From positions 62,001 to 126,000 of the forward strand of contig JABSSW010000068.1 of NCBI GenBank assembly GCA_018902385.1: 64,000 nucleotides of DNA. The letters run 5' to 3'. Below are positions 1-64,000 of this stretch, one piece after another; within the stretch, counting starts at the first letter, position 1; each line of letters begins with the position of its first letter. Source of the stretch: Physcia stellaris (lineage: Eukaryota; Ascomycota; Lecanoromycetes; Caliciales; Physciaceae). Both the position numbers and the translations under genes were made by a program. The notes beneath the pieces were generated by a model. It saw only the letters and a program-made list of their open reading frames with translations. It was not told the origin of the DNA and did no database searches.

Positions 1-488
1 CCAGACGGGCCCACACTCTATCTTAACGCTACCTTGTACAGACCGTATGGACGTGATCCGCCATGTCGCGAGCGTTACTATCAGGCTTTCGAGTATCTCA
101 TGAAGGAACTCGGTGGTCGACCGCACTGGGCCAAGAATTTCCTGACTGTCACTAAAGACGAGTTCCACAGCATGTACCCTGAGATGGGGGACTGGCTCCG
201 TGTTCGGAAGGAAGTGGATCCCGATGGGATGTTCGTAGGTGATTGGCATAGGAGAAACCTGTTGCCTATCGGCGATAATTCCTCCAGCCTGCCGTTGGAG
301 GAAGAAAAAGGATGACCACAGACATCAGCACAGGAGGCCAGAACTGGAGCGGCCAGATGCCAGTGAAAGGCTTAAGCCCACAGACCAGCGAAGAGAGCTT
401 CGATATTATGCATGGTGCTGAAGCCGAGAAGAGTATCTTATTCCAAGGCTCCGGCGATGCTGAAGAGGAGGAGGAAGAGGAGCTTTGA
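1..488 (+). CDS. ALO1: D-arabinono-1,4-lactone oxidase, C-terminal part (5' truncated by window edge)
   Basis: Frame 1 is open from the first base and encodes the C-terminal ALO domain of the FAD-linked sugar-1,4-lactone oxidases, which make D-erythroascorbate in mitochondrial membranes of fungi. Seen: GRPHWAKNF followed by YPEMGDWLRVRKEVDPDGMF and the terminal VGDWHRRNLLP block, the expected order for this family. The FAD-binding half lies outside the window. The open frame stops at 313-315, but another frame continues directly with GGQNWSGQMP and SEESFDIMHGAEAEKS and an acidic tail ending at 486-488, which reads like the usual C-terminal extension. The switch falls on a five-A run at 305-309; one additional A would join the two. 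The interval is too short for an intron. I therefore give the end as 488; if the sequence is exact, the protein ends at 315. Confidence 0.8.
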
Positions 489-1002
489 GCCATGCATCTC
501 TATTGTTGTTTGGGTAGGATGAATACAGAATGTGGGTAATGATCGTTTCTACTTAGTCCCTATCTATCACTCGTCATGCTGGCTTGGTTCTTTTCCTTTT
601 CCATGAGCCAGGTACTGCTGTTGTGCAGTCCGAGCCCAAGAATCAGATCAGCTACATCACTAAATCCTTGATGACTTCCCGCTATCTCCTCTGATTGGAA
701 CAGGTGTCAATCTCGATCAAGACAGAGTCTCGCTTGGCAGATCGAGGTTGTCCAAAGATAGTGGTGGCAATGGCACGTGACCTGTGACTCATCAGTCTGA
801 AATCGCGTCATGTGACTCACCTTTTCCACATCGCCATTGTACTCAGCACATTCTGTTCGATGTCCATTTGCTTGAGTCACTGCTGTTCAATCATATAAAT
901 TAACCATTTTCTTTCCATATCTGATAGGGGTCTCGAGAATTATTTGGTGTTTTTTCTCTTCCGCTCTTTTCTCTGGTGCTGCTGGGCTCACTTTTTGCCA
1001 CC
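489..1002. other. Intergenic, probable promoter of the 1003 gene
   Basis: No convincing coding region. A pyrimidine-rich stretch (about 945-1000) lies directly before the next start codon, as in many fungal promoters and leaders. A TATA-like 'atataaat' occurs near 893-900. Confidence 0.4.
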
Positions 1003-1344
1003 ATGAGTCGACATAACCGCCGTCGCATACGCAGTGGCCACAAGCCTTCGTGGAACTCCTCCCAGCGAGACAATTTCCAGCTTCCCCCGTCAGACTTCCC
1101 GGATGGTAGATTTGTTCCACCTCCCTTGCAAGCGCATTCCAAAAAAGGCGACTTGACTGCGAAGCACTGGCACAACCGTTACATTGCGTGGCAGAATCGA
1201 GAGAAGAAACAAAAAGAGGAACGCCAAAAGCTCATGGAGGATCGCAAAAGGATATTTGGAGGCGATAGCGACGAAGGAGACGACGAAGATCTTTGCGTCA
1301 AGATGCTGGAGTATTTTAGCGGGTTGGACTACATCGAAGCATGA
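1003..1344 (+). CDS. Small basic hypothetical protein, 113 aa
   Basis: Single-exon ORF. The start at 1003 is chosen because it has a strong context (gccaccATGAG) and follows a pyrimidine-rich leader; an in-frame ATG at 976 lies inside that leader. The N-terminus is Arg/His-rich (MSRHNRRRIRSGHKPSW), followed by a Pro-rich segment (PPSDFPDGRFVPPP), a central HWHNRYIAWQNREKKQKEE helix that is strongly charged, and an acidic cluster GDSDEGDDED before the last 15 residues. No signal peptide or membrane segment is visible. I do not recognise a family. The segment with KHWHNRYIAWQ looks like a conserved motif of fungal orphan proteins, but that is only an impression. A six-A run at 1140-1145 is in frame here. 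Confidence 0.55.
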   Translation: MSRHNRRRIRSGHKPSWNSSQRDNFQLPPSDFPDGRFVPPPLQAHSKKGDLTAKHWHNRYIAWQNREKKQKEERQKLMEDRKRIFGGDSDEGDDEDLCVKMLEYFSGLDYIEA

Positions 1345-2174
1345 GCCAGGAGCCTCTCACATAGGGTGTACTAAAAGTAGGGAGCCAGGCTTGTATGTCC
1401 AATCCGTCGTCCACGGGAACGAATTAGTCCGGATGTGGTCCAAACGCTCGACCATATTTCGGCAGTGGTTGAAGCGCACGATGTCCCAAGCGCTGACACG
1501 CGGCACGCTCAGGCACTTCGCATGATGAAAATCTGGGGTAACGGAGAAACCAACATCTAGAGTATTCACTCTTGAGACGAATCGGGTCACTCCGGTTGAC
1601 AAACTATATCTCTCGTCTGTCCTCTCTTGCCTGATTGGGGCGACCAACTCCTTCAGGAGTCATATAATGCTTAGCTTCCCTGTCAACGCTCTTCCATCGG
1701 ACCCTTGACATCGAATACAGATCCCTACGTAGGAGAAGTCTAGACAAGCATCCAAGCTGCCGGATCCTGCTGCATAAGCCGCGGTCCAGCCTCCGGGTGC
1801 TCCGTATTCTTTCACTTGAAACACAGCGCAACGATTTGACACTACTCTCTTTTCCCACGCTTAATCTACTTGGATTATCCACTCAAAGAGTCAAGAGCGT
1901 CATCTTGCGTCGATGCGTTCAACCGTTATTTGCATGCGATCTGGAAACAGATCTTTTTTTCTTCACACGCGACCCTCGGATACAGCACAATGCTGGCTTT
2001 AATGCTGGGTCGACCACGGACAGTGGCGGACTACATCACCATCGGAAGCGGAAATTTACACGAAACTTGCCACATGTACGCTAGCAGCCACGCAGAACCT
2101 CCAGATATTTATTGTTCCTCGTTGCAGCAACATTTTGCCCGTCTGATATCCGTGAACAAAGCCATCTCAAGACG
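1345..2174. other. Intergenic, no gene supported
   Basis: Short overlapping ORFs on both strands have no recognisable domains and poor start contexts. The part next to 2175 is the likely promoter of the chromate transporter. Confidence 0.35.
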
Positions 2175-3973
2175 ATGAAGATATGGACCCGTTACAAGGA
2201 TGTCTTCATGGCCAATTGGCACGTGGGCTTCACTGCCTGGGGCGGCCCAGCAGTACAGTTCCAAACAGTGAGCATCCAGATTTTACTGAGCCTTACAAGC
2301 GAATGCTAACTGCATCATAGTTTCACGAAAGATTCGTCAAAAAACTTGGCTGGATCGATGAATCCACTGTAAGACTCTCACTCCTAGATGGATGAACCCA
2401 ACTTGGAATATATACATATCTTTATGTCGGGCTTGATGGCTCCGAGGGAGGCTACGCACCTCTGTCGACCCGAAGCGCACTCTCTCCTTAGCCTAGGTCA
2501 TAAGACATAGAGCAAGCGCTGATGAGATGAGTAGTATCAACAAGTCTTTGCAATTAGTCAATCGCTGCCTGGTTCAGCGAGTACGAAAATGTTATTTTGT
2601 ATCAACACCATTCATAGCGGGTTCATTGGAGGCTTTCTCGCATTTTGCATGTTCTGGTATGTGCCACTGTGGGTTTACCCTAAATGATTCACGTAGCTAA
2701 TAATTTGCGCAGTCTTCCTGGTGCTATTGGCATGTACGGTTTGAGCGTTGGAGTTTCACGGATCGGTTCAACTCTTCCAAGCCCGGTGTATGCTTTACTT
2801 TCAGGGCTTAATGCGGCAACAGTGGGAATTATTGCCCTCGCTGCAGTTCGCCTTTCTGAGCGGGCCATCACAGACAAGCTCACACGTTTCCTTGTATATC
2901 TTGGTGGCGTGCTGGGAATGCTTTACACAGCCCTATGGTATTACCCAGTGATTATGGTTGGTGCCGGTGTTACTAGTTTGTTATGGGATCGACGTTACCC
3001 ACACAATCTGGCCAATGCCTTGATATGGCTTTTCAAGAAACTACGGCCAGCACGACGGCCAAGAGGTTCGGCAAAGCAGCATATAGCAAGAGACGTTGAG
3101 GAAGGATTGGATGTAGAACACCCATGGCCACTTTATGGTGTTGACAAGCCTCTACCACCACCACCTCCAGCATATTCCCTTCGAGATAGCTACATATCAA
3201 ATTCTGCTTGCTCCAGTTACTTGACGCCGATTCCTCCGCCACCAACGCCAGCGGTTCGAGAAAAAGCCGAATCGCCGTCTTCCAAAGCTGGTCAATTCTC
3301 ATCGATGTCATGGCAGCTCGGAACGTCCATTATTGCTGTTTTCCTCGCCACTTTCGCCCTCACAATAGCGTTCCACATAATATCAGGCCGACCTTCACGC
3401 TCTTTTTCGATTTTCTCTTCTTTCTACCTAGCTGGCACTATCATCTTCGGCGGTGGGCCCGTAGTAATTCCACTTCTCCGCGAATACATTGTCACCCCTG
3501 GATGGGTGTCTCCGCGCGACTTTCTCCTCGGACTTGCCATCATCCAAGCATTCCCTGGTCCGAACTTCAACTTCGCCGTCTACCTCGGCTCGCTCGCTGT
3601 CGCTGGGACAAACGTTCCATCTTACCTTGGCGCATTGATAGCTTTCATCGCCATGTACGCTCCTGGACTTTTCATAGTAGTAGGCTTCATGGGTCTATGG
3701 AGTCTTCTACGTAATCGGGCCTGGTTCCTGTCAATCCTGAGAGGCGTCAACGCAGCGGCTGTGGGGCTTGTTTTCACCGCTGTGTATAAATTATGGCAGA
3801 TTGGACGCTTGACTGCTACGGTGCAAGGGGAGCCGCTTGGGACTGATCCTTGGCTTGTGGCCATAACGGGCACTGCCTTCGTGGGTGGCGCTTGGTTCAA
3901 GATAAGTCCACCAGTGGCTATTTTACTGGGTGGAGCTATGGGCGTGGCGCGGTGGGCTCTCGTCGTCCACTGA
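2175..3973 (+). CDS. Chromate ion transporter (CHR family), two-domain, 507 aa
   Basis: Four exons: 2175-2267, 2321-2368, 2535-2656, 2713-3973, all with GT-AG introns in consistent phase (intron 1 has a gctaac branch site). The product is an integral membrane protein of the CHR family (PF02417), which in fungi and bacteria moves chromate/sulfate-type anions across the plasma membrane. Both CHR domains show their signatures: GFTAWGGPAVQFQ, then FAISQSLPGSASTKM and LPGAIGMYGLSVGVSRIG in the N-terminal half; IIFGGGPVVIPLLREY and AIIQAFPGPNFNFAVYLGS in the C-terminal half. A soluble Pro-rich linker (PLPPPPPAYS, PIPPPPTPA) lies between them, roughly residues 220-290. The start at 2175 is the first Met before the GG motif and matches the short N-terminus usual for the family. 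Intron 2 (166 nt) is the longest. Confidence 0.9.
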
Positions 3974-4669
3974 CTCTCAACTACAGAACACTACTTACAG
4001 CTAATATGTACATACTCAAATCCTACCCAAAAGTTACAATCATCCACAAAAACTCGGTTTCGGAGGCGAAGATTTCCAAGGCACGACTTGTACCGGTGAA
4101 GATTCATCATGCTCAAAGCTCGGCTGAGCTTGACTTGAGTGAATGCAGAATAGTCCTCCCAAGGCTGATTCTGGATCTGATATCTTGCACAGGGTATAAA
4201 GCCTGGAGAGGGAAAGAGATGGGGTGTGTGAGTCTACCATGGGCCGTGCTTGAGCTCGCTTTGGTGGCTGAGGAGGACTTGAAAGAGATGCGCGACGGGG
4301 ATACTGATATATATGGTAAACTAGAATACTATTCAGTATCAGGGCAGGCAGTTTGATGTCCCAGCTCAACAACTCTCTGCCTGAATTTTGGTGAGTTATT
4401 TGTACATACTCCGGTCATCATCAGACAATCTATACACTTTCTCTATGGACTATGGGTACAAGCCACCCGCTACCACACGATATTCGTTGCTTGGGGCACC
4501 AAGCTCATCATAGCTTCTAGGATGGCTCTTTTCCCCATTTGTATCTTTTTCTTTTTGCACGAAGCTCTATACTTCTTACCCTCCCCCTTTTTCGAATCCT
4601 CAGTACCATTCAGTAAGTCTCCATTTCAGACCGCGTTATTAGAAAGCATTTTTTGTAAGGCTATTTCCA
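3974..4669. other. Intergenic, no gene supported
   Basis: Contains 3' flank of the transporter and short ORFs only; a C/T-rich stretch at 4535-4600. Nothing recognised. Confidence 0.35.
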
Positions 4670-5304
4670 ATGACTACCCCAAAGCAGCTCCTGAAACCAC
4701 GATTACAACAGTCTAGAACCAAAAGGATGACATTAAAGACCAGATCTGTCACCCCTTCGAGCCAACAAAATGCGATTAACCTGATCCCGCCAGAATAGCT
4801 CCCAACTACAGCAGCGCCTTCTACAGACCGACGGTTCTCCAGTGCGACGACCATCCCAGCACGAATAGACCTACCTACATCTGGTACCTATCAATCAAAT
4901 CCCGACGCCTGTCTCTATTGTCGCAAGTAAGGTCGATCTGTTAGCACTAACCAAGACCCGTTGGTACACTCAGCAAGCACCACGACAACTGATACAGAAA
5001 TCCTGATGATTTCTTGTCCCAAGCATTTTACTGTACGCCTGAGTGCGCAAGATTTGAACTATCCAAACCATTTGACCTTTGCGATTCCATCGCGAGCAAT
5101 CTTCCACAACCATCAGACTTAGCTTCTTCCCAGCCGGAAAAGCACAACCCGAGTCTATGCTATGCAGCAATACCACTCCCGAAAATCGATCAGACTCCAA
5201 GGTCTCAGACGCATCTTCCAACAGTGGTCAAGCCCAAGGGTGTCGTCGGGTATACAATCGTAACAGCGAGAAGACCACCGAACGCGTTGCACGACGACAC
5301 CTAG
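4670..5304 (+). pseudogene. Cys-rich (zinc-ribbon-like) gene with one in-frame stop
   Basis: Two exons can be built: 4670-4926 and 4998-5304, joined by a GT-AG intron (gtaagg ... gatacag, 71 nt, with a ctaac branch site). Across the splice the product reads CLYCRKNPDDFLSQAFYCTP followed by EC, a C-x2-C ... C-x3-C arrangement like small fungal zinc-finger proteins that bind Zn through two Cys pairs. Upstream, the frame is open back to ATG 4670 with a basic, Ser/Thr-rich N-terminus except for one TAG at 4796-4798 (a single C-to-T change from CAG would explain it). Downstream, a further Cys-rich stretch lies in another frame near 5325-5381. It could be a recently inactivated gene, a sequencing error, or a longer gene with an exon I have not found. 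Function not assigned. Confidence 0.35.
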
Positions 5305-7249
5305 CCGAACCAGAGTTTCGCTGCCCACGGGCGGGATATAAGACGCATCCTAGCAAGTGCTCACCCACGTGTGGGTCCTGAAGATGAATACAACCAAGCC
5401 CCGTAGAACAATTTTGATGTAAGAGCACTCTGACTGGTTCTCCCTGCTGCACCCCGGTTCGGAAGATTGGGCGCAAATGGAAACGTGAAAAGCGGATATA
5501 TTGTTCTTTTGGTCCCATCTCGAAGATCTACGTACCAGTAAACCCTGCCCTACACCGGCTCTGGCGTTGACTATGGTTCTCTCTGTTTCTGGTCGGCTTG
5601 GTGCCATTCCACCCTTCTTCCCACGCAGCCCGAAAAAGCGCTCTCAGTGACTCATCGGCCATCGATATCACCCTTTCCCCCCAGTTTCCAAAAAGAAAAA
5701 AGAAGAAAAAAAACAAGCAATCATCTCAACGCCCCCCCCCCGTCCTCACAAATCGCTTTCGCTAAAATAAACAAGGCAGGACGGTCCACACCCAGTCATC
5801 CCTCGCCCCCTACCGCGTCTCCGAAAACCACCCTGATCCTCCGCCCCGCCCAGACGCACCTCAAGCCAGGTCTCAACCATGATGGTCCGTCGCCAGAACC
5901 CGGCTTTTGGGCACTGCGTGGCGAACGACTACTATAGATACGATTTTCGATGCTGGGTACGGGGGTCACAGTAGGCGGCGGGCGGAGGACAGAGGGGTGA
6001 GGTTGCGCGGGTGTTGACCTTGGAAGTTGGAAAATTGGGAGGGGGAGGAGGAAAAGGTACGGTGGTACTGATACCGGCAGGATGGTCGCTTCTGTCAGCA
6101 GATCGCGCGGGAACGGGGACAAGCTGCGGAATCAACACCCGATTGTTTATTTTTCCTGCTTCTAATCCTGGCCCTGGCTATGTACCGGGGATTGAAAATG
6201 CAGCTGCACCTAGCTTGGGGAATTGAAGTGGACAAGGGACAAGGGACTACGAACCGCCTGCAAGGGCCCACGGCTAGTGGGCTAGATCTCGTGCCCAAGA
6301 AAACCTTCGAAGCGTTCTGGAACTCAATAGTGAAAGATGAGCGGTTGCGATCCCGATCCCGTATCAGGTGGAGTGGAACGCGGGGGTTCGGGAGTCGTTA
6401 GTAAGATTGGAAAGGGAGATGTGAGTTCTTGGGATGTTTTGGGGGGATTGTATGGTAAGTGAGATTGGATAGGAAGGGTAATTGATACTGTTAGGATACT
6501 TACTTAGGCTGTTTAGTGATACGAGGAGGGGATGTCTGGCGGCTTTGGGGATGAGGGTTTGGATGCGTTGGTTTTTGGGTGCAGTGTCGTCGTTTCCATC
6601 TTATAGTAATGTATAATTGCATATGGCGGGTTCTTGATGTTGGGCAGGGTTCGCTATTTGTGGAAGAAGACTTTGGCTTTGTTTCCGCTCTTTGAGTTTG
6701 GGCGCTAAATTTGGTGCTTTTGATACTCGTTCTTTTGTGAAAAGAAGGTGGAATAATGGTTAGACTGCTCGTTTGCTAGTAGTTAACGTCGGCATACAGA
6801 GAGGGCATGGTTGAGGATATAGTCTGCAGAGTCATGTAGAACAGTCACAATTGTATGGTAAAGCGACAGCGCGGATTTGGATAATTCTGATGAATTCATG
6901 CTATTGCAAAATACCAATGTTGCTAAGACTAGCTTTTCTGAAAGAAACCGCCAGCCACCAAGCTTGTCCGGCAGCTTCTTCCCCGTTTTGTATCAAGAAT
7001 GCTGGGTAATGTTAGCGATGCGTTGCCTTATGAATAGAGAAGCGGTAGAAAGTACCGATATCGAAAAGTGATGTTGGCATTGGCCGTGTGGAAACCTGGA
7101 TGATGGATTGCCATAGTCTCAGAGAGCGGCCTTTTCTGGAAGCGAACCGACAAGAAACAAAATAAAGCAATGATGAAACAGAAAAGCAAACTGCGTGGCC
7201 GTCACTTCGTGAGTCTCCCCGCTCGCAGCTGGATAACACCGAGCTGCTC
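5305..7249. other. Long intergenic region, no supported gene
   Basis: Many short overlapping ORFs. Two stretches look faintly protein-like but cannot be joined into a model: a plus-strand start at 5882 (MVRRQNPAFGHCVANDYYRY) with a stop shortly after, and a plus-strand tail ending at 6401 (TFEAFWNSIVKDERLRSRSR). C-rich and A-rich tracts occur at 5690-5740. The 3' end of Argonaute borders the right side. Confidence 0.3.
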
Positions 7250-10200
7250 TTAGATGTAAAACATAGTGTCGACAAGCGGTTGCCTGTATTCACCTTCGTG
7301 TATTGATCGAGTCCAGGGCGATTTCGTTTCGTCGTACTCGGCTTCAGCATTTCTTCCGTCGGGCCAAATCGTCAGGTCCTTGTAGAGATACTGCTTGCCT
7401 CGTTCGCAAGCAAGATCCGCGTATCGGGCTGGTGGTGCCACCGAGATTGACCGCGTGGCACGGCCAAACGTGTAACAGAGATCGTAAGTCTGGAATTCAT
7501 CAAAGTATTAGCGAAGCCGTGTAAGGCTAGTGGTAAGGAGGTGGAGCTGGCAGGACTGACTATGGTTTCGAGCTGCTTTGCACCCATGTCTTTGAAGTCG
7601 TTGCGGAGTACGACATAATGTGCTGGTCTGGCAGTACCTTTGAGGCAATCATGTGCTTGAAGAAAGAAATCCCAACCGTTCTCCATCGTAATGCCCCTAT
7701 CTACTTCTCGTCAGTGTTTTCAACACAAATCTGACTAAGTGGACATACCGACAACTGTACCGGGCTGAGGGTTCGCATTTCCAGACTTTGAGTTGTACGT
7801 GTAGTCTGTCTCCTTGAGTGCAGTAGGGTAGAAGCGTGTGTGATGACGCTTGCCAACGATGATAAAGGCAACTTGCACCGAGACCTTGCCCATTTTCTCA
7901 CAAGCCTTGTAGAATACTGGGACTTCTGCAGAAAGAACTTGCTCATACTGTGACTCCGAGACACCGTCACGATAGACTAGGATTCTTTCCGGCAGGGATC
8001 CGTTCTTGCTATTCCACAGCTGCAAACGTTCAATCAACATTGGCTCGAGTATACCTTCGTTCATAATTTCATCAGCTCCTTTGCGTTGACGACTTTGGGT
8101 CCGCAAAGAAGCAGGCCACTGGGCCAGATGCTTATCAACGCTGCCGACAACAGCCGCGATGGAAGGACCATTCTTGATCTGCCCGGGTGAGGGATGAACA
8201 ACATCCATGCCAACAACCATCGTGGTACCCTTCTGTAGGAAACCAAGTCGATCAGTCGGCAACAGATGATTGATGCCACCCAGCTTCAAATTGAACTTGA
8301 GAGCCAGATTAGCAATGTGCTGTGACGACGGAATCGGGCTATCTCTGCTTATAAATCCCGAAAGTATGGTGTGAACGGTGTGAATGCCAAACTTGAGATC
8401 GGCAAAAAATTTGATCCGTGAATAGACGTAAGCATCCTTTTTGTCAAGAAAAACCAGGAGTACTTTGACAGATGTCTGCTTGATTTCCGCAAGCTTGCTC
8501 ACAATGCGAGAGTCAATATCGTCCTGTTCACATCGTCAGTACCAACCTGTTGTTTGTATGTCGAAGCGCGATGGATAACATACCCAGTCATTATTGAGCT
8601 CCACGATGAAACCTCCACGTGGCCCCGTGTAATCGGGGATTTTGAAGCCATGGATGCCCATGATTTTCCGAAATTCTGCGATTGTCTCTGGTCTTACCGA
8701 CAATTGCGATGGTGGGTTGTTTAGAGGCGTTTTCACGGCGAGGAACGCCCAATTGGAGATATCACGTGTCTGTTGGAAAGAAGACCCTCTAAGATTCCAT
8801 TTGCCATTAGTCGCGTTCATCGGTTTCTGTTTTGAGTAAACGATTCCCGGTTCCTTCAGCTTTCTACCTTCCACAACAATCATATTGTTGTCAATCTCAA
8901 GACCGAATTCGAAGAGTCGTGCTCTGCTCGCTCCCAGTCCAAGGACTTTGCCGGCGCCGCCACTGTCGACAATGCGGCGAGCACTTTCGGCTGGCGCCAA
9001 GGCTGCAAACTTAAGCATTGCACTGGTTTGTGCTGACGAAAGCTTTTTCCCGTATGGCTGTCCTGGTACTAATTGGCATTCCTCGGCAGGAAGCCAACAA
9101 GGAACATGCCTCCCGCCAACATTACTGGTACCTGCTAAGATAAGCGGCAGGTCTGGTTTCGCCAGTCTTTTGCCTTTGCGATACTTGACCTCGAAATATG
9201 TGGCAATACTGACTCTTTTGGTACTGAACTCGCTTTCGTGAACATCAATCATTGCCTCTTTTGCACTGAGCGTTTCCCCAGTGATAGGGTGTCGCACAAA
9301 ACCTTCGATTTGCTTGAATCTTGTCGAACCTAAGTAGCTCGTGCTGATCCGGCGTTTCATAAGAAATGCCTCTGCGGCGAAGGTGCTCTCGCCGAAAAGT
9401 GCCATCAGAAGGTCTACAGGCCCGTCGTGGAAGAACGCAGAGGTGCAAACATTGATATTCAGTAGTAGCCGACCAACAGAAGTGCGCACACTAGAATAAT
9501 AACCTTTGATGGCTATGAGACCAGGAGCCAGTGATATCGCTTCCCCACCTTTCAATGGATAAAACTTGCTGTTCCGAGCGCCTGAGAAGACACTGGTGTC
9601 ATTCGATGGGTGTTCCTTGATGAGGGTATTTAGTGTGGTTATTGCGACCTCCTTATTGAAACTTGTCTTGGTGAAGGGTGCATTCAAGTATTCCATCAGC
9701 GCCCCCATGGTGATAATGTTGGCAAATTCAAGTTTGACTGCGTATACAGGAGCGTCTTCTCCAGCGATCATCTCGCCTTCGTTCTATTAAAAGCCCAGTG
9801 TCAGTAGAAGAGAAGATGTTACACTAGCGGGGTGGTTTGAAGAAATTTTAGACCTAAAAAACGCACCCTATAATGGACGTTGAATATTCTGAAATACTTG
9901 AATTCCTGGGTTTTTTCATCCACCAGCTTTCTCTCAAGTTGTAACTCTGTGGTTGTCACAATGGATCCTGAGAAGTCTGTTGCAGGGCTGGGACGAACTG
10001 TGCTGAAGAAAGGATCCTCAAGGAGGAGTTTGATGATACGCGGCATTTTGCGCTTTTGCTTGTCGCTGAGATTTCCCACGGAGACGAGATAGCGGAAGAG
10101 TTGTGCTTTCGGGTTGAATCGTATCTGGAAGTAGTTCGTGCGAAGACGAATTGTTGGTCCAGATACGTACTCGGGGCGGGGTGGATAATTCTGTTCACGG

Positions 10201-10484
10201 ATGCTCAGAGTAGCCATTTTGTTCTCTAAAGAATTATACATCGCTTCATCCTCCTTCTGGTGAATGTCGGCAGATGCAATAGCGCGCTCATTGTTACTAA
10301 AGTCAATAGATATCATCAGCTTCTGCTCGCGTACTGTGTTCGTGTGCTGGACTTACCGGAAGACAAAGGTATCTGGCTGGTTTCTAACAACGGAAAATCC
10401 AGTATCCAAGCCGTTTGTATCTCGTAATTTGTGGCCATCGTGGTTGGCGGGACCTCGCCCATTGCCCTGTGTCCGTTGTGCCAT
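7250..10484 (-). CDS. Argonaute (QDE-2/AGO type), 970 aa
   Basis: Six exons (minus strand): 10484-10357, 10296-9867, 9783-8584, 8523-7749, 7700-7561, 7489-7250. All introns have GT-AG ends in matching phases and total exactly 971 codons. Argonautes bind small RNAs and cleave complementary RNA; in fungi they act in quelling-type silencing of transposons and viruses. Visible domains: N/L1 about residues 45-290, PAZ about 300-430, MID and PIWI about 560-960. The PIWI domain has VVGMDVVHPSPG (catalytic Asp about 693), a Glu in the GADEIMNEG segment (about 738), LVYRDGVSESQ (Asp about 772) and PPARYADLACER (Asp about 916), so the slicer tetrad looks like D-E-D-D and intact. HHTRFYP and the TVVDRGIT segment, split by intron 4, are also as expected. 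The start is the first ATG after a 5'UTR intron, with a stop codon just upstream of that intron. Confidence 0.95.
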
Positions 10485-10537
10485 TGTCACGTTCGGAGAC
10501 TCGGATGGATCCTTGATTGGTTTGGCAAGCTCACTGG

Positions 10538-10590
10538 CTAGGAGAAGTCAGTATGTCGGAGCAAGGCCATAAGCGAATTTCAAGTCTTAC
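10538..10590 (-). other. 5'UTR intron of the Argonaute gene
   Basis: On the minus strand this 53-nt segment starts with gtaagact, has a tactgact branch site and ends ctcctag, 54 nt upstream of the Argonaute ATG. The sequence before the intron carries a stop codon in the downstream frame, so the intron appears to lie in the leader rather than between coding exons. Confidence 0.55.
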
Positions 10591-12631
10591 ACTACTCGTC
10601 GAGACTGCTAGCTTAGAGATGGATTGCAAGCGAAGCCGATAGCAGATTCAATGCATTAACGAATGCTGATGGTGTCCTGTGTAATGCGGTTGATGTAGCT
10701 AAATGCCAGCAAAAGTAAGCGAATGCATACTCAGTAGTAGAGTTGGGTCCAAGTGTATGAAGAAACAAGAATAAGTTTTTCAAAACGTAAACAGCGGGGA
10801 GAATGGGGCAATTGTAAACATGTGGCAATTGGAAGCACGGAAGGCGGGTAAAAGCGTACGTTGCGTGACAGGCAAACTAGTATTCTGATGAGGGAATGGG
10901 AGTCAATGCGGAGAAAGATTGACAGAAGGCGAATGCAGCCGCAAACCAGGCTTGTAGGTCAGTCAAAGACGGAAGTAAAATTGTTAGTTTGTACTTTAGG
11001 ATCTAGAGGCAAGTCGTACGTCAGGTACCTAGTTCAATGAGTTGAAATTGAGGCAATTACCGTAAGAGCCTGTCCAAGTTCCGGGGAATCGAGGACAAGC
11101 AGAAGGAAGGACAACTGAAGGTAAAGTAAATAAAAGAAGCAGGCCGAGGGAGGGAGCTCTGACAAAAAGGGTCTCGGCGGCAAGGCGGTGAGTGAATCAG
11201 CCAAGCTGCATTCACCGTCTTGTCACTTGATATGTCGTCACTAGATCTGCCGACTTTGATGCCAGCAACAGTGAGTGTCCTACTGCAAACGTCGCATTTC
11301 AGCGTCGATTTGATGCTCGAAGGTAGTGAGAATTATGTCCATCTGTGACGATGGATATTGCAGCAGATAAGTAGTCCAATGACGAAATATATCAAAGATG
11401 AGAGTTGATTTGCCATTCAATCTCAAAGAGGTGTAACATACTGCACGAATATGTGCAGCCTTAGGTATCAGAACGGCTTCCGGCTTCAACTAGATAACGG
11501 GGAGTGCTAGACTCCACTGAAATTCATGAGAGGTTCAAGGTAGCGACGCGATAACGAATCATCCATGTGAGCTGGTATCACCTGAGATAATTGGCGACAT
11601 TACCATCTCAGCCTCCTAGCCGATAACGACTGCACCTGGACTTTAACTGCCACCGGTGTGACAATCTGTTGCCTGATAGTAGCTCTTATGGTGATGCCTC
11701 AATCTACGTGAATTGTCTGTAGTGTAGTATTCTCTTATCTTGTGTACCCTATTAGACATTCGAAATGAAATGTGATAGACCTCTAACCCGTCATGGCAGT
11801 TAATGAATTTAATACGTGACTCTTCAAACTTCTGTAGGGAGCGGAGAGCGATGTAAGGTTTGACAACCACAGTGGGAGCCTGCCATGGTATCCTCTGGGC
11901 GTCGCTCTTTGATAATATAGATCGCCTCATAGATCGAGGGAGCACTAGAGAGACTGCTTGGTTCGATGGACATGGACCGTCTCCTCCATCGTTGATATCC
12001 AAGGTCCAACAAAAAAATGGGAGAAGGTTAACATCAGTTGAGGATGGTGTTCCTCATGCTTGGGACATGATCAAGTGTACGAGTACGGACGAGACTTGAA
12101 TTGAGAGAAAATGTGGAATTGAGAAGGCATCTGCGGCAATAGCACTCATCGTCCGTGACACACTTGTCCGATTGGAAATTGAAGCTGTGCTTGTTACTAT
12201 GCCAAATGTGAGAAGAACAATGGGACTTGGTGTGTTATTACTAAGTACATAGGGACAGAAGATGGACGCGATGGAATCCTGGCCTTAAACGAAAACTCTG
12301 CCAAGCCGGCTAGGATGGGCCCTTTGTGCATATATTTTTAGCACTGATGACTAATATGCCAGCAGTAAAACTCTTCTTCGAATGTTGGTATCTACTCTTA
12401 ATCTACCATGTTATTCCTGCCCATGAAAGGATCGTTACCACCGCGCGTCACCGGACTCCGACAGGTAATAGATCCCCGATCTGCAATCTGCGTGTTGGCT
12501 CATTTGTAGCTACACCACTTCTGACAGACACGGGACTGTTGCTGCCAACCCACAGTCCTTGATTGAGATAGATATGGTGGGATGGTCGCATCGCCATGAC
12601 ACTTGCCACGAGCCCAGTATTATGAGCACCC
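10591..12631. other. Argonaute upstream region and intergenic sequence
   Basis: No gene supported. Short minus-strand ORFs (for example around 11280-11489 and 11643-12002) have no recognisable domain and cannot be spliced into a convincing model. Confidence 0.35.
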
Positions 12632-13105
12632 TCAATCGCGTCCCTGCGTGATAGAAGATCTCGTAGCTTGCCTCTCAGCTAGTCGTTCGAAAGCTGCCTG
12701 GATCGAATACTCGCCTGCAGCCTCCTTCTTGTTCTCATAAAGTCTCATCATTGCGATGTCTATCCTTCTATCCTTCTGGGTGTCCCTCATGAGGAGCGTG
12801 GTCCAAAACTCCGACATGCCAAATACGGGGCGAGGCACTCGCACCGAGAGAGATCATGGGTCTATCTTCGAGTCTTGCGCAATGAACAGACTGTGAAAAC
12901 TTTCCGTGGCAGCTGGTGCGACATACACTGAGAATTGGAGAGCATAATCCAAAAAGCGGTCCTGGCTCTGAATCTTGACTGCACTAACAGAATGGTAGTA
13001 AAATTTGAGTACTGAAACTTGTGAGAAGCGTCCACGAGAGCAGATCGTCAGATGGTGAACAGTGATTTCAAAATTTCTACACTCGTTTATATTCTTCAAC
13101 GCCAT
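12632..13105 (-). pseudogene. Decayed minus-strand gene fragment
   Basis: One minus-strand frame is open across this interval except for a single TGA at 12854-12856 (CGA to TGA would explain it). The protein-like tail contains RVPRPVFGMSEFWTTLLMRD and DIAMMRLYENKKEAAGEYSI, followed by AAFERLAERQ, a charged helical C-terminus. The upstream part contains DRFLDYALQFSVYVAPAATE. Two more protein-like minus-strand pieces lie upstream: 13182-13397, with a hydrophobic segment near its start, and 13789-14046, with TGERRLTLDGFLGIMKATSW. They may all derive from one old gene, but I could not connect them. No family recognised. Confidence 0.35.
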
Positions 13106-14085
13106 AGTCCATGCGACCGTAGCTAGAATCCCTTCTCTTTATCTCTCTACTCTCGATAATACCGAATAGGTTTCCACCAGCTCAGCCAGACACCTTTTGT
13201 TTGATTAGCACCAATGATACACTTCCATAACTCTTTCCCCCCAAGAATGGGTCCAACTTGACAATCCTATTAAGACTGTATCGATCGGTGAAGGAGCAGG
13301 ACCTTGAAAATCCCCATTGAGAATATACCAATAGAAGAGATGATAGGAACGAGAGAATCTGCCACAAACCTATGATCATAGTAACTACCATATCCACGCC
13401 AGCAGAAAGGGTGATTACGCTAGCATGTCAGTCTCCTTTCTGGTACCGTAAGGCACGTACGAGAAGAATGTCCCGTCATCGAAACAGAATTATCCTGCTC
13501 GCTTTCGACAGGAGAGCGTAGAGTTGGTAGGTGGTTGAGAGGCGTAGAGCAATGGGGAAGGGCATGGTCGTCCCATCATCCTTGTTGTTGGCAATACACC
13601 AGCCTCTATCCTCTGTAAGGTGTAGAGTCTACAGTTCTCGAGATGTATCATCCAACACCGAGGTTCTAAGCTTGGTCCAAGCTTATTGTTGTAAATTCAG
13701 ACCTTAGTTGGCAATGCATCATAAAGTTCGTGGATAGTATAGGTGCCTAAACTCTGTTTTGGGTTGGGATAGAGTAAATGTTGGCCCCTTACAACGAGAG
13801 TATCCACGTGTCTACTTCCACCCAGAGGATAAATTTGCTCGTTTCTAAAGCCAACATTACTTTTAAATCATTCTCGCAATTCCAACTCGTGGCCTTCATA
13901 ATACCTAAAAAACCATCTAAAGTCAGCCTTCTTTCCCCAGTTAGTATAGAGCAGACTGACTCAATTAGATGGCGATCTTTGATAATGATCCCCCAATGTC
14001 TCTCACATTCCAGACGTCGCTGACAGCCAAACTCACCGTAAGTCATCCCCGTCCCGTTCCACTAGCCACAAGCACAAAACTCACC

Positions 14086-14391
14086 ATGCACCTAAAGCCC
14101 GCTCAAGTGGCAAACATGTTCGCTCAATCCTCGCTCTCATCAACAGAGCTCCGAAGGATTGCGATCGAGCTCAAAGAACTAGCATGGAAAAAGAAGGAGG
14201 AAGAGAGAAAGAAGGAGAGGGAGGAATACCACGCGAAGATGGACGAGCAAATCGATGAAATCAATGAAACACTGAGGAATATGCAGCGGATTGCAAAGCA
14301 GACTGAAGCTCTACTCGAGATCAGTAACAGGAGACAACGGTCCAACCGCGAGACTCTGGAGTTGGGAGAGGAATCGAAGAAGGATGTTTAG
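14086..14391 (+). CDS. Small coiled-coil protein, about 101 aa
   Basis: Plus-strand ORF with a good start context (ctcaccATG). The same frame is open back to an ATG at 13969, giving 140 aa; I prefer 14086 because the extra stretch overlaps protein-like sequence on the other strand and lacks the composition of the rest. The body is almost entirely a charged helix: ELRRIAIELKELAWKKKEEE, then a Lys/Glu-rich run, then a heptad-like DEQIDEINETLRNMQRIAKQ, consistent with a dimeric coiled coil. No signal peptide or membrane segment. Function unknown. It is convergent with the HAD gene downstream (stop to stop 80 bp). Confidence 0.5.
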   Translation: MHLKPAQVANMFAQSSLSSTELRRIAIELKELAWKKKEEERKKEREEYHAKMDEQIDEINETLRNMQRIAKQTEALLEISNRRQRSNRETLELGEESKKDV

Positions 14392-14471
14392 TTTCTTCTG
14401 CTGGAGCTATGTAGTTGGCTTTTGTCATTATCGATACGGGTTTTCCTCGGTTGGGGTTGAGAAAGGATCTA

Positions 14472-15792
14472 TCATAGCTTGGATCTTCTCGTTTTGTCAT
14501 CCATCAAGTCAACGCCAATTGTTTTCTCCAGCTCCTTTACGGCTCGCCAAGTTTTTCCTAATTGTACCTTAATCGTACGCATACCCAGTCCCTTAGCAGT
14601 CTTCAAGTTCTCTCCGATATCATCTAGAAAAACCACATCTTCCGCTTGGATACCATTGCCACCATTCTGCTTGCTGTAGTCGTCCAGCTTCGCGAGTGTA
14701 AGGTCGTAGATCTTTCGATCAGGTTTCCTTGAACCGACCTCAGCAGAAGCGATATAGACATCAAACTGAGACCGTGGATCACTATCAGCTGAAACAGAAG
14801 ATTGCGAAGAGGGCGAAGTAGACGGAGCAGATGGTGTGGATTGAGACGAAGCGGGGACGGAGGCAATGCTGTTGTAAGGATGACCAGGAGGGAAAATGAC
14901 GGTGTTGGACAATGCACCAATGATCGGGCGCTTATCTGAGGGAAGAGACCTAAGACGAAGGAGGGCAGGGAAAACGTAGGGGTCTGGCGAGCGAGCGGCA
15001 TCCATCATAGACCAGAAAAGAGCCTTGCCGTCAATCTTGGGAGGGGCTGGTAGAGATATATTTGTGGACTTCTGGTTCGTAGCGTCCTGCTTGGAAGAAG
15101 ATAGAGAGGTCATGGTCGGTGCTGGCGCTTCTGGCGGTACCTCATCACCACGATGATCGCTACCGCTCGATGACGGTGACTGAGCGCCTCTGTCCCGGTC
15201 CGTCGGTTGTGAGTCTGCACCCTCTGCTTTCATGCTAACCGGATCTCCTAGAAGACTAGGATTCTTCATGGCTGCATCCTTTAGCTTGCTCTTGCCTTGA
15301 GGTCGGGACGCCTCTTTCTCATGTTGTTCAGGCTTCATATGGGCTCCCTCTTCGCTCTTTGCACCCCTGTCTTGGTCCGTGGGCTCCGATTCCTCCGTCT
15401 CCGCCTTGAGGCTTACGTGATCTCCGAGCATACTTGGGTTCTTCATGGCAGCGTCCTTGAGCTTGCCTTGGCCCTGTTTGGCCGTAGAATGGAATTCTTG
15501 CCACAATGACTCGTTACTCAAGTCCGCGTTAAAGGATTCGAAGAATGAAACATCCATCTTGATCTCCCCACGTTCAAGGCGCTGCCACGCGCCATCGGGG
15601 TTTGAGCGAGAGATGGCGAAGTTCACCCAGTCAGGAGGGATGTTATTCTTCTGCTCATAGTCAATGATGGCTTGAAATGGAGAGGCAACCTAAACGTCGT
15701 TCAGCGTAATTATGGAGTCGCTACAACGATATACGCACGCAGACTCCTCCGATGTCGAACAAAACAGCCTTGGGCACACTCTGGGGAGCCAT
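14472..15792 (-). CDS. HAD-superfamily hydrolase (epoxide-hydrolase N-domain type), 423 aa
   Basis: Two exons: 15792-15739 and 15689-14472, intron gtgcgt ... gtttag in phase 0. HAD enzymes use an Asp nucleophile in a phosphatase- or dehalogenase-type reaction. Motif I is KAVLFDIGGV at residues 9-18 (Asp 13 is the nucleophile); it continues across the splice as CVASPFQAIIDYE. The C-terminal part has GSRKPDRKIYDL (Lys motif) and EDVVFLDDIGENLKTAKGLG (motif IV Asp pair), then GMRTIKV. The cap is unusually long: about 180 residues separate the N-terminal segment from GKALFWSMMDAARSPDPYVF. It is low-complexity and includes a tandem duplication (separate entry). A likely soluble enzyme; substrate not predictable. 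Head-to-head with SDO1 (about 510 bp between starts), which may share a promoter region. Confidence 0.85.
15177..15464 (-). repeat. Intragenic tandem duplication in the HAD cap region
   Basis: Two copies, offset by 177 bp (59 residues), of a segment reading KLKDAAMKNPS-LGD-VS-KAE followed by PTD-DRGA-S. Copy 1 begins at residue about 94 and copy 2 at about 153 of the spliced protein. The offset is a multiple of three, so the reading frame is kept. Confidence 0.8.
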
Positions 15793-16301
15793 CTTGGTTT
15801 TGTAAGCTCCAAGGAAGGAGGAGAGAGAGGCAAGAGAAGTGGAGCAGAACAACAAGGCAGAAAAATCAACAGAAAACTAACAGAAACGGGAATCAATGAG
15901 AGATCGCTTGAAGGTATGAGAATGAAAGAGAAACTTGAGATCGTAGAAATCTCCAGTATGATGCCATGACTCTTGCCGAGGTTGAATTAGAAGGATATGT
16001 GTCTTCTCATCCTTGCATCTCACACCTCAATCTTCCTGTGATCCAAAGAGCCCAGCGGGCTCGGATGAAAAGGACAGTGGATACCTTATTCCAGGTACTG
16101 GCCACAGTCTCCTGTCATAACTGTAGTTTATTAATACGATCAATGCCTTCACGCACATTGAAAAATAAGCATGTGATGCGGAATTCTTCCGTTGTGTAAG
16201 CATGTGAAAATTTGTTTTGATGCCAAGCGACATCATTATTCCACCGCAAGATATAACGTCGAACACCTTCGATCCTAGGACATTGAGTAAGAACCACCAT
16301 C
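15793..16301. promoter_or_regulatory. Divergent promoter region HAD / SDO1
   Basis: About 510 bp between two start codons pointing away from each other. No coding potential supported; any promoter elements here are inferred from position only. Confidence 0.35.
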
Positions 16302-17348
16302 ATGCCTCAAGGTATTAATCAAGTAAGATAATATGCCTACTTTGAGACCTATTAGCAACTTACCAAACTGTGGCAGCCCTCAAATCAAATCCGGCTGACG
16401 AACGTATCCCTGGTTCGTTTAAAGAAAGGTATCGTGAGCATTGTCACTTCAACCACTAGAAAGAGCTCCTAACCATACCAAGGGAAAAAGCGTTTCGAGA
16501 TAGCCTGCTACAAAAACAAGGTCGTTGAGTATCGCGAAGGTGTGGAAACCGACCTTGATAATGTCCTCCAAATTCCCTCCGTCTTCCTCTCGGTCAGCAA
16601 AGGCCAAACTGCGCCCAGCGAAGACCTCAAGAAAGCGTTTGGCCCCAAGACGCCTCTCAACGACATTATTATGGAGATACTGAATAAAGGGGAGATGCAA
16701 GTTGGAGAGAAGGAACGCCATGCACAGCTAGAGCGCGTACACAACGAAGTAATCGATATCGTAGCTGGGAAGCTAGTAGACCCTAAAAGTAAGAGGGTCT
16801 ATACAACAGGGATGATATGTAAGGCGCTGGACCAGCTGAGCAGCCAGGGAGGCTCCGCGCACAAGAACGACGAAGCACAGGGAAGCGGAACTGCCACGCC
16901 AACAAACGGGGAGGATGGGCAAAAATCGAAACCAAGACCTACGTGGACAGGTGTCGTGACGACCAAGTCGGCGAAGAGTCAAGCATTGGATGCTATGAAA
17001 GCGCTGATAGCTTGGCAACCGATACCAGTTTCGCGAGCGAGAATGAGGTTACGGGTTACATGCCCCACAAGCATTCTGAAGCAGGCATCAAAGGCTGCCG
17101 CCAAGAAAGAAGTATCAGAAGACGGGGCTGACGCAGAAGGCGAAAAGCCGACAGGAACGGTCAAAGACGTGATCTTGAGTTACGTAGAGCAGATAGAAAG
17201 CCAGGACACGATGGGCTCGGAATGGGAAGTCATAGGCTTTGTAGAACCAGGAGCATACAAGGGACTAGGAGAATTTGTGGGTGGAGAAACAAAGGGCAAA
17301 GGAAGAGTGGAAGTGCTGGATATGACGGTAACGCAGGAAGAGTCCTAG
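16302..17348 (+). CDS. SDO1: Ribosome maturation protein SDO1 (SBDS family), 312 aa
   Basis: Three exons: 16302-16322, 16377-16428, 16483-17348; the phases fit and the product starts MPQGINQPSNQIRLTNVSLV. SDO1/SBDS works with the GTPase EFL1 to release eIF6 (Tif6) from late cytoplasmic 60S subunits. Visible: N-terminal FYSH domain with RLKKGKKRFEIACYKNKV and ETDLDNVLQIPSVFLSVSKG (residues about 10-100), middle helical domain with RVHNEVIDIVAGKLVDP, and C-terminal domain with IPVSRARMRLRV. Compared with the 250-aa yeast protein there is a Gly/Ser/Thr-rich insertion (about residues 143-190), common in filamentous ascomycetes. The second intron ends in an AAG acceptor, which is weaker than usual. 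The 7-codon first exon is supported by the conserved N-terminus. Confidence 0.95.
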
Positions 17349-17572
17349 ATACCCCTTGTCTGCTATTGGATTATGCAAGTAACGGGGTATTCCATGCGAT
17401 TAGACCTTGCAGCGAGTGTTGCCCCGACGCCGAGTCTACAATTGCGAGAGCATCTTGGCTGCATTCTTGGGTCGATCTATGAGTAATTGGTTGCTTGAGA
17501 CGGACACCGATAGCAGACAAGGCCGACCACATGCAACATCAGCCGCAATACCACCTTGATCCAATACTACGC

Positions 17573-18178
17573 TTAACCCTTCTTCTTGGACACACCCACA
17601 GTCCTGCCTCTCCGCCCAGTAGTCTTCGAGTGCTGTCCCCTCACGCGTAAGCCCCAATAATGTCGTAGACCGCGATGCGCACGGATCTTCTTCAAGCGTT
17701 CCAGATCCTCACGTAGCTTGCTGTCCATACCGTTTGCCAGCACTTGCGAGTCCTTGCCATCCACGATGTCGCGTTGACGATTGAGGAACCAGGTTGGGAT
17801 CTTGTACTGGGTAGGATTCTGAATAATGGTGACGATGCGTTCAAGTTCTTCGGATGTGATTTCACCGGCACTGAGCAAACGCGTTAGCAAAGGGAGGTTC
17901 TGGTAGGTTTCCGGCCGCATGTGGAACATACCGCTTGTTCAAGTCGACATCGGCCTTCTTGCAGACCAAGTTGGAGTATCGACGGCCCACACCCTTGATC
18001 TTTGTCAAGGCGTACATGATCTTCTGCCTTCCATCGACGTTGGTATTGAGGAGACGAAGGATGAACTGGAAGTTCGACTTCTCTCCAGTGACGAGCGCTG
18101 CCCATCCGTCAGCATTATCTTCCGCAAGGCTTTGTTGCTATCGTTATATGAAAGCATCGGCCTTGAGCACTTACACAT
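17573..18178 (-). CDS. RPS18: 40S ribosomal protein S18 (uS13), 155 aa
   Basis: Three exons: 18178-18175 (ATG plus one base), 18097-17932, 17870-17573. Splicing gives [20 protein letters not shown], then [20 protein letters not shown] and [16 protein letters not shown], ending [20 protein letters not shown] plus G, essentially the universal uS13 protein of the small-subunit head. Length is as expected (yeast 146, animals 152). The four-base first exon, with the intron immediately after the start codon, is typical of ribosomal protein genes. The MITE at 18330-18835 lies only about 150 bp upstream of the start codon, so it sits in or at the promoter. Confidence 0.97.
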
Positions 18179-18329
18179 GATGGATGTCGTATTACTGGAT
18201 GGAAATGGATGGTCGTAGTTGTTGTCTTGGTCTGGAATTGTGAGCGGCGGAACATTCGTGGGATTAGCGTCCTCGCTTATGCGCGCCTTGCTGTTTTAAG
18301 ATTAGCCCCGATCCGCCCTCTTTTGCGAG

Positions 18330-18398
18330 GGGAGCCATTATCCGATCCGTATTTGCACGTGCCAAGCCTCGGCGGACCGCGTTTCCGATAAGGCGGGA
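18330..18398 (+). repeat. Left inverted arm of the MITE
   Basis: 69-bp arm; matches the reverse complement of 18750-18835 apart from 8-bp and 9-bp gaps. Confidence 0.9.
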
Positions 18399-18749
18399 CC
18401 CTGAACACTTTACCTTTGAGTTCCGAATCTTCACCTCCTTCAATTACAAGCGAGCAAATAACAACAACATTATGAGTAGTATCAAGCGAGCAAAGAAAAG
18501 GGCTAGGAGGCTGAAATCGGGAAAGAGGGAGAGGTGTGTGCAGATCGTCGTTTTGCGACGAAAGAAGCTTCTGATTGACTCAGCGAGATTAGATCAAATG
18601 AACGAATCCCCTCATACAAAAGTCGATGACGTCACGGCCATTTGTAGATAGAAAATAGCAAATCAATACCTGCTTGCAAAGTGGTCGAAAAACGAGCATT
18701 TGACCTCCATACACGGTTCGGGCATATCGGATTTTAAGGATATTCAGAG

Positions 18750-18835
18750 TCCCGCCGAGCCCGCCTTATCGGAAACGCGGTCCGCCGAGGCTTGGCACGT
18801 GCAAATACGGATCGCACGTGCGGATAATGGCTCCC
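18750..18835 (-). repeat. Right inverted arm of the MITE
   Basis: 86-bp arm. Contains two insertions relative to the left arm: CACGTGCG (creating the palindrome CGCACGTGCG) and a 9-bp GC-rich duplication near the inner end. Confidence 0.9.
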
Positions 18836-18902
18836 TTTGCGAGAACGACTCCTGGTATTTTCCAGGAACGTGGAGCTGTCACTAAGATCAATCTTTTGGT
18901 CT

Positions 18903-19438
18903 ATGAACGCAGATGGCTTTCGTGGAGGCATGGATCACACTAGCAAAGACTTCTGGAGAGCCGTCTACGGAGAAAAAGTAAGTATATTCACGCGCCATGC
19001 ACACATCTCATCCAACATGACAACCTATCGCCTACAGCCAGCGACTTCATCCAAGTCATTATTGTACTTTACACGATCTACGGAGACCGATGCGATATGC
19101 CGAGCTTGGCCTATGATGCTCATCGACTAGGTTCATGGTTCTTTAGCCGGCTTAGACCTCTAGTATCATCGTGCTTCATTCTACGTTTCAGGATGCTCAT
19201 GCATGAATTCTCAACTTCTCCCGAGCCACCGCCCTTGGCTGTGCTCCTTTCAGCCAAGACTCCTACAAAATTTGAGTCAGGGAACAAAGCAGCAGGGAAG
19301 ATCTGCGTTGGGATATCTATGGCATTGCCTTTATCCCTTTCCCAATGGTTGGCTAAGCTGCTTGTAGAGCCTGACTTTAACCATCTTCACTGGTCGATAA
19401 TGATATTAGGATATACCTTGGCTACTTGCACAGAATGA
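18903..19438 (+). CDS. Hypothetical gene, uncertain model
   Basis: A first exon MNADGFRGGMDHTSKDFWRA ... VYGEK ends at a good donor (gtaagt at 18978). After a 60-nt intron ending ctacag (19037), a protein-like frame continues: SDFIQVIIVLYTIYGDRCDM then PSLAYDAHRLGSW, open to 19438. The two exons do not join in phase as the sequence stands. They would if the five-A run at 18973-18977 had six A, the same pattern seen in four other genes of this window. The hydrophobic FIQVIIVLYTIY stretch could be a membrane segment. The part after about 19130 is less protein-like and may hold another intron (a possible donor at 19131 and acceptor 'cgtttcag' near 19191). Family not recognised. Confidence 0.35.
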
Positions 19439-19854
19439 AGTTATGGACCCAAGCAAATGCCAATCAGGTTTGCCCCTACCATATCCAATATTGTTTGTTG
19501 AGCATCTAGATCCGCATTGTGCTCCACTGTGGATCAACCACTCTTGAGCGCTTCGACTCCACAATGCTCCACAGCAGATGTTGGATGGATCTATGCACAT
19601 TTGTTTTCCGAATGCCATGAAGATCCAAAGCCATAACCGGCTGCATGCTGGCGTTTATCTCGAGTTACTTATATATCCAGTCAAAGCCTCTCTCTTCTAT
19701 ATTCTACTCAAGTAACATAATTGCGCAGTATCCGTTCTTTTCAACACAGGCTTTCACTACTCCCGAGTCACTGCTGGCCAGGACCATTCCATTCCATTCC
19801 ATTCATATTTCTTTCCATTAACTTCAGCAGAAAGTCCTGCCAACTCCTAGCATT
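19439..19854 (+). promoter_or_regulatory. Upstream region of the Gly/Ala/Gln-repeat gene
   Basis: Contains a TATA-like 'cttatatatcc' near 19669-19679 and a short tandem 'cattc' array at 19786-19806 shortly before the start codon at 19855. No coding potential supported. Confidence 0.4.
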
Positions 19855-20865
19855 ATGTATGCTAAATCAGTTCTTCTGGCTGCTTTGACAGCCTGCGTTG
19901 CTTCCGCCGGCGTTCTTCCATTGAGACTGGGTGATGCGTCAACAAGCCTCGCTCCCAGCGGCACATTTCCCACTGATGTCCCCATTGCCACTCCAGCTGG
20001 AATCAACACTCCTCTCCTTCCAAGACATGGCAAAAAGAACAGACAAGTCAATGGAAATGCTCAGAATGCCAACGCAGCTCAAGGTGGGCAGGGTGCCCAA
20101 GGTGCTCAAGCCGGGCAGGGTGCTCAAGGTGCTCAAGGCGGGCAGGGTGCTCAAGGTGGGCAGGGCGCTCAAGCCGGGCAAGGTGCTCAAGGTGCTCAAG
20201 GTGGGCAAGGTGCTCAAGGTGGGCAAGGTGGGCAGGGTGCTCAGGCCGGGCAAGCTGGTCAAGGTGCTCAAGGTGGTCAAGGTGCTCAAGGTGCCCAAGG
20301 TGGTCAAGGTGGGCAGGGTGCTCAAGCTGGTCAGGGTGCTCAAGCCGGGCAAGCTGGTCAAGGTGCTCAAGCTGGTCAAGGTGCTCAAGCTGGTCAAGGT
20401 GCTCAAGCTGGTCAAGGTGGGCAGGGTGCTCAGGCCGGGCAAGGTGCTCAAGGCGGGCAGGGTGCTCAAGCCGGACAGGGTGCTCAAGGCGGGCAAGGGA
20501 ATGGAGGCAGCAACGGCGGAAACAATAAGCGAGCATATGGCCAACCGATTGTTCCAAGACATAAAGGTGAGCATGTCTACCTTGCCTCATCCCTTCATGG
20601 GAACACAGCTGCCGGATTCAGGCAATTCCTAATCCCTTATCTTGCTTTCTGGTCGCGAAATCTACACTGCTACTGCATAGCACTCCCTCCCACTCGCAAT
20701 GCTGTTGACAAGTCAATCACAGGAAACATGCAGAACAAGAATTCAACTTCTGGGGCTTGTGGCTCCGGTAATGGCAATGCAGCAGCTACTGGGACAGCGG
20801 GCGCCACAGGTCTTGCGAACGCTGCTGGAGCAGCCCAGGACACAGTAGCGGCCGGAAAGTACTAG
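19855..20865 (+). CDS. Secreted Gly/Ala/Gln-repeat protein
   Basis: Start ATG 19855 gives a clear signal peptide (MYAKSVLLAALTACVASAGV). After a short Ser/Thr/Pro-rich segment and a KKNRQ basic stretch, residues about 65-220 are an array of GAQ/GGQ/AGQ tripeptides. The tail is NNKRAYGQPIVPRHK then a Gly/Ala/Asn-rich region ending DTVAAGKY. A likely intron at 20567-20722 (gtgagc ... tcacag) is 156 nt, a multiple of three with no stop, so both spliced (284 aa) and unspliced (336 aa) forms read through. KR and RH(G/K)K motifs flanking the array could be kexin-type processing sites (inference). Collagen-like and silk-like repeat proteins of fungi are cell-wall or surface proteins; a specific role cannot be given. 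Confidence 0.75.
   Translation: MYAKSVLLAALTACVASAGVLPLRLGDASTSLAPSGTFPTDVPIATPAGINTPLLPRHGKKNRQVNGNAQNANAAQGGQGAQGAQAGQGAQGAQGGQGAQGGQGAQAGQGAQGAQGGQGAQGGQGGQGAQAGQAGQGAQGGQGAQGAQGGQGGQGAQAGQGAQAGQAGQGAQAGQGAQAGQGAQAGQGGQGAQAGQGAQGGQGAQAGQGAQGGQGNGGSNGGNNKRAYGQPIVPRHKGEHVYLASSLHGNTAAGFRQFLIPYLAFWSRNLHCYCIALPPTRNAVDKSITGNMQNKNSTSGACGSGNGNAAATGTAGATGLANAAGAAQDTVAAGKY
20080..20500 (+). repeat. 9/18-bp tandem minisatellite coding for xxQ triplets
   Basis: About 45 tandem 9-bp units (ggtgctcaa, ggtgggcaa, gccgggcaa, gctggtcaa variants), many grouped as 18-bp pairs. The array encodes GAQ, GGQ or AGQ. Because the period is a multiple of three, several other frames on both strands also stay open here. 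Confidence 0.9.
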
Positions 20866-22424
20866 GGTGGCTTCACTTAGCAAGCCAAGACTTTGAGCCC
20901 ACGCTCATCGCTTCTTTGTACGCTCCTTCACAACTTATTTCAAAACCATTGGTGGCACTCGTACATTAGCCACGTCACGTTTTGACGACCTCTACGAGTA
21001 TCTTCTTCACGATACAGCACACGGAACTTTATTTGCAGGCTAGCTTGAGTGTATAGATGGGTATCTACACGGAAAACACGCGAATGAAAGAGAAATGGTA
21101 ACTCGCTTGAAGCGAATCTTTTATGATCGAGCTACTACCTACTTCTTCTCGTACCAGTGCATCCCACTACCCTTTGAACTCCCGTGTCCCAACTGCCACG
21201 AAGTGACCTTGCCACTCGAAAACCTGCTAGGTCATGAGATCCATCAAAGACAACAAGGTCTGCACTCTCTGAGCCCAGTCACTTAAAGGTTGCCGGTTAC
21301 AGTTTCGCACGGTTGCCTAGTACAGTTGGTGTTGAGAAATGGTAAGCGCCATTCAAGCTCGGGATTTTCCTCTCGCTTGTTCCTCTCTGTTGATTGTCGT
21401 CTTCTCTTCTTGAATTCTTATTCTAGAGATCTTTTGAGGATTCCTCATTCTCCACAATTGGTGTCCTTGTCAAATGCTAGAAGGGCCCGTGTTGTGAGAA
21501 AAAGTACGATTAAAAGGGTAGATCGGAGAAAAGCAGGGGATTTGATGGAGCTTGACGCCTGTACCTTCAGAATCTTTTCTGACTCGCAAGCTCATGTCCT
21601 GAGAACAACAAAAAGGACTGATTTGGCTGAAGGGGAAAGGAGGAAGATAGGTTTGAGCCGTGGCTCATCGCTAAAAGCGAATCCGAATAGCATGTTGGTG
21701 TCTACCGCAATTGGTCTGCCCCACTTTAAATATGTAATTGCAGTTGCAAGATCTGAATCTTTGACTCAGGCGGATCTCTAACCCTTTTCCACCTCTACAC
21801 CCACGTCCATCACACCCCCCGAACGCATTTCAACCTAGCCCTGAAATAATCATCGAAAGGTCGAGTTGATGATCGAAGCCCAATACAGTGTGGTAGTTAA
21901 GGAATTACCCTCCAGATCCGCTGGAGCGTCGAACAGCTCGACATCCACGTTGGTGAAATGGAGGCAACGGAAGCCATACAACGAGAGCTATCCTCCTCTC
22001 ATCCGGCATTGGCTCTTTTAACAAGAGCTTGGTCTTGGCTCCTTAAATTCTCGTGCTTCGTGTGTCTTCTCCTACTCGGTCTCCCTCCTCAAATAATTTT
22101 CAAGATCAGGGGTTCACTTATAATTTACGCGTCTACTTTTCCGCTTTCCTTATATTGTTCTAGTTGAGAGCAGAAAGGATATCATGGTGATCTCGAAGTA
22201 GCATCGAATCCCCTTGATCTCGCTCGGCCTAGCTGATGGGAATTTGTTTCTGTTCCTCAGTCCAAGGTAGTGATGGTGTTGAATTGTCCGTCGTGACCTC
22301 ATACAGGGGGTATGATTGGCTCGGCTATTGGTTTGGCGGATAGCGGCCGAGGTCCCGTCCGTTCCCAGAGCTTAATCAACTTAGCGCAGGAGGGTCTTGA
22401 CCAATATCAAGTGCCTAGGATGCT
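20866..22424. other. Intergenic, left flank of the AT-rich block
   Basis: Balanced base composition with no supported gene. The longest plus-strand frame here (21290-21781) has only a TTG start and no recognisable domain. Confidence 0.4.
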
Positions 22425-22459
22425 ATCCCCTCCGCATCCAATTAGTGAAATTTAGCGTG
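22425..22459 (+). repeat. Left terminal inverted repeat of the outer element
   Basis: 35 bp beginning ATCCCCTCCGCATCC, identical to the reverse complement of 31574-31608. It still contains CC and CT dinucleotides, so the tip escaped the mutation seen further in. Confidence 0.85.
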
Positions 22460-23553
22460 TTTTCACGCGATTCTTTCTCTCTCACTTCAATCATCATTAC
22501 TTCATCAAATTTACGTGTATATGTGTATAATTCAGTAAAAAAATTCGATAGTATATAAACATTCAATAACTGAAATATGATTACATTCGAAATTCATTTG
22601 AAATCATCGATATGCTTTCAAATGTCTCGAAACGTTTTCAGACTTTATTATTGATCAAAGCATTCGTATGACATTTTTTTCGAATCATGATAATTTTGAA
22701 GCATTCATATGACACGCATAAATTCATTTTACATGTCATACAATAATCAAACGTTTTACGACTCGAACGATGACATTTTTGAAAATGAATGTTTGACGTT
22801 TTCGAAATTTTGTGTGAAAATTGATCGAACAATCATTTCACACACAATAGATCGATTTGATACACTTTGACGATTGATGTATGATATTTGAATTTCGTAA
22901 AAACTTTGCAATCAATTTCTGAATAAATACACGTCGATCTCGATGATTGAGATTTTTTTGTAATTGTAATGATTTCAAACGATGTATGCGTTCGTATTGA
23001 TCGAATTCATTAATTCGTTTCGTTCATTTGATTTGTTCGAATCGTGATATCGTCAATTCATTTCGAAATTGATTTGCACGATTCACATGATTCATATGAA
23101 AATTGTATTGCATTGCAATAGTGAGTTTCGAAATCATCGCGAAATCTTCACAACATGAAATCATGTAAAATGTTTTTATCACTGATCAAAACGTATAGAA
23201 CGAAACGCTGATTTGTGTGTAAAACGAAATTTGATCGTGAAATTCGATTGCTGACTCGTCGATTGCAAAATGACTTTCAAAAATAATAAACGAAAATAGT
23301 CGATTTTTGAAAACATTCAAAGCGATTTCGATTTTTCAAAATCATGATGCATTGTTGTATGACATTTGTTGATTAAATTCAACGTTCAAATGACGTTCAA
23401 TGACATGATATCGATCGAAATTGAATGATGAATTGTGAGAATTTTTTTGAAATCAAAATGATTGAATTGTTGCGTTTTTTGCAAAATTCTGAATCATTTG
23501 AATGCGTATAGCAATTCACTGACGTAATTTCATCATAGTGAGTGCATTTCAGT

Positions 23554-23759
23554 TGTGAGATGCTATGCAGAGATATAGTACTACTACATAACTACACGAG
23601 AATATCGAAGTGAAAAGCAAATACATGAAATCTGCAAAAACATATGTAGAAGATTTGATTTCTTGAATGCGTCAAATCGAATCTCGATTCTAACATTCGA
23701 TGTGATAAAATAAAAATGTTAATTTTGTCAAATGTTGAATTCGATGTACGTTCGTCACA
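23554..23759 (-). repeat. LTR (left copy, 3' LTR of the element)
   Basis: 206 bp, about 94% identical to 30932-31137 (13 differences, all transitions), TG...CA ends. Confidence 0.93.
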
Positions 23760-25099
23760 TTATTTTTCGTTTTTTCTCAGTTTCGTTTCGAAGCGATCAA
23801 TTGAATTCGTTTTTTTTTAATGATGAGCGTTTTGCGCGATCTAGATGCGCTGTTGAATGAAATTGAATTGAATGATTGATGAAATGAAAAAATAAATTCG
23901 AAATGTTGTGAAATCGATTTCGTTCGCGAAATCGATTCGTCAAACATCGTGAAAACATCAAATCGATTTACGATAAAATGAACAGTCTGATCATGTTAAT
24001 AAAATCATCGTAACAATGTTTAACGTTTTGATATTTTCGCGTATGCGAAAGTTCGTGTGTACATTGCATGCGATAGAGCGTGAGTGTAATGAATATTCTG
24101 AAAAATAATCAATTCATACGTTTCGTAAAAAGTAGTTTCGACGAACATTAATAAATAAAAAATTGTGAATTTGACTTAGCGCGTCAGCAATTTTGAGAAT
24201 TTTTGCAACATCAAATTGATATCACGAGACGAACAATTTGAACAAATCGATAGAATTTTTATCATCATGATTAACGCGTTGATGTTATCGCATATACGAC
24301 GTTTGATTCGTACATTGCATTCAGCGAAATATGCATGTATTAGATTTTTTGAAAAGCAAATATTTTGAACGAATTTTACAGATAGTTTCGCGTGTCATTA
24401 GTAAACAATTGAGAATCTTGTTGACGAACTCGTAAATGTTCAACTTTTTTGACAATCTGTTGTTCACTCATATCATTGCATGACATTTTACATTATTACT
24501 CATTGTTCAATAAGATTTGACGACAGTCTCTGAAAATGTTTTTGACACGATTCAACTTTTCATGCGACGTAAATTTTGACAGTAAATAACGCGAAATAGC
24601 ATGAAAACGAAAAATCGAAACAAAAACTTTTTGAATCAATTTGACAATGAATCGTAACGAATTCATGTTGATGTTTTTTGATCGATCATAAACGATGTTT
24701 ACAATTTAATCATTTCGTAAAACAAGTTTCGCTGTTTTTGAATTAATTTCGTGAAAAACATTCACGATGTTCTGAACATTTTGAAATTCGTCATCGTCGA
24801 CATAATATCAAATTCGATCATGAAAATTTCAGCTCGATCATTTGCAGCGATACTGAAAACGATGATAATGATATCGAGATTGCAATATATCATCGAACTT
24901 TCATTCAAACATTTCGTTTGCGATAATTGATTTTGAAAAATCGTTATGTTGTCTCTTCAACGAGTTTCTAGAATCTTTTCTTAATAGTCAGAAATGAAAG
25001 ATTGAATGAATGTGCATATCGTTGAACAATTTCAATTCATAAACGAAATCTTTTTTTTTGATCATTTTGTATGAACTCAATTTTTTGTCGTTCAGTTTG

Positions 25100-28000
25100 T
25101 CTGACGAACGAGTCGTTTTAATATGACGACGATTCAATCAAACGTAATTTTTTATTTCAAAGTTTATCGAGAAACGCGATTTGTTGATTCGAGCAATCAT
25201 TTTTTGTCTTGCATCGATAACATTGATTTTGACGTATTCGATGATACGATTCATTTTTTCGACAATGAATTCGCTCTGCTTAGTCAGCAAACGTTGTTTA
25301 GTGATCTCGTAATCATTTAAATTTGATTCAAAGATCATTCGAGAATGATAATTTTTATTAATGAAAAATGAAGTGAATTCAGTGATTGTTGAAACATCGT
25401 TGTTGTCAGCGAATTTCATGATGTTTATTCAATCAATTCAATCGTTTTGACGATAATTGCAATACAAACGCAGTCGAGTCTCGATATTTTGATTCGTTCG
25501 CTCGATTTGATCATTAATTTTCGATTGAAAAACGATGAATAATTTACATTTGATTTTTAGTCGTTTACAGAAAGCTTTTCAAACGCGATTTACGAATTGA
25601 TCATCTCGATTTGAAATGATGAAAAAGAATAACTCATGAGTACGAAATACGTAATGTATTAATATTTTGACACAGATTTGCATTGTTAAATCATCGTCAT
25701 CGATCACGCAAGAAACGTAATGACGTTTTTTGATTAAACGATCGATAATAATACAAATGACATTGTTGTTTCTGAAATCAGACAATTCAATTATGAAATT
25801 CATCGATATATCAATTCATCGTTGATTAGAAATCGACAATGAAATCAACAATTCGTGACGATCATCGTGTGAAAACTTCGATCGCTGACATTTGTGACAA
25901 TTACGAATATAACGCTTGATGAATAATTTCATACTAAATCAATAGTAATAGCGTTTAATGAGTTTCTCAATACGATTCATGTTCGAATGTGCACAAAAAA
26001 ATTGATCGTGAACGTCACGAATTATTTTCATCATAAAATCTAATTGATCGAATATTCATAGATTTTCGTTCTTAAAGAAAATTTCGTTTCGATCGAAACA
26101 ATTTTGCAAACTTACGTTTTCGTTGATGATATGTTCATCGATCAAAGTTTAACGATAATTAATACAATTTTCGTTTTCTCGATTGATTTGCATGACGCGT
26201 TCGTACAAATCGTTTTGAACGTCAATCGAACATAATTGCAATCGAGAAAATGACAATAAAACTTGTTTTTTATAAAATTCACGTTCGTCGTTTTCGACGA
26301 AACGAAATTCAAACATTTTAGTCAAAACATTCGCTTTGACGTTTTTGATTTCGAACTGATATTGAATTTTGATGTTGTAATTCGTCAAAGTCTCGACTCA
26401 ACGTATTTGACGAAAAGTGAATTTCTTGTTTGTCATAAAAATTTTTAAGTTCTTGTGATCGATGTAAATTTCAATTGATTCATCGATATTTTCGAATTCG
26501 AATCTTCAATGTTTCAGACATCGAATAATGATCAAAAGTTTTTTGTCATATATTTCGTAATTGCACTCGATAGAAATCATTTTTTTGCTGAAAAAAGTTA
26601 TCGAATGAAAAACTTCGTCGTCGTCGTATTGAAATAGAACTTCATCTAAACATCAATTTGAGAAATCGATTTTCAAAATAGTTTTACGATTGCGATCGTA
26701 ATGTCGAAAAATTGAAATTTCGATTATTTGTTTTTTCAAAATTTCGAATGTTTCGTTAGCGAAATCGATTCATTCGAAATCAATTTTCTTTTTGATCATT
26801 CGAATTAAGAATTTGACGAGTTTCGAAAACGCTTTGATAAAACGTCGATAAAAATTGCAAAAATTCACAAACGTTTGCATTTTTTTGATGCATGTTGAAC
26901 GAATTCAATTGACGATGTTTTGCATTTTTTTGAAATTCATGCGTAAATTTTCTATCGATAATATGATTTTTAGAAATGAGATTTTTGTTTGAAAAAATTC
27001 GCATTTTTTGATATCGATTTGAAAATCAATCTCTTTCAATTTTTGAAAAACTTGAGTGAAATGTCGCTCATGTTGCTTTCGAATTTTATTGTAAATGAGA
27101 ATATCATTCAAATATATTTGACAAAAATGATTAATGTATTCAAACAACAAATCATTCATGTAATGCTGTCAATTGATTGAATCATTGATAAAATCGAAAA
27201 ACAGCACATGATATTTGTAAATGTCTAACGAACATATAAAGATAATAAAATTTTCGCTTTGTGAATTCATTCGAAATTTATTGAAAATCGATATAATATT
27301 CAATTTGAACAAAAATTTGCAATCGATAACTTTAACAAAAATTTTTTCAATTAACGAGATAAAATAATTATTACGTTTGATTATGACGTTCAATTTTCGA
27401 TAATCGACACACAAACGAAATTGCTCGTTCGATTTGACGACGAATAAAATGAATGAAACATAGAGCGTTTTGTTTGAATTGATAAATTCTTTTTGAAAAT
27501 TATCGTGTAAATATTTTTGAAGAGTTTCGAATTTCTTAAACGATAAAAAATAGATTCGATTTCGAAACAATCGATTCGAATTCTTCGTCAACTCGATTTT
27601 GTGATCGTAAAATTTATGAAAAAATAGTTTGTCGATCTCGTTCGAATTGAATACACTCTCGAATCGTTTAAAAAATTCAGAAATTTTACGCTTTAATTTT
27701 TCGACGACTGTCTTCATGATTTTAAAAATTTTCTTGAAGTTCAAATCAGAGTCAATTTTTATTTTAACTAATTTTTCTTTGACGTTGTCAATAATCTCGT
27801 TCAGTTTTTTCATGATCAACGAGAATGTTTTGATTTCTTTTTTCTTTTCTTTAAATTCGATTAGCGATTGAAAAGTCGTCGCGTCAATAAAGACGACATT
27901 CAACGATATATCAGAATCGAGATTTTGTTCGTCATTTTTCATTTCGAAAATTGTAATTTTGAATCGTCGACTAAATCGACGCGTAAATTTCTTGATTATG

Positions 28001-28750
28001 TCGAGTTTTTTTATTGATACGTTGATCAAAGTCGATCTTTGAATTTCGCGTATGATTTTCAATTTTCGTTTCTTTTTGAAAAGTTTACTTGAGAGATAAT
28101 TTTTGTCTATTTTCTCAATGACATATTTGAAATTTGAAATCAAGAATTTTTTTATTGATTGTTCGTTCTTCTTCGAGTTTTTCACAGTAAAACGAAAAAA
28201 AATTACTCGAGAAAATGCCGAGACGAATCGTTTTTGAAATATTTGATATTTCTGAACGTTTGTCGACGAAAACGACGTTAGAAATCGTTTCGAAAATGAT
28301 AAATAGAACGTTTTATTCGATTGTTGAATCGAATTAAACAATTTTTGAAATATAAACGAACGTGAAAGCAAAAAAAAAATTTCAACGTGATCACAATGAT
28401 TTGAAGTGAAATAACATTCGTCATTGATCATATTGAAAATCATTTCATGTTTGTTCATTCAAAATTTTTTTAAAATCAGCGAGTGCTGTTTTATTCTGAT
28501 GATAAACAATGAAGCGAAAAATTCTGAATGATTCTGTATCGTCATTTTGAACAATATTTGATGAATAATAGATTTGATTTTCGTTTTTTCGAAATTAAAA
28601 ACTCTTTTAGATCGAGACAAAAAGATTGAAATTAATTCTAATTTATGACATACTTTTTGCGCAATTTCTTCATTAATGAAAGCGTATTCAAAAACATCGA
28701 TATCAATTAAATCATGAATCATGATTTTTTTATCATTCGAAAACAGATTT
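25100..28750 (-). pseudogene. Fossil pol region (protease-RT-RNase H-integrase)
   Basis: Degraded Gypsy polymerase region. The reverse transcriptase part lies around 26.9-27.7 kb, RNase H-like remains around 26.1-26.5 kb, and the integrase core and C-terminal part around 25.1-25.8 kb. Broken in many places. Confidence 0.75.
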
Positions 28751-28989
28751 ATCTTCTTAACTAAAAATTTACAATGAAATTCGTTAAAGATGCTATGTTG
28801 AGAATTTCGTGAACAAATTCTGATAATCTTTTTCGCGTTTTCGAAAAAGACTGTTAGTTTTTCGATTCAACGTCGAATGTGATTGAAACATCGAAATTTA
28901 TACTATCGTCGTCGATGCTTGAAAAATTATCGTTGATCAAAAAAATGATTTGCAGATTAAACATTTTTTGCTTGATCAAATTGTCGATT

Positions 28990-30500
28990 CAATTATCAAA
29001 AAGTTTGTCAAAAATGCATTTCTTTCATCAATGATTTTTTTCATCACATTTTCGACATTTTTTTTTCAATTTAGACAGATTAGAACGAGCAATGACAATT
29101 TTATACGTCTTTTTTTTTAAAAAAGTCGTATATTTAGTTTTCAAATCTTTTATGTACTGTTCATTGCGACGAGCTCGAGAATTTAATTGACTGATCGATG
29201 ATCTGTCTTTAGTGAAAAAGATGTTGATTTTAGCATCGTTGTTCTTGATGCGACGATATTTGTTATTCATGATCTGAAATTTGCGAAAGTAATCGTCAAA
29301 AGTTTCATAATCGTTCAAAGCAACGTCGACGTGTTGAAGTTTCGTTGTGATTTTTTCTTCGAAATCGTGAATTTTGTTTTTCTCATTCTTTTTGAGCAGT
29401 TGATTGATCAGAAAATGAATTCGAAATAAAATTCGCTGAAAAATTCAGTGAATTTCATTTTTAAATCATCGTATTGACGACGAACGTTTCGAAAATGATC
29501 AACATCGATATAAATGTCGTTCAAGAATTTGAAAATTTGATCAAATGATTCGAAAAAATTGCGTTTAATTTCACGTCGAGTATCGATATGTTTCGCAAAT
29601 TTTTTTTTTGTTCAGTCAATCATTGCAGAAATTTCTTTGAATTCATCGACGTATCAATCGAAATTGATTTTCAACTTATCAATGCATTTATTTTTTCAAA
29701 TATCGTAACGAATATATTCAGATGTATTGAGATTTTTATGTTCAAAAAAAATAGAAGAATCAGAATGTTTGAACGAGCGCGTTTTAGAATCAAATCGAGT
29801 TTTTTCAACAAAAAAATCAGATTGTTTGAACGAGCGCTTTTTAAATTCAAAACGAGAATTTTTTTCGAAGTTGAAAAATTTCTCGAGTTTTGATAATTTA
29901 ATAGTTTTTTTTCGTTGTTTATTTTTATTTTCACGAACTCGCTGAACTTTGAAGAATTCATTACATTGAGTTTGAGCAACAGAGATTTCGATTTTGACGA
30001 CACGCAAAATTTCGTTAATTTCATATTTTTTTTTATTATGATTCGAGATTTTGATTTTCATGTTTTTTATTTGAAAATTTCAGACTCGAATGACGATCAT
30101 TTTTCGATCTCGATCTCGTCGAAGAATTTCGAAAATAGTTCATAGCTCGTCGAAATGACTGACGATCATTGATTGAAATTGTTGTTTCGAGAAGATGTTT
30201 ATCGAATTAACGATTTTGAGCGATTTATTTTCATCAAACTCATCGTCATTCTGATTAAAATTTAAGACAAAAAAAATGTCGATGATATGTTGCTCGAAAT
30301 TTGTGATTATTCGATCAAAAACATACACGTTCAATTGTGTGATTTCGTTAAGCAATAATCGATCTTTCAGATTGATTTCGGAAAAAAAACTTGAAGAGAT
30401 CATGATTGTGAATTGAAATCGAATAATTGTTGAAACAAAAAAAAAAAATGAACAAAACAATGATTTAAATAAATCTTGATGATTGAACTTCACTCAGAGT
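28990..30500 (-). pseudogene. Fossil gag-like region
   Basis: Degraded Lys/Arg-rich region with zinc-knuckle-like remains (near 29.0-29.1 kb) at the end next to pol, as expected for gag. Broken in many places. Confidence 0.55.
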
Positions 30501-30931
30501 GACAAATTCGATGTGATGTTGAGTGAAGTTTTTAGATGTTTGTTTATGATGAAGCAAATGAATGTTGAATAAAAATGTTTGTTTGTTGATGTGTTTTTCT
30601 GATAATTTGATTTGATGATTTTCTGATTTTCAAGCACGAATGTTTCGTCAAAAATGATAAAAAGAAGAGTTTGTTGTATTGTGAATCGAGATTATCGCGT
30701 GAATTCGTCTGTTCTGAACGCTCTTTAAGACAAAACAAACGAATCTATTATGTTTCGTTTTTTTCAATTCACAACGAGTTTATTATGCTTCGTTGTTTTC
30801 GTTGAATGATCAAAATCAAATTGAACTTATTATGCTTTTATTCGTTCACTGAATTTAATTGTAAAAAGTTTTGTTTATTTGAATGCTCGCGTATCATGAA
30901 CGAGCATGAAAAAGAAATGATTTCGATATAA

Positions 30932-31137
30932 TGTGAAATGCTATGCAGAAATATAGTACTATTACATAATTACACGAGAATATCGAAGTGAAAAGCAAAT
31001 ACATGAAATTTGCAAAAACATATGTAAAAAATTTGATTTCTTGAATGCGTCAAGTCGAATCTCGATTCTAACACTCGATGTGATAAAATAAGAGTGTTAA
31101 TTTTGTCAGATGTTGAATTCGATGTACGCTCGTCACA
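30932..31137 (-). repeat. LTR (right copy, 5' LTR of the element)
   Basis: 206 bp, same length and ends as the left copy; followed by TCAGT target duplication. Confidence 0.93.
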
Positions 31138-31573
31138 TCAGTTGATTTTTTCAATACGAATTTTTTGATTGATGTGTTGAAACAATAAGTCGAAAATCGA
31201 TTGCAAAAAAAAACAAAAACAATTGAACGAATTTTCAAAACGTCATACATGCGTGACGCAATTGAAATGATCGATAAATAAATGTAATAAAAAATGTATA
31301 ATCAAATTCAGACGTTTGAATGACTTCTTTTTGTTTTAATACAATGAAACGTCGTTTTTTCGATTTCGAAATGAACGCGTTTGCATCGACACGTGTTTTC
31401 TTCTTTTTTTGAATGATGATTAGCTCAGATGTTGATTCAACAAATGACATGTTGTTTATATGATGTAATAAACTCGATTCAGACGATTCAAACGACGTCG
31501 CAATGACCAGAATAAACGTAGTATTGATGGAGTAATGGTGGTTGCAAGTGGGGGGGGGAGATCACGAAATAAT

Positions 31574-31608
31574 CACGCTAAATTTCACTAATTGGATGCG
31601 GAGGGGAT
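31574..31608 (-). repeat. Right terminal inverted repeat of the outer element
   Basis: Mirror of the left repeat. The inner continuation (31500-31573) keeps a run of ten G and several GG/CC pairs, while the matching left arm has C-to-T changes. Confidence 0.85.
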
Positions 31609-31769
31609 TTCTCTGTTCACGGGTGTTTCTTAGAAAGTCTACCCGAACTTCATCTTTTTGTTCGTGTTCATGATGTCAAATATGGTAGACTCGTACTAGT
31701 CGTGGATTCCCTTTACTCGAAGTGGCTTGAGCCCCATATGCACCAAATCTTGACTCGGACTATGCGTTT

Positions 31770-33253
31770 ATGGCAACCTCCAATAAGAGAATAATAATTT
31801 GCTGCGACGGCACATATGACGATTCGGGCGACACCGTCAATCGTAAGCAGCCGGGAAGCCATACATCTCGCATTCTCCGCTGGCTACTGCCACCATTTCT
31901 TTTCCATCTTCTCTGGGGTCTCCGCGTTTTCAAACTTATCAAGACCGTTGGAAGAAAGATTTTCGGCACCCCAAAACCCCACGAGCCATTCCACTCGAAT
32001 ATATCTCATCTTGCCAGCGCCATCAAGCCATGCACAGGAGACCGGATCCACCAAATGGTGGTTTACGTCGGAGGCATAGGAACGCTGGGTACACCGCAGA
32101 GCAGGTTCGAAGAAGCAGTCACGGGTAACACCATGGAGTATAAAGTTCGTTATGTTTATAGAGTCCTTGTTGATAACTATGTGGATGGCGATGGAATCTT
32201 TTTGTTTGGATATTCGAGGGGCGCATTCACAGCGAGAGCGGTTGTTGGCCTCATTGAATGGGCGGGATTACTGAAAAGAGCGCCATGCCATGCTTTGATG
32301 TAGTATGGCATGCGTATAAGGAGCGTTTGAAGAACTCCAATGATCATCTAGTATCTCTGTCAAAACAAGAAAGAGCGGCGAAGATGGTACACCGCGTGAG
32401 AGGAGTCGGCGCAGACGATGATTGTGTTTACACTAATCCCAAGATCATCTGCGTTGGTGTCTTCGATACCGTCGGCTCTCTCAAGGCTCCGCCACTATGG
32501 CTGACTTCAACCGATGATATTGAGGTAGCCAGAAAAGCCAGGGCGAGATATGACAGTCTCGACGTCAATCTTGATGAGGTTGGAAATGTATTTCAAGCGC
32601 TGGCACTGGATGAGCACCGCTTTGATTTCTACCCTTCTGTCTTGGCCCGATCTCTTTCTTTAATGACGCAGAACTTCAAGCAGACTTGGTTTGCCGGTGT
32701 TCATGCCGACATGGGTGGGAGAAACTCGTCTCCGCTTGGCTTTTACCCGCTGATATGGATGGTGAGCAAGTTACAGGAGAAAGGACTATTGGAGTTCGAC
32801 GATGAGTACATCCGGCTCAACGTCACGGAGCCCGTTCCCCGTACCATTTCCAAGCCTCGTCTACAACAGATCAGATACAGCCATCCAGTTGATCGGCATC
32901 CGGCTCTGCGAGCGCTCCTGCCAAAGAAGACTTTGCCCTGGTTACGATACACCCCTAGGAATCCCAACATGCCGGCTGCCTTAGCCATCGGGGACCCGGA
33001 CGCATCGATGTCTAGCTCAACCTCGGACAGGCAACCTCTCAAAAGGCTAGCGACCAATGAACAGACATTCCATTGGACTGTTATAGATCGCTTGAAAGGC
33101 GACACGGACAACTACTGGGATTCTTGTTTTGCACTTAGAAAGTCAAACCCGTTGGAAGGAGAGAGTGAGATTTCGGTCGCGGATATCGAGGCGAGGCTAG
33201 ATCCTCCTACGGGCATTGACGAAAACCTTTTCAAGCATTGGCAGAAGAAGTAA
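31770..33253 (+). CDS. DUF2235 alpha/beta-hydrolase-like protein
   Basis: Start ATG 31770 follows the right end of the transposon by only 161 bp. The N-terminus KRIIICCDGTYDDSG is the DUF2235 (PF09994) opening motif, followed by VYVGGIGT and the nucleophile elbow LFGYSRGAFTARAVVGLIEW (GxSxG, Ser as nucleophile). The C-terminal half has GVFDTVGSLKAP (Asp) and FAGVHADMGG (His), completing a likely Ser-Asp-His triad. The family is widespread in fungi as soluble or membrane-associated hydrolases of unknown substrate. The frame is discontinuous once in the middle with the conserved domain present on both sides, so the gene is either recently damaged or affected by a sequence error. No membrane anchor is obvious. 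Confidence 0.8.
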
Positions 33254-33771
33254 AACGACTGTCTTATTTCTTATTATAGACAGTCCAAGCAGAATATCTT
33301 CGGACATCGCCGACTTCCATCAGTAAGTCAGTTGCTGGTCCGTACGAGCAGTGGAGAATCATTTCCGCTTGGAATGAATGGTCATAGGAAATCACACCTG
33401 GCACATCAGTCACCTCATGAGAGCTCGACGCACCTGGTGATCACCCATGCAGCAAAGGAGCCAGACAGTGCATGGATAAAGGCGGCGTGAGAGCTTCACA
33501 CTAATTTAACATACTTCATCTAATCTTCAACTCAGTTTACGACCTTGACCATTGAGCTTCATGCCAGTCACGCAAAACCCTCATCTTTCTACCCCAAGCT
33601 CTATATCTCGCCACCCGCCTCTCTTCCCTTTTCATGCCGCTCTGTTATACCACTCTTGCCCCTTCCCCGCCTCAGTGCCATTCATAAGTGCGCCAGCACA
33701 CCTCTCCTGAAGCTATGTAACCTCTAGAGCTTGCCTTCGCATACAGATCTAATTCAACTCTCACTGCGCAG
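33254..33771. other. Intergenic
   Basis: No supported gene; C/T-rich region at 33590-33700 may be promoter or leader of the following gene. Confidence 0.35.
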
Positions 33772-34412
33772 CACACGCGACTAAAACACAAGCAAATGCA
33801 TGGACACGCCCCATCAGGAAGCCGCTGCTGGTAGAACAGCTCCAACCCGTGTCATCGGCCGTTCAGCACAGAGGTATTCTTTCCGTCAATTCCAGAATCA
33901 AGGGTCGCGGCATCGCACTTTCTAGATACGCTTCTCTATGGGGCTGTCGGGGTATCGAGGATTTGGATTATGAGATTGTTGTATACTGGCTCGGCTGGTA
34001 AGCTCTAAAACCTTCCTTCCAAGGCGTAGGGTCAAGTTGCTAGGAAACGTGTCTGAATGTGCTGCTCCCTAGCTTGGCTCGCCTTAATGCTCATCTACCT
34101 GGGCGATGTCAGTGGCGTAATGTCACATTAACGCTCACGGAGGCAGGCCCAGCTGGACAATATAAACGGTAGGTCAATGGCATCAAGAAAGTACAACGCA
34201 ATCAGCCTCGTCGGAACGATCCAAGAACATGGCTTGAAGGACGAGGGCGAGCAGCGACCTTCCATCTCACCTTCTTGGAATCAGGGGCCCTGTACAGCAG
34301 GCCGAGCGATTGGAAGGAAGCTGAGACAGAGGAGGAGCTCACGGTGATATTCAGGCGGGTGCGCAACAGGGTCTTGTGGGAGCTCAAGGGCTACCCCGTG
34401 CTAATAACCTGA
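33772..34412 (+). CDS. Unrecognised three-exon gene, start not found
   Basis: Three exons fit: up to 33997, 34073-34168 and 34226-34412, with GT-AG introns of 75 and 57 nt (the second with an AAG acceptor, as in SDO1). The product reads IKGRGIALSRYASLWGCRGI, then EDLDYEIVVYWLGC across the first splice, CQWRNVTLTLTEAGPAGQYK, and finally FHLTFLESGALYSRPSDWKE ending VLWELKGYPVLIT. The consistent phase over two introns and the protein-like sequence support a real gene. No in-frame ATG exists in the first exon; the frame is open back to about 33753, and an acceptor (tgcgcag) at 33771 suggests an upstream exon I could not find. No known domain recognised. Length seen is about 170 aa. Confidence 0.5.
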
Positions 34413-34744
34413 ATTTGTCAAACCATCAAAAAGTCATACCTTGTTTCACGGATTCGAATCCGTGCGAATTGCCCGAATTGAAATGTGGGAGATCATAGGA
34501 GGAGTGGGTTTGATTTGCATAGAAAATGGCCACTGTTTCCGCTGGATTGCTGAGCGATTTGCGAGTCGCAATAACGGGGGAATGTATTCTCCAACTGACT
34601 GGAAGCCCAGTCTCAAACGTATGTGAAAAGGTCCATTTCCTCAAATACTATAGGACGGAGGGTGGATCTAAATATACATGAGGTGGGAATGGAAGAATGG
34701 GGATGGAGATAGTGAATCTCCTGCTTGAAGGGCTTGAATATATA
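34413..34744. other. Convergent intergenic region
   Basis: Between the 3' ends of two convergent genes. A palindromic CACGGATTCGAATCCGTG at 34447-34464 could act as a hairpin; nothing else seen. Confidence 0.35.
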
Positions 34745-36285
34745 TCACGATATCCTAGCCCCACCGGCCATGAGAGCCTTACCGAGGACCTGGCTAATCT
34801 TCAAGAGGTTTTGATCACAGTATCTGCCGGCTACGACAGATATTCCGATAGGCATACCATGTGCTCCCGAAAATGCAGGGATATTGACGACAGGCATATG
34901 AATGCCCTGTAGGAAGTTAGCTAGGTCAATTTGATGGCCAGAAACATAAGACTCACCGTCCAGAACCAGTTGAAAGCCGCACTCCCCATACCTGTCAGCC
35001 CAAGCGGCGCCTCGTCAACAGCGCTAGGCGTGATGATTGCAGAATAATTCGCGGCAATCCTGTCGAAGATAGGTCGCAAGCTAGCGTATCTGTCCATTTC
35101 CTGAATGACTTCTTTCCGGGTGTAATTTGAACTGTTCTGGACGATGCTACGAATTTCGGGATGGAGCTCTGCCTTATTCATCCGATACTCTTTGAGAAAA
35201 GTTGTTTGGGCATCGCTGTTAGCAACTACGGTATACATCCGCTCTAAGGTGTCAAAGTCGTCATGTTCTGAGGGGAAAGATACATGGTCGACCTTTACGC
35301 CATAGCTTTCAAGGATCATGGCGGCTTTATCCATAGCAGCAACCGTGCCAGGTCCTGCTTGGTGCCATACTGGGGTCTTCATGATAGCAATCCGGGATTC
35401 TTGTATAGACATATCTGTGAGAGGTCCATCGTCCTTGAGACCAAAGATATTTGCAAGTAGTTGCAAATCCTCGATACTGCGAGCAAAGAAACCGAATGTA
35501 TCGACACTAATGGAGCACGTCTTTTGACCTTCGGGAGAGATTGCACCGTAGGTTGGCTTCATGCCGAAAATACCAGTGTATGATGCTGGGCGAATGATAC
35601 TACCACCGGTCTGCGTTCCCACGCTGAGAGGCACCTGGAAGTCGGCTACTGCTGCAGCGGATCCTGAAGACGAGCCGCCCGGAGTACGCTTTGGATCACG
35701 AGGGTTGGTAGTGTCAGGGCCGCAATTGACCCTGGCGAACTCTGAAGTCGTTGTTTTCCCTATGCAGGTAATCAGAATAGAAATTGACAATTATATGAAT
35801 GGATGAACCAGCCAAATATTAGAGCTCCAGCGTTTCGCAAAATCGAAACCGTTGATGCATCAGTGCTCGGCTGATTTCCCCGATACAAGGGAGAACCAAA
35901 CTGTGTTGGCATGTCTGATTGGATGAGCAGCGTTATTGGCAAAACAGTTATTGATTGATACCTTTGGTATTGATGACGTCTTTGATTCCTACTGCCGCTC
36001 CATGTAGAGGTCCCCTTTCAGCATACGGAATCTGGTCAAGAGCTCGAGCTTGACGGAGCACGAGTTCCGGGTCTAAAGCAAATTTTAGTCTACTTTACCA
36101 TCATGAGCACGGTATTGAGGATGGTAGAGCTTACCGAGGTATTCCCATGCTTTCACTGTACTGTCTCTGTCGTCAATGCGGCCCAAGAGGGAACCAGCGT
36201 ACTCCTCAACACTGATAGCATTTCTTCTAAACAGAGCAAGGACTTCGGTAGCAGTCAAGAGGTAAAGCTTCGTCGGTTTCGACAT
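34745..36285 (-). CDS. Amidase (amidase signature family), 442 aa
   Basis: Five exons (minus strand): 36285-36135, 36072-35962, 35914-35813, 35759-34957, 34906-34745. Amidase-signature enzymes hydrolyse amide bonds with a Ser-cisSer-Lys triad. Seen: GAAVGIKDVINTK (catalytic Lys), TPGGSSSGSAAAVAD (Gly/Ser-rich signature with the cis-Ser) and QTGGSIIRPASYTGIFGMKP (nucleophile Ser), all in the right order; the C-terminus has GIHMPVVNIPAFSGAHGMPI. Length is somewhat short for the family (450-550). Intron 3 (35812-35760) uses a GC donor (gctggt), the only way to join the conserved FG|KTTTSEFA segment in phase; its AG acceptor and CTGAT branch site are normal. Cytosolic; substrate unknown. Confidence 0.88.
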
Positions 36286-37775
36286 TGTTGCGATTTGGTC
36301 AGGTAGCGGAAAGTGAGGAACAGCGATAGGTAGTGGGCCAAAGAAAGGAATTCAGGCTTGCGAGACTGACCCAGCACGGACATATCGTGAAAGTCCAATC
36401 AAAAACCACATTATTCCCGAAAGCTCTGAATGATCACATATTCATATGTTGCTCAAAAACGGGCTAGTGTGGTGATATTCCTATCCATATTCACTTCCAT
36501 TAATCCATGCGCTGCTTAATTTGACTAGCCCGAAAGACTGGCGGAGCAAAGTCGCAGACCACGAGTTTTGTCAGCTAACTACACGCAGGCAACTAGAGTA
36601 CTCCTTATTGCATGAGTCAGGGTGGGTCACTAGAGAGCTTCTGATTCTTGTTACATGTCGGTACGAAGGATATCGCGAAGCTAGAACAAATTGGTGTATT
36701 CATGTCTGACCAAGATCACTGGACCGAGACCCTTGTAGACCAGACGTTGTTCTTGTTTCCGTTGTAAGTGGGGTTGAGATCACGGTGGAAGGTACATCCA
36801 AATCGTCAGCATGCAGCTTGACCACAAAATCCTTTGGTACGCATTATACCGCCCTGGCTGAGTGTTGCAAGGCTGAGCTGAATCGTAGTATTGCTGCTCA
36901 AGCTCGGAGGCGAAGCAGTACCATCTGAGCTCATGGTCCATAGGGCGACTAGAGCTTAAATCATGGGTCATAAGATACTTACAGCTGTGACAAGGAATCT
37001 ACGGCTCCCAGGAGAGTTCCATGCCCGGATTTACGCTTGTACCAGGTATCTCTACGTAAGAAAAGCGGAGAGGATATCATAGAGGAGCAGTCGTTCAGGG
37101 ATTCAACGAGCGGTCTAGCTCGGCGCGTCTGGTATTAGACGAGAGGAAGCATTCCTGGCTCGTACGTATTCTCGCATCTACTTGAACCCATAACCGGCTC
37201 AGAGCTTGGGAAGGAGAATGCTGGAGCAGGAAGTTGGCTTGATCCAACGCGTCGCCGATCAACGACAGCGGACGCGCCAAGGCGGCACCATCGCATAAAA
37301 GAGCCAATGAGAGCTTGGGAAGTGCCGCAGACTAGGCGGCAAGCGCTACGGTGTGAATCTGGCATTTTAAAGAGCAAATGAGATCGATTGCCTCAAACCC
37401 CCAGTCTCGCTGACCAATCAACAAGTGCGCTCTGGTAATTTATCCTGTTCTACGGACATAATAGACTGAGCTTCTACATGAACGCTATGCTGCTCAGTCA
37501 TTTGGTGATGGCAGCGTTAGGGATATATCCGCGCCTACCTAATCAGATCGCCACACCGGTAAAGCTGAAAGTCAGAGCAGACAAATCGAGACAACATAGT
37601 GATCAGTGAATCACAGCTAGTGGGCCTAGCCGGCTAGCTATATGAGCATCTGCAGTCAGCGACCGAAGTAGCAGGATCGGAAATCATCAGAGCAAAGCAC
37701 CCGACCCTTGCCGGACCATCACTATACGCACCACTACAATTGTGTTAGAGAAGCAAAAACGTACTGCCAATAAAT
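36286..37775. other. Intergenic, no gene supported
   Basis: Short ORFs only. The right part is upstream of the broken esterase gene. Confidence 0.35.
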
Positions 37776-39083
37776 ATGAGCGTCATCCCAAGCTATCAGC
37801 AAGAGCTCGTGCGGAGAACACGTCAGATGATTGAGCGAGGTCGTTCCGCTCCTCTGTCAACCATTCAGAGCGCCAGTCTTGCCGGTCCCAGTGTTCCGAT
37901 CTGCAGGATGGTCAAGCCGTCAGGTTTTTCCGGCATCGGCTAGCATTGGCGATGGACCCTTTGATCTTATTACGAAATGTATCAGTGCGGTAGGCGGAGG
38001 CGTCAATGATAGCCAGCCCAAGGTCTTACCGTCCCCAAGCGTGGACCTGCACTGGACAGGGCCCACGCAGGGCCAATCTTCTAACAAAAGCGAGCCTTCA
38101 ACCTCAGAGCTTGCGAATCTTCAGAATCTGGCGGGCAATGTCAAAAGCTCTCTGACCGTCATGTTCTTCCATGGTGGAGGCTTCACGTGAGTCATTGTCT
38201 TCTGTTTATTCCCAGCTTCGTGACGAGCTAAGTCTTCCCAGTATGAACAGCCCTGAGCGTTACCAAAAAATATATGACTACTTCGCAGAAACCACCGGTG
38301 GCCGTTGTGTCGCGTTCCGCTATCATCTCGCTCCGCAGAACCCTTTCCCAGCGGCACTTCTTGATGCTTTGGTGGCTTACTTGACGCTTCTACACCCACC
38401 TTCCTCTGCTTTCCATTCTCCGGTCTCAGCGTCATCCATCGTTTTCGCAGGTGACAGTGCAGGTGCGAACCTTGCCCTGTCTCTCTTACAAGTTATCCTC
38501 TTCGCTCAGAGATCTTGTTTATCCGTTCCTTTCAACGGCGTACAAGTCAATTTACCTTCCCTTGCAGGCGTTTCAATGTTAAGTGCAGGTCTTGAGCTCA
38601 TTCTTGCGCTTCCCTCGTGGCACAATTACGCCAAATTCGACATATTCTTAGATACATGGCCGATGCTGGATGCTAAGTACCCTGCATGTGGAATATGGCC
38701 GTCGAGACCCCCACGTGGGCATCCTTACTGCAAGACTAGCATGCTCGATCATCCTTTAGTCGCACCAGCCGTGGCTGGCCTGGAAGGGCTCCCCTCCACT
38801 GTGGTTTACAGGCGGACAGGAACGGTTTGCAGACTCTGCAGAATTAGCCGCGGAACGCGCAGCTCAGCAAGGGGTTGAGGTCTGGTACGAGGAGTACGAG
38901 CAAATGCCTCGCGATTTTCCAATCATGGGGGTAACATGGCCATGGGCGATTACGGACAACTGGCCGCAACCTTTAGACTGTATGCGTTCCTGGGCAGCCG
39001 TTTGTGTGAAAATGTTTGAGGAAGGCCATATTGATCTGGAGCTGTGGTCAAAGGCCTCGTGTCGGACAAGTCACTGGAGGTAA
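37776..39083 (+). pseudogene. HSL-type alpha/beta-hydrolase (esterase/lipase), frame-broken
   Basis: Start ATG 37776 (MSVIPSYQQELVRRTRQMIE). The HSL family is evident: VMFFHGGGFT (oxyanion-hole HGGG), split by a good intron (38189-38241, gtgagt ... cttcccag), then CVAFRYHLAPQNPFPAALLD and VFAGDSAGANLALSL (GDSAG nucleophile elbow), and a C-terminal GGQERFADSAELAAERAAQQ block. The frame changes twice without any intron: once between about 37870 and 37910 (after SASLAGPSVP, before FRSAGWSSRQVF) and once near 38797 (before WFTGGQERF, where one extra base fits). Neither lies on an A-run, unlike the other broken frames of the window, so real inactivation is more likely here. If functional it would be a cytosolic esterase of about 400 aa. 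Confidence 0.7.
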
Positions 39084-40622
39084 AGCAGCTGACAGGCTTA
39101 AGTTTCAAGAAGCACTGCGGCTGACCAGGGCCGAGAGAGCTGCATGGAAGGATTGGAAGGGTCCTGAGAAAAACCCGCGTCCTCTCTCTAAGTGGTAAAG
39201 CCATGGAATACTTTTGAGGTGTCTTCCGTTGCTGTATGCCCGGAGCTCTCCGATGGAGTCCACCTCGATCTGCTGCGTCATTCATCCTGAATTCTCGTCG
39301 ACGAATCGGAATCGTAAGATCGCCAGATGTAAGGGGAATCTTGCAACAGCTGCCCATTCGGGAAAACCTTATGGAGACGCATCCCAGTGTACCTGCGTCT
39401 GTGTTACAAACGGTTTTAGAGAATGCTTTGCAACGAAGATGCAATTCAGGCAACTCCTAATCTATGAGATTCTTCGCAATTATGTAGAGGTCCAGAGACG
39501 ACAGCTTTCATTGTGACCACTGCAACACTTGTGGTCCGTAAGTGCCCTAAGATTTGCTGATAGCTCAAAAGTAGGATGGAAGTACCCTTATTCGGGTCTG
39601 GATATCATAAGTTTATGCGGACCGACGTTTGATGGCATAGACTGTTCCAATGTATAGGTCCACCGATCAGAACTGAATGCGACCCTGTCCTCGCATGTAA
39701 GATGTGCGGTTCCCTTTGAAAGTATAGTGACTTTCGGGATCAGGCATCGTACGTTGAGAAGGGAAACTGAACTATACATGCGCGTTCACTTGTGAGGGGA
39801 TGGTCGCTGAGAAAGGGCAGAAAAGAAGCCTTTTACTGCGTGGACTGTCTTTTCCACGAATCGCCCCGAGGGTCAGGGAAAGTTTAGCTCTGATCAAATA
39901 TTTAGACAGAGGGCGCGAAACAGCGATTGGCGATAGCAGCTATCACTCGTGAGAATCAAAAGCAAGATCGAAATTTGGCTGAGATAAGCCCTTTTTTTTG
40001 TCATGCACATGACCTGGGCTTGAGATCTGAATGCGTACCTAGATGGATGGCATCTTTGCTCCGTGAAAACCGGAATCGGTTCCCTACGTTTTGCGGAGTA
40101 TATCGAGGGCGTGGAGTGCTGTTTCCAGTGGCTTTGACTGACGTGAGATAATATAATCTTCGGCTGTTCTATCGAGGATGTACTGGGCCGCATTGCTCTA
40201 TTGGAGTGGTATCTCAGAATAGAAAGCAAAGCAAATAGTAACCGATGGAGTCATTCGCGGCAATGAGATGATCATTGAAAAGTAGATTGGCTTCGGTTAT
40301 AGTCTCTGCCTGAGATCATGAAGTAGATAGCTTTTATGCTGAAAAGGATACGAAAAGCCGCGCGCGACCACCACTGAAACATAAATGCACCCAACCTCCA
40401 TTATGCTACCGTAGAACCCTAATTCCCTGATTTACTTTTGTACAAGAATCAAAGCCCCCCCCTCTCTCGTCTGAATTCTACCATTACATCGTCACGGTCC
40501 GCATGTCCTCCCAACGCACGTGGACGACGGGGGCAAAGGAATGCCATCCCCTAGATCTATCATATCTTCAAATATCCGAATGTATCTATCTTCATTGATA
40601 ACAAAGCAGCAGTCTAGCCGCA
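39084..40622. other. Intergenic, no gene supported
   Basis: Short ORFs on both strands without domains. 3' flank of the DUF4045 gene at the right. Confidence 0.35.
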
Positions 40623-43600
40623 TTACCCTCGCGTTGCCAGTAACGCTTCATTCAGCGGCAGCACAACACAAGGCCCTCTGCGCTCCTCCCATTTCCGAAA
40701 CGCGCGCTTGAACCCCTCCGGGGCATCTCGCCCCAGGACGACGGAGCCGGTGGGCACGAACGGACGGTCTTCGACTGAGGCGACGAGGATCCCGTATTCC
40801 GAGGCGAAGATGAGCGCGGCGCGGAAGCTGGGGAGGAGGGATTTGGTGCTGGCGGTTACCATGCTGTAGTATTGTTAGCTTTAGCGAGAGTGCGGATTTA
40901 TGGTTTGGATAGACTTACACGAAGATCTCGAAATAGGTGTCAAGCACGTAGACGCCTTCGTCTGCCAGGTCTGCTTCGGCGAAAGGCATTGTTTCCTTAA
41001 TGGCCGCAATCATGGTTCCGTCCTCTTCGCCAGTGGTGGCGCTTCCTCTTCGTCCCCAAGATAAATAGCCCGAGTTGGATTTTGGCCTGGGTAGTTCTGC
41101 AGTGATCGAAAATAGCCTGGTGGTGTACGTTTCACATTTTGCTTTGAGGTGCCAATATTGTGCATCGTTATTGGCATGCTGATGACCTCCGTCTTGAGGG
41201 AAAGCCTGCCAGAAAGAAGGAGGTTCTTGACCTTCATCTACCTCTTCTACTTCGCCAGTAAGTCCCAGATCCATGCCGATGAGCCTTGCGCATCCCAATT
41301 CATCTGCCCCGGAGCCGCTGCCTTTCCATAGGTACAGCTTGTTGAATCGAGTGGATATGATATACGAAAATCCTTTGCAAAGGGTAGTTGGTGAAAGGTC
41401 AACCTCATCAAAAGCAATTTGACCAACGTGGCGTCGTGCACAAAGCATGTACGAGGCAGAACCACGCATACTTGATCCACGTCGAGTGATGACTATGCCG
41501 CCGAGTGCCTGGAAGAAGCTTGAAGTCTCTTTGCCCTGCTTTAGTATGACGAGCTTTCCATTGTTGTCTTTTGCCACTTTTCGAGCGAAGAGCTGCGCGT
41601 CCTCTACTGCTGAAGCGGGAACGCAATCGCCAGACCAGAGGTAAACCTCAGTTGTTCGCGTGCCCGACAGACCACCAAAGACATGGGTGCAAATATAGAG
41701 GTTCTCTTCGAAAAGAATGTGTTCCTGGTGTGAGGGAACGGGTAGCATTTTGCCGTCGCCGGCTACTTCAAATATTTGCTTGCGGAGTGTCTTGATTTTC
41801 TCGGGTCCTTGATGCGAAGAGCAGGTATTCAGTATAGTCTGAGTATCGATGTTGAATCTTATGGTGGATTTGGTGGTGTCATTGAAGAAGTCTGAGATGG
41901 TGCGGGCTGCTTCTGAGGTTGGCGAGCTCTTGTTCGAGGGCAGAGGCTTAGACGGGATGGTACTTGAAGGCTTCCTAGGAGCAATCAAAGAGGGTTTCTT
42001 ACTAGGCAGAGGAGGTGACTTGGGCGATCGCGGCGAAAGACTTGGAGGCGTAGGGAGATTGCGTGCAAATGGAGTTGGAGTTTGAGCTTTTTCAGGCGCT
42101 GTCTCAATACCGAGACCTATCGATGTGCTGGGAGACGACTTTCTGAGTCCAACCTTTTCATGAACTTCATCTTCATCTTTTCGTGTCGGCAACCTGTTCG
42201 GTGATCTTGCTCCATTCCTCTGAAAAGACGAGGGTTGTTGCCAGATAGACGCTGCAGTATTCACAGAATCTCGAGGCAATCTCTCTTGGGTCGTATCCCC
42301 GTCTAGAATCTTCTGTTTCGGGTCAGGAAGAGCGACATAGGACGTTGGCGTTTGAGCGCCAGTTTCTTTGGGTGGCTTCACGGATGCTGAAGGCTTGCGT
42401 GGTTTCTTAACGTTGGTATCAACAGTGGGTGTCTGCTTGATTGCCGGGGGTGGAGAAGGGGCTTTTGGACAGCTTCTAATGGTGAGGGATGCATGATTGA
42501 CGACTGTGGTTTGACCTCCAAAGGCGACGAAACACTTGTTGAAGGTTTTCGGGGACTCGTAGGCTGAGAGATCTTCCTGTTGTTGTTTGAAATGTTTGAC
42601 AAAGGCCGGGCGTCTTCTGCTTTTAATACAGGGCTCGTGATTCGGTCATGTTTCCATCCCTTTCTGCCTCGCGGGTCCGATGCAACACGTTCAGTCTCAG
42701 TTGAAGTAGGAGGGAGAGGTGCTGAGACGGAAGATATTGCAGCGTTTGGCTCCACTACCGTAGGTAATCGCCGCTTTGGGCCCCTTGCTCGTCCCTTCGT
42801 CATATGGCTCAGCTGGGGCGTACTGGAGGATATCTGCGCCATTTTAGGCGAGGAATCTTGGTCTGTTGTAGATGTAGGGTGCTGTGTAGGATTATCATTG
42901 GGGGCACTCTTCATTGGCGCCGGTCCTCGAGACAAGATCCCGGCCAACGATGCATTGAAATTGCCCGCTAGCATCGCATTAGTAGCTGGTTGCTTCTGAC
43001 TTTCTATAGACCTCGTCTTTACGCTTTCGCTCGTAGCTGATTGCATTGTAGGTGCAATTGGCTTGCTCGCTTTGTTTTCTGACGACTCGAGGCCCTTGAT
43101 ATTACTGTTTGATCTTGTCAAACCTTGCCTTCTCATCAAGGCTTCGGGCATAGTAGTATCGTGAATCTTCGAAGCATTCGTGATCGTGGTTGAAGCTGAC
43201 GGCAGTCCTGCTTTCATCGTGTCTTTTCTCTGCAGGATACTCTCCTTGAATTCGTCTTTACGCTCACTCTTCTTTGGTCCACCAGTGGTTGCTAAGCCAG
43301 CTTTCCCCCGTAGTATATTGCCCTTGAGTTCATCAGGGGCAACGTAGTTTTGAGTTTGCGTCTTTTTGAGCTTGCCGAAGACGTTTTTGAACTCAGGCTC
43401 GACTTTTGAGTCTTTCTCTTCGGACACTTTCCGAGCCTTCAGATTGGATGTAAAATCTTTCTTTGGAGGTGTCTCAGGTTTTGGCTTTACAGATGGGGAA
43501 GATCGGTTACCAAGAGCAGTTTTCGATGGGGATGACTGCTTGGGAAGTGGTTTAGGTGTAGCTACAGGCCCTTGCTGATCTACGCCAGCCCCATCACTTC

Positions 43601-45566
43601 GCGTAGGGCTTTCAACATCAGAGATGTCGGGTTTTGAGTGGGGTGAGGACTTCGTATTGTTGATCTCCTTATCGTTCGAAGACTGGGTATGTTCTGGGCC
43701 GGAAAGAGTCTGGGTTTCAGGTTTCCTGAAGCCAGCAGAAAGCCCACCAAAGGATGGCCCTGTACTTAGGCCGCCAGGAGGAGGCGAGCGCATTAAGCCC
43801 CCGGTACTGATTTCTTTAAAGTTAGTACCTTTGCCAAGGTCCACACTACCGCGCTGCTTAGCCTTATTGAGATCATGCATCCAGGGTGGCTGTTGTGGTG
43901 GAGCTGCCTTGGGCTTCGGAGACTCGGGTTTGTTGATAGCATTCTCTAGCCAACTTGATTTCGAAGGGCTCCATCTTTTAGATGGACTCGACGGTATCGC
44001 CCTCTCGACGTCTTCATCTGCAATTCTATCTTTACCCAATTTGGAGACTGGCGAAGATTCTCTGCCTAATGGGAGTTCGGATTTCACGGACGCGGGGGCC
44101 AAAGTGGAGGAAGGATCGCTGGCTACGTTGTGAGTATTTGTCGCAGCATGGCCATCCGACTCGGATGGTAGCGGTTTCGTGAGATCTCCATGTGCTGAAC
44201 CAGGCCTTGAGCTTGAGATTGGAGATGTTTCACGACTGGCACTATACGGCTTAAAGTCCTGAAGCGGAGCAAGACTACTCATTGTCTGCCTTGAGCCATC
44301 ATATCCACTTCGATTGCTGACTATCGAATTACCCCTGCTTAAACCTGGGCTAGCCTGTGCACTCCACCTCTTATTTACACTGTCTGACCGCTTGAGCATC
44401 GCACTCTGCACGAAACCACCAAGGCCCTTCGTAGGCGATGGAGGACGATCGGTCCGTTCGGCAGCCATGCGGCCTTGAGAGGGTGACATTGCCAGCGTCC
44501 GACTCGAGGATATCGAGTCTGCTCCGTAGGAGGAACTGGTATCTGAGCTTGGCGGTTCGAAGCGTTGGCTGTCCAAAGTCGGTAAGGGTGACCGTAGACT
44601 ATTTGTTGAAGCTGAATTGGTAAACCTGGCTGTCGACCCCAGCCCACCGCGGACCGATCCCTCTCTTGACAGTGGCGACCAAGGGGTACTCCCTGCAGGC
44701 GATATTGACGGCCTTTCCCCTTCAACTAATGTCTCCCTTGACATTCCCGGTAGAGGCCTTGTCCCACCTGCTGAGACCATGTCCGTCACATCCTCGGTCT
44801 GGTTTTTTCGATACGCTGCTGACCCTAAACCCCTGTCCTGTGTTTGGCGAAAGAATGCAGGATCTTTTGCTCCGAGCGATTGCGCGATCTCGGACCTCGA
44901 TGTTGCATCATCCTTGACGGGAGTTGGTTCAACGCTTGCTCGTGGTGATCTTGCGGCGTTGTTCTCTGATGCGACCATTGACAGTGGACGACTCCTCCCA
45001 CTGACGGTACCTCGAGATGACGGTCGTTGCTGCCATGATAACGTGCCAGAGCGAGAGAGGGACGTGGCCGTACTGGAAGAATTGCTTGAAGGCTGTGAGG
45101 ACATTGAAGAAGAACCGTTCCCGGGCCCTTGTCTATCGGCATTCCCACCGAAGGGCGGTGTCGACTTTGGCGAGGCCTCCTCAGCCATTGACATCTCACT
45201 GACGCGTTGTTTACTCGAAGGAGGTGGCAATTGAATGTTTGCCGGTGAGCTGCTTAGATCCTGCATGGACGCGTCCGTTGTGGAGCGCATCGAGTGGGGC
45301 GTTCCCGCATTGGAGGTCGATTCTTTAGTTGGTGACAAGGACCGGGCGCGCTCTAGAAAGTCAATCAACACACGTCTGCCCCTCTCCCTGCGTTAGATCA
45401 GATTGCACTGACCAGCTCTCCTGGCTTGCCTCTCCTTGCGGCCTTGCAAGATTTCCTCCTCGAGCTTGCGGGTGCGCTCCTCGTCCTCTTTATCTCTCTG
45501 ATCTCCCAACTCACGAATTCGTAGTAGAAAATCATTAACATCCTCGGATCCATCGGCGTCGGACAT
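40623..45566 (-). CDS. DUF4045 / gelsolin-repeat protein, about 1609 aa
   Basis: Three exons: 45566-45413, 45352-40919, 40863-40623. N-terminus MSDADGSEDVNDFLLRIREL, then KLEEEILQGRKERQARRAER, which is the start of the DUF4045 domain. About 1000 residues of Ser/Pro/Lys-rich disordered sequence follow (SPTK, SPSK and SSPS motifs). The C-terminal third contains gelsolin-like repeats, e.g. YICTHVFGGLSGTRTTEVYL then WSGD, and YIISTRFNKLYLWKGSGSGA. Gelsolin repeats bind actin or Ca2+, so an actin-associated role in the cytoplasm is a reasonable inference. The exon 1/2 splice restores the conserved RRAERARSLSPTK. The long exon has one frame switch at a T-run (42463-42466; an A-run in the coding strand): one more A joins AVQK to APSPPPAIKQTPT. 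I treat the gene as intact with a sequence error. Confidence 0.85.
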
Positions 45567-45991
45567 TGCGGGGAGTTTTACTGGGTGTGTCCAGCACGAA
45601 CCTCGGGAAAATGAAAGAGTGTTGTCGAAGGATCTACAGCATGGTGCCCTCAAACATCAACGATGTGCGACAGCTTCAACTTTGGGCTAAGCGCAATTTG
45701 CTGCAGGGGGTCTACAGCACTCTACCCCTTGCTTCGAGGTGTACTCCGTATAAGTACTCATCAGAAACGTTGCATGATCTGACCGACGTAACACTGAGCA
45801 TGCATGTGTCAAAATCGAAATGCTTCTACAACAGACGCGTGATCCTCAGCTTGCGCGCTGTTACCATGGTACATCTGTTGCTGGAGTGCAGTAATCCCTG
45901 CTAGCTACTAGGTACATTTTGTAGTAGTATTCCTTCTCATCCTGTAAGCATAGCGCGAATCCCGCTGTTGAGAAATCGAGATTTCTTTTTG
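45567..45991. other. Intergenic between ARL2 3' end and DUF4045 start
   Basis: 425 bp, probable promoter of the DUF4045 gene (minus strand). No coding region supported. Confidence 0.35.
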
Positions 45992-46787
45992 TCAATACAG
46001 GAAGAGCCTGTCTCGGGCATCTTGCACCACCCATGCCAATCCACTCTCTAAATTCTCGCCCGTGATCGCGCTGCATCCTATGACAGTCCACTTATGCGTC
46101 TTGATAACGTCCAGTTGCAGCTCCTGCGGATTGTCAGCATGATCGCAAGCACGCAAACAGCATTTTCTCGTAGATTACCCTCCGTATCTCCTCCTCGCCC
46201 ATACATCCAGCTATGTCGGTCTTGTTCGAGAAAACCAGCAAGCTTGCGCCCATCAAACGCTGCATCTGTGAGCCCTGACATATTCTTCGGCCGCTGGACC
46301 AACCTCTTCGAGCAGCAAGCCGGCTAACTCTTCTCGACAATCCCTAATGCGCAAACGATCTGTCGCATCCACAACCCAAATGAGGGCATCTGTCTTCTCG
46401 AAATAGTTCCTCCAGTAGGAACGGAGTGTCTTCTGGCCTCCGACATCCCCTGCGCACAGCTAAGCGTCGCCTTTCACTGGAAACAAGATGGATCTCGTAC
46501 TTACAAACGTTTAGCTTGTACCTGCGCGCACCCTGGGTCAGTGATCTGAGGACTGAATGAAAGTGATTCTCTCACCCTTGATAATCGATCGTCTTGATGA
46601 TGAAGCCGAGAGTTGGGCTCACGGTGCTCACATCCTCGTTCATTACGCGCTTGACGATGGTTGTTTTGCCAGCATTGTCTAATCCTCTGCTAATGTCAAT
46701 ATTACCCTCGACTCGCTGAGAACCTTACAGCATTAATATTCTCATTTCCTTGTCCTTCAGACGGGCTTTCCGTAGAATTGATAACAT
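45992..46787 (-). CDS. ARL2-type small GTPase, 181 aa
   Basis: Six exons: 46787-46729, 46686-46576, 46521-46505, 46449-46304, 46259-46179, 46123-45992, all in phase and totalling 182 codons. ARL2 (yeast CIN4) is an ARF-family GTPase that works with tubulin cofactors in microtubule assembly. N-terminus [20 protein letters not shown] is characteristic of ARL2. G motifs: GLDNAGKTT (P-loop), SPTLGF (switch I), WDVGGQKT (switch II), SNKTD and CSAITGE. The sixth residue block [20 protein letters not shown] is nearly identical across the family. There is no N-terminal Gly for myristoylation, as expected for ARL2. Exon 3 is only 17 nt (YKLNV plus split codons). Intron 4 is 44 nt, near the lower size limit. 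Confidence 0.93.
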
Positions 46788-48025
46788 CTTTGCAGGATAC
46801 CTAGTATCTTGAGGCGCACGAGGGTAGAGATTGCGACTAAACTTCACCTCGGCCTAACTTAATAGCCACCAAGACACATCCGTTTTTCATAATTCCACAG
46901 ATCGCCTCGTTGAGCCGACATGCTGATTCCGTAGTGGCATCCCGTCTTGAGTAAAAAAGCAAACCAAAGTCCATGGCCATGAAATTTGAAGCTAGCCCGT
47001 TTTTTTCGAGCCTTCCAAACTGGGTGGAACTCGGAAGGCGTCCTCGAAAAAGCATATCTCGACAATGAAGATGGAGACTTTGATGCCTCGAAGAAACGTT
47101 CAACAAAAGGATCAAACATTGAAGCCGAGTGCATCACCGTCATCGATCCATGAAACTCATTAAAGATAAGACAGACAAAACTAAAATAGGAATAAGCGAA
47201 GTGTATTGAATGGTCACCAAGATGTCCGTCTGGTACTGCATTCAAACATGAGGTCGATGGTTCTCAAATTCGGATTCGATGAACCTGATCAGCCAAGAGC
47301 AGTGGCGGTTGAAAAAGCTGTAAAGGCTAGGTAGGAGCAAGACTGTTAAAAGGAAAAGTAGAGCCAAACAAAAGTTGACCCCGAGAAAACATTACTGAAC
47401 CTAGCAACTGACGTTCAAGCGCCTCCGAAGCCAACTTCAGATAATCTTCGACAGAGCGTATCAAGAAAGCAGCCAGACCTCAACACCTTTGCAATCCAAT
47501 TATTCGCGTTGAGATCTGCGGTTCATACTCCGTACTAAATAAACACTACCAAACATCGATCAACTTCTAATCGTCAAAAGAGAGAGAAGTCCAAACGCAA
47601 GCAAGCGGGAAGTCCCACTCAAGCATCTAGCGAATTCTCGGGTCGAGGATTCAAGCCACTTTCGAGTTCATAAATCATTATTCATTTTCTATCATCTCTC
47701 ACAACTTTCAACATTCTGTATTTCATCATCGATAATAATTCTTCGAACGTTACCTTACAGCTGTCGCAGCTTTTGCTGAAATATTTGATGAACCCTAACG
47801 CGACTACAGGAGAAACAGAAACCCTAAGTCAAGAAAGCGGGAAATTCCGATCAAATATCACAACATCAAACTTTCATCTTTCATCATCTCTCCTAAATCT
47901 CAGCAGCTCACAATTCATGATCGATACCTGCTATAGTCTCGGATCTTACACTTTCTGAAGCTTTGCTTAGATATTTGGTGAACCCCAAACAGAACACACT
48001 ACTACAGGAGACATTGTCGGCCAGC
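46788..48025. promoter_or_regulatory. Divergent promoter region ARL2 / GNAT gene with long leader
   Basis: 1.2 kb between two divergent starts. No gene supported. Part of the right half appears duplicated (next entry). Confidence 0.4.
47640..48015 (+). repeat. Imperfect tandem duplication upstream of the GNAT gene
   Basis: Two related blocks about 190 bp apart. The best-conserved parts are gctgaaatatttgatgaacc (47774-47793) and gcttagatatttggtgaacc (47965-47984), each followed shortly by ctacaggaga, plus a tcatcatctctc / tatcatctctca segment before them. The copies are well diverged. Confidence 0.5.
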
Positions 48026-50804
48026 ATGCGTACTCACAGTCGAGGTGAACCAAACCTTTGCACTCGCTTTGTGAAGGCTTAACCAATGCAACACTAATGC
48101 TCTTTTGCATAGGAGCCGCCCATCCTCGACATGGCCAGACGACAATTCGTAGTAGGAAATTGCTTGATCCTAATAAATTCGAGACCGAAGCTCTACCGCG
48201 TGACTCGCGTGGATTTCAGCCGCGTGACTATTCGCAAACATCGGAAGCTGCCTCATCAGTCGTGACTGAGCAAAACCCTAGGACATTCACCAGCCCACAA
48301 GAGACTCTCAGCGGTGCGTCCGCTGTTCAACACCACATCATAGGCGAGCCTGGTACAGTCAACGACGACTCTCGAGCCAGCCGTACGATCGAAAATCCAG
48401 AGACGGCGATATCAAATCGGGTGATTCCACTGGCCAACAACGCAAGGAAAGCTAACCAAGCATCTCCTATGGCTCAATTTAGTGCCGCTAAGGCGCTGAC
48501 TAATGAGAGATCTAACGTAAGTCATACACATATTATTGACCACTGCTTCTTCCCACTGACGCCTCGACCGTAATAGGCCGGAATTCTGCCAGAAGATGTA
48601 AAGATTCTAGAACAATTGGATCAAAATGGCGGATTAGGAGCTTCAATGTGGGCACAACCGCCACAGAAGAGCCTCAGCAATCTACCAGGCCTTCGCCCAC
48701 ATCCTACTTCTCCCCCCAAGTGGGACAGTTCCAACGGTTTTAAGGTCTCAGATATTCGTGGACGATATTCAATCAACTTACTTCCAAAGTACGCCTTCAA
48801 CAATGGGGTCAAACCTAAAACCATCAACAAATCGATTGCTCCAACCAATGGCATTACAATGCCACCACGGGAAATTCTGTCTGCAGATACCAAAGATGCT
48901 AAGACTATAGCCCGTACGAGGGAAGAGCACAATAATACTGTTGTTGTCAGCGACGCTGTTGTCACGACCTCTCCCAAGCCTGTATCAACAGCCTCTACAC
49001 ACTATGTGCCCCCACATCTCCGTAAACAAAATAAGGTTACAGTGAACCGAGACGTGCCGCAACAACTTCCCGTATCTGAGCCTCAACAAAAGAATATAGA
49101 GGCTGCGAAAGCATCACATGACAAGAGTACTGAAGCCAACCCGGAGTCCTTCAATTTCCTCTCCACGAAGCCCTCAGCAACCAGGTCAACAGATTCTGCA
49201 CAGGATCAAGCTCCCATAACCGGCGTATCTCCGGTCATTATCTCTTCAAGCCCACTTGCTCCGACATCTCCACCCGCAGTGTCGCAATATAAGACTGAGA
49301 CATCAGCCTCTCACCATGCATCTCCAGTAATACTACCTAACATACAAGGTGAAGCTAATCTTGTCAGCGACTCGGCTAAGTTCATGAAGGAAATGGAGCA
49401 GGAGCTTCCCCACATCTTCGAGTACCAAAAGCCAAGCTAGCGTGGCCCGAATCTCAAGAAGAAGCAAAGCATCAAAAGCACAGCGTCCACGCTATGAACG
49501 CTGGGGGTAATGACAAAATGAGCAAGCCTGGTGAATTCGAGGCCACCTCACGTGAGAGTAAGGCCAGTGAAGCCTACGGGCCAACGGAAGAATTGGGGAA
49601 CGACATCGGCGAATTTGCTGCTTCTGCAGCTGCGCCCAACGTGATCTCTGTACCGAAGACCGAAAAGAAAGGTAAGGAAAAGGCTATCAATGGTTGGGAC
49701 AAGCCAATCGAACCCCCTCATGAATTGCTGGGCTGGGATGGGGCACGAGCTGAACCCAGTGAAGACTGGCAAGGTCGACCACGCCACCCTATACCTGCCG
49801 AAGAGCAACTGCAGAGACTGGAGTATTGGAACCAGGCGAATGAGCTCTCGGCCATTCAAAATTCCGCACATGTCGACACTGCTTCACCGGAATTCATACA
49901 GGGGGCTGGCGTTGCCGATGATGGCTCACTATCTAACGTACACTCAGAAGACGCTCACCGTACTTTCCGGTTACCGAATGATCCGTTGACTTTGGCGAAA
50001 GCTGATCAGACCGCGCAATCTGTCCTTGAAAAGCTCAATGTAAAGAGGCGTGAAGAGACACCACCTATGACAAAGCAGGAGAGGCGCGACTGTCGAGCAG
50101 CATGGAATCAACGTAACAAAGAATTCGCGGATATGCCAAATCCATACAAGCCGGCCGCAGATATCTACATTCGATCTGCTAAGACGTCTGATCTCCATCA
50201 GATCACCGACATCTACAATCATTACATTAAAACTTCAGCGGTAGCACTAGAACTTGACCCAATGACCCACAATCAATGGCGAGTGCGTATGGAGGACTGC
50301 CGTGAGGAGGGATTCGATATGTATGTTGCTGTCCAGAGAACAGCTTACGGTAATGGTCATTCTCGTAAGCATAGCTGCGAGCCGGTCTTCGGGTTCGCGT
50401 ACGCGGAGGACCAGAATGGTAGACGAAGTTCATGTCGCTATGCCGCGGTTGCCCAAGTCTACGTAAACTGGAAGCACTTACAGGTCGGTGTCGGACGATG
50501 CTTGTTGGATCGAGTCATGGCAATGCTAAACTTTAATCACTTTCCTAAGAAAGGTGTCGAGTGGGTGGGCGATATGCCACTCAAACAACGAGAGATCAAG
50601 AAAGTCCTGATCGAGATCCCCTATTGGGATGACAGCGACGAAGAGCGAGCACTCTTCACCATGGTGAAGAACGAAAAGACGGGGCAGATGGATCGAGTGC
50701 CGGGATGGAAGGCTAGATGGCTGGAGTCGGTTCAGTTCGAGTATGAGTGCACCGTCCGTGAGATCGGCTTCAAGAAGGCTTGCCTGGAGAAGGGAAAGAG
50801 GTAA
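48026..50804 (+). CDS. GNAT-fold acetyltransferase with long disordered N-terminus, about 883 aa
   Basis: Three exons: 48026-48044, 48113-48516, 48577-50804. The short first exon (MRTHSR) is preferred over the in-frame ATG at 48097 because a good intron (gtgaac ... tgcatag with a ctaat branch site) joins it in phase. About 680 residues are Ser/Thr/Pro/Asn-rich, with a YVPPHLRKQNK motif seen in several RNA-associated proteins. The C-terminal 210 residues are a GNAT domain: IYIRSAKTSDLHQITDIYNH at the start, VFGFAYAEDQNGR, and YVNWKHLQVGVGRCLLDRVM, which fits the acetyl-CoA-binding segment (GVGR in place of the usual Q/RxxGxG/A). Substrate unknown. One frame switch occurs at an A-run (49427-49430): one more A joins FEYQK to AKLAWPESQEEAK. 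I treat the gene as intact. Confidence 0.8.
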
Positions 50805-51496
50805 GGCATGCACTATCGAACGTGAAGAAAAACATACTGATCGAAACCCGTATTTAGCGTGAGCATTGCCAAATTCATGCTTGATACCTGGCTTGATATC
50901 TCCAGAAACCAAGACTCGCCGTAAAGTTGCGACCACACACGGAGCGATTACACTGCAGTGTAAGGGAGTTATAGGCAACTCGTCTATAAGCTCATTTCAG
51001 TAAGCTTTCAGAAGATATTCAATCTCTGTTTTCAGCATTTCTATCAAAAAGCCCATACCAGGTATGTTTAAAGGGAGCAACCAGCCACTATCCTTATCAG
51101 TCCGAGCAAACTTAGCGTACGGCATTTTTAGTCTGCTGTGGCTTTCTCAGGATAGACTGGAATCGGTGGCAATGATGGCAATGCACACATACAGCCTGGG
51201 TGTGCATTGCAAGGCCTTCGGCGCCACAGAAAAAGCGGTGGAGAAAATGGATAATCAGGAGCTTTCGTAGATTTCCTTTAGCAGTGAGTAAATAGCAATA
51301 ACTAGACCCATGAAAGGAATCAATTGCATGTCACTCACTAAGTTAATGACATCCCATCCGCGTGAAACAGCAGCACAAAGTGGTTTCTGGAAGTGAACCG
51401 CCAAGCCTCAAGCATTCTGATGCCAAGCCCGCATTATCAGACTTCTTTCCCTACCCAAGTGCTCTGTAACCACCTTTGAAACCTGAGGCTGCAACA
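50805..51496. other. Intergenic
   Basis: Between two plus-strand genes; no gene supported. The right part is the probable DRS1 promoter. Confidence 0.35.
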
Positions 51497-53938
51497 ATGG
51501 GGCTTGAATCATGGAAATCCGGCGGTAAAGATGATTTTGTGCTCACCATATCCGATAACGACGACTCCCTGCCTTTAGTGAACGAAGAGGACGATTCCCC
51601 TTCGGAAGCCCCACCAAAGCAGCTCCAAAGCAGCACGAAGCGCAAACGAGGCATAGAAGTGCCTGCGACCAATGGCGCGAGCAAGAAGGCTAAGAAGCAG
51701 AAGAAACAGAAAGATAATCAAGTTATTGAAAGAGGAGTCTCGGCAGAAGAGGAAAATCAAACGTGGGCAGCGGGGGGAAAGGACGATGGCACTATGGACT
51801 CGGACTTTGAGTTTCAGATAGGAGATGTAGATGACGGGGTTGTCGAGGACTTTGATGCCTGGGGAATGAATGGAGATGATTCTCGAAATCCAGATGGCAA
51901 TAAGAAGGGTGTGGATATTGAGGAGTTGATTGCGAGGCGGCGAAAGGGTGGAAGAGCAGAAAAAGAACACCCAGAAGGCAATGAGGAAAACGGCGAGATT
52001 ATTTCAGAAGGCGGCGATCATGATGCTTTTGAGGACGGAAGGGAAGAAGACTTGGTGGCCAGCGGGCCGAAGGACTCTGCATCCGAGGACGAAGACGAGA
52101 CACTGGCCGAAGATGGCTTTGGGATGGGGGCTACAGGGAGTGACGAGGAAGATATGCCTAATGGCATGATGAACAATGGCGAGTCAGATGCAACCTCGGA
52201 CGCTGAATCGATAGCAGAGCCAGTGCCACACCCTGAAGACGAAGCAACAGAAGCATCGTCTGTGGATGAAAAAGATGATCCAGAAGAACACGCTCGCCGC
52301 GAGGCTTTCTTCGCTCCATCAGAGACACCCACCACATCGACGACGTCCTCATTTCAGTCAATGTCTTTGTCACGTCCCATCCTTCGAGGTCTTGCATCAC
52401 TTTCGTTCACAACTCCTACCCCTATCCAGCAGAAAACCATTCCCATAGCACTGTTAGGCCGCGATGTCGTGGGTGGTGCAGTCACAGGTTCAGGTAAAAC
52501 CGCAGCCTTCATCATTCCGATCCTCGAACGACTCCTCTACCGCCCAAAGAAGGTCCCCACCTCCCGCGTGGCTATCCTCATGCCAACTCGCGAGCTAGCT
52601 GTTCAATGCTTCACGGTCGCCCGCAAGCTAGCGAGCTACACCGATATAACCTTCGCCCAACTAGTCGGCGGCTTCTCCCTCCGCGAACAAGAAGCCGTTC
52701 TTCGTTCTCGCCCCGACATAATCATCGCCACCCCCGGCCGCTTCATAGACCACATGCGCAATTCCGCCTCCTTCACCCTCGACACGCTTGAGATCCTCGT
52801 CCTCGACGAAGCAGATCGCATGCTGGAAGACGGCTTCGCGGACGAACTCAACGAAATGCTTACCACGATCCCCAAATCCCGGCAAACGATGCTCTTCTCC
52901 GCAACCATGACATCGCGCGTCGATGCCCTCATCCGCCTCGGCCTCCAGCGTCCCGTCCGCCTCGTCATCAACGAGCAGAAACACACCACCGTCGGAACCC
53001 TCGTCCAAGAATTCGTCCGCCTGCGCCCAGGCCGCGAAGAAAAACGTCTAGCCTACCTCCTCCATCTTTGCACGCACACCTACACCTCCCGCGTCATAAT
53101 ATTTTTCCGCCAGAAAGCCCTCGCACACCGCGTCCGCATCATCTTCGCCCTCCTCGATCTCCGCGCCGCCGAACTCCACGGCTCAATGACGCAGGAGCAG
53201 CGAATCGCCTCTCTCACCTCCTTCCGCGCCGGTACGGCAAACTATCTGCTCGCGACAGACGTTGCAAGCAGAGGACTCGATATCCCCGCCGTAAGCACCG
53301 TGATCAACTACACGGCCCCGCAGAACAGCACCATCTACCTGCATCGAGTAGGCCGGACCGCGCGCGCGGGACGAGAGGGCCGCGCGTGCACGTTGGCCGC
53401 TGAGCCGGACCGCAAGGTCGTCAAGGAGATCGTCAAGGCCGCGAAAGCGCAAGGCGCGAAAATCGTAGGTCGCACCGTCGACGCCGACGCTGTGGACGCC
53501 CTAGCGACGCGTATCGAGGCTCTGGAAGGGGAGATCGAGGCCGTGCTGCGGGACGAGAAAGAAGAGCGAGCGCTCCGCGGCGTGGAGATGCAGGTCCGGA
53601 AGGGAGAGAATTTGATGGAGCATGAGGCTGAGATCAGGAGTCGGCCGAAGCGGACGTGGTTTGAGAGTGAGAAGGAGAAGCGGGTTGCGAAGAGGAGGGG
53701 GTTGGAGGAGTTGAATGGGGTGGCGGGGAAGAAGGTGGGGGGTGGGAAGCTGAGTAATAAGGATAGGAAGAGGTTGGATGATACGAGGGAGAGGAAGGAG
53801 GGGGTGGTGTGGAAGAAGGGGAAGGGGGATGTTAGGGGTGGGCCGGAGAGGCCGAAGTCGAAGGTGAAGAAGGAGGTTAAGCGAGGTGGTGGTGGTGGTG
53901 GTGGAAAATCAAAAGCAAAGGGAGGTAAAAGGCGGTAG
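51497..53938 (+). CDS. DRS1: DEAD-box RNA helicase Drs1 (DDX27 family), 813 aa
   Basis: Single exon. ATG 51497 is the first Met of the frame and has an aacaATGG context. Drs1 is a nucleolar helicase needed for 27S pre-rRNA processing and 60S assembly. Acidic, Lys-rich N-terminus (residues 1-280) with [20 protein letters not shown] as a likely nuclear signal. Helicase core: Q motif [13 protein letters not shown], motif [29 protein letters not shown], motif [16 protein letters not shown], then [15 protein letters not shown] and [15 protein letters not shown]. The C-terminus is a very basic Lys/Arg/Gly tail ending in [17 protein letters not shown]. Third-position GC bias is strong in the core and differs from the G-rich tail. 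With SDO1 and RPS18 it is a third ribosome-biogenesis gene in the window, but they are not adjacent. Confidence 0.95.
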
Positions 53939-54386
53939 CTTGGTAGAGATTCAGCACTCACTGCCGATATCGCTCTTCTCCCGAGACCTCGTTCTATTCG
54001 TAGGGTCAGACCCATCTCCAATGGCGCCAGACAGCCAGAGTACGAACCCTTCCAGGGGCACCGAGCTGAACACCGAGCGCAGAGATGAATCAAGTATGCC
54101 ACAATCCCCTCGGCTGAATCTACATTTTGCTCAATCATCCGCTCCTAACAAGGTATACAAATTCCCCCCCAAATACAAACCCGATTCAAATCAGATCATC
54201 CAGAAAAAATCTAAAACTCCCTCCCATATTTTCCCCGGCGATGCATATATACACACAAACTCCCCACTAACTCGCACCGTCGGGCACGAAAATGCACGCT
54301 TTTAAGTCTCCCTTCCCCAAATCACGGCGCCTCTCCCGAACTCCTCAATCATAACATCATGCATCATCAAACCCCCGCGGGGATAT
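53939..54386. other. Convergent intergenic region
   Basis: Between DRS1 and CPS1/DIP2 3' ends. A plus-strand frame from ATG 54019 to 54305 has low-complexity sequence and is not accepted as a gene. Confidence 0.35.
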
Positions 54387-57300
54387 TTACATCGCGCTCC
54401 CATACCCCCCTCCATACCCGCTACCATCATACCTATTCCCCCTCCCACTGTTACTGCCCTCCGCAGCCCCACCAAGATCCATATGCCGAAGCGCTTCTTG
54501 GGGCCACTCGTCGTCGTCGTCGGTATCAGCATTAGCGACGCGGAGGCCGCCTCCGTTGGAGCGGGTGTATCCCGCGCCCACACCCCCACCGCCACCGCCA
54601 TCCCCGTACCCGCGCTGCGACCGCACGGACTGCTGCTGGCTCGGCAGCGTCCACAGATCCCCCTGCTCGCCTTGCGGGAGGGAGAGCGAGGGCTTGCGAT
54701 CATAGCGCGGATCCGGCGGTTCGGAGGCCGAGAAGTCGAATTCGTGCTGGTCGGTTTGGGGGAGGGGGGTTTCGGCATCGTCGCTGTAGGAGTAGTGCTG
54801 GTATTGGTCTGGGGGCGGGGAGGTGCTGTGGGAGAGCATACCCTTTGAGTAGCTTGGCCCGTCTGGGGAGGGGAGATGGAGCTCTGGGCCGGTGGAGAAT
54901 TGGTGCGTTCTTGATGCGTCGGTGGGGGGGTCGGCGAGGGGGAGGGGTGGGGATTCCACGATGGAGGATTCGTAGGGTGCTGGATCGGGCGTTTCTCGTG
55001 CGCCTGTGGGGAATCGGGTGGGTGTTTCCCGAGGCGCGGTCTCTACGTTCTTTAAACTGCTGCCTACCATTACACTTCCGCCTCTGCTGCGTCCTTCGTG
55101 CTCCGGTACCTCGGTGATCTGACTGTCTGCGGCGTCTGCGTCGCGGATGCTGAATTGCGCTATCGTCCCCATCTTCCTGGTAACCCATGAGGCGAGGATT
55201 TTGCCGCGCTGCTTTTCGCCGAGGCGAGAGCGCGGGAAATCGCCTTTCGCGACGAAGGCTACGATGTCCACTACGAGCTGGTGTTCGTTGAGAACGGCGT
55301 TGATGATTACGGGGACAATGGAGGCAAGGTAGGCGCGGCGCATTACTTCGACGAGGACAACGACGAAGCCACCGGCTTGGAAGACTGCGCTGTTGGGGAC
55401 ATAGAAGTTAGCGGAAATTTAACTATTTACTATTTGATAAGTGAACGGAGGGGAGGGGAATGGGGATAGGGCTTACCAGCCGCCGGGGAGGATGTTGCGG
55501 TGACACTTTTCGATAGAGTACTCGATGTCGAGTGGGAAGTGGCTGAGGCCGTTGACTTCGAAGGTTTCGCCAATACCACCGAGGACGAAGAGCACTTGCA
55601 TCTCGACTTGCTGACCGCCTGGACCTATTGGTCGTATGACGTTGTGCAAGAATCCCAAGTCTCCGGTCCGCACATAGGTGACGTGTGGGTCTCCGTCCAC
55701 TGTACGTCCGTTGAATCTTTCCGCGTCAAATGCATCTTTGGAGCCGTAAAATGACGTGACGCAAGCCTCTGACTGCACCCAGATCTCACCGTACTCGCCA
55801 ATGTGACATAACCGATTGGTTTCGGGGTTGACGATTGCTATTTGCGTGCTTACAGGGACCATACCGGAGTCTTGGACAAGGAGTGCGGAGGGATCAGTGT
55901 CGGGGTCGACAGGATAGACCAAGCCTCTCCTCAAGGCGCGGGTGTCGAGCCATAGCTCGATGGGCTCTATGCACATGTATGACCGTGAGGCTACCATGGG
56001 GTTGAGGACGTGGGAATAGATGGTATTTATGGCTGTGCGATCGAGACCTGTGCTGGCGAAGTGTAATCGCACTTTTTGGAAGACATCCACTCGAGGCCTG
56101 CCTTCGGTGGAGATCATCATGTTTTTAGCTCGTGAAGGGCAAATCCCTTGCCTGGCATCATGTTCATGGCATGATCGAGCATCTGGCCTGTCGCATAGGT
56201 GTCTTTGATCTTGTAGCGTGAAAGAGTGAGGAAGAGGGATTGAGGGTTCGACGCGAAGTCTACTGGCGATACAAGATATGTCGGAGCACCTAGTGTCTTG
56301 TAAGAACCAAGATAGACAAGGCTCGAGAGAATACTTACCAACAAAGACACCCATCAGGCAAGTATGGACAAATCCCAACCCACTCGTACTACGGACACAA
56401 CCAAGCACAGGTCTTGAACTCGTCATCTGGCAGGTTTCTTTCTGCACCTTGCATGTACCCATTATCGTGTCGTGGCCAAGCTGAACCGCTATCCGCCTCT
56501 GATCTGGTGTCCAGTAGGTCCAAATCATGACAGGGTAATTAGGCTGCACCCATGACGGCTTCATCGTGAAGCCCAAATCTCGACAGCCGCTGGATTGTCG
56601 AGGTGGTTTCGTGGTATTGAACGTCGAGGGCACGCCGACTCGGAGAACCTGAGCAGACTGCTTGATATGTTGTGACACGATCTTTTGCTTCAACAGGTGG
56701 TCTACATCAGCGTTAACCAGAACCGCCTTGACCTTGAAATCAGCAATCATATGTAGAAAGGCTGGCGCATCTTCATTGAGACGATTTTGGTCCAGTGGCG
56801 CCATCGGGATGGCTACAGCCCCAAGACAGAAGCAAGCGTGAACAGCATAGACAAAATCCTCCGAGTGCGTATACATGATAATTAAATGATCACCGGGTCG
56901 TATCTTGGCCTTATTTTGAAGGTACAAAGCCACCGCAGCAACTTTGGTATCAAACTTCTTCCAGGTGACGCCTTTGCCTTCTTTGCCTCGTCCGTCGATG
57001 GTACAATACGATAACTCTTCGGCTTGCCTTGCGACTCGCCATTGCAATAAATCTACGATGCTTGAGAAGTTGTTGAGCGGAGTCGAGGTCCTGTCATCGA
57101 TTACGACTTCTCGGTAGTCGACGCCGGAATACTGTTTGTCCTGCATTGAAAGGATCTCCTGCCTGGCTGAAGTAGAGACTGGTGACCAGATACCTCCAAC
57201 TGGGTCAACACCGAGAGGTAGGTTCAAGACCGCTCGTTCAACCCCGAACTTGACATGCACACAAGGTAGCGAGCCCATGTCAAATTCCCTTCGGCAGAGC

Positions 57301-60179
57301 ATGTTCGCTATTTCTCGCCTGCCATTCTTGACTACTCTCGGTAACGTATTCGGCGCCGTTATCATGACGCAAAACACTCGGAGATGATGCTCTTGATATA
57401 AGACTTCCATGCATCTTTCGGAAAGAGAGTCAAGCAATGCTGTGTCGAGTTGTCGTGGGGGTCCTCCAGAAGTGGTAGGAGCGGTAGATGCGGCATTAGA
57501 CTCAAGAACGACGATTGGGAGATGCTCTTCGTTTACGAAAACGTCGAATGCCGAGCAATCAAAGATCTTAGGAAGGTTCTTCATGATGCTGATAATAAGG
57601 TGCTGCACAAAAAAATAACGATACTCGGCGATTTCCATGCCATGCTCTACCCATTCGACCTTCTGACGTAGGCGGTCTTCATACAGGCCCAGCACAAAGA
57701 TCTTGCCTTCAATAACACACCCAAGCAAGCCAGTCCTCAAGAATTCAGGCTCAATAATTGTAGGCGTGGGGTTGCCTTCCAGGAATCTGTACGGGCGTGC
57801 GTGAAAAATAGTCTCGGTGTGCTTCGGTAAGGCCCAAAAGCCGCCTGATAATGATGGTGAATCGACCCAGATTTCCCCAATCACGAGAGGCGTGCAAAGT
57901 AAACTTGTCTCTGGATCGACAACAGCTAGCGTAGCATCGGGAATTGGATATCCAAAAGCGCCTACCCTCACTGTCCCGGCTTCATTGTCTGCTCGTTTCC
58001 TGGCTTCATCGCCTTTGGCCACAACGACAACCTCATTGGTCTTCAAGGACTCTTTGTCAAGTAGGACTTCGCTGAGCTCTGTGCGACCTCTTTGATCATG
58101 TGGCCGGGCGGTACCTCCACCGATTAAACTTCCATAACCATTCTGGGGTAAAACGGGTTTTTCGCCCTTCTTTTCCTCTGAATTGCCATCATCTCCCGAC
58201 GAGTCAATCTTCAGCGGACACCCCATCCTCTCCTCACCGCCTAGCCAATCCCGCATACTGATGACCATACCACCATGCTCTGGCAAGCAAAGCATCGGCG
58301 CAACCAATTCTCTCGCCCTTGGGTTTCGCAATGGCCGAAGCCATCTATCGGCCAAGATTTCGTGAAATTCGCTATCAACTGTAAGGGTATCAATCAAACA
58401 TAGTTTTACACTAGAAAAGTTCGGCTCAAAATTCTTTTTGAAATTACGAGTAGTCATTGGATCCGCTTGGTAATTGTATGCAGCACGCTTCAAGCCCGGG
58501 TAGTCCGCTACCATAAGGGTCGCTTTGTACTTGGTAATGAGATTGGCATAGAGTCCAGGCGTATCAATGGCACGAGCCTCCATCCACACAGTGGTATGTC
58601 CACCATAAACCGTGAGGAGTACACCAAGAATCATGCCAATGCCTTGCCTGGGGTCGAGATAGCTAAGAAGAATTTCACCCGCACCTCCTGCCGCAACAAG
58701 TCGACCTTGCTTATCTCGAAGTCCCGTACTGAATGTATCATTGGTGTTTCCAGGAACTGTCGCAATAACAGCACTGAGGCAGGCCATTTGGTGCATGATT
58801 GTTCGGTGGCTCATCACCACACCTCGCAAATCGCCGGTTGGTGCTCTTGAAAACTCGATGTACGCAAGGTCAGGAACCACCAATGGCGGCACTTCATCTT
58901 TCTTCTTAGGGTGGTAGCCACCGAACTCGTTCGTCTTCCACCACTCTACTCCACGTGGCCAATTGAGTTTATTGGCGGTTATATCCCGCTGGAAGTTTTT
59001 CAGATTAGCATCAGTGGTTAAAGCTAAATGCGCTTGAGTTGTAGTAAGTACGAGATTCAATCTCTTGTAGTCGTCCAGATTATTATTTGGCCCCACAACG
59101 AAGCCTGAGATGTTATTGATTGGTACAGCAACAACACCAGCGAACAGGCATCCCATGAACGCCACTGCAAAATCAATGACCTCTGTATCCCGATATATCA
59201 AGGCCACTCTGTCCCCCCGATACAGATTACTCTTGTCCCTCACAACCTGAGCAACCTTCTCAGCTCTGCTGGCCAGTTTTTCCCATGTAATTGAAGCCGT
59301 CTCTTTCCCTTTTTGATCCAAAACCCAGTATGCCGGTTGTTTAGGATTTGTCGTAGCTCGATGTCGTAATACCGAAGCAATGTTATCGAACTTAGACATT
59401 GGCACGTTGCCGTTGTGAGGATCGTAGACTGCGAAAGGTACATCACGGGGTTCCAACGGCAACTGATGGCCTAGAACGCCAGCAGGCGGTAGATCGCTGC
59501 TTCGGAGCGGCGGAGGTGCAGTATTCGCGGAGGGAGAGAATGCGTCGGTTGTAGAGTAACGATGTGGTCCACCACCATAACTATCTCGAGCGCCCTCGTT
59601 CTGATGTCCTGCAAAATCAGAGAAATAGACTTGTTGTGAATCCAGGAGAGTTGACTGTCTAGTTTGGCCCCCATCTGGCGCCTCGTATTGATCCCCTGGA
59701 CCTTCGCTATAGCCTTGTTCTCCATTAGGATTGAAAGCATACTCCGAGTTGATCATGCTTGGTTGTTGCGAGTTTTCTTGGGATGAACCATAGGAACCGG
59801 GCGCCTCAGATCGGGGCTGGCCATTATGATCGTATCCGTAATTCGCATGCTCGGCGTCGGGGTTTCTTACAGCCAGACCTCGAGACCCGTTGAGCGCTTC
59901 CTGATTCTGGGCTTGAGACTGGGGTGGATCTTTGTTTGACCGGGAATTAAGGGCGGCGAAAGAAGCGCTTCTTGAACCATCATTCGATGGATGCGTAGTA
60001 TCGTCTGGTGAGTGCAGGCGCAAGCCTCGTTGTGAGCGCTCAAGTTCTGTGGGCGCGAGGAATTGTGAAAGTATCAAGGTTCTTCTCTTTTGGTAGCCTT
60101 TCTGTGTGATTTCCCCTTCTTCCAACTCTTCATCCAATTCTCGCAGCCTTTCCTGTAGCTCGGGGTTATCTTCAGCCAT
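54387..60179 (-). CDS. CPS1/DIP2-type protein: DMAP1-binding plus two adenylate-forming domains, about 1885 aa
   Basis: Three exons: 60179-56339, 56289-55477, 55389-54387. N-terminus MAEDNPELQERLRELDEELE ... GYQKRRTLILSQFLAPTELE is a DMAP1-binding domain. After about 200 disordered residues come two AMP-binding (fatty acyl-AMP-ligase-like) domains, the first with YIEFSRAPTGDLRGVVMSHR, the second with VTWKKFDTKVAAVALYLQNK and PGDHLIIMYTHSEDFVYAVH. The C-terminus is a Gly/Asp/Tyr-rich tail after FVVVLVEVMRRAYLASIVPV. DIP2 proteins control specific diacylglycerol pools at membranes, and the orthologue CPS1 of Cochliobolus is a virulence factor. A frame switch at a T-run (56122-56126) needs one more base to join KGFALHELK to NMMISTEGRPRVDVF. 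The FVGAPTYLVSPVDFAS segment is restored by the 49-nt intron 1. I treat the gene as intact. Confidence 0.88.
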
Positions 60180-62328
60180 GCTGGCGATGTAGTCGGGGGA
60201 AGTGGGATTCTACAGAGCCTCGATCAGCAACAATGAGCAGATCTGGTTACTCCATGGACGGACAAGTTTGCAGAAAAAGAAAAGGTTACTGGTCAAACGA
60301 GCGACAGATTAGAGACGATGGTGATATCTGGGTCTCAAAAAATCTCTCAAAGCGCAAAGTGGCCGAGATCGCGTTTGGACCCTTTGGCGTCAGTGGCTTC
60401 GAATCTTTGGGACGCTTGCGGGTTTCGGCACCGATCCCCGAACAAACCCACAGTCATCGGCTGATAAGATAAGATCCGGATGAAAACTTGGCTATCCATC
60501 TACTACTACGTACCACAAACTACACCTCTCCTCCGAAGTATGTCACTCGCCAGGAGCTCTCAGAGTGACGAAGCACTTGGCCAAACACCTAAACGGCATC
60601 CCATCCTGCCCTTGAAAAGACCGAAATTGTCGAAGACAGGGGCCAAATTCCCTCAAGCAATGACCGTGTGTCCCGAATCCACACCTTGACGAATAGCACT
60701 CGAGTCGAAAGATGGCTTCATCCTCTATCACATGTCTAAACCGGTACCGAACATCTGGTTGAGTTAGACCGCTCAACTGGTTATTGCGAAAAAAAATGTC
60801 ACAACAACGCTACTTTACGTGTTGACAACTATGGTTTCAAAACTGGCAAGCAGCGTGTGAGCTTCTACGTGCATTCAATCGTGGTTTACGCTAACTGGTC
60901 GTGAGGTATTCACCTGCAATTGTCAAGATAGCACGGTTCGTACTGAGGTCGTGCTGCTCAAAGATCTACGGCCGAAAACCGGCAGTTCTAGTATCCTACT
61001 TTCTTTCCGCCAACTTCTCCTTTGGTACCACCAGGTACCGCTGTCGCAAAAGACATAGAGACCATTGTCATGAACCGATTCTCTGCTGGGTCGAAGTTCC
61101 GGTGACACACAGGTGGTTTTTGGGGGAGATTTGAATTCCTACCCATAGCCCGGCCAGCATCGGCGTCTAGACGTTCTCGGCTTCTTCGCCGTTTGCGTAG
61201 TTCCCATCCTCCACGTTGTGTACAACTACGGACCCAGGATGCGAGCTCGTGGCAAATACTCGACGCTTCTGGACTATGTTCAACTCCCTTTCCCCACACA
61301 ACATCCGTTTTTGCGATCACCGATCCTTTACGGCCATCCCTTGTCAGCCATAGTGGCTCCTATTCCGCACCATAATCGGTGACGATCTCGCTATGACATA
61401 CCTCATAAAAGCTATCTAGTAATCGATATTCGGCGAATCTAGGCATGGCATACTTAGTCTCAAGCCATCGGAGAGGTACGTGGGAACCTTTTCGAGTTTT
61501 TCAGAGCTTCATACTGCTTTGTTACTTCCGTTACATTGGCGTTCATCTGATGAGAACCAAAGAATTATCACAGACCTGATCTGAAGCATTGCTGCAATGT
61601 TGATAAATCTTGGAGACCTTCTGAAAATCCTCATTGTTTCTACAATTATCAAATATCGCACATTTGGGACAACTCACTGAAACGCGACAGATATGGCCTA
61701 AAGTTCGAAACTCTTGCAAAAGTACCACTTGAGCCTACAGTGGCAGATGTCACCTTGCTGACCATCTGCGTATCATTATTTAGTTGAACGAGAAAAAGCA
61801 TAGATTGTTGTGTCTACGGCTGCGAGTTTGGTCCTACGCTGCAGCTACCTTGCCTATCTCGGTTTCGGCCAACAAATCCTCGGATCGTGCCGCGATCAAG
61901 CTTTCGAAGACGATGTATGGCCTTGTTCACTACACCGAACCCTTACCTCGTGTTTAACGGTCCAGCTGGACCCATCGTCCTCCAGATCTAGGTATTCCAC
62001 AAGGTTGAGATAGCTCCACCTTCCAACTAGGCAATGCCCGTGCCTAAAAAGATCAAACCTTTGTTTTATTGCTCATGAGCTTTACACTTCTAGATGGACC
62101 AGGGGATTTGAAATTGGCTTTGTTGCTATCTCTTTGTTTGCATTTGACTGGCAATAACATTCCTCTGTGAGTGATGTAGCGACAATAGCATTGTCGACCA
62201 GAGCCTCATCCCACAATGTGTATATTTTCTTCATTCAAGTAGTTCAATCTTGACTGATTATCGCACACTGCCACTGTGATACGCTCTTTGACTACACATC
62301 GATCTCACACCGTTCTCATCACCTGAAG
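60180..62328. other. Intergenic, no gene supported
   Basis: 2.1 kb with short ORFs on both strands, none with a recognisable domain or a consistent splice model. The left 200 bp is the probable CPS1/DIP2 promoter. Confidence 0.35.
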
Positions 62329-63342
62329 ATGGAGAATGGCTTTGGCGACAACGTCTCAAGGCCAGGCTTCATACCCATGAAAAGGTGCGAGATTGACCAG
62401 CTTACTCTACCGCCCCTGAACGACGAAAACTGGCAAAATCTCGACCAACCTCGACCAAAACCGATCTCAGAGGATGTGGTGGCTCGGTGGATGGACCTTG
62501 AACAATCGAACCTAGATGGAAGGGTCAATGAAAATCAGCCATTCACTAGCTGCATAGACCCTCAGCTACTGACATGGGAATACAATCAGCCGTATCAGCC
62601 TCCCCGTACTCCAGATCCTGCGCCTCAGTACGTAGATTCTGGACTGTATCAACCGAGCTCTACTCCTGAGCCAGCTCCTCACTATGGAGATGGCCTTACA
62701 CCTCTCGAATATCACACAAAGCGTGCTGAGTGGCATCGAGTGGCCGAGCAGTTTCATCGGGACCAAGCTCGAGACCTGGCTTTTATTGTCCAGCTATTCG
62801 ATAGTCCGGAATCGGTTTCTCAGCAGCCAATACAGGGAATGTGTGGGAAGAATAATCGAGAGTTCGCCACCAACGGCGGTGCGGTAGAGCGTTTCCCATT
62901 GCGAAACGTCTTGGGATCGGTTCCCCAACAGCCAATACAGGGAATGGGTGGCAAGAGTAATCGAGAGTTTGCCTCTAATGGCGGTGCGATGAAGCCTTAC
63001 CCAACTCGAAACATCTCGGGATCGGTGTCTCAACAGCCAATCCAGGGAAGCAGTGGGAAGAGTAATGGAGGGTTTGCCTCTAATGGCGGTGCGGTGGAGC
63101 GTTCCCCAAGCCGATATGTCCTGCCAAAGGCGGCTAATCGAGGCCTAAAGACACTTCAGTATCAGCGTTCGAGGATATCAACAAATGGTCGATCACAAAA
63201 ACTAAGGGCACACGGTCCCAAAGGGTTCATGACCGGTACTAAAGTGTCAAATAACTCACCCAAAAGGCCTATTCCCTGGAAAAACTATACCCCAGCCACC
63301 TTCCGAGATAACCCGCCATCACCCTACACGCGGCCTATGTAA
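62329..63342 (+). CDS. Lineage-specific protein with three 35-residue repeats, 337 aa
   Basis: Single-exon ORF with a good ATG (gaagATGG). Hydrophilic; no signal peptide or membrane segment. N-terminal half: LPPLNDENWQNLDQPRPKPI, a short internal YQPPRTPDPAPQYVDSGLYQ / YQPSSTPEPAPHYGDGL doublet, and the helix EYHTKRAEWHRVAEQFHRDQ. Residues 162-266 are three tandem 35-residue repeats of the form SV-QQPIQG--GKSN--FASNGGA followed by PxRN. The C-terminus is basic (NRGLKTLQYQRSRISTNGRS). No known domain recognised. Codon use and lack of homology to known families suggest a fast-evolving, lineage-restricted gene. Regulation not visible. Confidence 0.6.
   Translation: MENGFGDNVSRPGFIPMKRCEIDQLTLPPLNDENWQNLDQPRPKPISEDVVARWMDLEQSNLDGRVNENQPFTSCIDPQLLTWEYNQPYQPPRTPDPAPQYVDSGLYQPSSTPEPAPHYGDGLTPLEYHTKRAEWHRVAEQFHRDQARDLAFIVQLFDSPESVSQQPIQGMCGKNNREFATNGGAVERFPLRNVLGSVPQQPIQGMGGKSNREFASNGGAMKPYPTRNISGSVSQQPIQGSSGKSNGGFASNGGAVERSPSRYVLPKAANRGLKTLQYQRSRISTNGRSQKLRAHGPKGFMTGTKVSNNSPKRPIPWKNYTPATFRDNPPSPYTRPM
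62812..63126 (+). repeat. Three tandem 105-bp coding repeats
   Basis: Units begin at 62812, 62917 and 63022, each exactly 105 bp (35 codons), with the conserved core cagccaat(a/c)caggga. They keep the reading frame. Confidence 0.9.
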
Positions 63343-64000
63343 CATACCCCCAATCAGCGGTAGTCTGGCTTTGCCACCGAACGGACAGAGCTTTCACCTG
63401 AACATGTAAATTACACCGATGACGATCAGGAAATGGTGGGTCTCTTCAAGATCGCGACGGAATCTAGACAGGTCTGACGGCGGTTTTTGTACTTTGCTGC
63501 AGAAAGGGGGTTTCAGGGTCTTCATTAGTCCGACTACATGTATGCTGACGCGTTGTAGCTCAACATGCAACACGTGAATTGATCTCTCCAGGTGATGACT
63601 TTTATTTTTCAGTTGCTTATCGTATCATGGCTCTCCATGGTTGCGATCTTCTTTCGCTAATTCAAATTTCGTAAGTAGGTGCCTACCTTGGTACCATGGT
63701 CGTTTGTCCAACCAAGCAACTTATGGTCGGCTTTGTCTCACCTTGAAAGAACCACAATGTCTTGTCCCGCCACACGACGTGCCGTTATTCTTTGTCCCTG
63801 GGTCTCGCTATACCCTCAGCCTTCTCACAGGGCTTTCAACCAAACTTTCTCATCCTTCTTACCATTCTCAAACCCCAACTAACAAGCATACCGTCGCTGG
63901 CCGCCTCAAACCTTGTGCAACCCTCAACAAACATTCGAAGCACTCCTTCTACACCCTCTATCAACATTCTGAGATGTGTCAGCGCCAACGTGTAATCTGG
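63343..64000. other. 3' flank, no gene supported
   Basis: Nothing recognisable before the window end. Confidence 0.35.

What the first reader, a model, noticed from the sequence alone, without database searches (positions are those of the whole stretch)
22470..31500. RIP-like hypermutation directed at C before a pyrimidine (CpY), not at CpA
Seen: the two LTRs (23554-23759, 30932-31137) differ at 13 of 206 sites. All 13 are C/T or G/A transitions, and in every case the affected C is followed by T (ApG on the other strand). In the inverted ends of the enclosing element, a C-tract and CC pairs on the right correspond to TC on the left. In a 120-base hand count inside the block, CA+TG = 18, CG = 9, CT+AG = 4, CC+GG = 0, and TpA/ApT is 6/13. 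Known: Neurospora RIP acts mainly at CpA, raising TpA and lowering CpA. Here TpA is low and CpA and CpG are kept. Inference: this species has a repeat-directed C-to-T process with a CpY preference, a context that classical RIP indices would miss.
Basis: partly seen in the sequence, partly recalled or inferred. Interest (0 to 1): 0.88.

Follow-up and report, generated by a model that had tools for sequence, protein, structure and literature searches.

The report
Fungal transposon hypermutated at CC sites
A dead fungal transposon has lost practically every C that stood before another C, and more than half of those before T, while C before A or G was left almost alone; this is nearly the reverse of the known fungal anti-transposon mutation system and is invisible to its usual tests.

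Summary
Within 22470-31506, CC+GG occurs 2 times where about 1015 are expected and CT+AG 458 against 1121, while CA+TG and CG stay near flank density. The block is a Ty3/Gypsy LTR retrotransposon (duplication TCAGT, pol on the minus strand) inside a TIR element. Its LTRs differ at 13 of 206 sites, all C-to-T at CpT, none at CpA or CpG. In the well-aligned 86 columns of the TIR arms, 8 of 8 right-to-left C-to-T changes are at CpC. A four-rate model from host flanks reproduces the block with CpC:CpT:CpA:CpG about 7.5:1.03:0.07:0.02 (bootstrap medians). Published orders put CpC last (N. crassa, T. reesei; passage). RIP indices score 0 of 127 windows positive. Both strands are hit and the tract stops just inside the element tips. 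Best reading: RIP-like, probably homology-directed, with an almost inverted 3'-base preference. Copy number, species-wide action and enzyme could not be tested: no genome is held. One published table (Rhizoctonia AG8) also has CpC as its commonest C-to-T class, though its text stresses CpG.

The parts
22425..31608 (.). TIR-bounded element, 9184 bases, host of the nested LTR retrotransposon; no transposase domain recognised
   Evidence: 38-base inverted ends 97% complementary, about 96-base ends 80%; no Pfam hit in the 3 of 6 frames of the joined body that were searched
22425..22462 (+). left terminal inverted repeat; its last CC pair starts at 22438
31571..31608 (-). right terminal inverted repeat, not mutated
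22470..31506 (.). hypermutated block: 2 CC/GG in 9037 bases, GC 29%
22475..22483 (+). left-arm counterpart of the right arm's nine-C tract, now TTCTCTCTC (alternating)
   Evidence: alignment (transition-tolerant scoring; MAFFT placed it one base differently)
23549..23553 (+). target-site duplication TCAGT, left copy
23554..23759 (.). left LTR (3' LTR with respect to pol)
30932..31137 (.). right LTR (5' LTR with respect to pol)
31138..31142 (+). target-site duplication TCAGT, right copy
26971..27435 (-). reverse transcriptase relic (RVT_1, E 9e-11); catalytic motif now reads YLND
26377..26697 (-). RNase H relic (RT_RNaseH, E 2e-18)
25876..26028 (-). integrase zinc-binding relic (Integrase_H2C2, E 3e-12)
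24661..28866 (-). pol frame (bounds chosen after looking): 19 TGA, 2 TAA, 0 TAG in 1402 codons
28218..28219 (+). one of two surviving CC/GG pairs, in a CCG context
30380..30381 (-). the other surviving CC/GG pair, in a CCG context
31507..31608 (.). right tip of the TIR element, unmutated: 17 CC/GG in 102 bases

Best explanation
The block is a nested pair of transposons (a Ty3/Gypsy retrotransposon in a TIR element) hypermutated by a RIP-like genome defence of a filamentous fungus. The process converts C to T on both DNA strands of transposon DNA and chooses the C by the base 3' to it: C strongly preferred, T about 7-fold weaker (at least 5-fold), A about 100-fold weaker than C, G practically untouched. 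SHOWN for this locus: direction, context, both strands, confinement to the element within this window, near-exhaustion of CpC. INFERRED: (1) the trigger is homology between copies, as in RIP; (2) it acted in more than one round, since the TIR-element parts carry a heavier CpT dose than the retrotransposon interior, and LTR differences lie on the inner halves, as if dose tapered where homology ends; (3) hits are distributive and re-read the current sequence, because a C run became alternating TC rather than all T; (4) the enzyme is a C5-cytosine-methyltransferase-type protein (RID/Masc1 or DIM-2 class) whose 3'-base recognition changed. Effect on the element: in pol, stops are almost only TGA (from Trp), while Gly, Pro and Trp codons are gone, so the element dies mainly by missense.
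For: LTR pair: 13 of 13 differences at CpT, none at CpA or CpG (48 such sites retained in both), no other substitution or indel in 206 sites, so the burst outran ordinary mutation. TIR pair: 8 of 8 right-to-left C-to-T changes at CpC in the 86 well-aligned columns. Stoichiometry per kb, block against flank: CC+GG 0.2/120.3, CT+AG 50.7/132.9, CA+TG 127.2/136.3, CG 56.2/54.8, TA 52.5/43.5. Model from host flanks: GC 0.286 (sequential) or 0.289 (simultaneous) predicted, 0.290 observed; in 60 bootstraps CC/CT is at least 4.8, CC/CA at least 49, CT/CA at least 8. Nested models, negative log-likelihood: four rates 22249, CpC and CpT only 22259, CpC = CpT 22412, CpC only 23162, uniform 23293, same rates with CpA and CpC swapped 30393. 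Both strands: LTR changes are 8 G-to-A and 5 C-to-T; CC and GG are equally gone. Protein level: 0 Gly, Pro or Trp codons in 1440 codons of the pol frame; at Ty3 Gly, Pro and Trp positions 0 of 44 kept (16 G, 25 P, 3 W), against 102 of 358 for all other residues (my sum); TGA excess in the pol frame against the other two minus frames, Fisher P = 0.0018. Edges: last intact CC at 22438, first intact CC at 31507, normal density outside. Dose: TIR parts against interior, CT:CA 52:223 against 373:867, P = 2.6e-4. LTR differences perfectly segregated (first 7 right-mutated, last 6 left-mutated), P = 0.001, a pattern noticed after looking. Alternation: CTC/GAG 13.8 per kb observed, 10.1 predicted by the sequential model, 8.8 by the simultaneous one.
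Against: No second copy of either element was available, so repeat dependence is untested. One locus in one genome. The fit assumes an ancestral composition like the flanking genes; the CpC rate was capped at 18.2 in the fit, so the upper ends of its ratios mean little. By likelihood the simultaneous model is slightly better than the sequential one (22245.8 against 22249.3), although CTC and the C tract favour the sequential one. Two TIR differences run the other way at CpA and CpG, and the dropped tail has 3 CpG changes. The fitted CpA rate is small but not zero (0.04-0.11), and TpA is 21% denser than in the flanks. Glu (1 of 21) and Gln (1 of 15) are also poorly kept against Ty3, which this context does not explain. 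Upstream of 28866 the same frame holds 15 TAA and 1 TAG beside 19 TGA (less); I take that stretch as outside this frame's gene, by eye. No methyltransferase was recognised in the 36 of 56 listed open frames scanned, and none could be sought elsewhere.
Confidence: 0.72

Rival explanations
1. Slow decay by spontaneous deamination of 5-methylcytosine in transposon heterochromatin methylated mainly at CpC and CpT, without any repeat-triggered mutator.
For: Context and confinement to a transposon would look alike; no copy-number test was possible.
Against: The LTRs carry 13 CpT changes but 0 other substitutions and 0 indels in 206 sites, so the change was fast relative to ordinary mutation; CpC is exhausted to 2 of about 1015.
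Confidence: 0.17
2. Editing of retroelement cDNA by an APOBEC-like cytidine deaminase.
For: APOBEC3G prefers CC (recalled).
Against: Both strands are hit; the TIR element outside the LTRs is hit even harder; in the three isolated CC pairs of the TIR arms the 5' C changed, whereas APOBEC3G edits the 3' C (recalled).
Confidence: 0.02
3. The sequence was born with this composition (horizontal transfer or an AT-rich element lacking CC) and was not mutated in place.
For: GC differs sharply from the flanks.
Against: The LTR and TIR pairs show the changes directly; the pol frame has no Gly, Pro or Trp codon between 28977 and 24660 and its catalytic motif is altered, so a functional element cannot have had this sequence.
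Confidence: 0.01
4. Ordinary CpA-type RIP or CpG methylation decay with noise.
For: It is C-to-T in a fungal transposon.
Against: 0 of 127 windows pass the thresholds used (product at least 1.1, substrate at most 0.75, CRI above 0; thresholds recalled); TpA/ApT 0.41 and (CpA+TpG)/(ApC+GpT) 1.41 in the block; CpG 56.2 against 54.8 per kb in the flanks; CpA-first rates fit very badly.
Confidence: 0.02
5. UV-type dipyrimidine damage.
For: CC and CT are dipyrimidines.
Against: TCA and TCG rise about 2-fold in the block; UV would also hit C after T (recalled).
Confidence: 0.01

Closest known systems
Repeat-induced point mutation (RIP), Neurospora crassa RID/DIM-2 type
   Same: C-to-T on both strands, confined to a transposon, clustered and near-saturating, sharp edges, 3'-base context
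   Different: Order given as CpA>CpT>CpG>CpC (passage in PMC5496416; RIPCAL found CpT overshadowing CpA in the Tad1 family, passage in PMC2621366); here CpC first, CpT second, CpA and CpG nearly untouched; RIP indices negative
RIP of Trichoderma reesei
   Same: C-to-T in duplicated DNA, read in cross progeny
   Different: CpA and CpG alike and foremost, CpC last (passage in PMC5496416; one sign between CpG and CpT is missing in the text held)
CpT-biased RIP (Botrytis, Sclerotinia, Magnaporthe; Colletotrichum truncatum; Anisogramma anomala)
   Same: CpT is a genuine target
   Different: In the first three CpT accompanies CpA (PMC4352252 passages), likewise in A. anomala (PMC10998396 passages); in C. 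truncatum 5 of 13 listed families have CpT as sole bias, with TpA/ApT 1.6-1.7, opposite to here (PMC6180176 passages)
Hypermutation between nuclei of Rhizoctonia solani AG8
   Same: Its Table 2 gives CpC the shortest mean distance between C/T SNPs of the four contexts, in the whole genome (214 bp) and in repeats (301 bp) (PMC4014442 passages)
   Different: Authors call it CpG-biased; SNP spacings there are not normalised in the table, affect genes and repeats alike, and CpA, CpG and CpT all mutate; basidiomycete
CpG or TpCpG mutation in Basidiomycota (Microbotryum, rusts)
   Same: Transposon-associated C-to-T
   Different: CpG is the target there (passages); here CpG is spared
Methylation induced premeiotically (Ascobolus)
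   Same: Acts on duplicated DNA (recalled)
   Different: Methylates without mutating (abstract of PMC4352252)

Membership tests
RIP | C:G to T:A transitions on both strands | tested here: met
   13 of 13 LTR differences, 5 C-to-T and 8 G-to-A; CC and GG equally absent
RIP | CpA as main target with TpA gain (Neurospora definition and indices) | tested here: not met
   0 of 127 windows positive; CpA rate at least 49-fold below CpC in all 60 bootstraps
RIP | restricted to repeated DNA above a length threshold | tested here: inconclusive
   confined to a transposon; one tandem array in an open frame without CpC or CpY bias, a second too small to tell; copy number unknown
RIP | dependence on RID and/or DIM-2 methyltransferase | not testable with these tools
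   no genome held
RIP | premeiotic timing | not testable with these tools
   needs crosses
CpG methylation decay | CpG depletion | tested here: not met
   CpG 56.2 per kb in the block, 54.8 in the flanks
APOBEC-type cDNA editing | one strand, retroelement only | tested here: not met
   both strands, and the TIR element also affected
Ty3/Gypsy retrotransposon | RT, RNase H and integrase relics in that order | tested here: met
   RVT_1, RT_RNaseH, Integrase_H2C2; best solved relative Ty3 RT/RNase H, E 6e-35
Ty3/Gypsy retrotransposon | LTRs with short target-site duplication | tested here: met
   206-base LTRs, TCAGT on both sides
Ty3/Gypsy retrotransposon | tRNA primer-binding site and polypurine tract | not tested
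   looked at only by eye, no clear match

The most novel reading that the evidence does not exclude
This fungus carries a repeat-directed hypermutation system whose base specificity is nearly the inverse of RIP and which may use an enzyme other than RID or DIM-2. Species like it would be counted as RIP-negative by present index scans although their transposons are mutated to exhaustion.
Probability: 0.3. Interest if true: 0.95.

Novelty: new variant of a known kind. Interest (0 to 1): 0.86.

Why it matters
RIP-like defences are described as sharing a CpA preference across the fungal kingdom (PMC12543289, passages and section 9), and CpC is given as the least favoured site in N. crassa and in T. 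reesei crosses (passage). A locus where CpC is exhausted and CpA and CpG are spared shows that the 3'-base choice can be turned round almost completely. That makes the specificity of the RIP enzyme a natural experiment: comparing this species' RID/DIM-2-type proteins with those of relatives should point to the residues that read the 3' base. It also means that surveys based on TpA indices can call such genomes RIP-free (here 0 of 127 windows positive). Finally it changes what the defence does: few nonsense codons (Trp to TGA), but loss of practically every Gly and Pro codon (0 Gly and 1 Pro in 1920 codons of the frame).

Tried and rejected
Chance or AT-richness: rejected. Uniform C-to-T in all contexts, CpC alone, and equal CpC and CpT rates: all fit worse than CpC > CpT. 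Native composition, APOBEC, UV, CpG decay, CpA RIP: see rivals. Simultaneous versus sequential hits: not settled by likelihood.

An apparent CpC excess among differences of the 105-base tandem array (11 of 22 transitions counted between adjacent copies, with 17 transversions) vanished when columns were counted once against conserved C sites (5 CpC of 15 variable against 11 of 32 conserved, P = 1.0; CpY against CpR P = 0.76). The other array (20077-20498) has 6 to 8 variable C/T columns, none at CpC, and is too small to tell.

Led nowhere: exact TIR patterns in viral and genome contigs (0 hits); relatives of the pol relic in viral contigs (7 pattern matches, none confirmed); Pfam on stop-to-stop pol pieces (no reverse transcriptase; found once pieces with X at stops were used); Pfam on the TIR-element body (3 of 6 frames given, 0 families); tRNA and Rfam scans (none); placing the species by solved relatives of the helicase and SBDS (not informative); a methyltransferase in the window (36 of 56 listed open frames scanned, 33 of them host, none). 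Target-site duplication of the TIR element: none recognised by eye.

Literature: ten searches and passages of 15 papers (section 9 of one as well). In the passages seen, no author names CpC as the dominant RIP context. Near misses: Rhizoctonia AG8 Table 2 (CpC commonest by spacing, text says CpG); S. nodorum repeats depleted of CpC along with CpA, CpG and TpG, CpA dominant (PMC2621366 passage); Monilinia with CpC to TpT double mutations beside CpA (PMC8959702 passage). Not read: Clutterbuck 2011 (seen only as a citation, not looked up), PMC5307856 and PMC4994206 (listed, paper cap reached).
Full report
WHAT IS THERE. The window is about 50% GC fungal DNA with Argonaute, SBDS, DIP2/Mug62-like, DUF4045, gelsolin and Tle1-like genes (assignment to a filamentous ascomycete is recalled from gene content, not tested). 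At 22425-31608 lies a TIR-bounded element (38-base arms, 97% complementary). Inside it is an LTR retrotransposon: LTRs 23554-23759 and 30932-31137, 206 bases each, flanked by TCAGT on both sides. Pol runs on the minus strand with RVT_1, RT_RNaseH and Integrase_H2C2 relics and matches Ty3 RT/RNase H at E 6e-35.

THE OBSERVATION. Between 22440 and 31506 only two CC/GG pairs occur, at 28218 and 30380, both in CCG context. Taking CA/TG as the yardstick, 1015 CC+GG and 1121 CT+AG would be expected; 2 and 458 are found, while CG is 507 against 462 expected. Per kb, CA+TG is 127 against 136 in the flanks, CG 56 against 55, TA 52.5 against 43.5. Outside the block, 500-base windows average a CC+GG O/E of 0.93 (minimum 0.64); inside, the mean is 0.006. 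The longest CC/GG-free run elsewhere is 97 bases.

DIRECTION AND CONTEXT. The LTR pair gives 13 differences in 206 sites, all C-to-T at CpT, six in the left copy and seven in the right; C retained in both stands 30 times before A, 18 before G, 10 before T, never before C. The 5' base is free (T 7, A 5, G 1). The TIR pair gives 8 of 8 right-to-left changes at CpC in the first 86 columns, with 2 changes the other way, 2 transversions and 3 gap columns. The rest of that 118-column alignment is poor and was dropped; it adds 5 right-to-left changes, 1 CpC, 3 CpG and 1 CpT. In the three isolated CC pairs the 5' C became T. The right arm's nine-C run reads TTCTCTCTC on the left: alternate C survive, as expected if a C followed by a freshly made T is a poor target. 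In a random-order simulation this exact pattern has a probability of about 4 to 6% and is the fourth commonest outcome when CpT is immune. CTC/GAG is also commoner in the block (13.8 per kb) than either model predicts (10.1 sequential, 8.8 simultaneous), while likelihood slightly prefers the simultaneous model.

SUFFICIENCY. Starting from the host flanks and applying only four C-to-T rates chosen by the 3' base, the sequential fit returns CpA 0.08, CpC 8.4, CpG 0.01, CpT 1.08 and reproduces GC (0.286 predicted; 0.290 observed) and all 16 dinucleotide frequencies within 6 per thousand. Sixty bootstraps over block chunks and flank chunks give medians 0.07, 7.5, 0.02, 1.03, with CC/CT at least 4.8, CC/CA at least 49, CT/CA at least 8; the CpC rate was capped at 18.2, so upper limits are not informative. 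Two rates, CpC and CpT, do nearly as well (22259 against 22249); equal CpC and CpT (22412), CpC alone (23162) and a uniform rate (23293) do worse, and the same rates with CpA first fail (30393). The ancestral composition is an assumption.

EFFECT ON THE ELEMENT. In the pol frame (28866-24661, bounds chosen after looking) there are 19 TGA, 2 TAA and no TAG in 1402 codons; the other two minus-strand frames hold 113 TGA and 91 TAA/TAG (Fisher P = 0.0018). Upstream of 28866 the same frame has 15 TAA, 1 TAG and 19 TGA (less). Loss of GG predicts this: TGG becomes TGA, while Gln and Arg codons do not become stops. Between 28977 and 24660 the frame has no Gly, Pro or Trp codon (1440 codons). At positions where Ty3 has Gly, Pro or Trp, 0 of 44 are kept; Ala 0 of 23 and Thr 0 of 21 are lost too, as C loss would predict, but so are most Glu (1 of 21 kept) and Gln (1 of 15), which it would not; all residues other than G, P and W are kept at 102 of 358 (my sums). 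The RT catalytic motif reads YLND. The element is dead, mostly by missense.

DOSE AND EDGES. The mutated tract begins between 22438 and about 22475 and ends just before 31507; outside, CC density is normal at once. CpT survival differs by segment: CT/CA 0.24 and 0.22 in the two TIR-element parts, 0.43 in the retrotransposon interior, 0.53-0.57 in the LTRs; TIR parts against interior P = 2.6e-4, LTRs against interior not significant, P = 0.33. Within the LTRs the first seven differing sites are mutated on the right and the last six on the left, i.e. always on the side facing the body (P = 0.001, noticed after looking); CT:CA is 14:15 and 9:14 in the outer halves, 3:14 and 7:15 in the inner halves. 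I read this as at least two doses, each fading where the homology of one element ends; this is inference from one locus. One tandem array in an open frame of the same window shows no CpC or CpY bias; a second is too small.

MECHANISM. Both strands, confinement to a transposon, saturation and the absence of other mutations between the LTRs point to an active RIP-like process. A methyltransferase-type enzyme with altered 3'-base recognition is the simplest agent, by analogy with RID and DIM-2. It was not tested: no genome is held, and 36 of the 56 open frames listed that were scanned hold no methyltransferase domain.

COMPARISON. In the passages I saw, N. crassa is given as CpA>CpT>CpG>CpC and T. 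reesei as CpA and CpG first, CpC last (PMC5496416). A survey of transposons tabulating ten genomes names CpA, CpT and CpG signatures and associates CpA/CpT with RID-type genes (PMC4352252). The 2025 kingdom survey concludes that RIP-like defences share a CpA preference (PMC12543289). The nearest precedent for CpC is a table of heterozygous SNPs in Rhizoctonia solani AG8, where CpC changes are the most closely spaced class, in repeats as well, although its authors stress CpG (PMC4014442). I found no author naming CpC as the main RIP context in the ten searches listed in Tried and rejected; Clutterbuck 2011 was not read. By the Neurospora definition (CpA, TpA gain) the block fails the membership test; in the way it works it resembles RIP closely. 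Hence: new variant of a known kind.

LIMITS. One locus, one genome, no second copy. Copy dependence, timing, enzyme and taxonomic spread are open.

Noticed in passing
window 18343-18397 and 18760-18814: A perfect 55-base inverted repeat (GC-rich, 362 bases between the arms) in the left flank.
   Followed up: no
window 7738-10352, minus strand: An Argonaute gene in three adjacent open frames (ArgoN, linkers, PAZ, Mid, Piwi), so an RNA-silencing component is encoded about 12 kb from the hypermutated transposon.
   Followed up: partly
window 28218 and 30380: Both surviving CC/GG pairs are in CCG context (2 of 2; 4% by chance from flank shares): either CCG is slightly protected or these are later changes.
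   Followed up: partly
window 23554-23759 versus 30932-31137: LTR differences are perfectly segregated: outer halves less mutated than inner halves (P = 0.001).
   Followed up: partly
window 20077-20498: Minisatellite in an open frame (18/27/45-base periods) rich in GGTCAAGGT units.
   Followed up: partly
window 62807-63109: About three copies of a 105-base unit in an open frame.
   Followed up: partly
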